From positions 1,860,001 through 1,924,000 of the forward strand of contig CM073196.1 in the NCBI GenBank assembly GCA_037042915.1: a stretch of 64,000 bases of DNA, read 5' to 3'. The position numbers were made by a program, and so were the translations under genes. Origin of the DNA: Auricularia sp. M13 (Eukaryota > Basidiomycota > Agaricomycetes > Auriculariales > Auriculariaceae). This document shows, piece after piece, positions 1 through 64,000 of the stretch (its first letter is position 1; each line of letters opens with the position of its first letter). The notes under the pieces are model-generated. The model ran no database searches. It saw only the letters and a list, made by a program, of their open reading frames with translations, and was not told where the DNA came from.

Positions 1-196
1 CATTGGCCTTCCGACCGCATGCAGCTGGGCTCACCAGCCGTGCTCGTGAAGCAGAAAGCAAGTCCTGCGAGACATGAGCTGGCTACGGTGCCGAAGACAC
101 CAGCCAGCGGCAGCGAAAGGAGCATGCCCATGGTGCAAGGTCAAGCGGATTGTCTGCGGCGCAACTCCGATTCCACGCATCTTGACCTCGTACACC

Positions 197-1279
197 ATGC
201 TGGGTCTTGTTTCTTACGGCAGCGACGACAGCGACGTTGAGGAGACAGTCACCAAGAAGGTTGCTGCTCCAAAGCCTCCGCCAGCGCCCAAGGCCAAGAA
301 ACCCGTGCGCATCGTAGTTGACGCGCCTAAACGCGACCGGGAGCCCGACGCCGACGACGACGACGACAGACCTGCGAAGAAAAAGGCCAAGCTGCGGCCT
401 GGTGCGGGCGTCTCGTCGCTGCTTTCCATGTTGCCCGCGCCAAAGGCCGCGGCTGCAGCTCCCCGCGAGCCTGAACGCATCCTGGGCGGCGCGGGATCAG
501 GCTCAGGAATGTCAATCTCGCGCTCGGTGACCGTAGAAGAAGTAGAAGACGAAGGCGACCAAGACGCTGCCACACTTCTCGTTCCAACGTCAGTCAAGAA
601 AGCAGCAGCCTCTAAGCCAAAGGAACCTGCTCGCGATTTCTTCTCGCTAGGAGGTATGATTGCGGTGGTACGGACGTACTACTTTGTTCACTCCCGTGGC
701 AGAAACTAGTAACTCGCGGCTTCCCATCTTGCCGACGCCCAGCACCAGCACGAGCAGCACCGTGCAAATCTCATCCGCGCCAGAAATCAAAGAGTACGAG
801 CCGCCTGAGCCCACTCCGAGCGATCCATACCCAGGCTACTACCAAATGCCGAACGGTCAATGGGGCGCCTACGACCCAGCGTACTATAAAACGTTCTGGG
901 ACAAGTGGCAGAGGGCCGCAATGCCTCAACAAGAAGCAAAGGGCTTTGAGGGAGTTGACGGCAGCGATATTCAAACCGTCAGCGCTATGGATGAGATGGC
1001 CCGGGCACGCAAGGATATCGAGGCTGCCAAGTCGCTGACCAGAAACATTAAGACTGGGCCTAGTGCGCCAAACATGAACATCGCGGTGCGTATTGCTCAC
1101 TTTGTGAGTTTCTTCATGCTGAGGCGACACAGAAAGCTCCTGCTCGAGGTCTGGCCAACCAGAGGCATCAACTGTCTACACTCCTGTATGCTGCATACCA
1201 AAACAGGGAGCAGCTGGAGGAGCAGATTGCCGAAGGAAGGAGGAACCGCAAAGAGGCGGGAAACAAATACGGTGTGTGA
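197..1279 (+). CDS. PRCC-like nuclear protein (mRNA-splicing/mitotic checkpoint family)
   Basis: Three exons (197-653, 703-1085, 1133-1279) join in frame to a protein of about 328 residues. The start was chosen because the family's conserved N-terminus, a GLVSYGSDDSD block, begins right after this ATG. There follows a disordered, Lys/Asp-rich region with basic nuclear-localisation-like clusters near residues 30-70, a SSLLSMLPAPK block typical of PRCC proteins near residue 75, and a C-terminal part with a QRHQLSTLLYAA motif and an NKYGV end. In animals PRCC binds splicing factors and the mitotic checkpoint protein MAD2B; the fungal role is inferred from family only. The C-terminal motif falls in exon 3, which confirms the second intron. 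The stop lies about 90 bp from the end of the convergent methyltransferase gene. Confidence 0.8.
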
Positions 1280-1372
1280 ATGCGTCTGCTCCTGTTTCGA
1301 GGTATGATTTAACGGGGTATCGCAGGCTTTTGAACGGTTGTATACAAGTTGTAACATTGGCGCAGTGCATAT

Positions 1373-2455
1373 CTACTTCTTCCTCATGCCGACAAGGGTG
1401 GTCTGGTAAGGGTACTCGAAGACACCGTCCTGCTCGTTGATCCATGTCTTTGGTTCCTCCGCGATGATTTGCTTCACGCTCTCGACGACCTTGGCCTTCT
1501 CGTCATCGGGCAAAAGCGAAATAAAGCTCTTAGAGCAGACTCTGTCGACCACACGACTGGACGTAGTTGGAAGCGTGAACGCCCACAGACGCACTTCCTC
1601 TTTCTCGAAGAGGGTCTGATAGTTGGGGGTTGCGAAGGTCGCCTTCCACAAGCCAAGCCGGAACTGCGGGGTGCCTTGCTCGTGAACTTCGATGGTGTCG
1701 CGCAGCCTGGCCACCCAGGAGGCGGCGTCACTAGCACGCCATTTCAGTTTCTTATCGTGCGCGGTATTAAAGGGTCGGCTCACCGATCTTCCAGGTTCCA
1801 AATGAAGAATGCCACCCCGCCAGGCTTCAGAGCGCGTGCGATTTCAGCCATGGCGGCGTTGTAATCGGGACACCAGTGCCAAGCCTTGTGCTCCATGTTA
1901 GCACCATAGAGGATGCGAGGTATATGCAGTATCTACCTGGGCTACGATGACCGCGTCTGCCCAGCCATCGGGAGCGCCGGTTTGCTCGAATGTGCCCGCG
2001 CGGATGGAAACACGGGGATCCTTGGTGGCGTTGAGGAACGTCGTGCGGAAATCCTCCGAGGGCTCAACGGCGTGCAGCTCCTTGATGTCGTCCTTCCATT
2101 GAGGGTGCGCAAGCAGCGCGCGCGTGAAGAGGCCTGTGCCCTGTGTGGTCGGTCATTCGTCTAATCCGCGACGATCTCACATGATGTGCAGACGCACCGC
2201 GCCCAATCTAAAGGCAGGCTTATGAGCGATTTGAGTGTTGTCTTCGTAGCAGACTCACTCTAGAATGTTGAAGGGCGCCGACGTGCGCAAGCTAGCCCGG
2301 ATCTCCGCGAGAGCTTCAGCAGGGTATGACGGGCGTGCCCTGTTGTATGTAGATGAGATTAGATGTCAGGCCGCAGCTTGGCAACAGCACCTGTCGTATA
2401 ATTCTCCTTTGCCAGTGCCAAAGCCATTGGCAGCGATAGCATGCACGTTGCTCAT
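1373..2455 (-). CDS. Class I SAM-dependent methyltransferase (methyltransferase type 11)
   Basis: Hand-joined exons on the minus strand give about 300 residues. The start at 2455 opens MSNVHAIAANGFGTGKGELY, matching the usual start of a fungal family in which a Tyr-Asp-Arg-Ala-Arg-Pro-Ser-Tyr-Pro block follows. Motif I reads LEIGRGTGLFTRALL (SAM binding). An acidic motif II region (HAVEPSEDF) and a motif around ALKPGGVAFFIWNLED complete the Rossmann core. AWHWCPDYNAAMAEIARALK is characteristic of the family that includes yeast CRG1/TMT1-like enzymes. The substrate cannot be told from sequence. Introns are 45-70 nt with canonical GT-AG ends. The protein should be soluble; there is no signal peptide or membrane segment. 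Confidence 0.8.
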
Positions 2456-2582
2456 CCTCAGTCACAATGGGTCGATCAGGAGCAAGAGGCGAGCCGGCAA
2501 CGCGGCGGAAATAAATCAACTTGCAGTTCTTAAATAGCCGGCCGTCTCCTCATTACTCAACAGTGTCACTGTCAGCTGGCAA

Positions 2583-4580
2583 ATGGCCACCTCCGAGCTG
2601 ACGGTTAAGCATGGCGGCAAGGTGGCCACACTGGCGCTGGACGAGTCCGCGTCGTCATTCGTCTTCAAGTCCGGGGGTGCGTCCGGCTGCCCGATTATAG
2701 CTGCTGTGGCGCTCACCCTGTGCGAACGGTGCAGGAAAGAGCGTGCAGCTGCCGCTCACGCATATTATCTGGGCAGAAGCGAGCGACAAGAGTGTCACTA
2801 TCTCTGGACTTGTACGAAAAGCTAAACTCACGCTGACGACGTGGGAATGCGCGCTCGACTCTGCCACTGACGCCGAACGCGCGAAGAAATTCGCAGAGGA
2901 CGTTATGCGCGCGGCGTACAATGGTGTGCACATCCTCGCATCAACCTTATATGTTGCTCAGAATATCGACGCAGATGTTAAGCCCCAAAGGCGAATTCGG
3001 GTGCTCATCAACCCTGTGGGGGGTCCGGTGCGCACATTTCGCAGTGTTCCCTGCGCTCTCCATTCACCATGCACATATAGGGACGTGGACGCTCCATCTG
3101 GGAAAAACGCGTCAAGCCCATATTCGATGCAGCTCACGCACGGGTGGACGCGACAGGTTTGCCGCTCGCTTTCGAATTGCGTGCAGGCGCTCATCCCGTC
3201 CAGTCACTGAGACGGCGGGTCACGCAAGCGAAATTGCACAGACAATGAGCTTAGACTATGATGCTGTCGTTGCTGTGTCGGGCGATGGTCTACTTCACGA
3301 GGTTTTGAACGGTTTCGCGAAGCGTGCCGATGCCCGCAAAGCAATGCAAGTGCCCATCGCGCCGATTCCTACAGGCTCTGGCAATGGCTTCTCACTGAGT
3401 CTACTCGGATTGAAGGTCCGTCTTGTGGTCGTTTGTTTAGGAAACTCGCTGAATGTCAACTACACAGGAAGGACTCGATCCCGGTGCTGCTGCTCTGAAT
3501 GTGCTCAAGGGCATGTACTGCTCGCGAAACATGAGAGAGCGCTATGTAACAAGGTGCAGGGAAGCCAATGGACCTCGATCTCTGTTCCTTCACGCAGGGC
3601 GACCGCAAAGCGTACTCATTCATGTCGCAATCAATGGGACTAATGGCCGACGTCGACCTAGGCATGGGAATACCTTCGATGCTGGAGCGTCGTAATTTGA
3701 CACGAGCACAGGAACTGAACACCTTCGTTGGATGGGAAACGCGCGCTTCATGTATGGCTTCCTACGGGGATGTGAGTACCTTGGATTCGATTCCAATGTA
3801 ACCTGTCTGACGCCGCAGCAAGTGGTGTCTATGAAGGCGTGTCCCATCGAGTTGTCCATCAAGGTCAACGACAGGGACAAGCAACGAATGGTAGAAACAC
3901 ACCGTGCTATTCGCAGCAAGCGTATAGCGTCTGCGTCAAGGCCGGACCTACTGAGCAACGCAGCCATCGACGACCTTCAGGACTCGCAGTTGCCTGAACT
4001 CCGGTTTGCAGACGGACCCGACCACGATTGGATAACGTTTGAAAAACCCGTGCTATACGTGTAGTACGTCCTGTCCAGCGGGTTGAGCCTCCCCACTGAC
4101 TGAGCACGCCAGTGCGGGGATGATGCCATACGTATCGCGGTAGGTCGTCGCTCCGGGAGCGTGAATGGCGGGTTTGACGTTGTGCAGCGACTTGTTGCAG
4201 TTCCCTGTGTCGCACACCAACGATGGTTTGATTGACTTAGTTGTGCAAGAACGCGTGAGCAGTTCGTTGCCTGTGTCCACTTCCACCCACCTTGCCCCCA
4301 GACGCAGCGGGCGGACATGATTAAGGCCATTGGCGTCGCGCCACAGGGCGGGCAGTACTGGATAGACTCGGTGCGTTGGGTCTAGCCGTGGGCTGGTTGG
4401 ACTTAACGGTGCCACCAGCAACATTACTTCAAAGTGCACGCGTATCGCGCGAAACCTTTGGGGCCAGGCTACCTGTCTGTCGACGGCGAGGCGTATCCGT
4501 TCGAGGAATTCCAGGTTGAGGCACACATGGGTCTGGCGACGACGCTGAGCATGCTGGGGCACTATGCTGTAGAGTTCTAG
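2583..4580 (+). CDS. Sphingoid long-chain base kinase (DAGK-catalytic family)
   Basis: Phosphorylates sphingoid bases such as dihydrosphingosine and phytosphingosine to the 1-phosphates, in the LCB4/LCB5/SPHK family. After an N-terminal lipid-binding-like region, the exon beginning near 2965 carries RIRVLINPVGG, the entry to the DAGK catalytic fold. The ATP-binding core is seen as AVSGDGLLHEVLNG (about 3273-3314) and PTGSGNGF (about 3367-3390). Further motifs are MDLDLCSFTQGDRKAYSFMS and GLMADVDLG near 3580-3660, then NDGLIDLVVQ near 4225 and GPGYLSVDGEAYPFEEFQVE near 4470-4530. The reading ends in GHYAVEF at 4580. The gene has roughly nine exons. The ATG at 2583 opens an uninterrupted exon and sits only 128 bp from the start of the divergent methyltransferase, so the two share a short bidirectional promoter. 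Length (about 470-500 aa) is usual for the family. Confidence 0.85.
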
Positions 4581-4756
4581 ATAGACGGCCCGCAATCGCG
4601 ATGGGATTGGGAAGAAGTCAACGCGGTAACGTGACCCGGCGCGTCGCGTGGTGGATCTGTCGGACTCGGTTTGATCCAGAACAAACAAGCGCAAAACAGC
4701 GTGCGGGGCTGGAGTCAGCGGAGTAAACGCGAACCGGTGATAACCGACGGCGGCCT

Positions 4757-4763
4757 TATAAAG
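4757..4763 (+). promoter_or_regulatory. TATA box of the H2B gene
   Basis: TATAAAG lies 101 bp before the H2B start codon, with pyrimidine-rich sequence between it and the ATG, as expected for a strongly transcribed histone gene. Position and motif are seen; function is inferred. Confidence 0.55.
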
Positions 4764-4863
4764 GGCAGCTCAGTTGTTCGAGCTTTGGATCGTCTCGCTC
4801 TCCCCAACCACCACTCGCGCACGCCCCGCCCTCGCGCTCTACCCACCTCGTCCAACACCAACG

Positions 4864-5487
4864 ATGCCTCCCAAAGCCCCTGAGTCGTCTGCTACCGCGT
4901 CGAAGAAGCCTGCCTCGACTGCGTAAGTCTGATATAAATTCGTATATTATTTATATGTGGCACTTATACTTGTGTGCGCAGTGGCAAGGCTCCGGCCAAG
5001 TCGACCTCGGACGCGAAGCCCAAGGCGGCCAAGAAGACCGCCTCGAAGAAGACGGCGCCCGCTGCTGACGGCGAGAAGAAGAAGCGCAAGAAGTCGCGCA
5101 AGGAGACGTACTCTTCCTACATCTACAAGGGTGCGTGGAATTATTTTGCATTTTATTCGATGATATCTTATTCGTGCGCAGTCCTGAAGCAGGTCCACCC
5201 CGACACCGGTATCTCGAACAAGGCCATGGCCATTCTCAACTCGTTCGTCAACGACATCTTCGAACGCATCGCTACGGAGGCCTCCAAGCTCGCGTCGTAC
5301 TCGAAGAAGTCGACCATCTCGTCGCGCGAGATCCAGACCTCTGTCCGCCTCATCCTGCCCGGTGAACTGTCCAAGCACGCCATCTCTGAGGGCACGAAGT
5401 CGGTCACCAAGGTACGCTTCCTCGTCTTGCGTTGCACGGGCTTGGGCTCACGTCCTCGTCCAGTTCTCTTCCTCTGCTGCGAAATAA
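4864..5487 (+). CDS. Histone H2B
   Basis: Four exons (4864-4922, 4982-5130, 5182-5411, 5464-5487) encode 153 residues. The tail is Lys/Ala-rich ([16 protein letters not shown] start). The core has the classic H2B string: [19 protein letters not shown], then [37 protein letters not shown] and [15 protein letters not shown], ending in SSSAAK. The lysine in SVTKF is the equivalent of yeast K123, the conserved monoubiquitination site. Intron 2 splits the codon after YIYK and intron 3 sits just after the ubiquitin-site lysine, so the last seven residues are a tiny separate exon. No H2A gene is adjacent. The tail is longer than in yeast (about 130 aa in total there). Confidence 0.97.
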
Positions 5488-5693
5488 ACGATTGGTTGTC
5501 TTGTCTCGCACATGTGTTTGCATCTTTTCTCTTGCTGTGTATTGTCTGGCATGCTCTCTGTAACTGTTCACCGAATATGATATGTCATTGCGCGTAACTT
5601 GGCTGTGAGCGGAGTGAAGATGGTCATCCGTGCTCAATCCTGAACGTCTTGCGTGGTCTCGTTGGTCGACAGCGCCGGGCTTTGCTCCGAACG

Positions 5694-7913
5694 ATGTCGA
5701 CTCGTATCGTGGTGCCAGACGGTTTTACGCTGCACGTCGAGAACTCTGCCTCCATTCTGTTACCCACGCAGACGGACGCGTTCATAAACCCCATCCAAGA
5801 GTTCAACAGAGACCTGAGTGTGGCATGCATTTCCGTATGGGCGAACGACTTCAACCGCGCCCGGCAGGAGCGCATGCTCGAGAAGAGGACCCGCCAACCC
5901 AGAAAGAAGCGGAAGGGTGCGTCGAATATGCTCCAACCGGCCGTGTATGGCTGAACGCAGCATGCAGTAGATGAGGACACGGCCGCGGCAGTCGAAGAGG
6001 AAACGCCTGCAGCGGAAGAGCCTCAGTCAACATTGCCCAAACCACGCGGTGCCGTCATTCTCGAGGCGTTATCGGCCACGGGTCTGCGTTCAATACGCTA
6101 TGGCAAGGAGATCCCTGGTATCAGGTACGCCCACGCTCGCTTGGCCTCGTTGTCTGTTGCTCAGCATGCACTGGCAGATACATCCTCGCCAATGATCTCT
6201 CGCCCGCGGCGACGGCTGCCATGCGTCGTAATGTCGACATCAACGGACTCGGCCCACATCCAGAAGAGCCCGCCCCAGAAGGCGTCGAGGCAGACGTTCA
6301 CAAGCTGGGCAAGGTTCGCGTGACCGAGTCAGACGCGGTGTGAGTTTACCTCATCTCATTTCTGCTACGTGCTCATATTGGCGGTCATAGGTCTCTGATG
6401 TACTCTCTACGGGCAGACAAGACGGTCGATTGCGTCGATCTTGACCCATACGGGACTGCTGCGCCATTTATCGATGGTGCCGTGCAATGCGTCAACGACG
6501 GTGGTATGCATGCTATTCTCGCCCGCACAGCATGTAATTACCCACATACTTACTAGGGCTGCTCTGCGTAACTTGCACGGATATGGCTGTTCTTGCAAGT
6601 AACAACTACCCGGAGAAATGGTACGTATTTACTAGATACTGACGATGTCCTTATCTCATGTCCTGCAGCTTTGCCAATTACGGCGGCGTCACAGCTAAGG
6701 CAGAGTACTCCCATGAAGCTGTAGGTTATCTTTCTCGACCGTTGTGAACCCTCTGAGCCTCCTACCAGGCGTTGCGGCTGTTGTTGCATGCTTTGTCGTC
6801 CTCGGCTGCTCGATACGGGCGCTTCGTAAAGCCTTTCCTGTCTCTCTCCATCGATTTCTACATTCGCGTCTTTGTGCGTGTGCAAGACGAGTCCGCTCGA
6901 GGTAAAGAACTTGTTCAGGTACGCAACCTGGGAGTCGCGGCAAAGTGTTGCTCTTATACCCGTTCACAACAGTAAAACAGCGGTGTACTATGTCTGCACC
7001 GGTTGCCAGGCGTTCTACGAGCAGCCGCTTGGCCGCGTCTCCGAAAAAGTGCATGAGACCTCGGGCAACGTCAACCTCATTTATCGCACTCAACCAGGGC
7101 CACCGATAGGTGGGAATTGTGAACATTGCGGCTTCACGCTCCACGTACGTTCCCAATGCCGAGGTCTACTACCTCTTCTTATAGTAGACAGCTCGCAGGA
7201 CCGATGTGGAGCGGTCCGCTGCACGATCCCGAGTTTGTTGGCAAGGTGTTCGAGCATACGCATGACAACCAGAGCAAGTTTGGCACAGCACCCCGTATGA
7301 TGGGCATGCTGAGCCTTGCGCGCGAGGTCGGTCTTTCCGTATTGTCTTGCGCAGATCTCCTCCAAGTTCTGACCAATGGGGAAACAGGAAATCGCCAACC
7401 CGTTCTACTTCACCCCAAGCCGCGTCGCGAGCTATTTCCAGTGCGAATCACCGTCGTACGACTCTGTTGCGTCAGTCAACTACTCCCTTCAGGCACATCT
7501 GCACGAGACTAATTGCAAGCCATTCAGCTCGGCGCTATTGAATGCAGGGTACTCTGTAACTCGTTCACACGCAGTGGCCGGTTCGTTCAAAACCGATGCA
7601 CCCATCTCCGTCATACACGACGTTATGCGTGGATATATCAAGACACACCCAGTCAAGATGGAGAAGATTAAGCCTGGCTCGCCAGCGGCGGTTTTGAACG
7701 CGAAAGAGGCCAAGTGCGCCTCGCTACCCCGTGTCCCACCCAGATTACTGACTCTGCATGGTCAGGTTGGAAGTTGATTTCAAACACCATCCAAAAGCCA
7801 AAACACAGACCTCGAATATTAAAATTGTACGGTACCAGCACAACCCAGCGCCCAACTGGGGCCCAGGCATGCGCCCGAACAAAAAGCGCAAGGCCGAGGC
7901 GCAGGAGTCGTAA
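5694..7913 (+). CDS. TRM1: tRNA (guanine26-N2)-dimethyltransferase TRM1
   Basis: Makes m2,2G at position 26 of cytosolic and mitochondrial tRNAs, using SAM. About ten exons are needed. Recognisable pieces in order: an N-terminal PTQTDAFINPIQEFNRDLS block; AVILEALSATGLRSIRYGKE (SAM-binding region); YILANDLSPAATAAMRRNVD; the catalytic VDLDPYGTAAPFIDGAVQ near 6435-6490; LLCVTCTDMAVLA; CFANYGGVTAKAEYSHEAALR; a zinc-binding-like part with CTGCQAF near 6997 and CEHCGFTLH near 7120; SGPLHDPEFVGKV; and a basic C-terminus with PNKKRKAEAQES before the stop. The first in-frame ATG is at 5694. The frame stays open upstream to 5598 with an Arg-rich, acid-free stretch but no ATG (see findings). In yeast TRM1 uses two starts for nuclear and mitochondrial forms. 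Confidence 0.92.
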
Positions 7914-8098
7914 CTCGACGTTATGCTAGTTGCAAGTAACGAATGCAATGCAATTTCCGACCGTAAATAAGTCATACATCCCTCCAAGAGCAAAAGCGCG
8001 AAGATAAAATTACAGCCCTGGAGCAAAACGTCGTGGGTGCAGAAGTCGCGTGAGTGGTGGAAGCGTAAACAGCGGTATAGACGGGAGGCCGAGACAAA

Positions 8099-11000
8099 TC
8101 ATGCATCACTCGCGATTTTCGCGGACTTCTTGCTCGCAGGGTTTGCAGGATCCTTGATAATCCAGGGGTGGAGAAGGAGCTCGGCTGCAGACGGCCGTGC
8201 TTGGTAGTCGATCTCGAAGGTCTTCGTAAGGAAGTCCTCGGCATCTGACGAAATATCCTCTGGCGTGGCAGGCTTCGCACTCTGCCCAATCTGCAAACAC
8301 CGGGTCAGAAGGATTTAGCGCTTTGCATAGACAAACTTGCCTTGAATATCGCCTGCATCTGGTTGAGCTTCGGGTATGGATGCTGGCCTGTGAACATCTC
8401 GACGACGAGACAACCTAGACTCCATATGTCTGCCTTGCGGGTGTACGAAGTCTGCTTCACGACTTCGGGGGCCATCCAAAACACAGATCCCTGAAGGGAT
8501 GGGCGATTGACACGAGCCGTCGACAAGATGTCTACATAATTGGTCAGACTCATCAGATGTTGACATCTGCCGTACTCACTGTCAGCCACCTTCTTGGAAA
8601 TACCAAAGTCAGAGATCTTGATACCACCCTTGTTGTCGACAAGGATGTTAGCCCCTTTAATGTCGCGGTGGATAATTTCGCGCTCATGTAGGTAATTGAG
8701 GCCTTGCAAGATTTGTCGCACGAAGTTGCGCACGAGGGTTTCCTCGAAGGCGCCATAGTTGTTGAGCAGAGCAGCGACGGAACCACCAGGCACGTATTCC
8801 AGGAAAATGTTGAGGTACTGGTCATCCATGGATGAATCTAGATGAACATTTAACAACAGTTCGTATAATCGTGTACCGGTGCTCACCGAGATACTGCACA
8901 ATGTTCTCATGCTGCAACTCCTTGAGCAGGTCGATCTCCCGCTCGAGCGCGGTCAGCATGCTCTTCTTGCGCTCCTCGTTGTGCGATGACCCGGTTGGAA
9001 GCTCGACTTGCTTCACGGCCATGAGCGTGCCGTTGACCTTGTTCATGCCCAGATAGACGCTGCCAAAAGAACCGGAGCCGATGAGGGCGCCACGAATCCA
9101 TTTGACGACCTTGTCAGGGTTGGTCTCTTCACCCTCAACAGTTGCTTCATCATCGTCTTCCTCAACGTCGTCGTCGTCGTCCTCTTCCTCCTCGTCAACA
9201 AGCGGCGCTGGCGGCCTCGCGCCTGCGCTTAGCCCCACGCTTGGCTTGCGGACGAACGCCGCCCCGCCTGCGTTCAGTACAGGTTCCTCCTCTTCTTCGT
9301 CGGACTGCTCTTCGGCCAAAGTGTCGTCCTCGCTGTCATCATGCGCCTCGGACTGTCCAATCCAGCTCGCGCGCCTGCTCTCGACTTCCTGTGTGATCTC
9401 GTCAAGAGTGAGCATGCTCGCCGTGTCGGACGTGTCGCGTTGTGCGCGCAGTTGAGACAGATAGCTCATGCGGCGCGACGCCGTTGAAGAACGGCGTTCC
9501 AACGAAGGAAACGCGAGCGGTTCAGAGATGGGCACGGGGGGTAGCAGCTGCTGCCGCTCAACAGGCTCGTCAGGCGCCTCCTCGACGGTCAAATCAACAG
9601 AGTCGCCCTCCTCAGTCGACAGAGACATCCGAGGCATGCGCGGCGGCGAGCCCTGGGCAGCATTCGATGAACCCGAAGAACTGTGTTTGTCCGGTAACGG
9701 CGGTGGAGTGGATCCTCGTGGTATGGTCTCCATAGACGCACGAGAACGAGAACCAACGGTGCTAGTGCTGAAGCGCGACGACGGTGGAGGAAGCCATGTC
9801 GAAGAGCTCTCGGTGCGCAGTCGGCTTTCCCGCTTGCTGCTAATCGTACTCTGACGCATAATGCTATGTCGCGCGGTACGCTCGAGCACCTTGCGCTCGG
9901 TGAATGGGAAGAACTCGGCCAAATGATTCGTGATTAGCTCTGAAGGAGGACGTTGCCCGAAGAAGTTGCGCAATTTCGAGGGCTTATTGGTAGGGGACGA
10001 AGACTTTGGAGGAGCAGGTGTGTCGTCCGCAGATAAGAGGGCACGCTCTGGATCGCGTACCCCGAGACTGCTGAGGATGCTGATGGAGCTCGCACGGTGC
10101 ATTTTCTTCATCTCGTCCGAGGTCTGCGACGTGCTGCCTCTGAGTCGGTCGTCGTACATGTTCCGCTGATTAATCGCGCGCAGATGCAGACCGAGTTCGC
10201 GCTCTCGGGTGTCCGGGTCGGTTCTGCAAACCGCGAGTAGCTGTGCTTCCGTCAAAGGTTTGCCTACAGTGGACAAACTTGATTGAGTATCCGGGTCACT
10301 GCATCCAGGATAGCAGCTTACCGTCGCCAATCGAATCGTCGTAAAACACAGCATAGCCGTCGAGAACAAGTCCCCCCTCGGGTGTAAACTCCTGTTCTCC
10401 TTCACCGTTCAGGGATGTGACGGACTTGTTGAACTTCTTGAGAACGCGTTCCAGGACCTCAACACCGCGTTCGCAGTCCTGCACGTTGACAACGCGGTAG
10501 TTATTTGCGCCTCCGTCATCAAGATAGAACTTGATGGTTTTGCGTCTCAAATCGTCCAGCGTTGGGCCATTATTGCTGTGCGGAGTCGTTGGACGTCCAC
10601 GAATGATAGAATTGGGCGGGACGAGTGTCGACGGTGTTTGACCAGCCGGTGACATGAATGATTCGGCAATAGGGGATAGATCAATCGCCTTGAACGACGG
10701 TGGCTCGAGCGTAGCAATGGCGTACGGGTGGCCGGTTGGTCTGGACAATGAGCTGGACTTCTGATGCGCGACAGGACGCTGCTGAGTCCGGGAGTTCGCA
10801 GTCTGCGAAGGCGATCCGGAACGCCACGGGCTGGGATTTGAAGGCAGGCCCCAGCCATGGCCGGGGGTGGCTGGCGTTGTTGTCGGCGCGGGCGGGAGCG
10901 GCTGATTGGTATATGACGGAGGGGGCGCCGGCTCTGGCGTAGGCGTGCGCCGGCCAGGAGCTGGTTGGGATGGCAAGCCCAGGTTTCCGTTGGCACCGCG

Positions 11001-11759
11001 AAGCTGCTGTGCTGCGGACGTCGCAGATCTGCTCGACGAAGGTGGCTGTGGAGGCTTGGACACTGGTGCGGGCGGGAGGGGCGGATACGGTCGCTCCTTC
11101 TGCACGGGGGTATGGTGTGCTGAACTGGGCGTGCTCACGCCGGGCCGCGGTGTGTGGCCCGTGGTCCGCACGAGCTCAACGTCTGACCGCGCGGCCAACG
11201 GCTGGAGCGTGAGCGGCGGCGGGCGGCCTGAGGCACCGCGCTTGGAGTTGGAACGCGAGAGGCCTGGCTCAGGGATGATGACCTCCTGCGCCGGCGCCTG
11301 GGCCGAATTCGTCAGAGTCACCCTGGGCGGCCCAGGCGTGATGAGCTTGGAGGCGTGGCACTTCTGGCGAAGCTGCTTGACCGCGTTGACAATGCGCGTC
11401 CGCTCGCCAATGGACGCAATACCCATCTCCTTGAGCGTTGTGTGGTCCAGGTCGAGCACGACGTCGCCGCGGATGTCGTTCTCCGCAAAGACCGCCGCCT
11501 GCCCGCCGCACCTCACGCCCGCCAGCCACGCCGCTACGTGCCCGTCCGTCCACTGGCGCACAAAGTCCAGATAGGACATGCCCTGCGGGGGCTCCAGCTG
11601 CACATTCCCACCAGGCTGGGCGCCGCTGCCGGATGGCGTTGATGGGCGGTTTATCTGGAGGGCCCGCGTCGTGTGGAACGAGGGCGACGTCGGGCTCGAC
11701 GACGTCGACGAGTGGCCTGAAGACAGATTGTGCAAATACCCGTTTGCAACAGTGGCCAT
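8099..11759 (-). CDS. MAPKKK of the Ste11/Byr2 type
   Basis: Serine/threonine kinase at the top of a MAPK module (mating, filamentation or stress). About 1,140 residues in five exons; exon 1 (11759 to about 10335) holds a SAM domain ([17 protein letters not shown] to [16 protein letters not shown], about residues 70-145), a long Pro/Ser-rich linker, and a Byr2-like Ras-binding domain ([20 protein letters not shown], about residues 400-440). Exon 2 is disordered with long acidic runs, then starts the kinase: [15 protein letters not shown] (Gly loop), [10 protein letters not shown] (Lys), [28 protein letters not shown] (catalytic Asp), [10 protein letters not shown] (DFG) and [11 protein letters not shown] (APE). 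It ends in [11 protein letters not shown] with a short tail. The in-frame ATG at 11759 is the first ATG of the exon. It is head-to-head with the alpha-glucan synthase, 261 bp apart. Confidence 0.93.
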
Positions 11760-12020
11760 CGTGCGGCGACGAGAAAGAAACAAGCAAGAGGGTACGGCTC
11801 ACGCCAGCGAGGAAGGAAAGTACAATACGCCTCGTTTGCCTCCGGCAGGTACAACAAACCACGCACCAAGCGCCCTGCACCCGGAAATGGTCAAACCCGC
11901 GCGTCCGCGGGCACGGCATCTTTACAACGCATACAAGGTTGTCACTCCTACGCTACGCAGTGCCCACAGTATGTACGTCGCAGCGATGAAATCAATTAGA
12001 CTCTCCGTCCCCTCACCCCA
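11760..12020. promoter_or_regulatory. Divergent promoter between MAPKKK and alpha-glucan synthase
   Basis: Only 261 bp separate the two start codons, so this stretch must hold both promoters and both 5' leaders. I see no clear TATA box. The stretch near the glucan-synthase ATG is C/T-rich, a common fungal start-region feature. Confidence 0.6.
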
Positions 12021-15000
12021 ATGCTCGTCGTGCTCTTGCTGCTGCTCGCCTCCGCGCGTGCGATGCGGTATACAGACGCGCTCCGACAATGGAACGTGAA
12101 TGTAAACATCACCGCAACCTCCGCACTAGACTTCGCGCCGGAAATGCGTCAGACATACACTCCTTCGCCTGAGAATTGGCGAGCTTTACCCACCTACACG
12201 CTCCTTCTCGACAAATTCGCCGACGGCGATCCTACCAATAACGACTTCTTTAATACCACTTTCGAAAATGACTGGAACGAGGTCAACTTTCGCTTTGGTG
12301 GAGACGTCATTGGCCTACGCAACCGCCTCGACTACTTGCAGGGAATGGGCGTCGGCGCCATCTTCATCGCTGGCACGCCATTCCTCAACATGCCCTGGCA
12401 GGCAGATAGTACGTCCCCGCCGGGCTAGAGGGATGTTGTACTGAGAGCCGTCCTACAGGTTACTCGCCCCTCGACTTTTCGGTGTTCGACCCACACTGGG
12501 GTACCATCGCAGACTGGCAGTCTCTCATCACTGAGATTCACCGTCGCGGCATGTATATTATCATGGATTTCACTGTCGGCACCATGGGCGACATGATCGG
12601 CTTTAAAGGGTGAGAAGCGTTGCCAGCGTGGTTAAGAACGGAGAAGCTCACCCGCTCAACAGCCACCTGAACTCGTCGACACCATTCAGCATGCTGGAGT
12701 ATGAGGCTGTTTGGAAGCGGCAAGTTGATCCTACACAGCGGTGTGCCGCTAAGCTCACATTCAACATAGCCCTTCATATACGCCCTGGGGAATCAACGAA
12801 TATCAAGACTTTCAGTTCAGCAACACGCGCAACGCAACGTGCAACCTACCCACTCTCTGGCAGGACGATGGTACCATCCTCGATGTCATCACCGACTCCT
12901 GCTACGACTCCGAGTTCGACCAATTCGGCGACATGGAGGCTTTCGGCGTGCACCCTGACTGGCAGCGACAACTCGCCAAGTTTGCTTCAGTGCAAGACCG
13001 GCTGCGTGAGTGGAGCTGGCCCGTCAGACAGAAGATCAAGGTGTTTTCGTGTCTCGTGGTCAAGACGCTCGACATCGACGGCATCCGCATTGACAAAGCC
13101 ACGCAAGTCACCCTCGATGCGTTGGCAGACTGGAGCAGCTCTACGAGACAGTGCGCTGCAAGTGTCGGAAAGAACAACTTCTTCATCCCAGGAGAAGTCA
13201 CTGGCGGCGACACGTTCGGTTCTTTATACATGTAAGCGGCATCGGCGATGCGAGTTCGCCGCGGAGCTGACACGCAATTATCAGAGGTCGAGGACGTACG
13301 CCGACGCAGAGACCGCCGGGATTCCTGGCCGCAGGGAACGTGACGCGAAACGAAGACCAATACTTCCTGCGCAAAGATGGACAGGTGCCCCTCGACAGCG
13401 TCGCATTCCACTATTCGACGTATCGCGCTTTGTGTCGTTTTCTCGGCCTCGACGGCAACCTGCAGGTCGCCTACGACGTCGACGTAAATTTCGTCACGGC
13501 CTGGAACCAGATGTTCGTCAACAACGACTTCCTGAACCCTGCGACGGGCCAGGTCGATCCCCGACACATGTTCGGCGTCACAAACTTCGACGTGTTCCGC
13601 TGGCCTGCGCTGGTGGATGGCACCCAGCGTCTCATGCTGGGGCTGTTCATAACGTCCCTCGTTATGCCAGGAATTGAGCTGGTGCGTCCTTTTAAGCGAT
13701 GGCGACAGCTCTCCCTCATCGCTTGCCGCAGTTGTACTACGGCGAAGAACAGGCGAGCAAAGGTTTCCCGAATAGAGAGCAGCATACTGACACAGTGACC
13801 CGACAGGATCTACACCTTTTCGACTCCAATGCAGAGAACTACCTGTATGGTCGCCAAGCGATGAGCTCGTCGTTGGCGTGGAAGCGTCATGGCTGTTACA
13901 AGCTCGGGTCGCAGCAATACTTCAACTTCCCCATCGAGCGCGCGCGGCTGGGATGCGAAGACGAGACCAGTAATTTAGACCATTTCGACCCGTGCGTCCA
14001 TAAACAGTGTCGCCGCAGAGCAGCTGACCGACGAGCACGAACAGGACAACACCCAATCGCAGACTCATTGCGCAGTTCCACTATCTGCGACGCAGATACC
14101 CAGCTTTACAAGATGGGTTCAATCTCGTCCAGTGGGGCAACTGGACGCATCGCATCGAGCTGCCAGGATCCAACGGCACGCAGACAGAGATCGGTTGGTG
14201 GTCGGTGACACGCGCGGAGTTGTCGACTATCCAGAGCTTCGACGACGGGCCATTGTCCGAGCAAGTATGGCTGCTCTACACAAACGAGAATACGACCAAG
14301 AGCTACGAGTTCCGATGCGACAGCAAACTTTGGATCTCGTCGCCGTACAGGGGCGGAACCAAAGTGCGGAACCTTTTCTACCCGTTCGAATCGTACACAC
14401 TCGAGGACAGTCAATCGTCCTATAACAACGACTCCCGAGCTCCATGGCGTGGCTGTCTGCGGCAACTGAGTCTGGACGCGTATGGCTTCAAGGCGCTGGT
14501 GCCCGAAGACTCCTGGTCGCCACCGCTACCGATGATGACCAAGTTCGAGCCTGGTCATGACTTCCGCATACGCGCTGAGGAAGGCGACTCGAATGCTACG
14601 GCCATCGACATTGCTTTCGAGTTCAGCGTGCCCATGTCGTGTGACGGCGTTACCGGCGGCTTCTCTGTCCAGATGTCGTCTTCAGGCATAGGCGGCGTGC
14701 CCAAACTGGACGCGGACTCCATCAAGTGCGGGCTAGTAGAGAATGCTCCCAAACCTGAGTTATCCGGTATCAGCCCGTCTGCCTGGAGATGGTCTGCAAG
14801 GCTTCATGATGTCCCCGATGGTATCCTGCAGCTTATCCTGACGAATGTGACGACCGCGGAAGGGCAACATACCAATGTGCGTTCAGAGTCAGGGATCACT
14901 CTGAGATTTACTCACGCGGCTTCTAGGTCGTGGACAAGGTTTTCCTGCGCAAGGGGTCGCTACAGAACGTGATGGTCCATCCTACATCTGACTATGACAA

Positions 15001-18000
15001 CGAAGCCCTAAGTTACGAGAACGGGAAGTTCATATTTTACCACAAAGCGCACGGCGCAGACAAGTTTCGGTATACCGCAAACTTTGGGCGCTCTTGGTCG
15101 CGTTGGCAGGATTGGGAATCCGTCACGGAAATTCCAGCCCAAGTCTTCCGATCCACGGACAATTTCTGGAGCGGCCAGCACATCATAGTTCAATATTGGT
15201 CCGCTGTTGTTGGTTCTACGTCCCAGGTCGTCCATGCCGACCGCAACTATGGTCGCGCTCGCCGCTTCCCTCAACTCCTGGCTCGCGGTCCGTTCAACAC
15301 ATGGGGCTACGATAGCGGCATCCCTTCGCTCATGCAACATACTGGCGATGGCCGCTGGGAGTTGGAAATCATGTCGTCGTGGCCGACGTATCTGCAGCTC
15401 AATGTGTTCGGTAATGACGATTACTACTACGGCGACGTCGACTCGGACGGCGTTTTGGACCGCCTGCCGCCCAACAGCCTCGCCCTAAACTACGTCAACC
15501 TGACTGCCCCGCCACACCCGCATCTTGCTTGGGCTTTGATTGTAGACGACTATACCGGTCGATGGTCTCTGAAACCGCGTGGCCATTCCGCGGTTGGTGC
15601 TATCATGTACGCGCTCTTACTGTTCATTCCACTCTTCACCGCGCTTCTCGCCATTGCTATCTTCCGCTTCGCCTTCTACGAGATCAAACACAACAAATTC
15701 GGCACCAAGGTCTCCGTCCCAGCCATCCATCTGCCCAGGCTCTTCCGTCGGCGAGGCATCGACGATACTCTCCCTGTAAACAAGACCTTACCGGATGGAG
15801 CTGTCATTGGGTGGCCCGAAGACATCAACAAACGACGCACAGTTCTTATCGCAACACTTGAATACGAGATTATTGACTGGGGGGTTAAAGTCAAGTAAGC
15901 ACATGCCGCGGCCGTACCAGCGCTCTCATCGGACCTTTGCACTAGGATCGGTGGGCTCGGTGTCATGTCCACGCTCATGGGTAAAGCCATGACCGACGTA
16001 GATCTAATCTGGGTCGTGCCCAAAGTGTCGGACGTGGTCTACCCTGCGGGCACGCCGGCGGAACCCTTTGAAGTCGTGATTTTCGGCGAAACGTATCTCA
16101 TCGACGTCGAGATTCACGTCTATGGCAACATTACCTACGTTATCCTCGATAGCCCCGTTTTCCGCACGCAGACCAAGGCAGATCCATATCCCGCGCGCAT
16201 GGACGATGTGTTTTCTGCCGTCTTTTACTCGACGTGGAACCAAGCCATCGCTTCTGCCATTCGTCGATTCCCTGGTATTGACATATACCATATCAATGGT
16301 ATGAATGATATGCGCTGCTACATCCTCATGGCTAACGAGGCGCAGACTATCACGGCGCGCTGGCCCCGATTTATCTCCTGCCAAAGGTTATGCCTGTCTG
16401 CCTGTCCCTCCACAATGCAGAGTTCCAAGGTTTATGGTATGTATGGCTGGTGAGTTCCTACCCACAATCTTACCGGTGAACTAGGCCGCTACGAACCAAG
16501 GAGGAGATGAAGGAGGTTTGTTCGGCTTTCAACATCAGCAAGGAGCTATGCAGGCGTTACGTTCAGTTTGGAAACACTTTCAATCTTTTGCACGCCGGTG
16601 CATCGTTCATCAGTGTGCACCAAAAATCCGTTGGTGTTGCTGGTGTTTCAGACAAGGTCGGCGGACAAAAAACATATCGACATACGGCCTCTGACGAAGT
16701 CTGCAGTACGGAAAGCGCAGTTGGGCACGGTACCCTGCCCTTTGGACCCTGAAGCACGTCGATTCTCTGCCTAATCCGGGTATGTCGCGCGAAGAATCGG
16801 CGGCATCCTTGCTCATGCTCAGTAGATCCGACCGACATCGCTGCGCTCGACGAGATCCCTACTGACATGAAGGGCATCCAGATAGATGAGGCCGCGGAAG
16901 CTGCTCGCCCAGAGCTCAAGCGCCAGGCGCAAGAATGGGCCGGAATCAAGCAGGACCCCGAGGCCGATCTCTTTGTATTTGTCGGTCGATGGTCGAAACA
17001 AAAAGGTCGGTAAACTACTACTCAGGTGCCTTCCGCGACGCTGAAGTTATCGTCAGGCGTGGACCTTATCGCAGATGTTATGCCAGCATTGTACGTTCAA
17101 AGGCATTACATGCGGCGAAGCTGAGCAAAGTATAGACTTGAAAAACGACCTTCCATCCAGCTCATTTGTGTTGGCCCCGTCATCGATCTATACGGCAAGT
17201 TCGCTGCAGAAAAACTCTCGCGTCTTGTGGAGATGTATCCAGATCGCGTCTTCTCGCGACCTGAATTCACCAACCTCCCACCATTCATATTCAGCGGCGC
17301 CGACTTCGCCCTTATTCCCTCTCGCGATGAGCCATTCGGACTTGTTGCTGTCGAATTCGGTCGCAAGGGTGCGCTCGGAGTTGGTAGTCGTCTCGGAGGA
17401 CTGGGACTTATGCCTGGCTGGGTATGTACTTGATGTGGTCTGAGCCTGGTCGTATGCTGATTTCGACTTAGTGGTTCCCCGTAGAGTCAACATCGACGGC
17501 GCACATGCTATCGCAGTTGACTAAGACCATCAAGCTTGCCCTCAAATCCACGCACCAGGAGCGCGCTATCATGCGTGCGCGCTCAGCGGTCCAGCGATTC
17601 CCAGTCATGGAGTGGCGGCAGAAAATTGAAGATTTCCACCGTCGTGCTATCAATGTGAGCCGGGTTGAGGCTGGGAGCAACAGTTGGCGACCAGAAGACT
17701 GCGGGCGAACGGAGACCAAGGTCGATGAGAACGAAGCGGATACATCGTTCGGCTTCGATAGTAGGAGCGAGGTAGACTATAGTTGGCCTACGACACCAAC
17801 CTACGCAGCACCACCTTCGCCATGGTCACAAGATGGCACCGATTACTTACATCCCATCGGTCAACAAGCCGCGTCAGTCGCATATGGAAATCATTACCTC
17901 GAAGTACCTCAGATGCCTTCAAGTCGGCGAGGATCTTTCAACTCTGAGTATTCGGACGACGCGCAACCTTACCAGCCCTACCACAACGTCATGCAGGATG

Positions 18001-20337
18001 GACCGTATAATCAATTCTTAGCCAGGGCGAATCGTCAAATGCCATCTGAATCCCCGAATGCCCACGAACTCCTACCTCCCAAGGCGCGGCCCAATGACCG
18101 AGCCGCTTCTGCGGAGTCTATCGCGTCGATAGTCGAAGAGAAGACAGATTCGCCGTTGAACCAGGCGTTGACATCGGTGCGGCCTGTGTGCTTCTTCTTA
18201 CGTCTCGACCAAACTGACAGACACACAGTTCACCGACGCCGACGGAGAAGTCGCACAGGCCTTCCATGCACGTTTACAATTTCTCGATGCTGCCAACTCC
18301 AAAGGCGACCTCTCCATCGAGAAGTTTTTGACTAAGAGCGAGGAGGCCTTCTATGAGCGCGCGCGTCGGGAAAAGCTGGTTGCTGCCAGCGGAGGCAGTT
18401 CGCGCCGCAACTCATTCTGGAGCACGTTTGAGGGGACGATTTGGATTACCGCCCAGGCTGTAAGTCGTTCATGGCGAGCGTTTTGGCATGCGTCTTACAT
18501 TTGATAGCTTCAACTGGACACTCCATCGCTTCTGCGACCTTGAATGTGGTCTTCGATTCCATGGAATACCAGGACCACCCGCCTTCTGCCCGACCTTTGA
18601 CGCCGATGCAGATGTCCATGCAGCGAGAACTTTTTGGATGGCCACTTTACGCCGTAATCCTCGCCCTGGGCCAAATGCTCGGTGCGACCAGTTTCCAGAT
18701 AACTTTGCTTTCTGGCCAAAATTGGCAGGAGAACATCGAGCTCTATGTTCTCGGCGGGGTTTTCTTGGTCGCGTCGGTCGTGTGGTATTCGCTCTTCCGT
18801 TTGAAGCCCTGCCTCTACGTGCTGTCGGCTCCATGGCTCTTCTTTGCGCTGGCCTTCATCCTGGTTGGTATACCAGCAATCATACCGTCGATGCCGCACA
18901 GCAAGCTTGTTACGGCTCTTGCGACTTGGTGCTACGCCGTTGCATCCGCCGCTGCGTTTCTATTCTTTGGTCTCAACTTCGGCGAGGAAGCAGTGAGTAG
19001 CGTATCTCAACTACTCACGAAAGCTCATGGTCCTGCAGGGCGTCGCAACAGAAGTTTTCACACTACGTGCAACTATAGTACAAGGCTCACAGCAGCTCTG
19101 GGTCGCCGCCCTGTGGTATTGGGGGGACCGTCTGAATGCCAGGATTCCAGGAAAGACGGCACCTTGGTGGATTGTCATCATTCTTTGGCCGCTGGCCATC
19201 ATCTGCGTGCTGTTTTCGTTCTGTCTATACCGAGGGCTACCTGGTATGCTGCGCCCACCTGCCAGTGCGAAATCACTCACGCGCCCCAGAATTCTACCGT
19301 CAGGTGCCTCCTAAGGTCCCAAATTTCACGAAGACGTTGTTCCGACGGAAGCTGGTTCTTTGGTACGTAGATATTCTGAGTTGCCTACCACGACTGACCA
19401 GAGTGTCAAGGTTCCTTGCTTCTGAGATTTTGAGGGACTATTGGCTTAGTGGCGTGCGTCCGACTCTCTATATTCACTTGACGTCGTCTGACTATAACGC
19501 AGCCTTACGGCCGTAATTGGTCCTTCCTTTGGGGCTCACACCTTCCCAAAGTTCAGATATTCCTCCTTGTTCTCCTGTTTTTCGTCGGAGTCTGGGGCGC
19601 GATGTTGTTGGTGCTTACGCACTTCAGCAAAACCCATACGTGGCTTTTGCCAGTCTTTGCCGTAGGACTGGGTGCTCCCAGGTGGTGTCAGATGCTTTGG
19701 GGCACGTCTTCGCTCGCCCTTTACATTCCTTGGGCTGGACGCGCCGGCCCTTATCTCGGGACATCTCTTTGGCTGTGGTTGGGTGTCCTGGATGCAATCC
19801 AGGGCGTCGGCCTGGGCATGATTCTCCTCCAGGTATGTATTACCTATCCAAGTCTTCTGTTGTTCAACGCGTTTCAGACACTGTCTCGACTCCACGTTTG
19901 TGCCACGCTTGCATATGCGCAAGTCATTGGCTGCATCTGCGTCATGGTTGCGCGCGCAACCGCTCCTAACCGCATAGGACCTGGTAGTGTGTTCCCCGAC
20001 GCGGCCAAATGGGACTTTGAGAGTGCGTTGCAACGCCATGAATTGCTTGTGTACTAACTGGCTGAAATAGATGGTCTCAAGGGCAGCCCAATGGCGTCCG
20101 CACCGTTTTGGCTGGCACTGATATGTCAAGTCGTCATCGTCTGTGAGTCGGTTTCTTCAGAATCCTTTTTTTATGTATTGACAGCCGTCAGTTGGATATT
20201 TCTGGTTCTATCGCAAGGAGCAACTCGGTCAGCATTTCTACGTGACGGGCTTTCTTGTTCTAATCGTGATCCAGCGCGCCCATGAGCAATACCACGGACT
20301 CTTTACACATTTCAACTCTCGCATCTTATGGAAATGA
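12021..20337 (+). CDS. Alpha-1,3-glucan synthase (cell wall)
   Basis: Plasma-membrane enzyme that makes and remodels cell-wall alpha-1,3-glucan; S. pombe Ags1/Mok1 family. The model has about 25 exons and more than 2,200 residues, the family's usual size. Order: a signal peptide (Leu-rich, about 14 residues, ending ASARA); an extracellular GH13 amylase-like domain with [13 protein letters not shown] (near 13070, nucleophile Asp), [11 protein letters not shown] (near 13185, Glu) and [12 protein letters not shown]; a single membrane segment (about 15595-15680, [20 protein letters not shown]); a cytoplasmic GT5 glycogen/starch-synthase-like domain with the KIGGLG nucleotide-sugar motif formed across an intron at 15896-15946, then [22 protein letters not shown] and [18 protein letters not shown]; a Ser/Pro-rich linker (about 17700-18150); and a C-terminal multi-span region (about 18440-20330), thought to export the glucan. 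The end, HFNSRILWK, follows the last spliced exon. Confidence 0.92.
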
Positions 20338-20718
20338 TCAGCAACAATAATATTGCAATGCTGAGTGCCTAGCACACAGCAGGGTCTAGTGGAAAACCGG
20401 CCTAGGCTGAGTTGCGCGCCAAAGGCACGTGTCGCGGGGCAAGCAGTCGCGATGCAAATGTTTCGCCTTTGCCGAGGACAGCAAGAGAGCCTGCTCTAAT
20501 AGCAAGCTGAATATAATAGATGCGATCTAGTCCACTGGACGACCCCCAGTGTTGAGATGCAATAGGTCATTATCGATGGGTGCTGCTCATCTCGACATGG
20601 TCATCTCCTTGTGACACGTGCGCATAGCCTCCCCGTGCTCGTGCCCACCGTTGCGAGAAAAACGAGGCTACCCAAGCTGTTATTTGACGGCAAGTCAGCT
20701 TGTGCACTGGTTCGAAAT
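20338..20718. other. Gene-free stretch between convergent genes
   Basis: Convergent 3' ends of the glucan synthase and the permease. It is AT-richer than its neighbours and holds no supported gene, RNA or repeat; it probably carries both polyadenylation regions. Confidence 0.6.
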
Positions 20719-22756
20719 TTATTGAGACGAACAAGACGCTACCGCCCAGGCGTTGTCTCCGCCGCCGACAGGCCTTTGCGTTACGAGATAAAGAGGTACG
20801 CCTGCGAGGATAAACCCTGCGAACAGAAGTCAGCGCCGTGGTATGCAGTGACCCCAATGTAATCTGTGTACCAAAAGCAGCTAATGCTTCAAGTGGTGCA
20901 GCCACAATTGGCATGCAGAGCAAGAACAATGCGACCTGAAAAGGGGAGATCAGATAAAGCCGTATGCGCAAGGATAAACGTACAGCAGAGAAAAGTAGTG
21001 GAGTCGTAATGAATGTCTTGTACGGACGCTCCAGCGTCGGTTCCTTCACTCTAAGAACGACAACCCCCATGACCTGCTGTTGTATGAATATCCATGAAAC
21101 TTTGGCTTGCAGGGTGACCGACCGTGAGGAAGAGGAACAGCCAATTCGCGACAGAGTAGAAATTAACTAGACTGCGAAATCCGCCTCCTACGAGGATAAA
21201 CACCATGGTGAGTAGCGCCTGGAGAATGAGAGCGTTCAATGGTGTCTTGGTCCGTCCATTCAGGTGACCAAATACGGCAGGCAAAAATCCTTCCCTGCCA
21301 GCCACGTATATTAGGCGGCTGTTCGTGAACGAGGCGCCATTCAGGGCTCCGATGCAAGAAAATGCAACCATAGCGGAGAAAACGATGGCGCCAACAGGTC
21401 CGAAAAGCGCTCGTCCAAAGTCGAGAGCAACGGTATTGCTGGCTGCCACCGTAGCCTCTCAAGATGCGGAACAAGATCAGTCACAGCGAAATATGTAGTG
21501 TATAAGCGTACCTTGTCCAACAGAACAAAGTATGATAGGTTTGCGGTGAGGAACAAGAAGACGACAACGATCATGCTGGTGTGAATGACGCGTGGGAAGT
21601 TCTTGCCGGGGTTGACCAGCTCGCCGCCAACATAGTTAGCCTGGTCCCATCCGTCGAACGCCCATAGACCAGAGTAGAGAGCAAGAGCGAACGAGGAAGG
21701 ATTATGTGTTGTGCCCGTGAATAGTGGTTCTCGCAACGCAGACGATACGTGTCCTTGCGCCAGCTTTACCAACCCAAAGATGGCGACAGCGAGCTAGAGT
21801 ATGGGGTCAGCTTGTTGCCGTGTTGAAGCCTAGCTGCATACCAGAACAGCGACTTTCACAGCAGTGAAGACGACGGCCGCACCAGTGCCCAGCTTGGAAG
21901 ATATTGCGCATAGTGACGTAACGAGCATCATGGCGACGCATGCAGTCAGCTTAATGGCCCAGTCGGGTATTGCGTCTGGTGGCAGGTCTGCGCGCGTGGC
22001 ATGGAAAAACAGACGGTTCATATACTCGCTACTAGAGCATAAGCCTTTCGTCCAGCAAAGGGATAGACGAACCCAAATATGAGTGCTATGATAGCATTTC
22101 CGCCTGGTTTCAATGCTGAGATGGCTGTCCATGCGTACAAGTACGAAAGGAGCGGGTTGTAGGCATACGCGAGGTACGCCTGCGCTCCTCCGTTGAGAGG
22201 TATCGCGCTGCCGAGCTCTGCAAAGCTAGACGCGCCCGTCCAAGCTAGCACACCAGCAACTGTCCATGTTATGAGTGCTGCGCCAACTGAATTGACGTTT
22301 GCCAATACAACGCCTGGCGACGAGCTACTCGATGTCAGAACTCATCCCCTCGATGCGAAATGAGCTGCGTACAATATGCCCGATCCTATTTGCAAGCCTA
22401 CAACTAAGCCAATGCCTACAGAATGTGTTGATAAGCAGTGCGCCGGCGTACACGAGTGGAACGAGCGACACGCCTTTGATGAGGCCAACGGTCTTCTCAG
22501 CAGGCTTGTCTACAGAGCTTTCCTGGGCTTCACTCAGACTGAGCGGCAGTAGTTCTCTATGGAACTCGAATAACGGCGTGGACAGCGAGTTGAGGCGCGT
22601 ATGTCGCGTCATTAATGGCTCAGGGCCTTCTGCGAACTCGAGCTGTCGTAATGACGAGTCCGAATCGGTCGACGATCGAGCAGAACGCGGGGGAGAAGGT
22701 GGGTAGGCCATTTTCGCGATGTGTCTGTTCTGAAGTGGTGAAGAGTCTGAGGCCAT
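20719..22756 (-). CDS. APC-superfamily amino-acid permease (MUP1/LAT-like)
   Basis: Proton-coupled or exchange amino-acid transporter, about 12 membrane spans. A soluble Ser-rich N-terminal tail of about 90 residues precedes KGVSLVPLVYAGALLINTF. Later exons carry NSVGAALITWTVAGVLAWTG, SSFAELGSAIPLNGGAQAYL (the family's span-3 signature), LYSGLWAFDGWDQANYVGGE, NFPRVIHTSMIVVVFLFLTA, FSCIGALNGASFTNSRLIYV and GHLNGRTKTPLNALILQA. The end is a spliced exon reading GFILAGVPLYLVTQRP and finishing ASCSSQ. These blocks match fungal high-affinity methionine permease (MUP1) and LAT-type light chains; which amino acid is carried is not clear. The start at 22756 is the first ATG of the exon; a second in-frame ATG lies 15 codons further in. 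Confidence 0.87.
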
Positions 22757-23099
22757 GAACGACGGAGACAACGGCCCTGCAGCGGGCGTCAAATGTTGCA
22801 AGCGCCGGCTGCTCGGATCTGAAGGACTTGATCCTTGGATGAGACACCACAAAGACGCCAATTCTGTCTGAACTGAAGTTTAGAAAAAATGCAGATATTT
22901 TATCAAGGTAGAGATCGGTGGATATGTTCTAAATGACATCATTTCGATGGTGACAGGGCGGTCGAGGCGAGAAACCATGGATATAACAAGGCAGAGGTCT
23001 ATAGTATAGCGGCGTCATACTTCGTGAAGGCATCAGGAAAAAATGAATAAACACGACAACGAAAAGGGCAGGCCTTCCAAGAAGGTGAAGAGCGTACGC
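22757..23099. other. Gene-free stretch upstream of the permease
   Basis: Holds the permease promoter and the 3' end of the next minus-strand gene. It is AT-rich with several ATTT/AAAAT runs; no TATA box or other motif stands out. Confidence 0.5.
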
Positions 23100-24365
23100 C
23101 TATGCGTAGGCCTGGAGGAGCTGCGCCAGATGGCCGTGCACGATCATGCGACCAAGCTTGACAGCCTCGACGTCTTCAAACTGGACGTACTGCAGCACAC
23201 GATAGGCTGTAAAGCTGTTCGATCCCCACTGCTTCAAGGCGTCCTGGAGAAGCTTCTTCTCCTCCTCCGGCGAGCTCAGGCCCTCGTCGAAAAACTCGGC
23301 GACTTGCTGCAAGGATATGCCGTTGACGGTTGTGGGAGCCACGAGCAGAGGCCAGGGAAATGAGGAAAAGGTCAGAGTAGTCCTGGGAGAGCGGTCCGCC
23401 TTGAGCTGAGACCAGACAGAGCTGTAGTATGCGCGCCGGGCGCGGGTGGTCGAAGTTGACTCCGCGATCTTGGCTTTCGAGGCCTCCCAGTCACGGCAGG
23501 CGTTATCGACCTCGTCGCGTACCTTTTCCCACTCTGACTTGAGATCGTCGAGAGAGAGATTGCCGCGCTGAGGAGGCGCAGCGAGTTTCACGGCGCGTAC
23601 AGTCTGCTCAAAATTGCCGTGGATAGTGATCTCGTTTCCTTCGTCGTCGTCGGAGTCCTCGTCCTCCTCCATGATGGAGTCGTCTCCATTGAAAGAAGAG
23701 ACGTGAGACCGATCCTGAGCCTCCTCCTCGCGGCGACGCTGGCGTTCGGTGGCAACGCGTTCACAAGTCTCGAAGACGTCCATGGCCTTCTTGAGGTTTG
23801 CGATCGAGGCGGCGCGGCGGCGAGGGACATCGCGATCGAGACGTGAAGGGAGGCGCCTGGCTTCCGGAGTGCCGGGGTAGCGACGACGCAATTGCAACTC
23901 TTGCGGGCGACCGTCGCGACGCGCTTCACCGTATGAGGCATCGGCACGGCGTTGCATATCCTCGATGATGCCCTGCTCCCGGCGAAGACGGCTGAGTTCG
24001 CTCGCCTCGGACGCGCGCTTGAGCTGGACCTCGGAGTCGATGCGGGCCATGTCGATCGTCTCGCTCGCGCTCAGACGCGCGAGGAGCTTGCCCATGCCCG
24101 CGACCACCGTGAGCTCCTCGTCACGGCGGTAGCGCATCTCGTCCTCAAGCAGGTTTAGACGCATCACGTCACCACCATCCCTGACCTCGGACTGGACACG
24201 AGCAAGAAGCTCTTCGTCGGCGCGTTGGCGCGCGTCGAGCGAGTTCTTGAGCAGCTTGGAGACGTTCCCGATGAAATTGGGCGAGTGAATATCAATCCCC
24301 ATGCTACCAGAGGTGTTCTGAAGGGGGAACACAGAGGCAAGCGAGATGTTCATCGAAGCGACCAT
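23100..24365 (-). CDS. Single-exon coiled-coil protein, unrecognised (NFKBIL1-like tail possible)
   Basis: An intron-free gene of 421 residues, odd among intron-rich neighbours. The first ATG of the open frame is at 24365 (MVASMNISLASVFPLQNTSG). Residues about 35-150 are highly charged heptad-like helix (RQRADEELLARVQSEV, RYRRDEELTVVAGMG, RASEASELSRLRREQG), consistent with a coiled coil. A basic stretch, an acidic run (EEDEDSDDDEGNE) and a second helical region follow. The last 90 residues (TLTFSSFPWPLLVAPTTVNG, then EEKKLLQDALKQWGSNSF and LGRMIVHGHLAQLL) recall in spacing the C-terminal part of NFKBIL1-like proteins (a PWP motif, then LL..L..W.S..F). I am not sure of that relation. No function is assigned. 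Confidence 0.7.
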   Translation of the reverse strand: MVASMNISLASVFPLQNTSGSMGIDIHSPNFIGNVSKLLKNSLDARQRADEELLARVQSEVRDGGDVMRLNLLEDEMRYRRDEELTVVAGMGKLLARLSASETIDMARIDSEVQLKRASEASELSRLRREQGIIEDMQRRADASYGEARRDGRPQELQLRRRYPGTPEARRLPSRLDRDVPRRRAASIANLKKAMDVFETCERVATERQRRREEEAQDRSHVSSFNGDDSIMEEDEDSDDDEGNEITIHGNFEQTVRAVKLAAPPQRGNLSLDDLKSEWEKVRDEVDNACRDWEASKAKIAESTSTTRARRAYYSSVWSQLKADRSPRTTLTFSSFPWPLLVAPTTVNGISLQQVAEFFDEGLSSPEEEKKLLQDALKQWGSNSFTAYRVLQYVQFEDVEAVKLGRMIVHGHLAQLLQAYA

Positions 24366-24530
24366 TGTGTCGCAGTCGAGGCTGAGGGCTGAGGGTGGTG
24401 ACGGTCGCTCGCAGGCAGGTTGGTGGAGCGGGGGGAAAGCGCTGTGCAAAGGCCAGTAGGAAGTGATGCATCCTATATACCATGAGCTGCAACCACGTTG
24501 CCTGAGCCGGTGGTCTTTGCCGAGAAGAGA

Positions 24531-24536
24531 TGTTCT
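24531..24536 (+). repeat. Left 6-bp direct repeat outside the retroelement pair
   Basis: TGTTCT directly precedes the outer LTR start (GTGTGGTATG). The identical six bases directly follow the outer right LTR border at 38406-38411. Read together they look like a target-site duplication made by one integration of the whole inverted unit. Confidence 0.6.
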
Positions 24537-24607
24537 GTGTGGTATGATCAGTTGCAGGCCAAGGGACGGCCTGCTCCGGACGGATGCATCTGCCTCCGTC
24601 CTCCGTT

Positions 24608-24639
24608 ACGGACGTCCGTCGAGTTACCTCGACGTCCGT
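24608..24639 (+). promoter_or_regulatory. GACGTC palindromes in the LTR U3 region
   Basis: A perfect 12-bp palindrome (ACGGACGTCCGT, 24608-24619) and a second GACGTC (24631-24636) form an imperfect inverted repeat with a short TTAC centre. GACGTC is the core bound by CREB/ATF-type bZIP factors. The pair lies about 75-105 bp before the LTR TATA box and recurs in all four LTR copies. A regulatory role is inference. Confidence 0.45.
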
Positions 24640-24711
24640 AGAGCTACGGTGACACGCTCCACGATGACGGAGATGTCTCTCGGATTCCCTAGTATAGTAA
24701 TGCCCTTCATG

Positions 24712-24719
24712 TATAAATA
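24712..24719 (+). promoter_or_regulatory. LTR TATA box
   Basis: TATAAATA in the LTR, present in each LTR copy; the likely core promoter of the element's transcript. Confidence 0.6.
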
Positions 24720-27700
24720 GGTAGCCCTGAACGGACTCGTACAATTCGAACTTCCCTTCCGCTCTTTGTGAGCCCGTGCATTTGCTCCCGAAGACGGACG
24801 AACACTTCACTTAGCTAAGTGAAGGGTCAGTAGTGACACCCTTCGCTACTCGTACGGCCGTTGACGTTGCTCGAGCAGGCTCTCGACATCGACACCCAGA
24901 ACCAGCGCTATCCGTATACGGCATTGCCGAAGCTTCACCGCAATCAATCCGGTCCGAGACACGATGAACTCCGACCCCGACCACGACCAGGCCGCCACGC
25001 TCTCGGCGGCCCTGCAGTCGACGCCCGATGACTCGCGCCAAGTCATCATGGCTACTATCGCCCGACTCGAGCACATGGTCGCCCAAGCCGATCAACGGGC
25101 GGCCCAGGCCGAATACACGGCCCAGCAGGCCATCTATCAGCAACAGCAGGCTGCGCCCGCGGCTACGCATACTCCGCGCGCCCCTGCTGCGCTCCGTCAC
25201 CCCATGCCCACGTTTAAGGGCGCCTACCTGGAGGACCCCTTCGCTTGGGTTTCCCTCCTCAACGATCACCTCGTCCTCAACAGCGTCCCGCAAGAGCTCT
25301 GGGCTGCCAACGCAGCCGTGCTTCTCGAAGATCTCGCGCGCGAGTGGTACCAGCAATGGCTCAAGTCTCTCGCACTTCAGCCCGGGCAGGTCGTCCCTTG
25401 GGGACAATTCTACGACGCGTTCCTTGAACGGTTCGCGTCGCCCACTCGCGCCGCAGACATTCGGAACCGGCTCAACCAGCTCAAGTACAAGGGCGACATG
25501 ACGGATTATATTCGTCGTTTCTCGCGCCTTGCCGGACAGCTCAGCGACGGCGAGATGACCTACGCCGACCGCCAGTTCTTCTTCTGCCAGGCGCTTCCCG
25601 TCGACGCGCACATCCAGATCCTGCGCTCGCGCCCGACCAACGTCGAGGCGCTCTACGACGCTGCCCGCGACTACGACCGCGTCCTGCGCACTGCTACTGG
25701 CAAAGGACCGCACGCCGTCACCCATTCCGCGCAGCGCGGCGGCGGCGGCAAGCACGCTTCTCGCTCCGCCACGCCCGCTGCTGCCGCGTCCGGCTCCTCG
25801 TTCGGTGACACGCCCATGGACCTCGACACGTTCCAGGTCCGCGGCGGTCGCCCCCAGCGCGCTCCAGCTCCGAACGCGCGCTCTGGCCCGCGCTGCTACA
25901 ACTGCTCGGACGTTGGGCACTTCTCGCGCGACTGCCCGCTCCCGCAGAAGCGCCGCTTCCCGCAGCACCCGCAGCAGCGCCGTGTCACGCCGCACCCGCG
26001 CGGCAACCACAAGTTCAACGCCCTCGACGTTCACGACGAGCCCAACCTCATTGAGCTCGCCGACGCTGCGCTCCCGTCCAGCATCCTCGACGACGTCTTC
26101 GAGGCCGCCGAGGAAACTGCTGCCATTCTCGCGTGCCACGACCTCGAGGTCTATTCCAGCTTTAACACGAAGACCACGCCTGAGTTCGAGCCCGACAACT
26201 TCTTCGTTTACGCCGGCAACGTTGGCTGCCAGCGCGCGGCGTGTGCCGACCCGCTTTCCATGAACAGCTACATCCGCCGCTCGACGACCGAGGCCATTCT
26301 TCGCGGCGACTGGGCCAACCACGGCATCTACACCGCCATTCCAGAGCGCCCCGCGCCTTTCGTTAGCCCAGCCGGCAACCCTATCCGCGAGCAGTTCACG
26401 TTCGACATCGCATTCTTCGATTCTGCGCGCTTCAACGTTACCGCGATGGTCATTGACGACACTGAGCTCCCCGACTCCTACGACATCCTGCTCGGTGTTT
26501 GGTTCTGGCGTGACCACGCCATGTCTCGCCTGAATGACTCTCGCGGCACGCTCAGCATCAGCGTCGCCAACGCCCGCCAGCATGACCCCGGCGCCTGCGG
26601 TACTCGTCACCGCTTCGAGGCCGTCCGCTTCCACAGCAAGACTCGCCCTATGTACTTCAAGGAAGTCGACTCGCGCCCGCCGTCGCCGAGTCCGCCGCCG
26701 CCTGACGCGCCTCCTCCGACTCTCGCCAGCTCCGCTGCTACTCGCGCGGCTTCAGAGGAGCCTCACGTTGAGGACGGCCACGACCGCCTCGACCTCGTCA
26801 TGCTCGCGGATGGCTCACTTATCCCCGTCAACGAGTTCACCGACTCTGACGACGACGACAACCTTCCCGACCTCGTCACGCCCACCGACTCGTCGGGCAT
26901 GTCCCCGCTCTATGCGCCGCTCTCGCCCGCTTACGACGCCGCCGATCCTATGGACGTCGACGACGACAACGCCAGCAGCGCGCCCGAGCCGCCGCGCACC
27001 AGCCGCAAGCGCACGTTCATTGACTTGACCGCCGACGATTCCGGCGACGACGACGGTCTGATCACGCAGACCGCCAAACGCTCGCGCGGCCCGCCTCGTC
27101 GCTACATCACCGACCCGCGCGTCCTCGACCTCTACGTCTCGCGCGACTCGGCTGCGCTGCCGCTGTACCCGATTGTTGCTAACCGCAACCACGAAGGCCG
27201 CGTGCTTCTTGACAACGGCGCCTCGGCCAACTTCATCACGCGCGCCTTCGTCGACACCGTCGGCGCTACTGCACACCCGCTCAAGGCAGCGCGCCAGATC
27301 TCTGGCGCCGGCGAACTGACCACTTGTGAAGCAGCTCACCTTTGGATCAACATCGCCGGCAACGTCGAACATGTTTACGCCTTTGTCATTGACATCGACC
27401 GCGAGTGGGACCTCGTCCTTGGCCGCCCCTGGCTCAAGGATCACATGGCCTACACTGACTGGTGCGATGACTCTGTCGTATTCACTGACGATGGCGTGCA
27501 GTATAAGCTGACTCCAACGAATATAGATTCGGCTCTCGAGGCAAGACGCTCCAGCGCGCGCGCATCTCTTCGCGCGCGCACTCGTGCCTTCCTCAAGACC
27601 TTCTCTCTTCGTTCTAAGTCGTCGCTCTCGACGACCACGCCTCCCAGTGACTCGGACATTGTTTCCCCTGACGCGGACACTCTGTGCCGCGCCCTCGCTC

Positions 27701-30700
27701 TCTTTCTCTTGAATCCCATGATGTACAACATGTTGACCGTACCGATGTACCCTGTACCGATAACGCCCCGTGTACCACTAGCCCTATGACTCCCGAACAA
27801 CCTGTAGCTTGCTCGCCTGTATCCCCAGATGTACCCAGTGCGATGGACACTAACCAACCTGTATCTAGTAACTCGAATGTACCTTCTGTTTCTTTGTACG
27901 ACGCCCAGCTTGATGAGCTGCCTCGAGGACGCCTGAGTTCCTTTGCTCATCGACTCAAGGAGAAGTGCAAGAAACAGTTCGCTCGTGTATTCCGCGACAG
28001 GGTACAATGGCCGAAGCCTAGGAAATGGGTCCACCGCATCGACACTGGTGACGCTCAGCCAATCCGTGCACGCGGCAAGCCTCTCACGCCGCTTGAACAC
28101 GACGCTGTTCGGAAGTTCATTGCCGACGGGCTTGAGGATGGTGTTATCGAGCCGTCTGAGTCTCCATGGTCGTCTCCCGTCCTTCCAGTTCGCAAAAAGG
28201 ACGGTGAATACCGCATCTGCATCGACTTCCGTCGACTCAACGAGGTGACAACCAAGAACTCTTACCCTCTTCCATTAATCCAAGAGTGTTATTTGCTCCT
28301 GCGCGGAGCGAAGCACTTCACTCTGCTCGACTTGAAGTCTGGTTACTGGCAGGTCCAAATCGCCGAAGAAGACCGCCAGAAGACTGCTTTTACTTGTCGA
28401 CAAGGGCACTACCAGTTCCGGGTAATGCCCTTCGGGCTCTGCAACGCACCCGCTACATTCCAGTCTATGATGAATGACATCTTCCGGGATTACCTGGATA
28501 AGTTTGTGATCATCTACTTGGATGACATTATTGTATTCTCACGTTCTATCGAGGAACATGAGGAGCATGTTCTCCTAGTCATGCAGCGACTTGCAGACCA
28601 CGACCTCGTCATTTCCGAGAAGAAATGCCGATTTGCCCAGGATTCTATTGAATATCTTGGACATATCGTCAACGGCGAAGGTGTGCGTACAAACCCGGAC
28701 AAGATAAATAACATATTGTCCTGGCCCGCACCTCAGAACATCACGCAAGTGCGAGGTTTCCTTAATCTTGCTGGTTATTACCGCCGCTTCGTCAACAATT
28801 TTGCACGCATTGCTGGTCCAATGTACAACCTTTTGCAAGGCTCCCCTAAGAAAGGAACTGCAATAATATGGACTCGCGAGTGCCAAGAGTCGTTTGACGC
28901 ACTCAAAGCCCGACTCACCTCAACTCCGCTTCTTAACCATGCCCTCGACCGCGCCATTTTTGTCATCGACACTGACGCGTCCGGAGACTGCCTCGGGGCT
29001 GTCCTTCAACAGCTCCCTCCTGATTTATTGGGGGGGAAGGAGCCCGCGAGCATTGATTTACGTACCTTCAAGTTCTTGGACAAGTCACTTCGTCCTATCG
29101 CATACGAGTCGCGCCGAATGACACCAACCGAGCAGCGTTACTCTGCCCAAGAACGGGAAATGCTCGCGGTCGTCTACGCTCTCCAGAAATGGCGCGGCTA
29201 TGTCGAAGAAAGACTTGGGCAAACGGCTGGCCCGCTTCGCGGACGACGTCGCCCACTTCAACCCGATCATTATCTACCGCCCTGGCCGCAACCAGTTGGC
29301 CGCAGACGCTCTCTCTCGCCGCCCTGGACATGAACCCATTCACGACGACCAAACCATCCAACCCCTCTTTGCGCACCCAATGGTCACCCGCCGTCAGAAC
29401 GCTCTAGCAGCTCAGAAAGCTGCTGAAGAAGCTGCGCTCGCTGAAGACAACGCAGCGACTGCTCATCCACCCAACGACGAGCCGGTACCACCTCATCCAA
29501 CCACTCCCGCGACCTGAGGGCTCTCGACCCACGTCTCCACGTCCACGGCCGCGCCCGCCGACCTGGCAGCCGCCAACACCTGCGCCTGCGCTGCCAGCAG
29601 TCACCAACACCCACGCCGCGCCAGCTCGCGCCGTGCCCGCGCGCCAGCCTGCCAAGGCCGACCTCTTCGCTACGCTGCGCAACTTCGTCGTGCTGCTGCG
29701 CGACGGAAAGCCGTTACCCACCAAGTCTCGCTATATCCTCATCGGAGGACTTCTTCATCGCGTTCTCGACGACCGAACCGTCCTCGTGCCCACTACACTC
29801 GCTGGCGCCGAGCTGATCGCCCGCAATGTGCACGAGGATCTCGGGCACTTCGCCGCCCCTTGCGTACTCAAGGCAGTCGGCGAGCGCGCCTGGTTCCCAC
29901 ACATGACCGAGATTGTCAACGACGTCGTGCAGCGCTGCGACAAATGCCAGTTCGCCCGGCGCGAACAAATGCCCTTGCAGCCGCTGCACCCCCTTCCGCG
30001 GCCTGACGCCTTCGACCGTTGGGCCCTCGACTTCATCGGGCCGCTCCCAAAGTCCAAGGCCGGCAACCGCTACATTTTGACCGGCATGGACCACGGCACT
30101 GACTGGACCCTCGCCCACGCGCTGCCTGCGCGATCCGCGGAAGCCGCAGTCGCAATGCTGCGCCATATCGTTACCACCCACGGCAAGCCTGCCGCGGTGC
30201 TAACTGACAACGGCGCCGAGTTCCTATCCGACTTATTCCAGCTATTCGTTCGACGGCTTGGTATCAAGCACCTCACGACCTCGCCGTATCATCCGCAAAC
30301 CAACGGCAGGCTCGAGAAATTCAATGACGTGCTCACGCAAATCATTACTCGCAAGGCCGCCCCGAACGGACAGGACCTTTGGGATGAGTATCTCCAAGAG
30401 GCCGTCTTCGCTCATCGCGCGCACGTTTCGCGCTCGCACGGCCGCTCTCCGTTCTTCCTCACATACGGCCGTTCTCCGCGTCTCTTCTCTGACTCAGTGT
30501 ATGACGATTTGCGTCGCGTACCTACAGATGAAGAGATTACTACAATACAGCGCCGTCGCATTGAGCACGTTAAGGATCTTGAACGATTCCGTCAAGAAGC
30601 CAACGCTACAGCGCTCAAGCGACTTGAAGATGAGGCTGCACGTCGCGACGACACCTATCGCGAGCGTGGCTTTGCCATCGGTGACATCGTTAAGCGCCTC

Positions 30701-31007
30701 GTTGGCCAGCGTCCGTCCAAGATACACCCTGTCTGGGACGGCCCGTTCATTATCCGCGATGTGACCGATAAGAACACGTACCAGCTGCAGACACGCAATG
30801 GTTATATTCTCCGTAACCTGTATAACGGCGAGAGATTAGCGAAATACGCTCCATCTAACCTCTCGCACGACATCTGGTACGGTACCGCTGATCTACAACG
30901 CCGTTCAGCAGCTGCTGCACTCAATGACAGCATTACTCAGCGTGCCGCTGCCCGCCGTCAACCCGATATCCCTGCATCTGCCGGAGCAGATGCTTGACGA
31001 GGGGGTG

Positions 31008-31222
31008 GTGTGGTATGATCAGTTGCAGGCCAAGGGACGGCCTGCTCCGGACGGATGCATCTGCCTCCGTCCTCCGTTACGGACGTCCGTCGAGTTACCT
31101 CGACGTCCGTAGAGCTACGGTGACACGCTCCACGATGACGGAGATGTCTCTCGGATTCCCTAGTATAGTAATGCCCTTCATGTATAAATAGGTAGCCCTG
31201 AACGGACTCGTACAATTCGAAC
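31008..31222 (+). repeat. Partial right LTR of copy 1
   Basis: The first 215 bp of the LTR, up to ATTCGAAC, apparently identical to the same part of the left LTR. It then abuts inverted gag sequence at 31223 with no visible shared bases at the joint. Confidence 0.85.
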
Positions 31223-31640
31223 AGGAGGGAAACCCAAGCGAAGGGGTCCTCCAGGTAGGCGCCCTTAAACGTGGGCATGGGGTGACGGAGCGCAGCAGGG
31301 GCGCGCGGAGTATGCGTAGCCGCGGGCGCAGCCTGCTGTTGCTGATAGATGGCCTGCTGGGCCGTGTATTCGGCCTGGGCCGCCCGTTGATCGGCTTGGG
31401 CGACCATGTGCTCGAGTCGGGCGATAGTAGCCATGATGACTTGGCGCGAGTCATCGGCGTCGACTGCAGGGCCGCCGAGAGCGTGGCGGCCTGGTCGTGG
31501 TCGGGGTCGGAGTTCATCGTGTCTCGGACCGGATTGATTGCGGTGAAGCTTCGGCAATGCCGTATACGGATAGCGCTGGTTCTGGGTGTCGATGTCGAGA
31601 GCCTGCTCGAGCAACGTCAACGGCCGTACGAGTAGCGAAG
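31223..31640 (-). mobile_element. Inverted leader plus gag-start fragment of the same Ty3/gypsy family
   Basis: Reads on the minus strand as element leader and the first roughly 295 bp of gag (gag start at 31517). It continues without a break into the inner LTR of copy 2, so that LTR is shared by copy 2 and this fragment, as in a tandem array. At 31222/31223 the fragment meets the cut right LTR of copy 1. It is a fossil fragment, nearly identical to the matching part of both copies. Confidence 0.85.
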
Positions 31641-31944
31641 GGTGTCACTACTGACCCTTCACTTAGCTAAGTGAAGTGTTCGTCCGTCTTCGGGAGCAAA
31701 TGCACGGGCTCACAAAGAGCGGAAGGGAAGTTCGAATTGTACGAGTCCGTTCAGGGCTACCTATTTATACATGAAGGGCATTACTATACTAGGGAATCCG
31801 AGAGACATCTCCGTCATCGTGGAGCGTGTCACCGTAGCTCTACGGACGTCGAGGTAACTCGACGGACGTCCGTAACGGAGGACGGAGGCAGATGCATCCG
31901 TCCGGAGCAGGCCGTCCCTTGGCCTGCAACTGATCATACCACAC
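31640..31944 (-). repeat. Inner LTR of copy 2 (3' LTR, shared with the adjoining leader fragment)
   Basis: Complete LTR in reverse orientation, ending CATACCACAC at 31944. It is followed rightwards by the purine-rich tract of copy 2 and leftwards by a second leader and gag start. Confidence 0.8.
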
Positions 31945-34900
31945 CACCCCCTCGTCAAGCATCTGCTCCGGCAGATGCAGGGATATCGGGTTGACGGCGG
32001 GCAGCGGCACGCTGAGTAATGCTGTCATTGAGTGCAGCAGCTGCTGAACGGCGTTGTAGATCAGCGGTACCGTACCAGATGTCGTGCGAGAGGTTAGATG
32101 GAGCGTATTTCGCTAATCTCTCGCCGTTATACAGGTTACGGAGAATATAACCATTGCGTGTCTGCAGCTGGTACGTGTTCTTATCGGTCACATCGCGGAT
32201 AATGAACGGGCCGTCCCAGACAGGGTGTATCTTGGACGGACGCTGGCCAACGAGGCGCTTAACGATGTCACCGATGGCAAAGCCACGCTCCGATAGGTGT
32301 CGTCGCGACGTGCAGCCTCATCTTCAAGTCGCTTGAGCGCTGTAGCGTTGGCTTCTTGACGGAATCGTTCAAGATCCTTAACGTGCTCAATGCGACGGCG
32401 CTGTATTGTAGTAATCTCTTCATCTGTAGGTACGCGACGCAAATCGTCATACACTGAGTCAGAGAAGAGACGCGGAGAACGGCCGTATGTGAGGAAGAAC
32501 GGAGAGCGGCCGTGCGAGCGCGAAACGTGCGCGCGATGAGCGAAGACGGCCTCTTGGAGATACTCATCCCAAAGGTCCTGTCCGTTCGGGGCGGCCTTGC
32601 GAGTAATGATTTGCGTGAGCACGTCATTGAATTTCTCGAGCCTGCCGTTGGTTTGCGGATGATACGGCGAGGTCGTGAGGTGCTTGATACCAAGCCGTCG
32701 AACGAATAGCTGGAATAAGTCGGATAGGAACTCGGCGCCGTTGTCAGTTAGCACCGCGGCAGGCTTGCCGTGGGTGGTAACGATATGGCGAGCATTGCGC
32801 GCTTCCCGCGGATCGCGCAGGCAGCGCGTGGGCGAGGGTCCAGTCAGTGCCGTGGTCCATGCCGGTCAAAATGTAGCGGTTGCCGGCCTTGGACTTTGGG
32901 AGCGGCCCGATGAAGTCGAGGGCCCAACGGTGGCGTCAGGCCGCGGAAGGGGTGCAGCGGCTGCAAGGGCATTTGTTCGCGCCGGGCGAACTGGCATTTG
33001 TCGCAGCGCTGCACGACGTCGTTGACAATCTCGGTCATGTGTGGGAACCAGGCGCGCTCGCCGACTGCCTTGAGTACGCAAGGGGCGGCGAAGTGCCCGA
33101 GATCCTCGTGCACATTGCGGGCGATCAGCTCGGCGCCAGCGAGTGTAGTGGGCACGAGGACGGTTCGGTCGTCGAGAACGCGATGAAGAAGTCCTCCGAT
33201 GAGGATATAGCGAGACTTGGTGGGTAACGGCTTTCCGTCGCGCAGCAGCACGACGAAGTTGCGCAGCGTAGCGAAGAGGTCGGCCTTGGCAGGCTGGCGC
33301 GCGGGCACGGCGCGAGCTGGCGCGGCGTGGGTGTTGGTGACTGCTGGCAGCGCAGGCGCAGGTGTTGGCGGCTGCCAGGTCGGCGGGCGCGGCCGTGGAC
33401 GTGGAGACGTGGGTCGAGAGCCCTCAGGTCGCGGAGTGGTTGGATGAGGTGGTACCGGCTCGTCGTTGGGTGGATGAGCAGTCGCTGCGTTGTCTTCAGC
33501 GAGCGCAGCTTCTTCAGCAGCTTTCTGAGCTGCTAGAGCGTTCTGACGGCGGGTGACCATTGGGTGCGCAAAGAGGGGTTGGATGGTTTGGTCGTCGTGA
33601 ATGGGTTCATGTCCAGGGCGGCGAGAGAGAGCGTCTGCGGCCAACTGGTTGCGGCCAGGGCGGTAGATAATGATCGGGTTGAAGTGGGCGACGTCGTCCG
33701 CGAAGCGGGCCAGCCGTTTGCCCAAGTCTTTCTTCGACATAGCCGCGCCATTTCTGGAGAGCGTAGACGATCGCGAGCATTTCCCGTTCTTGGGCAGAGT
33801 AACGCTGCTCGGTTGGTGTCATTCGGCGCGACTCGTATGCGATAGGACGAAGTGACTTGTCCAAGAACTTGAAGGTACGTAAATCAATGCTCGCGGGCTC
33901 CTTCCCCCCCAATAAATCAGGAGGGAGCTGTTGAAGGACAGCCCCGAGGCAGTCTCCGGACGCGTCAGTGTCGATGACAAAAATGGCGCGGTCGAGGGCA
34001 TGGTTAAGAAGCGGAGTTGAGGTGAGTCGGGCTTTGAGTGCGTCAAACGACTCTTGGCACTCGCGAGTCCATATTATTGCAGTTCCTTTCTTAGGGGAGC
34101 CTTGCAAAAGGTTGTACATTGGACCAGCAATGCGTGCAAAATTGTTGACGGCGGCGGTAATAACCAGCAAGATTAAGGAAACCTCGCACTTGCGTGATGT
34201 TCTGAGGTGCGGGCCAGGACAATATGTTATTTATCTTGTCCGGGTTTGTACGCACACCTTCGCCGTTGACGATATGTCCAAGATATTCAATAGAATCCTG
34301 GGCAAATCGGCATTTCTTCTCGGAAATGACGAGGTCGTGGTCTGCAAGTCGCTGCATGACTAGGAGAACATGCTCCTCATGTTCCTCGATAGAACGTGAG
34401 AATACAATAATGTCATCCAAGTAGATGATCACAAACTTATCCAGGTAATCCCGGAAGATGTCATTCATCATAGACTGGAATGTAGCGGGTGCGTTGCAGA
34501 GCCCGAAGGGCATTACCCGGAACTGGTAGTGCCCTTGTCGACAAGTAAAAGCAGTCTTCTGGCGGTCTTCTTCGGCGATTTGGACCTGCCAGTAACCAGA
34601 CTTCAAGTCGAGCAGAGTGAAGTGCTTCGCTCCGCGCAGGAGCAAATAACACTCTTGGATTAATGGAAGAGGGTAAGAGTTCTTGGTTGTCACCTCGTTG
34701 AGTCGACGGAAGTCGATGCAGATGCGGTATTCACCGTCCTTTTGCGAACTGGAAGGACGGGAGACGACCATGGAGACTCAGACGGCTCGATAACACCATC
34801 CTCAAGCCCGTCGGCAATGAACTTCCGAACAGCGTCGTGTTCAAGCGGCGTGAGAGGCTTGCCGCGTGCACGGATTGGCTGAGCGTCACCAGTGTCGATG

Positions 34901-37900
34901 CGGTGGACCCATTTCCTAGGCTTCGGCCATTGTACCCTGTCGCGGAATACACGAGCGAACTGTTTCTTGCACTTCTCCTTGAGTCGATGAGCAAAGGAAC
35001 TCAGGCGTCCTCGAGGCAGCTCATCAAGCTGGGCGTCGTACAAAGAAACAGAAGGTACATTCGAGTTACTAGATACAGGTTGGTTAGTGTCCATCGCACT
35101 GGGTACATCTGGGGATACAGGCGAGCAAGCTACAGGTTGTTCGGGAGTCATAGGGCTAGTGGTACACGGGGCGTTATCGGTACAGGGTACATCGGTACGG
35201 TCAACATGTTGTACATCATGGGATTCAAGAGAAAGAGAGGCGAGGGCGCGGCACAGAGTGTCCGCGTCAGGGGAAACAATGTCCGAGTCACTGGGAGGCG
35301 TGGTCGTCGAGAGCGACGACTTAGAACGAAGAGAGAAGGTCTTGAGGAAGGCACGAGTGCGCGCGCGAATAGATGCGCGCGCTGCGGAGCGTCTTGCCTC
35401 GAGAGCCGAATCTATATTCGTTGGAGTCAGCTTATACTGCACGCCATCGTCAGTGAATACGACAGAGTCATCGCACCAGTCAGTGTAGGCCATGTGATCC
35501 TTGAGCCAGGGGCGGCCAAGGACGAGGTCCCACTCGCGGTCGATGTCAATGACAAAGGCGTAAACATGTTCGACGTTGCCGGCGATGTTGATCCAAAGGT
35601 GAGCTGCTTCACAAGTGGTCAGTTCGCCGGCGCCAGAGATCTGGCGCGCTGCCTTGAGCGGGTGCGCAGTAGCGCCGACGGTGTCGACGAAGGCGCGCGT
35701 GATGAAGTTGGCCGAGGCGCCGTTGTCAAGAAGCACGCGGCCTTCGTGGTTGCGGTTAGCAACAATCGGGTACAGCGGCAGCGCAGCCGAGTCGCGCGAG
35801 ACGTAGAGGTCGAGGACGCGCGGGTCGGTGATGTAGCGACGAGGCGGGCCGCGCGAGCGTTTGGCGGTCTGCGTGATCAGACCGTCGTCGTCGTCGGAAT
35901 CGTCGGCGGTCAAGTCAATGAACGTGCGCTTGCGGCTGGTGCGCGGCGGCTCGGGCGCGCTGCTGGCGTTGTCGTCGTCGACGTCCATAGGATCGGCGGC
36001 GTCGTAAGCGGGCGAGAGCGGCGCATAGAGCGGGGACATGCCCGACCAGTCGGTGGGCGTGACGAGGTCGGGAAGGTTGTCGTCGTCGCCAGAGTCGGTG
36101 AACTCGTTGGACGGGGATAAGTGAGCCATCCGCGAGCATGACGAGGTCGAGGCGGTCGTGGCCGTCCTCAACGTGAGGCTCCTCTGAAGCCGCGCGAGTA
36201 GCAGCGGAGCTGGCGAGAGTCGGAGGAGGCGCGTCAGGCGGCGGCGGACTCGGCGACGGCGGGCGCGAGTCGACTTCCTTGAAGTACATAGGGCGAGTCT
36301 TGCTGTGGAAGCGGACGGCCTCGAAGCGGTGACGAGTACCGCAGGCGCCGGGGTCATGCTGGCGGGCGTTGGCGACGCTGATGCTGAGCGTGCCGCGAGA
36401 GTCATTCAGGCGAGACATGGCGTGGTCACGCCAGAACCAAACACCGAGCAGGATGTCGTAGGAGTCGGGGAGCTCAGTGTCGTCAATGACCATCGCGGTA
36501 ACGTTGAAGCGCGCAGAATCGAAGAATGCGATGTCGAACGTGAACTGCTCGCGGATAGGGTTGCCGGCTGGGCTAACGAAAGGCGCGGGGCGCTCTGGAA
36601 TGGCGGTGTAGATGCCGTGGTTGGCCCAGTCGCCGCGAAGAATGGCCTCGGTCGTCGAGCGGCGGATGTAGCTGTTCATGGAAAGCGGGTCGAAGTACAC
36701 GTCGCGCGCGCGCTGGCAGCCAACGTTGCCGGCGTAAACGAAGAAGTTGTCGGGCTCGAACTCAGGCGTGGTCTTCGTGTTAAAGCTGGAATAGACCTCG
36801 AGGTCGTGGCACGCGAGAATGGCAGCAGTTTCCTCGGCGGCCTCGAAGACGTCGTCGAGGATGCTGGACGGGAGCGCAGCGTCGGCGAGCTCAATGAGGT
36901 TGGGCTCGTCGTGAACGTCGAGGGCGTTGAACTTGTGGTTGCCGCGCGGGTGCGGCGTGACACGGCGCTGCTGCGGGTGCTGCGGGAAGCGGCGCTTCTG
37001 CGGGAGCGGGCAGTCGCGCGAGAAGTGCCCAACGTCCGAGCAGTTGTAGCAGCGCGGGCCAGAGCGCGCGTTCGGAGCTGGAGCGCTGGGGGCGACCGCC
37101 GCGGACCTGGAACGTGTCGAGGTCCATGGGCGTGTCACCGAACGAGGAGCCGGACGCGGCAGCAGCGGGCGTGGCGGAGCGAGAAGCGTGCTTGCCGCCG
37201 CCGCCGCGCTGCGCGGAATGGGTGACGGCGTGCGGTCCTTTGCCAGTAGCAGTGCGCAGGACGCGGTCGTAGTCGCGGGCAGCGTCGTAGAGCGCCTCGA
37301 CGTTGGTCGGCGCGAGCGCAGGATCTGGATGTGCGCGTCGACGGGAAGCGCCTGGCAGAAGAAGAACTGGCGGTCGGCGTAGGTCATCTCGCCGTCGCTG
37401 AGCTGTCCGGCAAGGCGCGAGAAACGACGAATATAATCCGTCATGTCGCCCTTGTACTTGAGCTGGTTGAGCCGGTTCCGAATGTCTGCGGCGCGAGTGG
37501 GCGACGCGAACCGTTCAAGGAACGCGTCGTAGAATTGTCCCCAAGGGACGACCTGCCCGGGCTGAAGTGCGAGAGACTTGAGCCATTGCTGGTACCACTC
37601 GCGCGCGAGATCTTCGAGAAGCACGGCTGCGTTGGCAGCCCAGAGCTCTTGCGGGACGCTGTTGAGGACGAGGTGATCGTTGAGGAGGGAAACCCAAGCG
37701 AAGGGGTCCTCCAGGTAGGCGCCCTTAAACGTGGGCATGGGGTGACGGAGCGCAGCAGGGGCGCGCGGAGTATGCGTAGCCGCGGGCGCAGCCTGCTGTT
37801 GCTGATAGATGGCCTGCTGGGCCGTGTATTCGGCCTGGGCCGCCCGTTGATCGGCTTGGGCGACCATGTGCTCGAGTCGGGCGATAGTAGCCATGATGAC

Positions 37901-38099
37901 TTGGCGCGAGTCATCGGGCGCCGACTGCAGGGCCGCCGAGAGCGTGGCGGCCTGGTCGTGGTCGGGGTCGGAGTTCATCGTGTCTCGGACCGGATTGATT
38001 GCGGTGAAGCTTCGGCAATGCCGTATACGGATAGCGCTGGTTCTGGGTGTCGATGTCGAGAGCCTGCTCGAGCAACGTCAACGGCCGTACGAGTAGCGA

Positions 38100-38405
38100 A
38101 GGGTGTCACTACTGACCCTTCACTTAGCTAAGTGAAGTGTTCGTCCGTCTTCGGGAGCAAATGCACGGGCTCACAAAGAGCGGAAGGGAAGTTCGAATTG
38201 TACGAGTCCGTTCAGGGCTACCTATTTATACATGAAGGGCATTACTATACTAGGGAATCCGAGAGACATCTCCGTCATCGTGGAGCGTGTCACCGTAGCT
38301 CTACGGACGTCGAGGTAACTCGACGGACGTCCGTAACGGAGGACGGAGGCAGATGCATCCGTCCGGAGCAGGCCGTCCCTTGGCCTGCAACTGATCATAC
38401 CACAC
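38100..38405 (-). repeat. Outer LTR of copy 2 (5' LTR)
   Basis: Reverse-oriented LTR whose U3 start faces outward at 38405, mirroring the outer LTR of copy 1. It carries the same TATA box and GACGTC palindromes. The inner (U5) border is uncertain. Confidence 0.8.
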
Positions 38406-38411
38406 TGTTCT
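38406..38411 (+). repeat. Right 6-bp direct repeat outside the retroelement pair
   Basis: TGTTCT, identical and in the same orientation as 24531-24536. Together they bracket the whole 13,869-bp inverted structure. Confidence 0.6.
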
Positions 38412-38885
38412 GTCGCGAATTCATTGTCCGACTAAGCATACCACGCACCACGCCTGGGATTGATGGAGCAGCTTCGGAGGCAACACTTCGTGTAACACCA
38501 CGCGTCCGTACGATTTGGCGCTTCTAAGGGAATTCCTGTTCATCTCAGGATGTCAGCTCCGTCTCAGCGTGCTGGCCTTCAAGTTGTTTGACGAACCATT
38601 TCCACAACATCCTCGGTGTAAATCCACCTTCGCTATTGTTCTGTTATTAGTCATGCCACAGCTCAGTGGAGACAGAAGGTTAGGCGAGAGATTCGGAGGT
38701 TAGCGACGCGTGGCCACTGGTCGATGAGGACCACAGTCCTCGATATTGTCACACTCCGGACCCTATCTGAAGCGCCTAGGGCAACCAATTGAGCGACGGA
38801 AAGCGTCTTTCATGGTTGATAGAAGATAGTGGCCAAGAACCATGCTACTCGTGGTTAACACGGCATCGACGAAAATGAAACCACA
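38412..38885. other. Gene-free stretch between the retroelements and MTR3
   Basis: Unique-looking sequence with only short open frames; no repeat, RNA or domain is recognisable. It is the far flank of the retroelement insertion site. Confidence 0.5.
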
Positions 38886-39927
38886 TCATGTTGCAGGTCG
38901 AGCATCGGTGAGCGCTTTGGCAACTACGAAATGTACATCCGTGCAACGGTCCTGGCACTCCTTTATGCACTGTGGGGGCGTGAGGAAGGTACCGCAGACG
39001 AGTATGAGGAGGAGGTACCTGTAATGTCTCCGGAATGGTTAGTTTTCCGGTTTGCCACACGCTTGTGACGGTCCCCAACGCCGGCATGCACGCAAGAACA
39101 AGCGTGCCGCGGCCGCGCGTCTGTTCTTCCTCGTCGGGATCGAGCCATAGCTCGTCGTCGACCATGGACTGCACACAACAAAGTCAGCCAGCACACCCGA
39201 CGAGGGCTACTGCGCGTACCGAAGCGCACGACGTCACAAGGCCCAGCATTTCCACACCGGCATGCGCAAGCGCTGCGCTGGCGGCGACGGATGCGGCGGC
39301 AACGCAGCCCGCCAGACCGTCGCTTTCAAGGACCGTAATGAACACATCCAGCGACGATTTAGGCAGCAGCTCGAGCCGCACTGCCGGTAATAACGCCTGC
39401 TGGACAAGGTTCGCTATAGCGCGGTCTTCTGCGTCCTGTGTAGCTTGCGTGAGACGGCGCACGAAGAAGCAGATAAAGGCGGGACCTTGTTGGGTACACG
39501 CCGCGTGCGGCACGAGAACGGTGCGAACTTGACTTCGACGTTGAGCTTTCCCTTGTCGCTATAGGTGGCGTTCTTCGGCTGCCGCGGGCCATAGCTGCGT
39601 ACAAAGGTATTATTTGTCCAATGCCTACGTATTGAGCGCGGCAGGCCTGAACGCACACAGCACACGCAATCTTTGCCCGCTCCGTTTCGATATATGCAGA
39701 CCCATTGGCTTGCGTGATGAGCCCTGTTTGCAGATCTGCAGCACGACACCGGTTGAATACAGGTGCACGACGCCGCGCGGAAGCTCACATATGGGACGGA
39801 TGTCGTGCGGCGCGCGTCCAACACGCGCTACGGAGCCCATAGGTTCATCCTGCAACTGATCTTCATATACGGGCGCAAAGCTCTCGTCAGGACCAGTGAT
39901 TCGGCGGCGGTCGATCGCACTCTGCAT
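38886..39927 (-). CDS. MTR3: Exosome core subunit MTR3 (RNase PH-like, catalytically inactive family)
   Basis: RNase PH-fold ring subunit of the RNA exosome. Exons joined in frame: start at 39927 with DRRRITGPDESFAPVYEDQ and GRAPHDIRPI; then LITQANGSAYIETERAKIAC; then VYGPRQPKNATYSDKGKLNV and EVKFAPFS; then DAEDRAIANLVQQALLPAVR, LELLPKSSLDVFITVLESDG and ALAHAGVEMLGLVTSCAS; then DDELWLDPDEEEQTRGRGTL and ACMPALGTVTSVWQTGKL; last exon CIKECQDRCTDVHFVVAKAL, ending ARPAT. The S-D-K-G-x-L-x-V-E-V motif and the D-P-x-E-E-E followed by ACMPALG pattern are typical of MTR3/EXOSC6. About 265 residues, the usual size. Introns are 50-100 nt with GT-AG borders. It sits just right of the retroelement block and seems untouched by it. 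Confidence 0.85.
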
Positions 39928-40123
39928 CGTGCACGGGACGAGGAAGACAGTCGATGCACGCTTTCGAGCTCCGGCGCGAGCCCCGTTGAAATTGTCGAGT
40001 CCATGAGATTCCTTCATATAGGGGTGTATGATACATTTTTGGGGATGTTAGCATCGCACTGATGCCGACAGCATAGAAAACAAGAAATCTGTACACTACA
40101 TACTAAGCATTGGCAAGAATAGC

Positions 40124-41416
40124 TCACGACCTCGACAACACTAGCTGGGCAGGTGCTGGAGGAACAGGTTTCCAGGGTGAGGAAGAAGACGAACCGGCCG
40201 ACAAGTCGCACGAGTCTTCCCTCTCCTCGTCTGAGCACGACTGGTCAACGTCGTCGTCGTCGCGCCGTCGCTTGCCGGAGGAGCGCGAGTCCGAGACCGA
40301 ATAGGACAATCTGCTACCGAGCTGCCCAGTAGAGAAAAGGCTCAGAGGCGCCGGCTTCTGCACGAGCTTGAGAGCGACCGAGGTGTGGACATGGACAGGG
40401 TCTGCTTTGGGCACAGGCTCAGAAGCCACAACCGGTGTGTCGTCTGCCACGACGCCCATGCCACCGGCACCAAAGGGATCGAGGCTGCAGTGACGTCCGC
40501 GCAAGAAGGGCGACACGTCGTGTTTCTTGACGACGGCGGTAATGTGCGCGTCAAGCCCTTTGCCCGTGATGCTCTCGACCAATGGCAACGACTCGGGGGG
40601 AGCGGGCTCCCAGCTGAGACGGCGCTCGAGCGCGTTCGCCAGCGCCCCGAGCGCGGGATCGTAGGTTCGGAGCACGGAGATGCCCTCTACGCGGCGGGCC
40701 CAGTACGAGAATTGCGTGTTGCTCCATCCTGTCAGTGTCAGGACGGTCTGCCGCGTGAGGTTTACGGTGCCAGACGGAGACGCTGCATAGGGATGGGCAA
40801 GCGACTTGATAGAGTTGTATGGATGTCTGCAGGTCACCGTTAGTCAGCATTCTGTCAAACTGGAGGCAGCGCGGGCGCGTACGGGACGAATTTGCGGAGG
40901 ACCTCCTTGACCACCTCGACTTTGACGAGAAAATCGAGCGCGGACGCGCCACCCACCCTGGGAGCGTCGTCCTGTTCGTCGTTCGAGGCATCCTTGAGTC
41001 TGCGCTCGAAGAGCCGCGCCACGAAAGTGTCGTATTTGTCTGCGCCCAGTGTGTCGCGCAAAAAGGCCGCCGCACAGGGATCCAAGGGCTCGGTGGGCGC
41101 GGTCGCGGTCGCGTTGGACGTCTTTCGCCGTTTGGCCCTGGGCTGTATCTGTCGCAGGTTCAGCTTGGGTTCATGGCGAAATTGGCGCCCGCAGGCTAAC
41201 CACGCGTGTTCTGACCGCGTCGGTGGCTGCCCCGCGTTCGCTTTGCTCTGCAGCGGGCTGAGAATGGTCCTTGGGGCGCAAGACGCGAGAAGACGCGTTT
41301 TCCGCGCGTGGGGGCGCGTCAGAGCTGCGGGGTGCGGCTGGTAGGGCCTGGCGACCCGGCGACGCGCTGGCTGCTGATACGCGGCGCTCGACGGTTGCCA
41401 CGGCCGTGAGAGACAT
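40124..41416 (-). CDS. Unrecognised protein with a homeodomain-like helix-turn-helix
   Basis: Hand-built model of about 390 residues in three exons: start at 41416 (MSLTAVATVERRVSAASASP), a first intron of 52 nt just after VRTRV, and a second with a GTACGC donor, a GCTGACTAAC branch region and a CAG acceptor, giving VKEVLRKFVPHPYNSIKSLA across the splice. A basic patch (PRAKRRKTSN) follows the first intron. The region LTLTGWSNTQFSYWARRVEG resembles the turn and third helix of a homeodomain (T-G-x-[ST]-x-T-Q-[VF]-x-x-W), but the usual WF-x-N signature is not kept. The C-terminal half is disordered with a GKRRRDDDD nuclear-signal-like cluster and a Ser-rich end. It shares a 164-bp divergent promoter with the next gene. 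Function unknown; a nuclear DNA- or protein-binding role is only inference. Confidence 0.6.
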
Positions 41417-41580
41417 GGCGACGGCAGGCAGGGCGCAAGCGGCGTAGGCGGAGAGGCAGACAAATTGGGCGGGCGCAGGGGGCAACGCGGCGGTCGGAAG
41501 GGGCGTGCGACGGCTGAGCGGTTGCGAGCGCGGAACTGGCCGAGGGGCGGGAGAAAGGTCTGATCGTTACAAGCGCACCC

Positions 41581-42188
41581 ATGAGCGACGACGCCCGGGC
41601 CCGCTCGTCACAGTGAGCAGCGAGCAGGGCGGTTTTGGCGCTGCGGCTGACGGTCTGCAGGGAATCGCAGACGGAGGAGGGGCAGCAGCGTGCAAGGCGG
41701 CGGGCGCAGCGTGGCGCGCCGCCCAGTGCGTTCCCGGCGCTGCCGTCGCCGGATCTCGACGGCGAGCTGCTGTCGTACGCCATCGAGGTCGAGCTCAAGG
41801 ACGAGTGCGTGCGCTGGGCGCCGTTGAGCGCGATGGCGCCGTCGCTCACGCCGTCCACAGGGTGTCGCGCATCGACCCGGTCGTCAAGAAGCGGGCCAGC
41901 AATGTGCTCAAGCTGGCGGGTGCGTTTCTCATCTTGAACCTTTCTTCCGCGTTCTGCTGGCTGACGGGCCAAGAGGAGAACTCGCGGCTGACCGCAGAAC
42001 TCAAGGCGCTCTCAGACAGGCTCGAGGCCGCCGAACGCAAGAAGCGCGAGGCAGAAGAGGCTGCCGCCGCCGCTGCCGAGGCCGAGGCCGAGGCCGCCCG
42101 TCACGAGCGGGGGCCGTCCGCGGACGACGCCCAGGACCCAGACGGGCCTCCGCCGCCGCCGCCAGCCAAGGACGATGCTCCAGCATGA
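41581..42188 (+). CDS. Small coiled-coil protein, unrecognised
   Basis: Four exons (41581-41612, 41661-41804, 41861-41919, 41974-42188) give 149 residues, all with GT-AG introns in phase. Start MSDDARARSSQESQTEEGQQ; then a conserved-looking block, LPSPDLDGELLSYAIEVEL, followed by KDEVSRIDPVVKKRASNV and a leucine-rich heptad stretch (LKLAEENSRLTAELKALSDR) consistent with a short coiled coil. An Ala/Glu-rich helix and a disordered tail with six prolines in a row end the protein. No family is recognised. No membrane segment or signal peptide is present. It is transcribed divergently from the helix-turn-helix gene, 164 bp away. Confidence 0.6.
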
Positions 42189-42606
42189 GCGTCGGCCGGA
42201 CTCGGCCTTCCCTTCCCACCGTTTCGACTCGGATATCCGTGCCATCGCCCCAGCTTGACTTATACCGATGCAATTCCATTTCATGTCCCCTCCGCCAACC
42301 AAAATCCCAGCTGTAAACGCCAAGCGACAATTGGCCTCAGATAGCAACGCCCCACACGTGAGCTTGTAAGCGCTACTGGGCGATTGGCCCGTCTCGTGAG
42401 ATGAAATCCCAAACGTGATAATCCTGGTGCGATAGAACGGCCTGGGACGGCTGGGACGGCAGGATGGATGAGCCCATTCGGCGCGTGATGTGCGGAGTAG
42501 AAGCTGTACCTCCATGATTGGCCTGCTCCCCGTCCTGCATAAATTCTGCTCGTCCCGGGCTCCGCGAATTCTAACCTCTCCCTCCCACCACCTCCGCAGA
42601 GCAGCC
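42189..42606. other. Intergenic stretch upstream of the oxidoreductase
   Basis: Holds the 3' end of the small coiled-coil gene and the promoter of the next. Just before the ATG lies a C/T-rich run ending CCTCCGCAG; this could be the end of a 5'-leader intron. Nothing else is recognisable. Confidence 0.45.
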
Positions 42607-44708
42607 ATGAGCACCCAGTCGTGCGTCCGCCCGTCGCTGTGCCCGTGCCCGCTGCTGACCGCGTTCTCAGCGACACCTTCAACGTTGTCTTCGTTGGCGC
42701 GGGCAACGTCATGTTCGGTCCGTCCCAGCCAGTCTCCGGCGCTCCGCGTCGCGCTCAGCGCTTTCTCACCGCCATCCAGGCTCGAACGAGGGCCCCTGGA
42801 ACCAGGCCCTGCGCTTCGAGCAGTGAGTCCGAGTCGCGATGCTTGTCTCGAACCTGACTGTCCACGTTTTCTCAGGAAACTCGGGCCGCGTCTGAACATG
42901 GTTGCTATCGTAGACCCGGATATTCCTCGGGTCCAGCGTACGCTGGAAGGCAAGCGTGGCGACCCGCAGCTGCGCTCCGCGTACTCGAAAACGGAAGCCT
43001 TCAAGGACATCGATGCTCTCATCGAAGCATACAAGGGCAAGGAGGACTCCGTCCGGTATGCTAGTAGTTCCCGTCCGCCCCCCTCATGCGCGCTCACACA
43101 GGGGCACAGCGCGTTCGTCGTCGGCACCCCGCCTGCCTTCCGCGGCGGCCTGTCCAAGGGCACCGACATCGAGCTCCGGATCGTCAAGGCGTTCCCCCAC
43201 GCCCATCTTTTGTGCGAAAAGCCTGTCGCGTCGGGCCCAGTCGACGATGCGTACAAAGTCGGCGAGATCATCGAAAAGGACCAGTCAAGAATCGTCAGCG
43301 TCGCGTGAGTCGGTCCGATGACGGCCGAAACTGCGCTCTTACGCCTGTGCAGATACATGCTCCGTTACCTGCGCGCGTCGCAACACATCAAGAAAATCAT
43401 CGAGGAGAACAACCTGACCGTCATGGCCACCCACGCCCGCTACGCTTGTGCATACACTGCGATTGCCAAGCAGTTCTGGTGGGACAAGTCCCAGTCGTGC
43501 GTGATATTTCCCTGGCCCCGCAAACACCCCTTGCTTATGCGTGTGTTCAAATACATACAGTGGCGGTCCCATCGTGGAGCAGGGCACACACTTCTGTGCG
43601 TGTTCCCCGGATCTCCCGGTCCGGCAGAGACTAAACAAACGCGGTGCATCCAGGTGATCTGTCCCGGTACTTCGGCGGCTCGGTTGTCCCCGGTTCCGTG
43701 CAAGCGCGCGCCACCGAATGGAATGAACCTGCGGGCAAGCTCGCAAAAATTCCCCATCCCGTCGATGAGAGCATCGTGCCCGAGGCCCAGCGCATCCAGC
43801 GCGCGACGGCCGCTAACTGGTGAGTCAGAATGCTTACTTCTTATGCTTATCCCGTCCTCCGTCGCGCGGCTATCCATCCTCGCCATCTCTTCGAGTTCTT
43901 TCAAAGTTTGCGCGCTCGGTGCTCCGCTCCCGCGCCAACATCATTACCGTATCATCCATCCGTCCACCATCCATCCTCCAATCCCCTCACTCCGGACATC
44001 TCCGGTTCCCATTGGACAGCGCTGATGAGATTGGCGGTCACAGGAAGTACGAAAGTGGCGCCGTGGGCAGCCTCGTGCACGTAGTCGGGCTCCAAGGCAC
44101 GGCATACAGTTGCGAAATCGAAGTGTTCGCCGATGGCTATCTGTTTAAGTACGTCCGATCCTTGCCTTCGCCATGTGTCGTCGTCGTCGTGCGCCAAGCC
44201 CGGCATCCCCCTGTCGTTGACAGGAGGATGGCTGTGGGGGCACATGATGGGGTTTCCCCTATTCATCTGCTGCTTGGATCCTGATCGGCACCCTGAACCC
44301 CCACTACGACTGCTGGGTTTTGCTGTTCATCTTGGTCTGACGCGCGTTCCAGGCTGGAAGACCCTTACGGCCACCCGCTCCTGCGCATCCGCACGCCAGC
44401 GTCGGACAAGGAGGAGGTCCTGACGTTCGAGGGCGACGACCCATTCTTCAACGAGGTGCGTCTGCAGCATTTCGGATTTCTCTTTACTCGCTCGCTCACC
44501 CGACCTGTTTGCACAGGTTGACGCGTTCGTCGAGGCGATCGAAAGCGGTTCCCCGAGCGGAATTCTCAGCGGGTTCAAGGGTGCGCATCAGTTGTTGGGC
44601 TTGGCGCGAAGATGATGACTCACAGTATGGCCTTTGCGGGCCGTTGCAGACGCCTGCGGCACGTACGAGCTCAGCTGGGCCATTCGGGAAGCGAGCGAGC
44701 GCAAGTGA
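42607..44708 (+). CDS. Gfo/Idh/MocA-family NAD(P)-dependent oxidoreductase
   Basis: Rossmann-fold sugar or related dehydrogenase, about 430 residues in some ten exons. The ATG at 42607 is in frame with the body only after removal of a 50-60 nt intron starting at a GTGCGT donor, giving MSTQSDTFNVVFVGAGNVMF, whose V-G-A-G-N-V-M is the dinucleotide-binding turn. Further blocks: GPRLNMVAIVDPDIPRVQRT, AFKDIDALIEAYKGKEDS, AHLLCEKPVASGPVDDAYKV (the family's E-K-P motif), SVAYMLRYLRASQHIKKIIE, FWWDKSQS, then GGPIVEQGTHFCDLSRYFGG (catalytic His region), KYESGAVGSLVHVVGLQG and DPFFNEVDAFVEAIESGSPS. It ends in TYELSWAIREASERK. The motif set is that of cytosolic fungal members; substrate not known. Confidence 0.85.
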
Positions 44709-45068
44709 GACCTTTCTTTGTTCAGAGTCAAACGGGCTGTTAGGGTCGAGATTGTCTTGGCTGTCTTGGTGTTTTACTATTTGGGCTATTTGGGCCTGCG
44801 GGGCCGATTGGACATGGACTAGTACGGGATTTCTGGTATGTCTGTACTGTAGATACACGACAGCCGCTGCGAATAACGACCCAGGAGGGATTGGTTCAAC
44901 GATTCACGAGATGTGGCGAATTACAGATGAGGTGGAGAGTGATGATGGATTCAAGTGGCACGTGCTGTGCTGTGGAAAAAAATGAGACACAGCAACCCGC
45001 ACCTTAGACTCGTTTACCTCCGTTCCTTTTCGTTTGCACTCCCTGTCTTTGCTTGTACACCAGCCAGA
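44709..45068. other. Gene-free stretch
   Basis: 3' flank of the oxidoreductase and promoter of the disordered-protein gene. A T/G-rich run at about 44720-44790 probably belongs to the terminator region. No motif is recognised. Confidence 0.45.
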
Positions 45069-46660
45069 ATGTCTTCCACTCTTGTTCTGTCACCTTCTAC
45101 GACGCCGATGCCCAACCAGCGCCTCGGCATCCTGCTCAACCCATACTCGTCGCCGTGGGCGGCGCCGCAGCCCCGGGCGTCTACACCGGACCCGTCGCCT
45201 CCGCTGCATTCCCGCTCGAGCTCGATGCCCCGCAAGATCCGCTTTGCGCCGCTGCCAGACCCGCGCAGACTCGACGAGCCCGAGTCTGACGGCGCTGGCG
45301 ACGACTCGACCGACACGCAGGAGACGCGGAAGCCTGGCCAGCTCCCGGACAGCCAGGAGAGCTCCAGCACCTCGCTCACGGCCGACCTGGCTGACGTGCC
45401 GTCGTCGCCGGTCGCGAGCACAACGAGCGGCGACACCGAGACGCCGCGCACGGGCAAGCGATGGGCGGCCAAAATCCTGAAGCCGCTGCTGCCGCGCAAG
45501 GCGCGCTCGTCGCTCGATGACGGCAACCTGTCGCCGTTCTCTTCCGGGCTGGGCCTGCCCCGCTCTTCCTCGCGCGACTCGACGCACTCCTTCTCGTCCA
45601 TTGCCTCCGGCCACTCGGCCAAGGCCTCCCGCAGGTCCTACGCCGCCAACAGCCCGCTCAAACCCAACATCCCGCTCGGCCCCCCGCTCGCGCACTCCAC
45701 CAGCGGCCAGCGCATGCTCAACGGCCGCGTGTACGGCGCGCCCAGGGACCCCTCGCCCGGCCGTGCAGGCCGCTCGTTCGAAGAGCCCAAGTTTGTCGAA
45801 TGGGGCTACGGCGGCATGGGCTCTGTCCAGAATCAGACGCTTGCCAAGGGCGGCGCTGCCGCCGACTGGGGAAAGCTCCAGAGCAACGCCCGCACCATTG
45901 TGCCTGGCGACAGAGCGGCTGACGCGGAGGCGAATGCTGCGGCCGAGGACGCTGACGACGGCTCCGGCATGGCATGGGTTCGCCGCCGCCGCGCCCAGAA
46001 AGAAAAGGAACGCCTGGAAAAGGAACGTCTGGAACGCGAGGCTGCCGCCGCCGCCGCCGCTGCCCCCGCCACAGGGGATTCCGAAAAGCAGGACGCTCCA
46101 GATGACGACACAGCTAGCACCCACGAAGCTACCTCTTCGAAAGTCGCCGATGTCCCGTCAATATCCATTCAGCCTGCGGCTTCCGCTGCCAACAGCCGGC
46201 CAGAGACGCCGACTGCTGCAAGTCTGCTGCGTGCGCCCTCCATCTCGCGCAACACGTCCGCGGCCTCCGGCACTACGATCAAAGAACTCGCCCGCGAGGC
46301 CAAGGAAGTCGACATTTCCGATCACACTACCAACACTGTCAACCTGTCCGCCAAATTGCATGCTCACAGTCGCCCCCATGGTACTCCAGAGAAGCTACCG
46401 CGGGCGGCGTCACCTAGCCCCGAGCGATCTTCTGATAGCTCTGCCACCGGGGACGATGACGCAGACGAAGAAGACGAAGGAGACGACGATGACAACAACG
46501 TGGAAGAGGATGCCGGAGACGACGATGTTGAAGATTCAGAGGAGGAGGTGCGTGAGAACGCCGGTAGTTGCAGCGTCGTTCTAACAGTCGATCTTCACAG
46601 AGCGCCCGCAAGACGGCTGCCTCGGCCGGCGTGGAAAAGCTCGTGCGGCATCACCACTAG
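45069..46660 (+). CDS. Large disordered protein, unrecognised (fungal-specific)
   Basis: Exon 1 (45069 to 46547) and a short exon 2 (about 46600-46660) give about 515 residues. The start, MSSTLVLSPSTTPMPNQRLG, is the first ATG of the frame. The protein is mostly Ser/Pro/Ala/Asp-rich and probably disordered, with three short blocks that look conserved: RKIRFAPLPDPRR (about residue 58), KRWAAKILKPLLPRKARSS (about residue 130) and EEPKFVEWGYGGMGSVQNQT (about residue 240). A basic/charged helix (RRRRAQKEKERLEKERLERE) precedes an Ala run, and a long Asp/Glu run ends exon 1. The end reads SAGVEKLVRHHH. No domain is recognised; function unknown. Confidence 0.7.
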
Positions 46661-47126
46661 TGGTTGTGCGCGCGAGACCTTTCTGTGTGTCCACTTCCAT
46701 AAACCCTTGCGGCGTCGTATTCGTTGGCTACGAGGCTCGCGATCGCCTTCACACTCGCCACAGAGTGTGCACCGTTTCCCAAAGCCGGGAATATGGCACA
46801 GTCGCTTTGTCTCGACTAGACATGCTTTTGCACGCCAGTGCTTTTTCAGTTATTCCTTTCTACAACAACCACCTATCAGTCACTTCTACTCTTTGGGCGA
46901 TCTCTTCCAGTCGTCGTCTCGTCCCCGAATCGCACACTATGCACGCCCTCCTTCGAGGCATAATCCGCCAACCATACACCACCATCATACCTCTCGTGCT
47001 GTACGATGCACTGAAATAGGTCACGCGCAGGGGTGCGAACAACCCCTTCGCGCGACCTATACGCGCTCAGTCTAGCGCGGCCCCTCGCCCCACCCTGTGG
47101 TTCGACGCGTCTTGTATGTATCAGTA
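46661..47126. other. Gene-free stretch
   Basis: AT-richer sequence between convergent genes. Open frames here lack any conserved-looking block and are treated as chance. No RNA gene or repeat is seen. Confidence 0.45.
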
Positions 47127-47704
47127 TCAATCCCCTTCTTCAGGCTCTCTGCCCATCGACTCGATCTCTGTTCTCTTCGCTTTTCTTCTAGGGGTCTTTA
47201 TCGCCGGACGTGTGTCGTGTGCGCTCTTGGATGCTCCCATTGTCCCATACTCATCATCATACTGTACAATCGAGTTCTCGAGCATTCCCATTTGTCGAGC
47301 AACCCATTCTTGTCGTTCGTCGTTTTGTCGGTAGCACTTCTTTTTGCAGTGATCGTTATCAGAGGTCGTTTGTCCTGATGTTGGCGTTGGCGAGGCTCCC
47401 GCGAAGTGTGTCGTGGCTCGATTGGGCGCGGCCATGTTCAATGGCGTCGGGAACTGTAAGAAGATGAGATGGAAGAGGCTGCTGTGGAAGATACCAGAAC
47501 GGTCCAGCCGTGTTTGTTGCTCGGAGAATTGAGTTCGCTGTTGGAAACCGCCACGAACCGACGTGGCAGATGGACGCCAAAGTTAATCTCATAGTGGAGG
47601 GCGTCGGCGGCGCCAGGGCAGATGTAAACACGTCGCCCCTTGAGAAGGAACGTGTCTTTGTCCGAGATCAGCAATGACGAGCAGAAGCTAACAGAGATGT
47701 ACAT
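47127..47704 (-). CDS. Tentative small gene, unrecognised
   Basis: ATG at 47704 opens a frame with SDKDTFLLKGRRVYICPGAA and EINFGVHLPRRFVAVSNSEL. A 41-nt intron (47454-47494, GTATCT donor, TTACAG acceptor) joins it in phase to a second frame with CKKKCYRQNDERQEWVARQM and a basic end. The result is about 175 residues. No family is recognised, and the short intron is near the lower limit for fungi. Alternatively only the second part, from the in-frame ATG at 47435, is coding, or neither. Confidence 0.35.
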
Positions 47705-48026
47705 GACTTACCTCAACCATTGGGTAGATGACGCACGTCGCGGGGGTACACGTTCGTCGGGACCCGGCGAATCAACTTGAAGATGGTGCAGCGGCCAGCC
47801 CATACAGCAATTGCAGGGACACCGGCTCAGACTCAGCTGGCCATCGCCGTCCAATTAAATTGCACTGTAAATGGATACTGTGAGCCATTTTGGGCGCAAT
47901 CCATTTGCGGGACCATTTAATGCGCGCGGTTGTTTTCGTTGTTTGTTTGCACCGGCTTGCTTCGCACGCGTTCGTAAGGACTTGTCCGGCCCGGCCAACG
48001 GTGCACTAGCTATCAGAGCAGGGCCA

Positions 48027-48332
48027 ATGGACCTCGAGGCGAGAGGACACGTCGTCCTCGCGGGATCGCTCCTGCTCCTCGTTGCTGGCATCCATTCGCT
48101 GCTGCTGGGCGCCTTCCTTCCATTGACCGGTGTCGCAGTGGGTCACAGCTGCTTGCCAATGCCGCGCGCGAACGGCTGTCATTCGTCTGACCGGTCTATT
48201 CTTGCTCTGCAGATTATAGACGGGCTGGCCCAAGATACGCATTACAAGTACTTCTTCCTGCTTCTCGTGCCCACGACAGCGTACTTTGTCATCGCAAACT
48301 GGGTTGGGTGGCAGTACTTTCGCAATTCCTAA
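48027..48332 (+). CDS. PIG-Y-like subunit of the GPI-GlcNAc transferase complex
   Basis: Two exons give about 73 residues. Exon 1 (MDLEARGHVVLAGSLLLLVA) holds one membrane helix and ends near FLPLTGVA at a GTGGGT donor. Exon 2 carries IIDGLAQDTHYKYFFLLLVP and TTAYFVIANWVGWQYFRNS. The pattern of a lumenal loop, a P-containing second helix and a W-x-G-x-x-x-F-R-x-[NS] end is that of PIG-Y (yeast Eri1), a small ER-membrane subunit of the enzyme that adds GlcNAc to phosphatidylinositol, the first GPI-anchor step. An in-frame ATG at 47871 would add 52 residues; the shorter start fits the family's size. Confidence 0.7.
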   Translation: MDLEARGHVVLAGSLLLLVAGIHSLLLGAFLPLTGVAVGHSCLPMPRANGCHSSDRSILALQIIDGLAQDTHYKYFFLLLVPTTAYFVIANWVGWQYFRNS

Positions 48333-48601
48333 AATCTGCGCTGTCTTCCGCGGTTATCGCGAGCTGTAGTAAGTGCATCTCGGTCGTGGGAGGCATATCT
48401 TCGATTGCTAATAAAACATAGTGTAGTAAAGCATGCGGGAGAGTAAAACAAGACCGATAGCACGACAAAGCAACACAACATCTGCAGCCACATAGCAAGA
48501 TAGGAACCAAGAAAAGACGAAGCAAATAAGTTAGTCCCCAAGTCGGACGCGCCAACCAACTCCCTGGATCGATGTTTGCCACACGAAGCGTCAAGGGACG
48601 C

Positions 48602-51600
48602 TTACAGCGGTGCCGGGCTACCCCCGCGACTGTCCGTTCTTGCGCCGCGCAGTAGACCTCGTTCTCCGCGCAACTGCTTCCATAACTTGCCGTCTAATTC
48701 AGATGAGGCGGCAATACTGGAGCTGATGCCGCCGAACCCTGAGCGTGGACGAGAGATGACAGTCGGAGTCAACGCTGGAGCGGGAGATGAAGTCGACTCC
48801 ACTGTCATACTCCGCGGTCGACGTGGTTGCGCACCCAGAATGTGATCGGACAAGGATGGACGAATCGGTGTTGACATAGGCGGACGTGGAGGAGGGGATG
48901 GTGGTGGCAGCGGGCGGCGGAGTACTGGTGAGGGGTATTTGGAAATTGGAGTCGAGAACGGCGGGAATGGGCGGCTAGGTGACGAGCGCGTTCCAAATGG
49001 CGAGGTGGCTGGAAGCGACGATTTCGAATCTGGTAATAATTTCCTCCATTGGCTCCTGGGAAGAACCGTCAACGTGGAACAAAGGTTGGCCGTTTTGACG
49101 CACGCTCTAGCCTTCCTGGCCATTGTCTCTTTGTATGTCGCTTGCCACTTTTCAAAAACCCTGACTGTGCGCTGGTTAATAGGGAGACGATGAAAATAAG
49201 TGGCACGCACTGAGCACGCTACGACGATCGAGTTCGCGTGCTTTCTTCATCAGCGGTGCAGGAGTCATGGCCGCCCTCCACTTGTCCCACGCCTTTCCCT
49301 TGAGGTGCATAACGCGGAAGTGGATGGCAGGTAGCGTCTGCTTCATTTTAGCAAGCTTGTAACCGTGCAGGGAATTTAGACGCACCAATGTCTTCGAATA
49401 CCACCGCGAGAAGAAGAGGAAGCGTAAGTTTGTCTGCATCTGAAGCTCGAATTGACGCTCCTGACGAAGGGAGTGAGGTTAATGGTGCACTTTGATCAGC
49501 CTTAATCACTTACCAACGGTTCCAAGCGTTGCTCCAAGAATTTCTCCCGCCACTTGTCCCAGACAGTGCAAATTGTGGTAAGTGCAACGCTATTGGCCAT
49601 GACCTCCTCTGCCTCGACAAGGTAGCGGCGTCGCTGCATCGAGTTGTACCACTGCACGAAAATATTGCGCAATTCGTCTGCGCAAAATCAGCGAGAAGAT
49701 GAGAAACTGCTCGAATGCACCCACTCTGCTGCCTGATCAAGACGAAGTTCTCCAGAAGACTGATATTTTCTTGAAGCTTGTAGTATTTTCCTCTCCAGTG
49801 GTCGAATGTCGTCCTATTCTATCATGAGCATTGCAGAAGCCGTGTGTTATCATTACGCACGTGACCAATTGCTTGTCTGCGCGCTCCCCAGTCACAAGCT
49901 CGCGCTCTTTGACCTCCACGACGCGAGCTATCCAATGAGAGAGTGCAGAACGCATTAGGCTGCGTTCTCCGAGTACACGCGATACCCTGTGCGTCCGTGC
50001 TAAATGAAGCCACCCTGAGGACGGGACTTCAGTCCATGTAGGTGACGAGACTTCGGTGGTGCGCACTCTGGAAATAAGTGCTCATGTGCCGGCGCTTCAT
50101 TTGCCGCCACGCAGCTTTCAGCTTGCGTTTTGTGACAGCATCCTTCCATCGCTTGAAGAACCTGCGCATGAGGAACTGCTGATGCAGCTGCCTTGCCTGA
50201 TGCTGGGCCTCTACTCGTGCCGATAGCGCTCGGTCCCATTTCGCGAAGGCATTCATTGTAAGGCGCGCCGCATGATACTCTGCACCGAAGACTTCACTCC
50301 GTTGTAGATCCCGCGTTTTTGCCAGCCAGTGGGAAAGGGCTCCGCGCACAAGGGGAGTCGCAATGTGACGGGCGAATGCATCGGCGTGAGCTGTCGAAGT
50401 TATGTAAGAGAGATGTAGCGCCTGCAGGAAGTTGAAATACCTTCCATAGCCCGCTTTTGGCGCAGCCTTGCGATCCACCATAGCATGCAGTCGCGTATCG
50501 TGCGAGCATCCCGAACCCGCTCGAGCAAAATACCTCGCTCGCGGGCGATCCAGATCCTTGCACAGATATGGACAAGAAACTTATCTCGCCGAGCAGCCCA
50601 TCTTGAAGCTCGCTGCTCTTGCATCTACTCACAAGTCAGTATTACTGCCGATGAATGGCAGACTGACTAACATGGGCCTTCGCAAGGGCCAATCTCCACT
50701 TGGAGAACGACCTCGACAAGAGTGATCTCGACCGACGCGCGTCTGCGGCTTTCTGTACCTCCCTGCGCGAGGCATTAATAAATAGGCGAAGTTGTTCTCA
50801 TGACACACCAATTCTCTCTCCAGACACCGAGTAACCGCTTCACCAATCTACTACCTGTCCATTCCTCAAAGCGTGTGCGCGCAGATTGCAGCTCGCGGTT
50901 CCGTCGCCACAGGAAGAATAAATCTTCAATCATCCAGTTATCTCGAGCCTGCGTAAACTGCGCAGCGATGCTTTCAAGATGCCGGATGCGCATCTGTGCA
51001 TGCCTCCATCTGGCAAATGCGTTGTGCACGATAGAGTAGTTCTGATGTCGTTCCCAGACGTTATTCAAATGGCTTAGCCTCCATGTCTTGGCTAGCATAA
51101 GCGGATGCCTGCACGTCTGGAAGATGATACATACCACAAATGCTGTGCCCATGAGACGTTGATGTCGAGCTCCTTGTACCGCGGCCATCCGACGACGCAT
51201 GTCCATCCTCCACTCCTGCTGCCGCATCTTATGGTAGAGCTTCTTCTGGGTATGTGCAATCCACGAATGCATGGCGCGTCGTAGAAGACCGCGATCGTGC
51301 ACCTGGGCAGCTTTCTCCATGAGCCCTTGCTGGCGCAAGTATGACTTGTGCCAGTACCGCAGGCATCTATGCGCAACGACTTGCTGACGTGCAGCATCCA
51401 CCTGGTCTCCCGTAGTCTACATCGTCGTATAAGTGCGAGCCTTACGTTGAGTCAATGAGTGAGACGTACACGGATCCAGTGAAAGCCAGCTCGCCAAATA
51501 TGCCAGCATTTCTCGACCAGTGCTGTCTCACGGAAGACAGTTGCTGCCACCTCATCTTGGGCGATTTTCCATGCATCTAGGCGCGAGGACGCAGGTAATG

Positions 51601-52228
51601 ATATCGGTTCGGACGCGGGAGGTTCCACCGCCCGTCCCTTGCCTTTGACCGAGTGCGGTATTGGGGCAGCCTCTTCGGAGGACTGTGGCTTCAACAGCTG
51701 CTGAAGCCGTTTACGCGCATCCTGGACCACCTGGCGCTGTCCCTCAGACGCGGATATAGCTGGCTGCGGATTTCGTCCGGTTGCCGTGGTGGGGTTGGGG
51801 TGAGGGGCCGGCGCAGAAGACGAGCCAGTCGCAACAGCCCGCATCCTAGGATGCGGGCGCGGTGTTGGAGATTCAGCGCGTGGATTCCAGTGTTTGTCTG
51901 ATATAGCAGGGGGCGGAGTTTTCACGCCCAAAGAGGAGCTGGTGTGGTGGTCGAGGCTGGCCTTCACCGACTCCCACTTGTCTCTCCAGCTGCCCTTTAG
52001 CCTGCCCAGCTGGAGCATGAGCCGAAATATAACGACGTCGTTGTCCAGGTCGATGCCTCTGGCGCGCAGAACGTCCGAGTATACGCTGAGTACGTCTGGC
52101 ATCTTCGCATGAGAGGGAATGAGCGCGACGATCTGGTCGATGATCTCGACGTTGGCCGGAGTCAGATTCGTCCAGTCGCTTGTAGACGAACTTCGTGTCA
52201 CGCTCGATATGTCCCACGAGTCGGACAT
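48602..52228 (-). CDS. SFI1-like centrin-binding spindle pole/half-bridge protein
   Basis: Long helical scaffold expected to bind centrin (Cdc31) and build the half-bridge of the spindle pole body. The start at 52228 (MSDSWDISSVTRSSSTSDWT) precedes an N-terminal region, NLTPANVEIIDQIVALIPSH to LQLGRLKGSWRDKWESVK, that resembles the fungal Sfi1 N-terminus. A disordered stretch and then at least a dozen degenerate repeats of about 25-35 residues follow, each with a Trp after hydrophobics: CLRYWHKSY, AMHSWIAHT, AFARWRHAQ, LFFLWRRNR, LLGVWRENW, AFAKWDRAL, LSHWLAKTR, FFKRWKDAV, LSHWIARVV, KAWDKWRAAM, VFEKWQATY. The C-terminal 140 residues are Ser/Pro-rich. Many short introns fall between repeats, and exact exon borders are uncertain. 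About 1,000 residues. Confidence 0.75.
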
Positions 52229-52384
52229 TGGAGCGCGTTTTCGCGTGCGCCAACGCGAAAGAGGAGTCGCGGACCGAACCACACAGCCACAGAGCGTGTT
52301 TTGCTTCTCCGCTTGCCGAAGAACAACGCGGCCAAGGAGCCACGGGCAACTAAAGATACAGTGTGCACAACAACAGAATCCAGA

Positions 52385-55300
52385 TCATAGTCCATCTGCT
52401 GCCCCAAATTTCGTCGTACGCTTCGCTCCACGCTTGGAGCCGCTGACAGAGCGTGTGGATTTGCCACGCGACGAGCCTCCGCGAGTCCGACTTGAGCTAC
52501 TTCGATCACCACCTGAGCCTCCCCCAGGACAATCACTTGACCAATGACCTGGCTGGTCACACTAAAAAACATTAGAAGAGAAACAAGATATGCACGAACT
52601 ATGATCGTTACCTTAAAACAGTTGCCGTCAGGCTTTCGCCCGCCTTGAGACCCGCCTCCACCGCGTTCAAACCCAGATGCCTGCCCCGGGCAATTCGACG
52701 ACCAGTGCCCAAGTTGACCGCACTATAATAGTGAGCGAAAGTCTATGGCGGCAAAATCAACAAACCTTGAAGCACTCGCCATCTTGACGACCTTGCGATG
52801 GTCCACCGCGGCCCGCAGCTTGGGAAGTGTTGCTCGGGCAGTTAGAGGACCAATGACCCGGCTGTCCACACTGCAATGAAATTGCCATTTGCAATCCGCG
52901 CCATAAATATTCTGATATGCTGCTCACCTTGTAACATTCACCCTGTCGGGGCGCCCCGTCGCCCAAAGCTCGGTTTGCAGTGTCAACAGAGCTACCTCCA
53001 GGTTCGTCATCCCATTCAAAAAACTTGCAACGCGCTTTTTCTGAATTAGGACAACACCAAAACTGTCGACCTTGATTCGGGCCGTCTTTGTTGACCGTCT
53101 TCTGGACAGCGGTCAGTTCGCATTGGCATAATCGAGGCGCCTTGGATGGACCCGAGGAGGACTAATGAGACAAGGCTCAGTGATCTCATCAGAACAGCGA
53201 ACGATGACCCTACGCCGGCATTCGAAAGCGCCCTTTTTGCAGGAATGGTCTTCGTGATAGCGCGGCTGGGCCCAGGTGCAGAAAGCTCGTCAGACCAGAC
53301 GAAGAATGCGCAAGTACGGTTGTTTCCGCAAGTCCAGAACGTGCGACCCTTGTTGCCCGACTCCTTTGCGACTGTGCGCTCTGCAGCCGGAATGCCACAT
53401 TCGCACTGCGGTGTCTGTGATTGCAAACCGGATTGCACGGGCCGAGGTGGGGGCGGGGGTAGAGTTCGCCTGGAGCCAGAAATGCCAGGCTGTGGCGGCG
53501 CTGGTCGCGAGGGCGGCTTCGACGGACCAGCCTGGGGTTCAGGTTCAAAAAATCCTGCTCAGCTTATTAAGTGTCATGCAGCAATGACAGGAATAAAGCG
53601 TACCGTCAAGCTCATCCGAGTCGTAGACCTCCACAGGAGGTGGAGGGTTAGCTCTAGGTCGAGGCGGGCGCGGTGCTTGCGGTGGAGGCGCAGCTGGTTG
53701 GGGTCTGGGAGGAAACAGCTCCCCATTGCCTGCACCACCACCAGCTCCTTCCCCGAGCCCACCATGGCCGGCGCCTTCTCCTCCTCCCCTTCCTCCACCT
53801 GTGCCTCCACCTCCACCTCCTCCGCCGCGACCACCACCACCACCTCCTCCGCCGCCGCCGCCGCCGCCACCGCGACCGCCACCTCCTCCTCTGGCTCCTC
53901 GGCCGCGCCCAGCTCCTCGACCGGCGTTTGCGTTTGCACGGGGCGCGCCTCCTTGAACTCGCTCGGAAACACACTATGAACTTGATTAGATAGAGATGCG
54001 ACGCAGCGACGGTTTACGTGCCTGTATGAGTCGATTGAAATCCCGCCTGGCCCTTTGGAAGACTTCTTTATACTGCTCCACCGCTTCGTCCATCATTTCG
54101 GCTTTGTTCTTGATGCCTTCGCAAATCCGGACCATGTCTCGCTCGGTCTACCCATAAAACCGTCAGTTACCAAGCAGTGGGGTCCTAGAGACGGACTCAC
54201 GTCGCGTCGTAATTGGGGTTTGCTAAGACTTTTATCAAAGCCTATTCGATTGTAGCCTTCGACGAGAGCGATACCTAGTGTCGAAGGCACTAGATACTTT
54301 GTATTCCCTTCCATCCGAGCCATCACGTATTCGCGGTCGATGATGGTTTGAATGTGCTGTGCGATTGTGGCATCCGTTCCTGTGATTCAAATGAGCACAA
54401 GTGTAGCATTTCCCACTCGTAAAGGTATTCACCGATCCCATTCTTGTCCATCAATGTCACAAGGTCCGCCTCCGTAAGCAGTGACGGGCGCGTCGTTTGG
54501 CCGTCGCGCAGCTCGCACACCGACGGCATGAAGACTGCACCTTCGTCGAAATCTGGGACGTATCGGTCACCCCATTTGTCATAAGGGTAGACTTCGAGAT
54601 AGTTTCTCGCGAGTACAGTCAACCCTATGAATACGAATCGCTCAGTCAACGATATTTTCAAACACTTGATCAGACTTACCGCTGGTGAAAAATTCCTCGC
54701 CACCACAGGTAATTTCGACCGTTGTCTCCCAGCCTTCTGCGTCCTTAGAGCAACAAGCTAGAAACCGTCTAGTCACGAACTCGTAGACACGTTTTTCGTC
54801 GCCTTGGAGAGCTGCGTTGTGAGCTAAGGGGTGGATGGGAGGATGCGCCTTGTCGTCCTTCTTGCCCCTGCGTGGCGTTGAGAACCCGCCGTTTCCTAGC
54901 CTAGAGATCGAGTTAGACGCAGGTGACATGATCAAAAAGCCGCCTCACGAAGTAGCAAATGCACCCCACGCAGGGTCCACCGTCTGCTTCTCAATGAGCG
55001 AGATGAAGTCGAACTGCGGGTCAAACTGGTCCGTTTCTGTTCTTGGGTATGAAAGAAAGCCTTTCTGGTACAACCCTTCGGCCAGCTAGGAATATGAGTA
55101 TGCGAATACGACGAGGTAATTTGCATACATCAAGTACTCTCTTGGGAGCAAGTCGCAATAAACGCGACCCTGCCTTCTGCAGTTCGACAGTGGTTAACGG
55201 TAAAGGCTTCCTTGAGGGGTGTTCAGCAGAACTCAGCGTCAGGTATGATGGGCGAACCATTTCTTCACGGATTTCTTCTTCACAGCAGTGACGCGCGCGG

Positions 55301-56281
55301 AGGGATTCTCAAGGACCATCTCGTATATGGCAAGTGCGACCTGGAACTCGAACAAATGGCCTCTCCTCCACTTGAACTCCGTTTCGACCTCTTCGCCGTC
55401 CACATTCGGCGATATCGCGAGGTAGATAAACCAGAAAGGTTCGGGCCGGAAAGCCTGTACTTGCTCATAACGGGAGACGACAAAGCCAAGTGTCGGGAAT
55501 TGACACGGCCCTGCAAAACATTCAACATCCCGCGACGAGACAAAGAGGATGCGCACCATACGACACAACTTGCCCGTCCAGTTCTTGGAATTGCGCCTGC
55601 AAGTTCAAAGTCTGGAGGCGTGTAAATGCGGCTCCAATGCGGAGGTCGAGCACCGTCCGCGCCTCTACAGCGTCCACCTGCCTGTAGTCTAATTCGACAG
55701 GGTGCTGCGCCGCTCTGTGTATTTGTCTAGCGCAGCGGCATGCAAGTGAGCGTCTCGCTCCCTTCTGAAAGGGAAGTCTTACTGCTCGATGATTGCACTG
55801 AAGCGCGCACGCTTGACCTGTATACGGCGGTTGGCCTTTCTGCAGACATCGGCGATCTCTGCTCCAATGTGTTCGCCTTCACGGTCGCAGTCGGTCCATA
55901 TCATGAGCATATCGGCGTTGCGCGCCTCCGCGACCAAGTTGCGCTCAATCATCTTGCCGTCCTTGGAGACCATGCACTCGACGGGCGCGTCAAAGAGCTC
56001 GAATGGGTCGGTGGCAGACCATTTGCGGTACGCAGCGGGGAAGTCATGCTCTTTCAGGTGCCCTCGCACGGCAGTGACAGTAAAGTTAGTTGAGGGCACC
56101 GTATATGAAGTCGTAATTCTTGGTGAACTTGTCACTGGTACCACGCTGCAATTACGCGTCGGTAGGATTGTGGCGCGCTTGCAAAAATGGTAAGGCGCAC
56201 CGTTTGGAATCGACCGCCAGATAGTATGTTGGTCACTGACTTGGCAATGGATGGCTTCTCGGCGACGCATAGCACCTTCAT
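52385..56281 (-). CDS. TOP3: DNA topoisomerase III (type IA) with GRF and CCHC zinc fingers
   Basis: Type IA topoisomerase acting with a RecQ helicase on recombination intermediates. Start at 56281: MKVLCVAEKPSIAKSVTNIL (Toprim start); Toprim acidic motif WTDCDREGEHIGAEIADVCR; GPCQFPTLGFVVSRYEQVQA; the active-site motif GLYQKGFLSYPRTETDQFD (catalytic Tyr in SYPRTET, near 55060); AHPPIHPLAHN; and MDKNGIG with TDATIAQHIQTIIDREYV. Then comes a Gly/Arg-rich linker (about 53700-53965), two GRF zinc fingers (CECGIPAAERTVAKESGNKG with FWTCGNNRTCAFFVWSDE; CQCELTAVQKTVNKDGPNQG with CKFFEWDDE) and three CCHC knuckles of the form C-x2-C-x4-H-x4-C (GHWSSNC twice, GHWSSDC once). A basic Ser/Arg-rich tail ends the protein. 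About 18 short introns; each knuckle lies in its own exon. Yeast Top3 lacks this tail; metazoan and plant TOP3 have comparable zinc fingers. Confidence 0.88.
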
Positions 56282-56986
56282 TGCATTGCCGAAGGCTGCG
56301 TCAATAGCGGCTAGGTGCGAGGTATGGAACTGTTGGATCGGACTTTGAACACGCGACAACTCTTGTTTGCTCATCATCATCGATCATGTGCGACATTGCC
56401 AGCGAGTAATTAGCAGCTCTGTCACTGGTACACTAACTTGTGCCAGACCAGCGATACATCTAGTATAGCATAATCAAAGTTTTATGGTCAACTGGCAATA
56501 TAAGCAGTACTTACAGCGCCAACTTTCAGCTCCGAGTCGTAAAATAATATGGATGGACATAGGCGGGACCAGATTCGCAAACCACTCTTCCAGTGCTGCC
56601 GGTCCCTCCTTATGTTTGATCGTGGACAGAATGCCACGCACGATCCCACGGCCGGTGCTTCCCACTCCAAATGATCACTTCTCCAAATGGTCAGCCTATC
56701 AATCGCGGGTCTCACATTGTGCCTCGTGAGGAGCTAACAACCGGGATAACTCGTTGTCGGTATTACTTTGACGCGTCCTCCCGAGTCCTTGCGTACCTGG
56801 CGATGGTAACTCGGTCCGCTCGTCGTGCGAGTTGAAGTATGGTTTACAGTAACATGTGCGTGATCCACAGCCTGCGCCGCATTATCTTGGCATCCAGATC
56901 CATACATACAGTCTCATGCGGCTCACCACTTTGACACAGTACCTTGCAGTTTTTCCGCCCAGGCCCCAGAATGCCGTAGCGCAGCA

Positions 56987-56995
56987 ATCAGATAA
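56987..56995 (+). promoter_or_regulatory. Iron-GATA factor site 1 (ATCWGATAA)
   Basis: ATCAGATAA, an exact match to the extended consensus ATCWGATAA known for fungal iron-responsive GATA repressors (Urbs1, SreA, Fep1 group). It lies 96 bp before the siderophore transporter ATG. Confidence 0.65.
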
Positions 56996-57036
56996 GATGC
57001 CATCGGATAGCCGGCGCCGAAATCATGTTAGAGGAT

Positions 57037-57045
57037 ATCTGATAA
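57037..57045 (+). promoter_or_regulatory. Iron-GATA factor site 2 (ATCWGATAA)
   Basis: ATCTGATAA, a second exact match, 50 bp from the first and in the same orientation, 46 bp before the ATG. A weaker ATCGGATAG lies between them at 57002-57010. Confidence 0.65.
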
Positions 57046-57090
57046 AAGGCGCGCCATGCTTGACACAGATTCTCGCCCCTCTCGCCCTCC

Positions 57091-59361
57091 ATGTCCGACG
57101 TCAACGCAGGAGATTTGAGCGAAAAGCCGGTCGTCGAGCTTCCGAAGGAGCCCCTCCCTCCTATACACAGTGCAGACGACACCACAAGCATTGGTAAAGA
57201 AAAACATGAAGGCTCCCATGCACAGTTGGACGAGACAGAGGCGGGTGCCGATGTCCACCACACAAAAACACAACAGCCCGGTGTCTCCAAGATAGAGGCC
57301 TTCACTCGCGCCTTTGGGAGACATAGTTGGGCCATGTACGTCCTTTACGGCGCCGTCGCAGGTATGTACATGTTCGAACGGCAGCACGCGGGCCGGCGCT
57401 GAGATCTTTTGAAGGCGTTATGGTCGCCACATGCCTGGACGGATCGACTGTCTACACATACGAGGCCATCGCGGCCAGCTCTTACGGGGAGCATGGTACA
57501 TTGCTTGCGACCATCGCCACGGTGAATAGCATAATGAGTGCGCTCATTTCATTCAATACTGCGTCCTCCGCCTGATGTATTTCGTCCAGGCGCTGTGTCC
57601 AAACCTTTCATTGCGAAGGTCTGCGACATGTCGTCTCGCCAGGCGTCCTTTATCGTAATGCTCTGCTTCTATGTCGTGGGATATGCTGTTGTCGCAGGCA
57701 GCCGTACCGCCGAGGGCTTTGCAGCGGGTCGCGTGATCTCCGTCCTCGGCAACTCTGGTCTCGAATTTACGGCGGGCATCATCGTCTCTGACTTGTCCCC
57801 ACTTCAGTGGAGAGGCCTTATCCAGGGTCTCAGCGCCGTGCCCTGGATTCCGTTTTCTTTTGTCGGTCCAAATATAAGCGGTCCTCTGATCGACCGCGGA
57901 CTATGGCGCTGGGGCTACGGCATGTTCTGCATAATGTGAGTACCGTTCCGCAATACTGTACTTACCGAATTTCAACATCTTGATAGCTCTCCTGCACTCA
58001 TTCTCCCAGCGGTCGCAATCTTGTACGCTGCCGACCGGCGTGCACGAGCCAGTGGAGAATTGAGTATCGCAGAGAGCCCATTTTCTCGCCGATATAAGGA
58101 GGAGCATGGTGGTGCGCGGCCGACCGAGAGTATCTTGTCAGTTGCTCAGAGGCTATTGATCGAGATTGACGCAATTGGGTGAGTTTAGGACTCATCATAC
58201 TTCGAGCAAGAGACTCCCCTAACATGCCTAGATTATTCCTCCTCGGTGCCTCTTTCATTCTTCTACTTGCGCCGTTCTCTCTCGCATCTCAGCAACCACG
58301 AGGTTGGAACGAACGTGAGCGGAACTCCCGATCCTTGTCCGCTTACCGACTCATCCGCCACGCAGCATTCATCATTGCCATGATGACACTTGGTGCAATT
58401 CTTGTTCTGGTCTTCTGGCTCTGGGAGCTCCGCTTTGCGTCTCAGCCCCTCATGACGAAACGGATTTTCTTCAACCGCACCTTCCAGCTGGCGATGGGAA
58501 TCGACTTTTGCTACTTCATCGGTGGATACCTGCAGCTCGTCTATTACAGCAGCTACGTCTACCTCGTGAAGGACTGGACGGCGACGGAATGGGGCTACTT
58601 CAATAATGAACTCACAGTCGCCCTCTGCGGAGGAGGTGCGCCATTGAACCCAACCTGCTGCCAATTTTTTTGTCTCGCTCTCGCTGACTGCACTTCACAG
58701 GTCTTATTGTTGGTGGTATAATGCGCCTAATACACCGCTATAAGATTGTCCAGCTCTCGGGCCTCATGCTTCGATGCATCGGCGCGGGCATTATCTACTA
58801 TGCTCGAGGGGAAAACGCGTCTACAGGCGCGCTCGTCATGGGAACAGGTGAGAGACTCCGGAAATGTGTGCGGTGTTTTGCCTGTTAACGTCATTCCCAG
58901 CGCTCGCGGGCCTAGGAGGTTCTTGCAGTGTCATTGGAACCCAGGTTGCCACACAAGCAAGCGTCCCCCATCAGGACCTGGCCTCGGTCATCGCCCTCCT
59001 TAGTCTATTCACCACCATTGGAGGCTCGATAGGCAGTGCCATTGCCGGTGCCGTATGGACTAACACGATGCCCGCCAACCTTCTCAAGGAGGGAATCCCG
59101 GCAGAGATGGTCCCGAGCATTTACGGGGGTCTGCTCGGCGTTCACGACATGTATCCTCTCGGCGATCCCATCCGCCAGGCGGTCGTTCGCGCTGCCGGGA
59201 AGACCTTGGAGCCTCTGTTCATTGCGAGCCTCGTCATCACGTTTTTCGGTGTCATTTTTGGCAGCATGATGCCCAACTACAGGCTCGGTAAATCCCATAA
59301 CGCCGTAAGCAACTCTCTGTTTTCTTCTTTCGGGATTTCGAAGACCCTGATGCCCTCATAG
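57091..59361 (+). CDS. Siderophore-iron transporter (MFS, SIT/ARN family)
   Basis: Major-facilitator importer for ferri-siderophores, expected about 14 spans, in the plasma or vesicle membrane. Start at 57091 (MSDVNAGDLSEKPVVELPKE), a soluble acidic tail of about 70 residues, then HSWAMYVLYGAVAG, spliced to VMVATCLDGSTVYTYEAIAA, the family's first extracellular signature (LD-x-[ST]-T-x-Y-x-Y). Further blocks: KPFIAKVCDMSSRQASFIVM (loop 2-3), FAAGRVISVLGNSGLEFTAG, LSPLQWRGLIQGLSAVPWIP, GLWRWGYGMFC, LFLLGASFILLLAPFSLASQ, FFNRTFQLAMGIDFCYFIGG, TALAGLGGSCSVIGTQVATQ and ASVIALLSLFTTIGGSIGSA, ending with a YPLGDPIRQAVVRAAG-type loop and a final span. About eight exons, about 600 residues, standard for SIT proteins. 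The siderophore carried is unknown; no siderophore synthetase lies in the window. Confidence 0.87.
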
Positions 59362-59814
59362 ATCGATGGTAAGGATGTGTCGGGGCGCTGCTCGCAGTAC
59401 CCGATAGAGCAGTGCTCCCACCAAAAGCGGAAAACGAGACGCTGTGGCAATGGGTCAAGCGCGAGTTCTTCTGAGCCGAATGCGATGTGCCCATGGCTTT
59501 ATCACGATGTAATCCATAATCTCACGATCCTCCACGAAGGCAGGAAATAGCATAGAGAAATGTTTGAAGGGTAGAACCTGTATACGGGCAGGGGTTGCCG
59601 AAGTCTGTTCATCGCATTCGAGGACAAATGCTACTGAGCAGGTCCCATACTGTCCATCCCGAAGCTACAAACAGTTAAAACTCCCTGACGGGACGCTTCA
59701 CAAGACGCAAAGCGTGGTCATCATGCCAGTCTGGGATGCGTGTTTCGGGATGCTTTGTCATTGACGTCCGCGGTAGACGCGGGCTTGCAGCCGATCTTGA
59801 GCCATCTCCGCTTT
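59362..59814. other. Gene-free stretch upstream of glutathione reductase
   Basis: 3' flank of the transporter and distal promoter of glutathione reductase; only short open frames and no recognisable motif. Confidence 0.45.
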
Positions 59815-59820
59815 TATAAG
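59815..59820 (+). promoter_or_regulatory. Possible TATA box of glutathione reductase
   Basis: TATAAG inside CTTTTATAAGCC, 184 bp before the first ATG. It would place the transcript start shortly before the in-frame ATG-less leader. Confidence 0.4.
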
Positions 59821-59854
59821 CCGCGCCGCTGAAGGCCGGTGGCATCTCCTCCAA

Positions 59855-59998
59855 CTGGCGTCCCTAGTGCTCCTCCCAAGGACAGGCGTCAACGCGCTGT
59901 CCAGAATTCGCCAGGTGAGTCTATACGCCCCCGATATGACGCGACCTGGTTGCTGACTGTGCCCGTTCCAGATCACCCGCGCGCTCTCTACCTCCAGC
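59855..59998 (+). other. In-frame, ATG-less presequence-like leader of glutathione reductase
   Basis: 59855-59914 plus 59972-59998, joined by removing a 57-nt GTGAGT...CCAG intron, read in frame into the ATG. The 29 codons encode an Arg/Leu/Ser-rich, acid-free stretch ending SRIRQITRALSTSS, like a mitochondrial presequence. There is no ATG in it; a CTG opens it at 59855. Confidence 0.45.
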
Positions 59999-61795
59999 AT
60001 GGCACCACTGAACCAGCCGACCCCGGGCAAGTACGATTGGGTTGTCATAGGCGGCGGGAGTGGCGGCGTCGCGTCCGCGGTGAGCCCCCAGCCTTGCGTG
60101 CGAGCACATGCTGAACCAGACGCGACTTGAAGCGCCGCGCCGCGTCGTACGGCAAAAAGGTCGCGCTCATCGAGGGAACACCGAATCTCGGAGGAACCTG
60201 CGTCAACGTTGGTCAGTGCTTCGTTGCGCATCGCGTACGCACTCATGTCTCGCGCAGGCTGCGTTCCCAAGAAGGCGCGTCGAGCTGGTTAGGGGTTCAC
60301 GATCGAGTTCTGACCGCCCTCTCTTAGATCATGTGGTACGCCGCCGACATCGCTGAACGCCTGAAAGCCGCAAAGTCCTATGGCCAAGGCGTGGAGCCGC
60401 CAAAGTTCGACTGGGAGACCTTTAAACCAAAGCGCGACGCATACATTCGCAACCTCAATGGCATCTACGAGCGGAACCTCGGCAAGGAGAACGTCGAGTT
60501 CCACCAAGGCTGGGCGGAACTCGTCGACGCGAACACAGTTCGCGTCTCGCCTCCAGGCGGGGAAGCATACGAGCTCCCCGCCGACCGTATTCTCATTGCC
60601 ACGGGCGGGCGACCCACGATCCCTGACCTGCCTGGCGCCGACCTTGGTATCAACTCGGATGGCTTCTTCGAGCTCGCTTCTCAACCACGTCGCGTTGCGG
60701 TTGTCGGCGCTGGCTACATTGCAATTGAACTTGCTGGCATATTCAACGCGCTCGGCAGCGAGACCCACCTGCTCATCCGGTACGAGAAGGTCCTCCGTAC
60801 TTTCGACCCTTCCATCCAGGACGTCCTCACGCCTTGGATGGAACACACCGGCGTTAACATCCACAAGAAGGCCAATGTCGAACGCGTCGAGGGTACCCAA
60901 GGAGGCCCGCTCACGGTGCATCTCAAGGATGGTAAAACTATCGAAGTCGACTGTCTCGTCTGGGCCATCGGCCGGCACCCTAACCTCGAGAATCTCGGGC
61001 TGGATAAAGTAGGCGTCAAAACAGGTCCTCATGGCATCGTCGTCGATGAGTATCAGACCACCAGCGTACCCAACATCACAGCTGTAGGAGATGTTTGCGG
61101 CAAGGCGCTGCTTACGCCGGTTGCGATCGCAGCAGGTCGCAGACTTGCCAATCGCCTCTTCGGACCTGCGCAGTTCAAAAACCAGAAACTATCGTACGAA
61201 AACATCCCGACTGTTGTTTTCTCGTGCGTTACCTTCTTTCTAACGCGGCACAGTCTGACCACTTTTTCTTAGTCACCCCACAGTCGGCACAATCGGCCTG
61301 ACTGAACCCGAGGCGGAGGAGAAGTATGGCAAAGACAAGCTGAAGATCTGTATGTCATTAGTTTGCCTTGTCAGTGGCTGCTGACTTATTGCAGATAAAT
61401 CGTCGTTCCGCGCCATGTACTTCGCCATGCTCCCCGAAGAGCACAAGGAACCTACGATGTACAAGCTCATTTGCGCCGGCCCCGAGGAGAAGGTCGTCGG
61501 CCTGCACATCATCGGCCTTGGGAGCGACGAAATCACGCAGGGATTCGGCGTTGCTATTAAGATGGGAGGTGCGACGCATGTCGACAGCGTTGTGTGTTGA
61601 TAGCTTATGTGCGCGCAGCCACGAAGGCGGACTTCGACGAGTGTGTCGCTATCCACCCTACGTGCGTAACCCATAGTTCTATGCGTGCACTAACTGAGAT
61701 TGCGCCTATAGGTCAGCAGAAGGTATTGGCACCGCTGTGATGAGCAATTGTTCTGCGCTGACTGACCACCCTCAGAACTGGTTACCATGCGGTGA
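59999..61795 (+). CDS. GLR1: Glutathione reductase (NADPH)
   Basis: FAD flavoprotein that reduces GSSG with NADPH. From the [23 protein letters not shown] with SGGVASA (FAD-binding GxGxxG); then [20 protein letters not shown] and GGTCVNVG, leading to the redox disulfide region; [54 protein letters not shown] (NADPH fold); [79 protein letters not shown] and [14 protein letters not shown], the catalytic His-Glu end. It finishes ELVTMR. The active-site CxxxxC is split by an intron: GGTCVNVG ends one exon and the second Cys is supplied by the spliced GCGTTCCCAAGAAG stretch near 60260. About nine exons, about 480 residues. The frame is open upstream of the ATG through a spliced leader exon (see findings). 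Confidence 0.92.
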
Positions 61796-61922
61796 AATGC
61801 GGTCGGAAAGGTTTGGATGTGGTAGACTTGACTGCGTTTGTATTATTTTGGGAGATCCGTTGAACACATCACACGACACAAGTTCAGAGTGTGAATGACA
61901 CAAGGATCATACTCATCGAAGG

Positions 61923-63768
61923 CTATTTTACAAGGGTCAGGATGCGTTGATAATCTTCTCGCACGTTTTGAAACGTCTCCTCCAACTTTTCCAACCGTTC
62001 GGGCTTGTCTAACTGTAGCAAAACCTCCTGTATGAATTGTCAGCACGGAGATTGGGTGAAATGCTAACTTACAAAATTGAACCTATATATCCGCTCTTTA
62101 ACCTGGGAAATATCAGCAAAGCTATCCCGGTGAAATTAATTAACGCACCTGCAAGCGGTATGCCCGGTTAGCTTTCTCGTCGCCTGGTTGCAATGAACGC
62201 AGAATGAGCATTTCTATGAGTCGACTAAACTGCCGCTGCAGTGAAATATGAGCTTGTTCCACGACGTCCCGATGGTCACGACGTACCTCAGCCATCTTGA
62301 GTTTCGTACGCCACATCTCAACCCATGCTTTATTGGCAGGAGGACCGAGGCAACCTCGAGCGGTCCGCTTGCTCTTCTTGACCTTGGCAACCTTGCTCTT
62401 GCCTTTGGCAGCCAGCGCCTTAGCGGGAGAAGAGGAAAGCTTTGGCGGTGGAATCTTTCCCGTTCCTTCTGCCATGAATTGCTCATTGGCGAGAAGCATC
62501 TGCAGGTCGTTCTTGTCCCGCAGATCTTCAAACGCCTCAGCTGGGTCTTCTACGGTGAGCTCAGCAATATTTGGCTGCCGAAGCACGTAGTTGTATATCG
62601 CTTGGTAAAGCTGCGCTTGAGTGCGAGTCAGCACTCAGCTGGGGAAAAGCTCATGACATGAGGTGGCGTACAGCCATGCGCTTGTTTTTGGAACGGCGGA
62701 AGAATAACGAATTGGCTATGTCAAGCCAGTCAATGACATCCTGGGGACCTAGATGCGCACACATACCTCAGCCGGAGTCGGACCTTGTCTGGCCAGAAGA
62801 AGAAAGGATAGAGCGATGAGTACCCGACGAAATGATACACCGGTGTCCGAGCCGCGTCCCTGCGTCGCCGACGTTCAAACCTGAGGATAAAACATGAGTA
62901 AGGGCGCCAGGAGCAATATGGACGGGTGCTGACAGCACAACAAACTCCCACTGGTCTTCATCCTCATTGATAAAGGACCCGCCCTCGATATACAACAAAA
63001 TGAAGATCTGCATACGCCTGTGGTACTCTCTGAAACCTGGGGTGTTCCATGTCGCCTAATAGAGGTCAACACGTATAGTGCATAAAGCGGGTGTGTTGAA
63101 CTGACGTGGTACACCTCGTACACGATCGCCTCGTCGTCGTCCTCGCTGACGGTCTCTGTCAGACGCGTCTTGCCTTTGGAACTTTCCGCACGCCGCGCGT
63201 AAGACGCGATCTTCGTCCCCATAGGTTTGAACGCGGTCGCGTCCTGTTCAACGCGCTCCAGAAACTCGGCTTCATTGCGATAATAATCTACAAGCAGATG
63301 AAGACGAGGCTCTGGTGCCAGCTGGCTTCTTACGCACCTGGCGGAATATGCGGATAGAGCTTGCCCTCTACATCGTCCACGGTATCACCTTGAAGTCTTG
63401 CAGCTTGAGATATGTTGAGATAGTTTATGAGAGAACCAGACGTGAACCTGAGCTTCATATCCGAGTTGAGTTAGTGGCACCCAGCGTTGAAATGGGTCCG
63501 CGTACGTCGATTGAAAGGTCATTGTAACCATATATCGTCTCTTGCTCCCCATATATCTACAGCACAGAGCAGTTAGGGGGAATTCACGTCGACGAACAAA
63601 CATACAGGATAGGTGAACGCTGGGTGAAACGGTGCCTCAGCGTCAAGCGAATTTCTATCCTCCTTTGCCCGGACTAATGGGACAAGGTCAGCCTGGAATG
63701 TAGGTAACCAGATGACGCGTACCCAGAGTCAGCTTCAATGCTTCGTTTGCGTTTGTAGTCCACTCCAT
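61923..63768 (-). CDS. HAT1: Type B histone acetyltransferase catalytic subunit HAT1
   Basis: Acetylates new histone H4 (K5/K12) before deposition, with the Hat2/RbAp partner. Start at 63768 (MEWTTNANEALKLTL). Later exons: SLDAEAPFHPAFTYPV, then YGEQETIYGYNDLSIDL (HAT1 N-terminal domain), GSLINYLNISQAARLQGDTV with DDVEGKLYPYIPPGAY, DEAEFLERVEQDATAFKPMG, IFILLYIEGGSFINEDEDQW with EFVVL, YHFVGYSSLYPFFFWPDKVR and LRLSQFVILPPFQKQAHG, the acetyl-CoA-binding motif A region. Next come LYQAIYNYVLRQPNIAELTV with EDPAEAFEDLRD, a basic insertion (KGKSKVAKVKKSKRT), a CWVEMWR-type helical C-terminus, and a last exon EVLLQLDKPERLEKLEETFQ ending RILTLVK. About ten exons, about 450 residues, near the family's usual length. 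Confidence 0.88.
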
Positions 63769-63884
63769 GGTTGTCAGCGAGCGGAGGAAACACGTCAACG
63801 GGATGTACCGGCGGTTCGTCACAACATGGGCACACACTCTCGACAAGCACTCAGCACTGATGGTCATATCATATATTTAAGACG

Positions 63885-64000
63885 CTACTCTTTTCTACGT
63901 TTGCGGCGCGAGGGTCTCCCGTCATCTTCGTCGTCGGCGTTGGCCATCTGATCCCATATTTCCTCCCCAACCTCCTCGTCCTGACTAGACCCTGAGACTC
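63885..64000 (-). CDS. C-terminal end of a gene running off the window
   Basis: An open minus-strand frame enters from the right edge and stops at 63885. The visible 38 residues are acidic (QDEEVGEEIWDQMANADDED), then basic (DGRPSRRKRRKE), an end typical of a nuclear-signal tail. The only ATG seen here is internal. Too little is visible to name the protein. It lies 116 bp upstream of HAT1, on the same strand. Confidence 0.45.
   Translation of the reverse strand, partial: VSGSSQDEEVGEEIWDQMANADDEDDGRPSRRKRRKE

Follow-up and report, generated by a model that had tools for sequence, protein, structure and literature searches.

A tail-to-tail pair of Ty3/gypsy copies with both U3 ends outward in an Auricularia genome, and its possible origin in a single insertion of two cDNAs

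A canonical insertion of an LTR retrotransposon leaves one U3 end and one U5 end facing the host, and the locus described here raises the question of how two copies of a Ty3/gypsy element could come to lie tail to tail with a U3 start at each outer border. Our analysis draws on the sequence of one 64-kb stretch of DNA (C4:1860001-1924000 of a 52.1-Mb genome in 14 contigs, hereafter the window), on relatives of the element within the same genome, and on open-licence papers. Comparison of the window with itself confirmed the inverted pair with two outward U3 borders that the initial annotation had reported: positions 24537-31222 match 38405-31730 in inverted orientation over 6,696 columns at 99.43% identity, with 8 mismatches and 21 gap openings. 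The same comparison returned the LTR matches and a further copy of the first part of the element at 31223-31944, and besides the pair and its parts it listed no repeat of at least 60 bp in the 64-kb window.

In the assembly, copy 1 encodes gag with a zinc knuckle and a protease, followed by reverse transcriptase (RT), RNase H and then integrase (Pfam matches, on three ORFs), which is the Ty3/gypsy domain order, with RNase H before integrase. The TG..CA ends of the LTRs and a polypurine tract ahead of the 3′ LTR are likewise as expected for a Ty3/gypsy LTR retrotransposon (Table 1). The pol reading frame of copy 1 is broken. In a search for the primer binding site that compared LTR with leader, the longest complement was 8 bases, at unrelated places. 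A perfect 20-bp palindrome, CTTCACTTAGCTAAGTGAAG, straddles the LTR-leader boundary at 24805-24824, where the primer binding site would be expected; as a guess, it might have a role in RNA pairing or priming.

Table 1. Positions in the window of the parts of the pair and of the repeat at its borders
Feature	Position	Strand	Basis
Left copy of the 7-bp direct repeat TGTTCTG, touching the left LTR	24531..24537	+	sequence
Copy 1 5′ LTR, 272 bp, TG..CA, TATA box at LTR position 175	24538..24809	+	border from relatives
Copy 1 internal region: leader, gag, protease, RT, RNase H, integrase, polypurine tract; 56-bp deletion at about 29208	24810..31008	+	ORFs, Pfam
Copy 1 3′ LTR, truncated to 214 bp, 58 bp missing	31009..31222	+	self-comparison
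Central joint, blunt, no bases common or added	31222..31223	.	sequence
449 bp of leader and gag start past the inner LTR of copy 2	31223..31671	-	self-comparison
Copy 2 inner (3′) LTR, complete, 272 bp	31672..31943	-	self-comparison, genome search
Copy 2 internal region, frames broken at several places; 56-bp deletion at about 33731	31944..38132	-	
Copy 2 5′ LTR, complete, 272 bp	38133..38404	-	sequence, genome search
Extra C between the right LTR end and the repeat (G on the element's strand)	38405..38405	+	sequence
Right copy of the 7-bp repeat TGTTCTG	38406..38412	+	sequence

The limits of the LTR were set using relatives. A genome search with the 5′ end of the element gave at least nine matches (all first-look candidates were scored, and such counts are lower bounds), which comprise the four LTR places of the pair, two LTRs and two rearranged pieces belonging to an element on contig C1, and one LTR on contig C11. 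The C1 LTRs are 94-95% and the C11 solo LTR 93% identical to those of the pair, and both loci define an LTR that runs from TGTGG to CACTTCA. Read by eye, the target duplications flush with these ends are CTGA at the C1 element and ATCT at the C11 solo LTR, so that, as judged from two loci (n = 2), the target duplication of the family is 4 bp; the distant relatives on C6, C2 and C12 had no recognisable LTRs and leave this length to those two loci. The LTR start originally placed at 24537 is thus one base too far out: since the relatives start with TGTGG, it belongs at 24538, and positions 24537 (G) and 38405 (C) both fall outside the LTR. An LTR starting GTGTGG with a 6-bp duplication finds no support, as TGTGG starts and 4-bp duplications are seen at the C1 element and at the C11 solo LTR.

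With these limits, both outer borders lie at the exact U3 terminus. The left border reads GAGATGTTCTG and then TGTGG, and the right border reads CCACA and then CTGTTCTGTCGCG. The 6-bp TGTTCT that had been reported outside both copies is indeed present at 24531-24536 and 38406-38411, but the direct repeat is 7 bp long (TGTTCTG), and the 6-bp stretch stands off the LTR ends. The 7-bp repeat adjoins the left LTR and is one C short of the right LTR, such that only 3 bp (CTG) are repeated flush with both LTR ends, whereas 7 bp are repeated when an offset of one base is allowed; a flush 4-bp duplication, as is typical of the family, was not found. In a draw of 400,000 random pairs of positions in the window, all outside the element, repeats of at least 7 bp within 1 bp of both ends arose with a frequency of 0.0005 and those of at least 6 bp with 0.0014, and flush repeats of at least 3 and at least 4 bp arose with frequencies of 0.023 and 0.006, respectively. 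TGTTCTG is not rare in the window, where it occurs 11 times on the + strand, one of these inside the element. We note also that each flank holds two copies of it, no more than about 235 bp from the insertion (24314, 24531, 38406 and 38637).

A 7-bp repeat near both borders that is nevertheless not the 4 bp of the relatives points to a single site, yet not to the ordinary 4-bp reaction of the family. The extra C on the right corresponds to the polypurine-tract base immediately ahead of U3 and is in keeping with a cDNA end left unprocessed, although a single base may be due to chance. The form of the empty site would discriminate between routes to this repeat: a site with a single TGTTCTG, ATGTTCTGTCGCG, would support a duplication of 6-7 bp by host repair, and GATGTTCTGTTCTGTCGCG would support either two 4-bp duplications that overlap or one of 3 bp of the integrase type. 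The flanks themselves are distinct, as the initial annotation held, in that a genome search with 97 bp of the left and 595 bp of the right flank matched each to itself only.

At the centre of the pair (31222/31223), LTR position 214 of copy 1 abuts the far end of the copy 2 strand with zero bases shared or added, and no integrase-type TG/CA end is present at this joint. To judge from the TATA box, LTR position 214 would lie near the expected U3/R border. A blunt joint without integrase ends, as in end-joined cDNA capture, is thus found at the centre, while the outer borders do carry LTR termini. Nor are the two copies complete and symmetric, since the 3′ LTR of copy 1 stops at 214 of 272 bp, and copy 2 has a full inner LTR plus the 449-bp extension. 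Nested or neighbouring LTR retrotransposons place two related elements side by side, and nesting leaves a border between U5 and host DNA. No such border occurs at either edge or at the centre of 24531-38412, for either copy, and nested insertion was rejected on this ground.

Both arms point to one template. A stretch of 56 bp in the RNase H region is present in the C1 relative, the closest one, and absent from both arms, a deletion that breaks the frame, and the LTR stretches of the two copies show no difference in their overlap. For the C6 and C2 relatives, the alignments break at the site of this deletion with genomic gaps of the same order, and the C12 alignment does not reach it. In the 52-Mb genome, the first-look candidates, all of which were scored (6 of 6 and 9 of 9, as lower bounds), included no further copy with 99% identity over the element. 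The common deletion, together with the lack of another equally close full copy among these, indicates that the arms derive from one RNA, or that one arm derives from the other. The C1 relative is 88 to 97% identical to the pair by long piece, with one 384-bp stretch (C1:5855999-5856382) at 100%, and may be a mosaic.

In the parts alignable to the C1 relative, the arms differ by 21 clustered events (split more finely in the pairwise listing of differences), consisting of 13 indels and 8 substitutions; copy 2 stands apart from C1 in 12 of these and copy 1 in 5, with 4 unassigned. The initial annotation had used the scattered differences to argue against a fold-back or assembly fault. This argument is weak, as 13 of the 21 events are small indels; the differences look like residual long-read error, and neither prove nor disprove the pair.

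The C1 relative contains two further inverted structures. Just 3′ of its 5′ LTR there is a 166-bp insert (L011:1136-1301), located inside a palindrome, in which two U3 pieces are opposed: LTR positions 108-188 in sense orientation, one base, and positions 158-75 in antisense orientation, with AGCTAA on both sides. Its structure may reflect inverted joining of cDNA pieces, or fold-back copying, earlier in the family, and another origin is also possible; such a smaller inverted joining would make the large inverted pair less isolated. The second is a 3.4-kb palindromic insert within the C1 element (C1:5856383-5859785), with arms of about 1.7 kb together with a 7-bp repeat, AGAAGAC. Genome-wide, the arm is matched 18 times, in 8 inverted pairs and 2 single matches (the insert's own two being counted), and the insert looks like a separate, multi-copy fold-back transposable element. 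The possibility that it represents the same phenomenon as the pair was dropped in view of these 18 matches.

Taking these observations together, the exact U3 termini, the repeat near both of them, the single-match flanks, the common 56-bp deletion and the lack of an equally close full copy among those scored favour a single insertion. Specifically, we consider it moderately probable that two cDNAs were inserted in one event, with their U3 ends outward and their U5-side ends end-joined to each other. In such an event, a defective Ty3/gypsy RNA would have given rise to both cDNAs, probably within one particle. The cDNAs would have entered one target, with the U3 end of each joined to one of its two sides, and the U5-side ends would have been joined to each other without homology, once 58 bp were gone from one cDNA and while the other still carried 449 bp past its LTR. 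The sequence is compatible with either of two orders: the U5-side ends might have been joined first and the resulting dimer then inserted, or integrase might have paired the U3 ends of two cDNAs, leaving the cell to seal the free ends. End joining would have produced the centre, and the host would probably have joined at least one outer end as well, because the repeat is not the 4 bp of the relatives and the extra base resembles that of an unprocessed cDNA. The pair looks to be the product of a single faulty insertion by an element of known kind, and not a new kind of element.

Several features count against a single event. The family-typical 4-bp duplication is absent, and a one-site reading requires either an atypical duplication of 6 or 7 bp together with an extra base, or a 3-bp duplication with a chance extension. 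Furthermore, the 449-bp extension of copy 2 calls for an additional irregular step, such as a late-primed or tandem cDNA. The proposal of the initial annotation, that integrase inserted an inverted dimer in one step, survives as regards the single event, which is the best reading, but integrase action with a normal 6-bp duplication is unsupported, because duplications in the relatives are of 4 bp (n = 2), the repeat stands off one LTR end and the centre has no TG/CA end. A more specific version, in which a fungal Ty3/gypsy integrase brings two cDNAs of one particle together by their U3 ends and inserts both into one target, the U5 ends then being sealed by the host to give a stable tail-to-tail pair with a CTG duplication one base under the normal length, strikes us as doubtful.

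Among the alternatives to a single insertion of two cDNAs, the strongest is that the outer junctions are real and the interior is mis-assembled, the true structure being a longer or reordered array, or two haplotypes merged via a chimeric or hairpin read. We consider this unlikely. Only very long reads would span arms of 6.7 kb, the evidence for the central joint is the assembly, and the preponderance of small indels between the arms (13 of the 21 events) resembles unpolished long-read sequence. However, both borders are exact LTR ends, and the assembly holds another palindromic element, that on C1 (arms of about 1.7 kb, with 8 inverted pairs among its 18 matches). A plain fold-back read, which would repeat one flank on both sides, is rejected, as the flanks differ and each matched itself only.

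Both of the remaining alternatives, two hits at one spot with loss between them and duplication in place, are less likely than a fault in the interior of the assembly. In the first, two separate insertions in opposite orientations at the same spot would have been followed by deletion of the inner ends. Worked out by hand, an empty site of GATGTTCTGTTCTGTCGCG with overlapping 4-bp duplications, TCTG for copy 1 and CTGT for copy 2, could explain both borders, and copy 1 as the donor of copy 2 would explain the common 56-bp deletion. Such a history nevertheless calls for two hits about one base apart in a 52-Mb genome, as well as for a second element in tandem form and a deletion, and we regard it as decidedly improbable. 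A tRNA search of the window, of 12 kb around the C1 relative and of 8 kb around the C11 relative gave no hit (ARAGORN, in its bacterial setting, with which an intron-bearing tRNA might be missed), for which reason a tRNA-directed hotspot was dropped, and by eye the flanks of the C1 and C11 relatives are unlike the site of the pair.

In the second, one normal insertion would later have been copied in inverted orientation within the chromosome by fold-back replication. This would account for arms that are nearly identical and share a deletion, and fold-back inverted copies at breaks are described in yeast (PMC11724301). Fold-back replication would, however, carry the left flank into the inverted copy or stop at an arbitrary point, whereas the second copy terminates precisely at the end of U3, with a repeat of the left flank next to it, and there is no microhomology at the inversion joint, such that this origin appears very improbable. 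Inversion by recombination between two opposed elements was rejected by reasoning, since each resulting hybrid would keep one U3 and one U5 end.

A single insertion of two cDNAs can be compared with known systems. Ty1 multimeric arrays, in which more than one cDNA copy enters together, were reportedly described by Bryk et al. in 2001 as direct tandems, whereas the fungal pair is inverted. Among HIV-1 aberrant proviruses formed with integrase inhibitors or integrase mutants, most have one normal end, whereas the other is often truncated, its joint being with viral DNA, in either orientation, or with host DNA, and host duplications usually span hundreds or thousands of bp (PMC5041404). Such proviruses are a precedent for the pair as regards both these joints and a host duplication of other than normal length. 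The pair differs from them, with their one end joined irregularly to the host, in that its outer ends are both complete to the LTR terminus and both U3, with a repeat of 3-7 bp.

Capture of Ty1 cDNA at double-strand breaks in yeast likewise yields end-joined cDNA, often with extra bases at the LTR ends that are found in cDNA only (in wild-type cells, 40 of 56 insertions of the 3′ LTR carried such bases, according to the preprint PMC10802722). The captured Ty1 sequences described there are fragments, whereas the pair consists of two near full-length copies with U3 ends outward (PMC10802722). Finally, inverted double insertions from one locus at breaks in yeast were frequent among the complex insertions of several mutants (15 of 23, 14 of 18 and 3 of 3 in three of them, although a fourth had 9 of 144), and the microhomology at the inversion joint had a median length of 6 bp, Ty and rDNA sequences being excluded (PMC11724301). 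These are similar to the pair in that two pieces of one source are inserted together and inverted, but they are short pieces with microhomology joints; that the joint of the pair has none, against a median of 6 bp, argues against the fold-back copying model (PMC11724301).

Within the genome, inspection by eye of 150 integrase-domain matches (the best 150 of 222 candidates) gave no equal-scoring neighbours on opposite strands less than 20 kb apart, in a screen that was insensitive enough to miss copy 2 itself. In the titles and abstract beginnings of the open-licence papers listed in text searches, we recognised no pair of LTR retrotransposons with two outward U3 ends in one target duplication, which is not proof of absence. 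The frequency of such pairs could be tested by screening genomes for outward U3 ends.

If reads bear it out, the locus would document a natural case in which two cDNAs came into one site together, each with its U3 end facing out. It would also suggest that a living fungus can survive a breach of the rule by which the integrase complex pairs U3 with U5 and still keep the chromosome. Pairs with outward U3 ends would, moreover, be seeds of long palindromes, from which rearrangement or silencing by hairpin RNA may follow.
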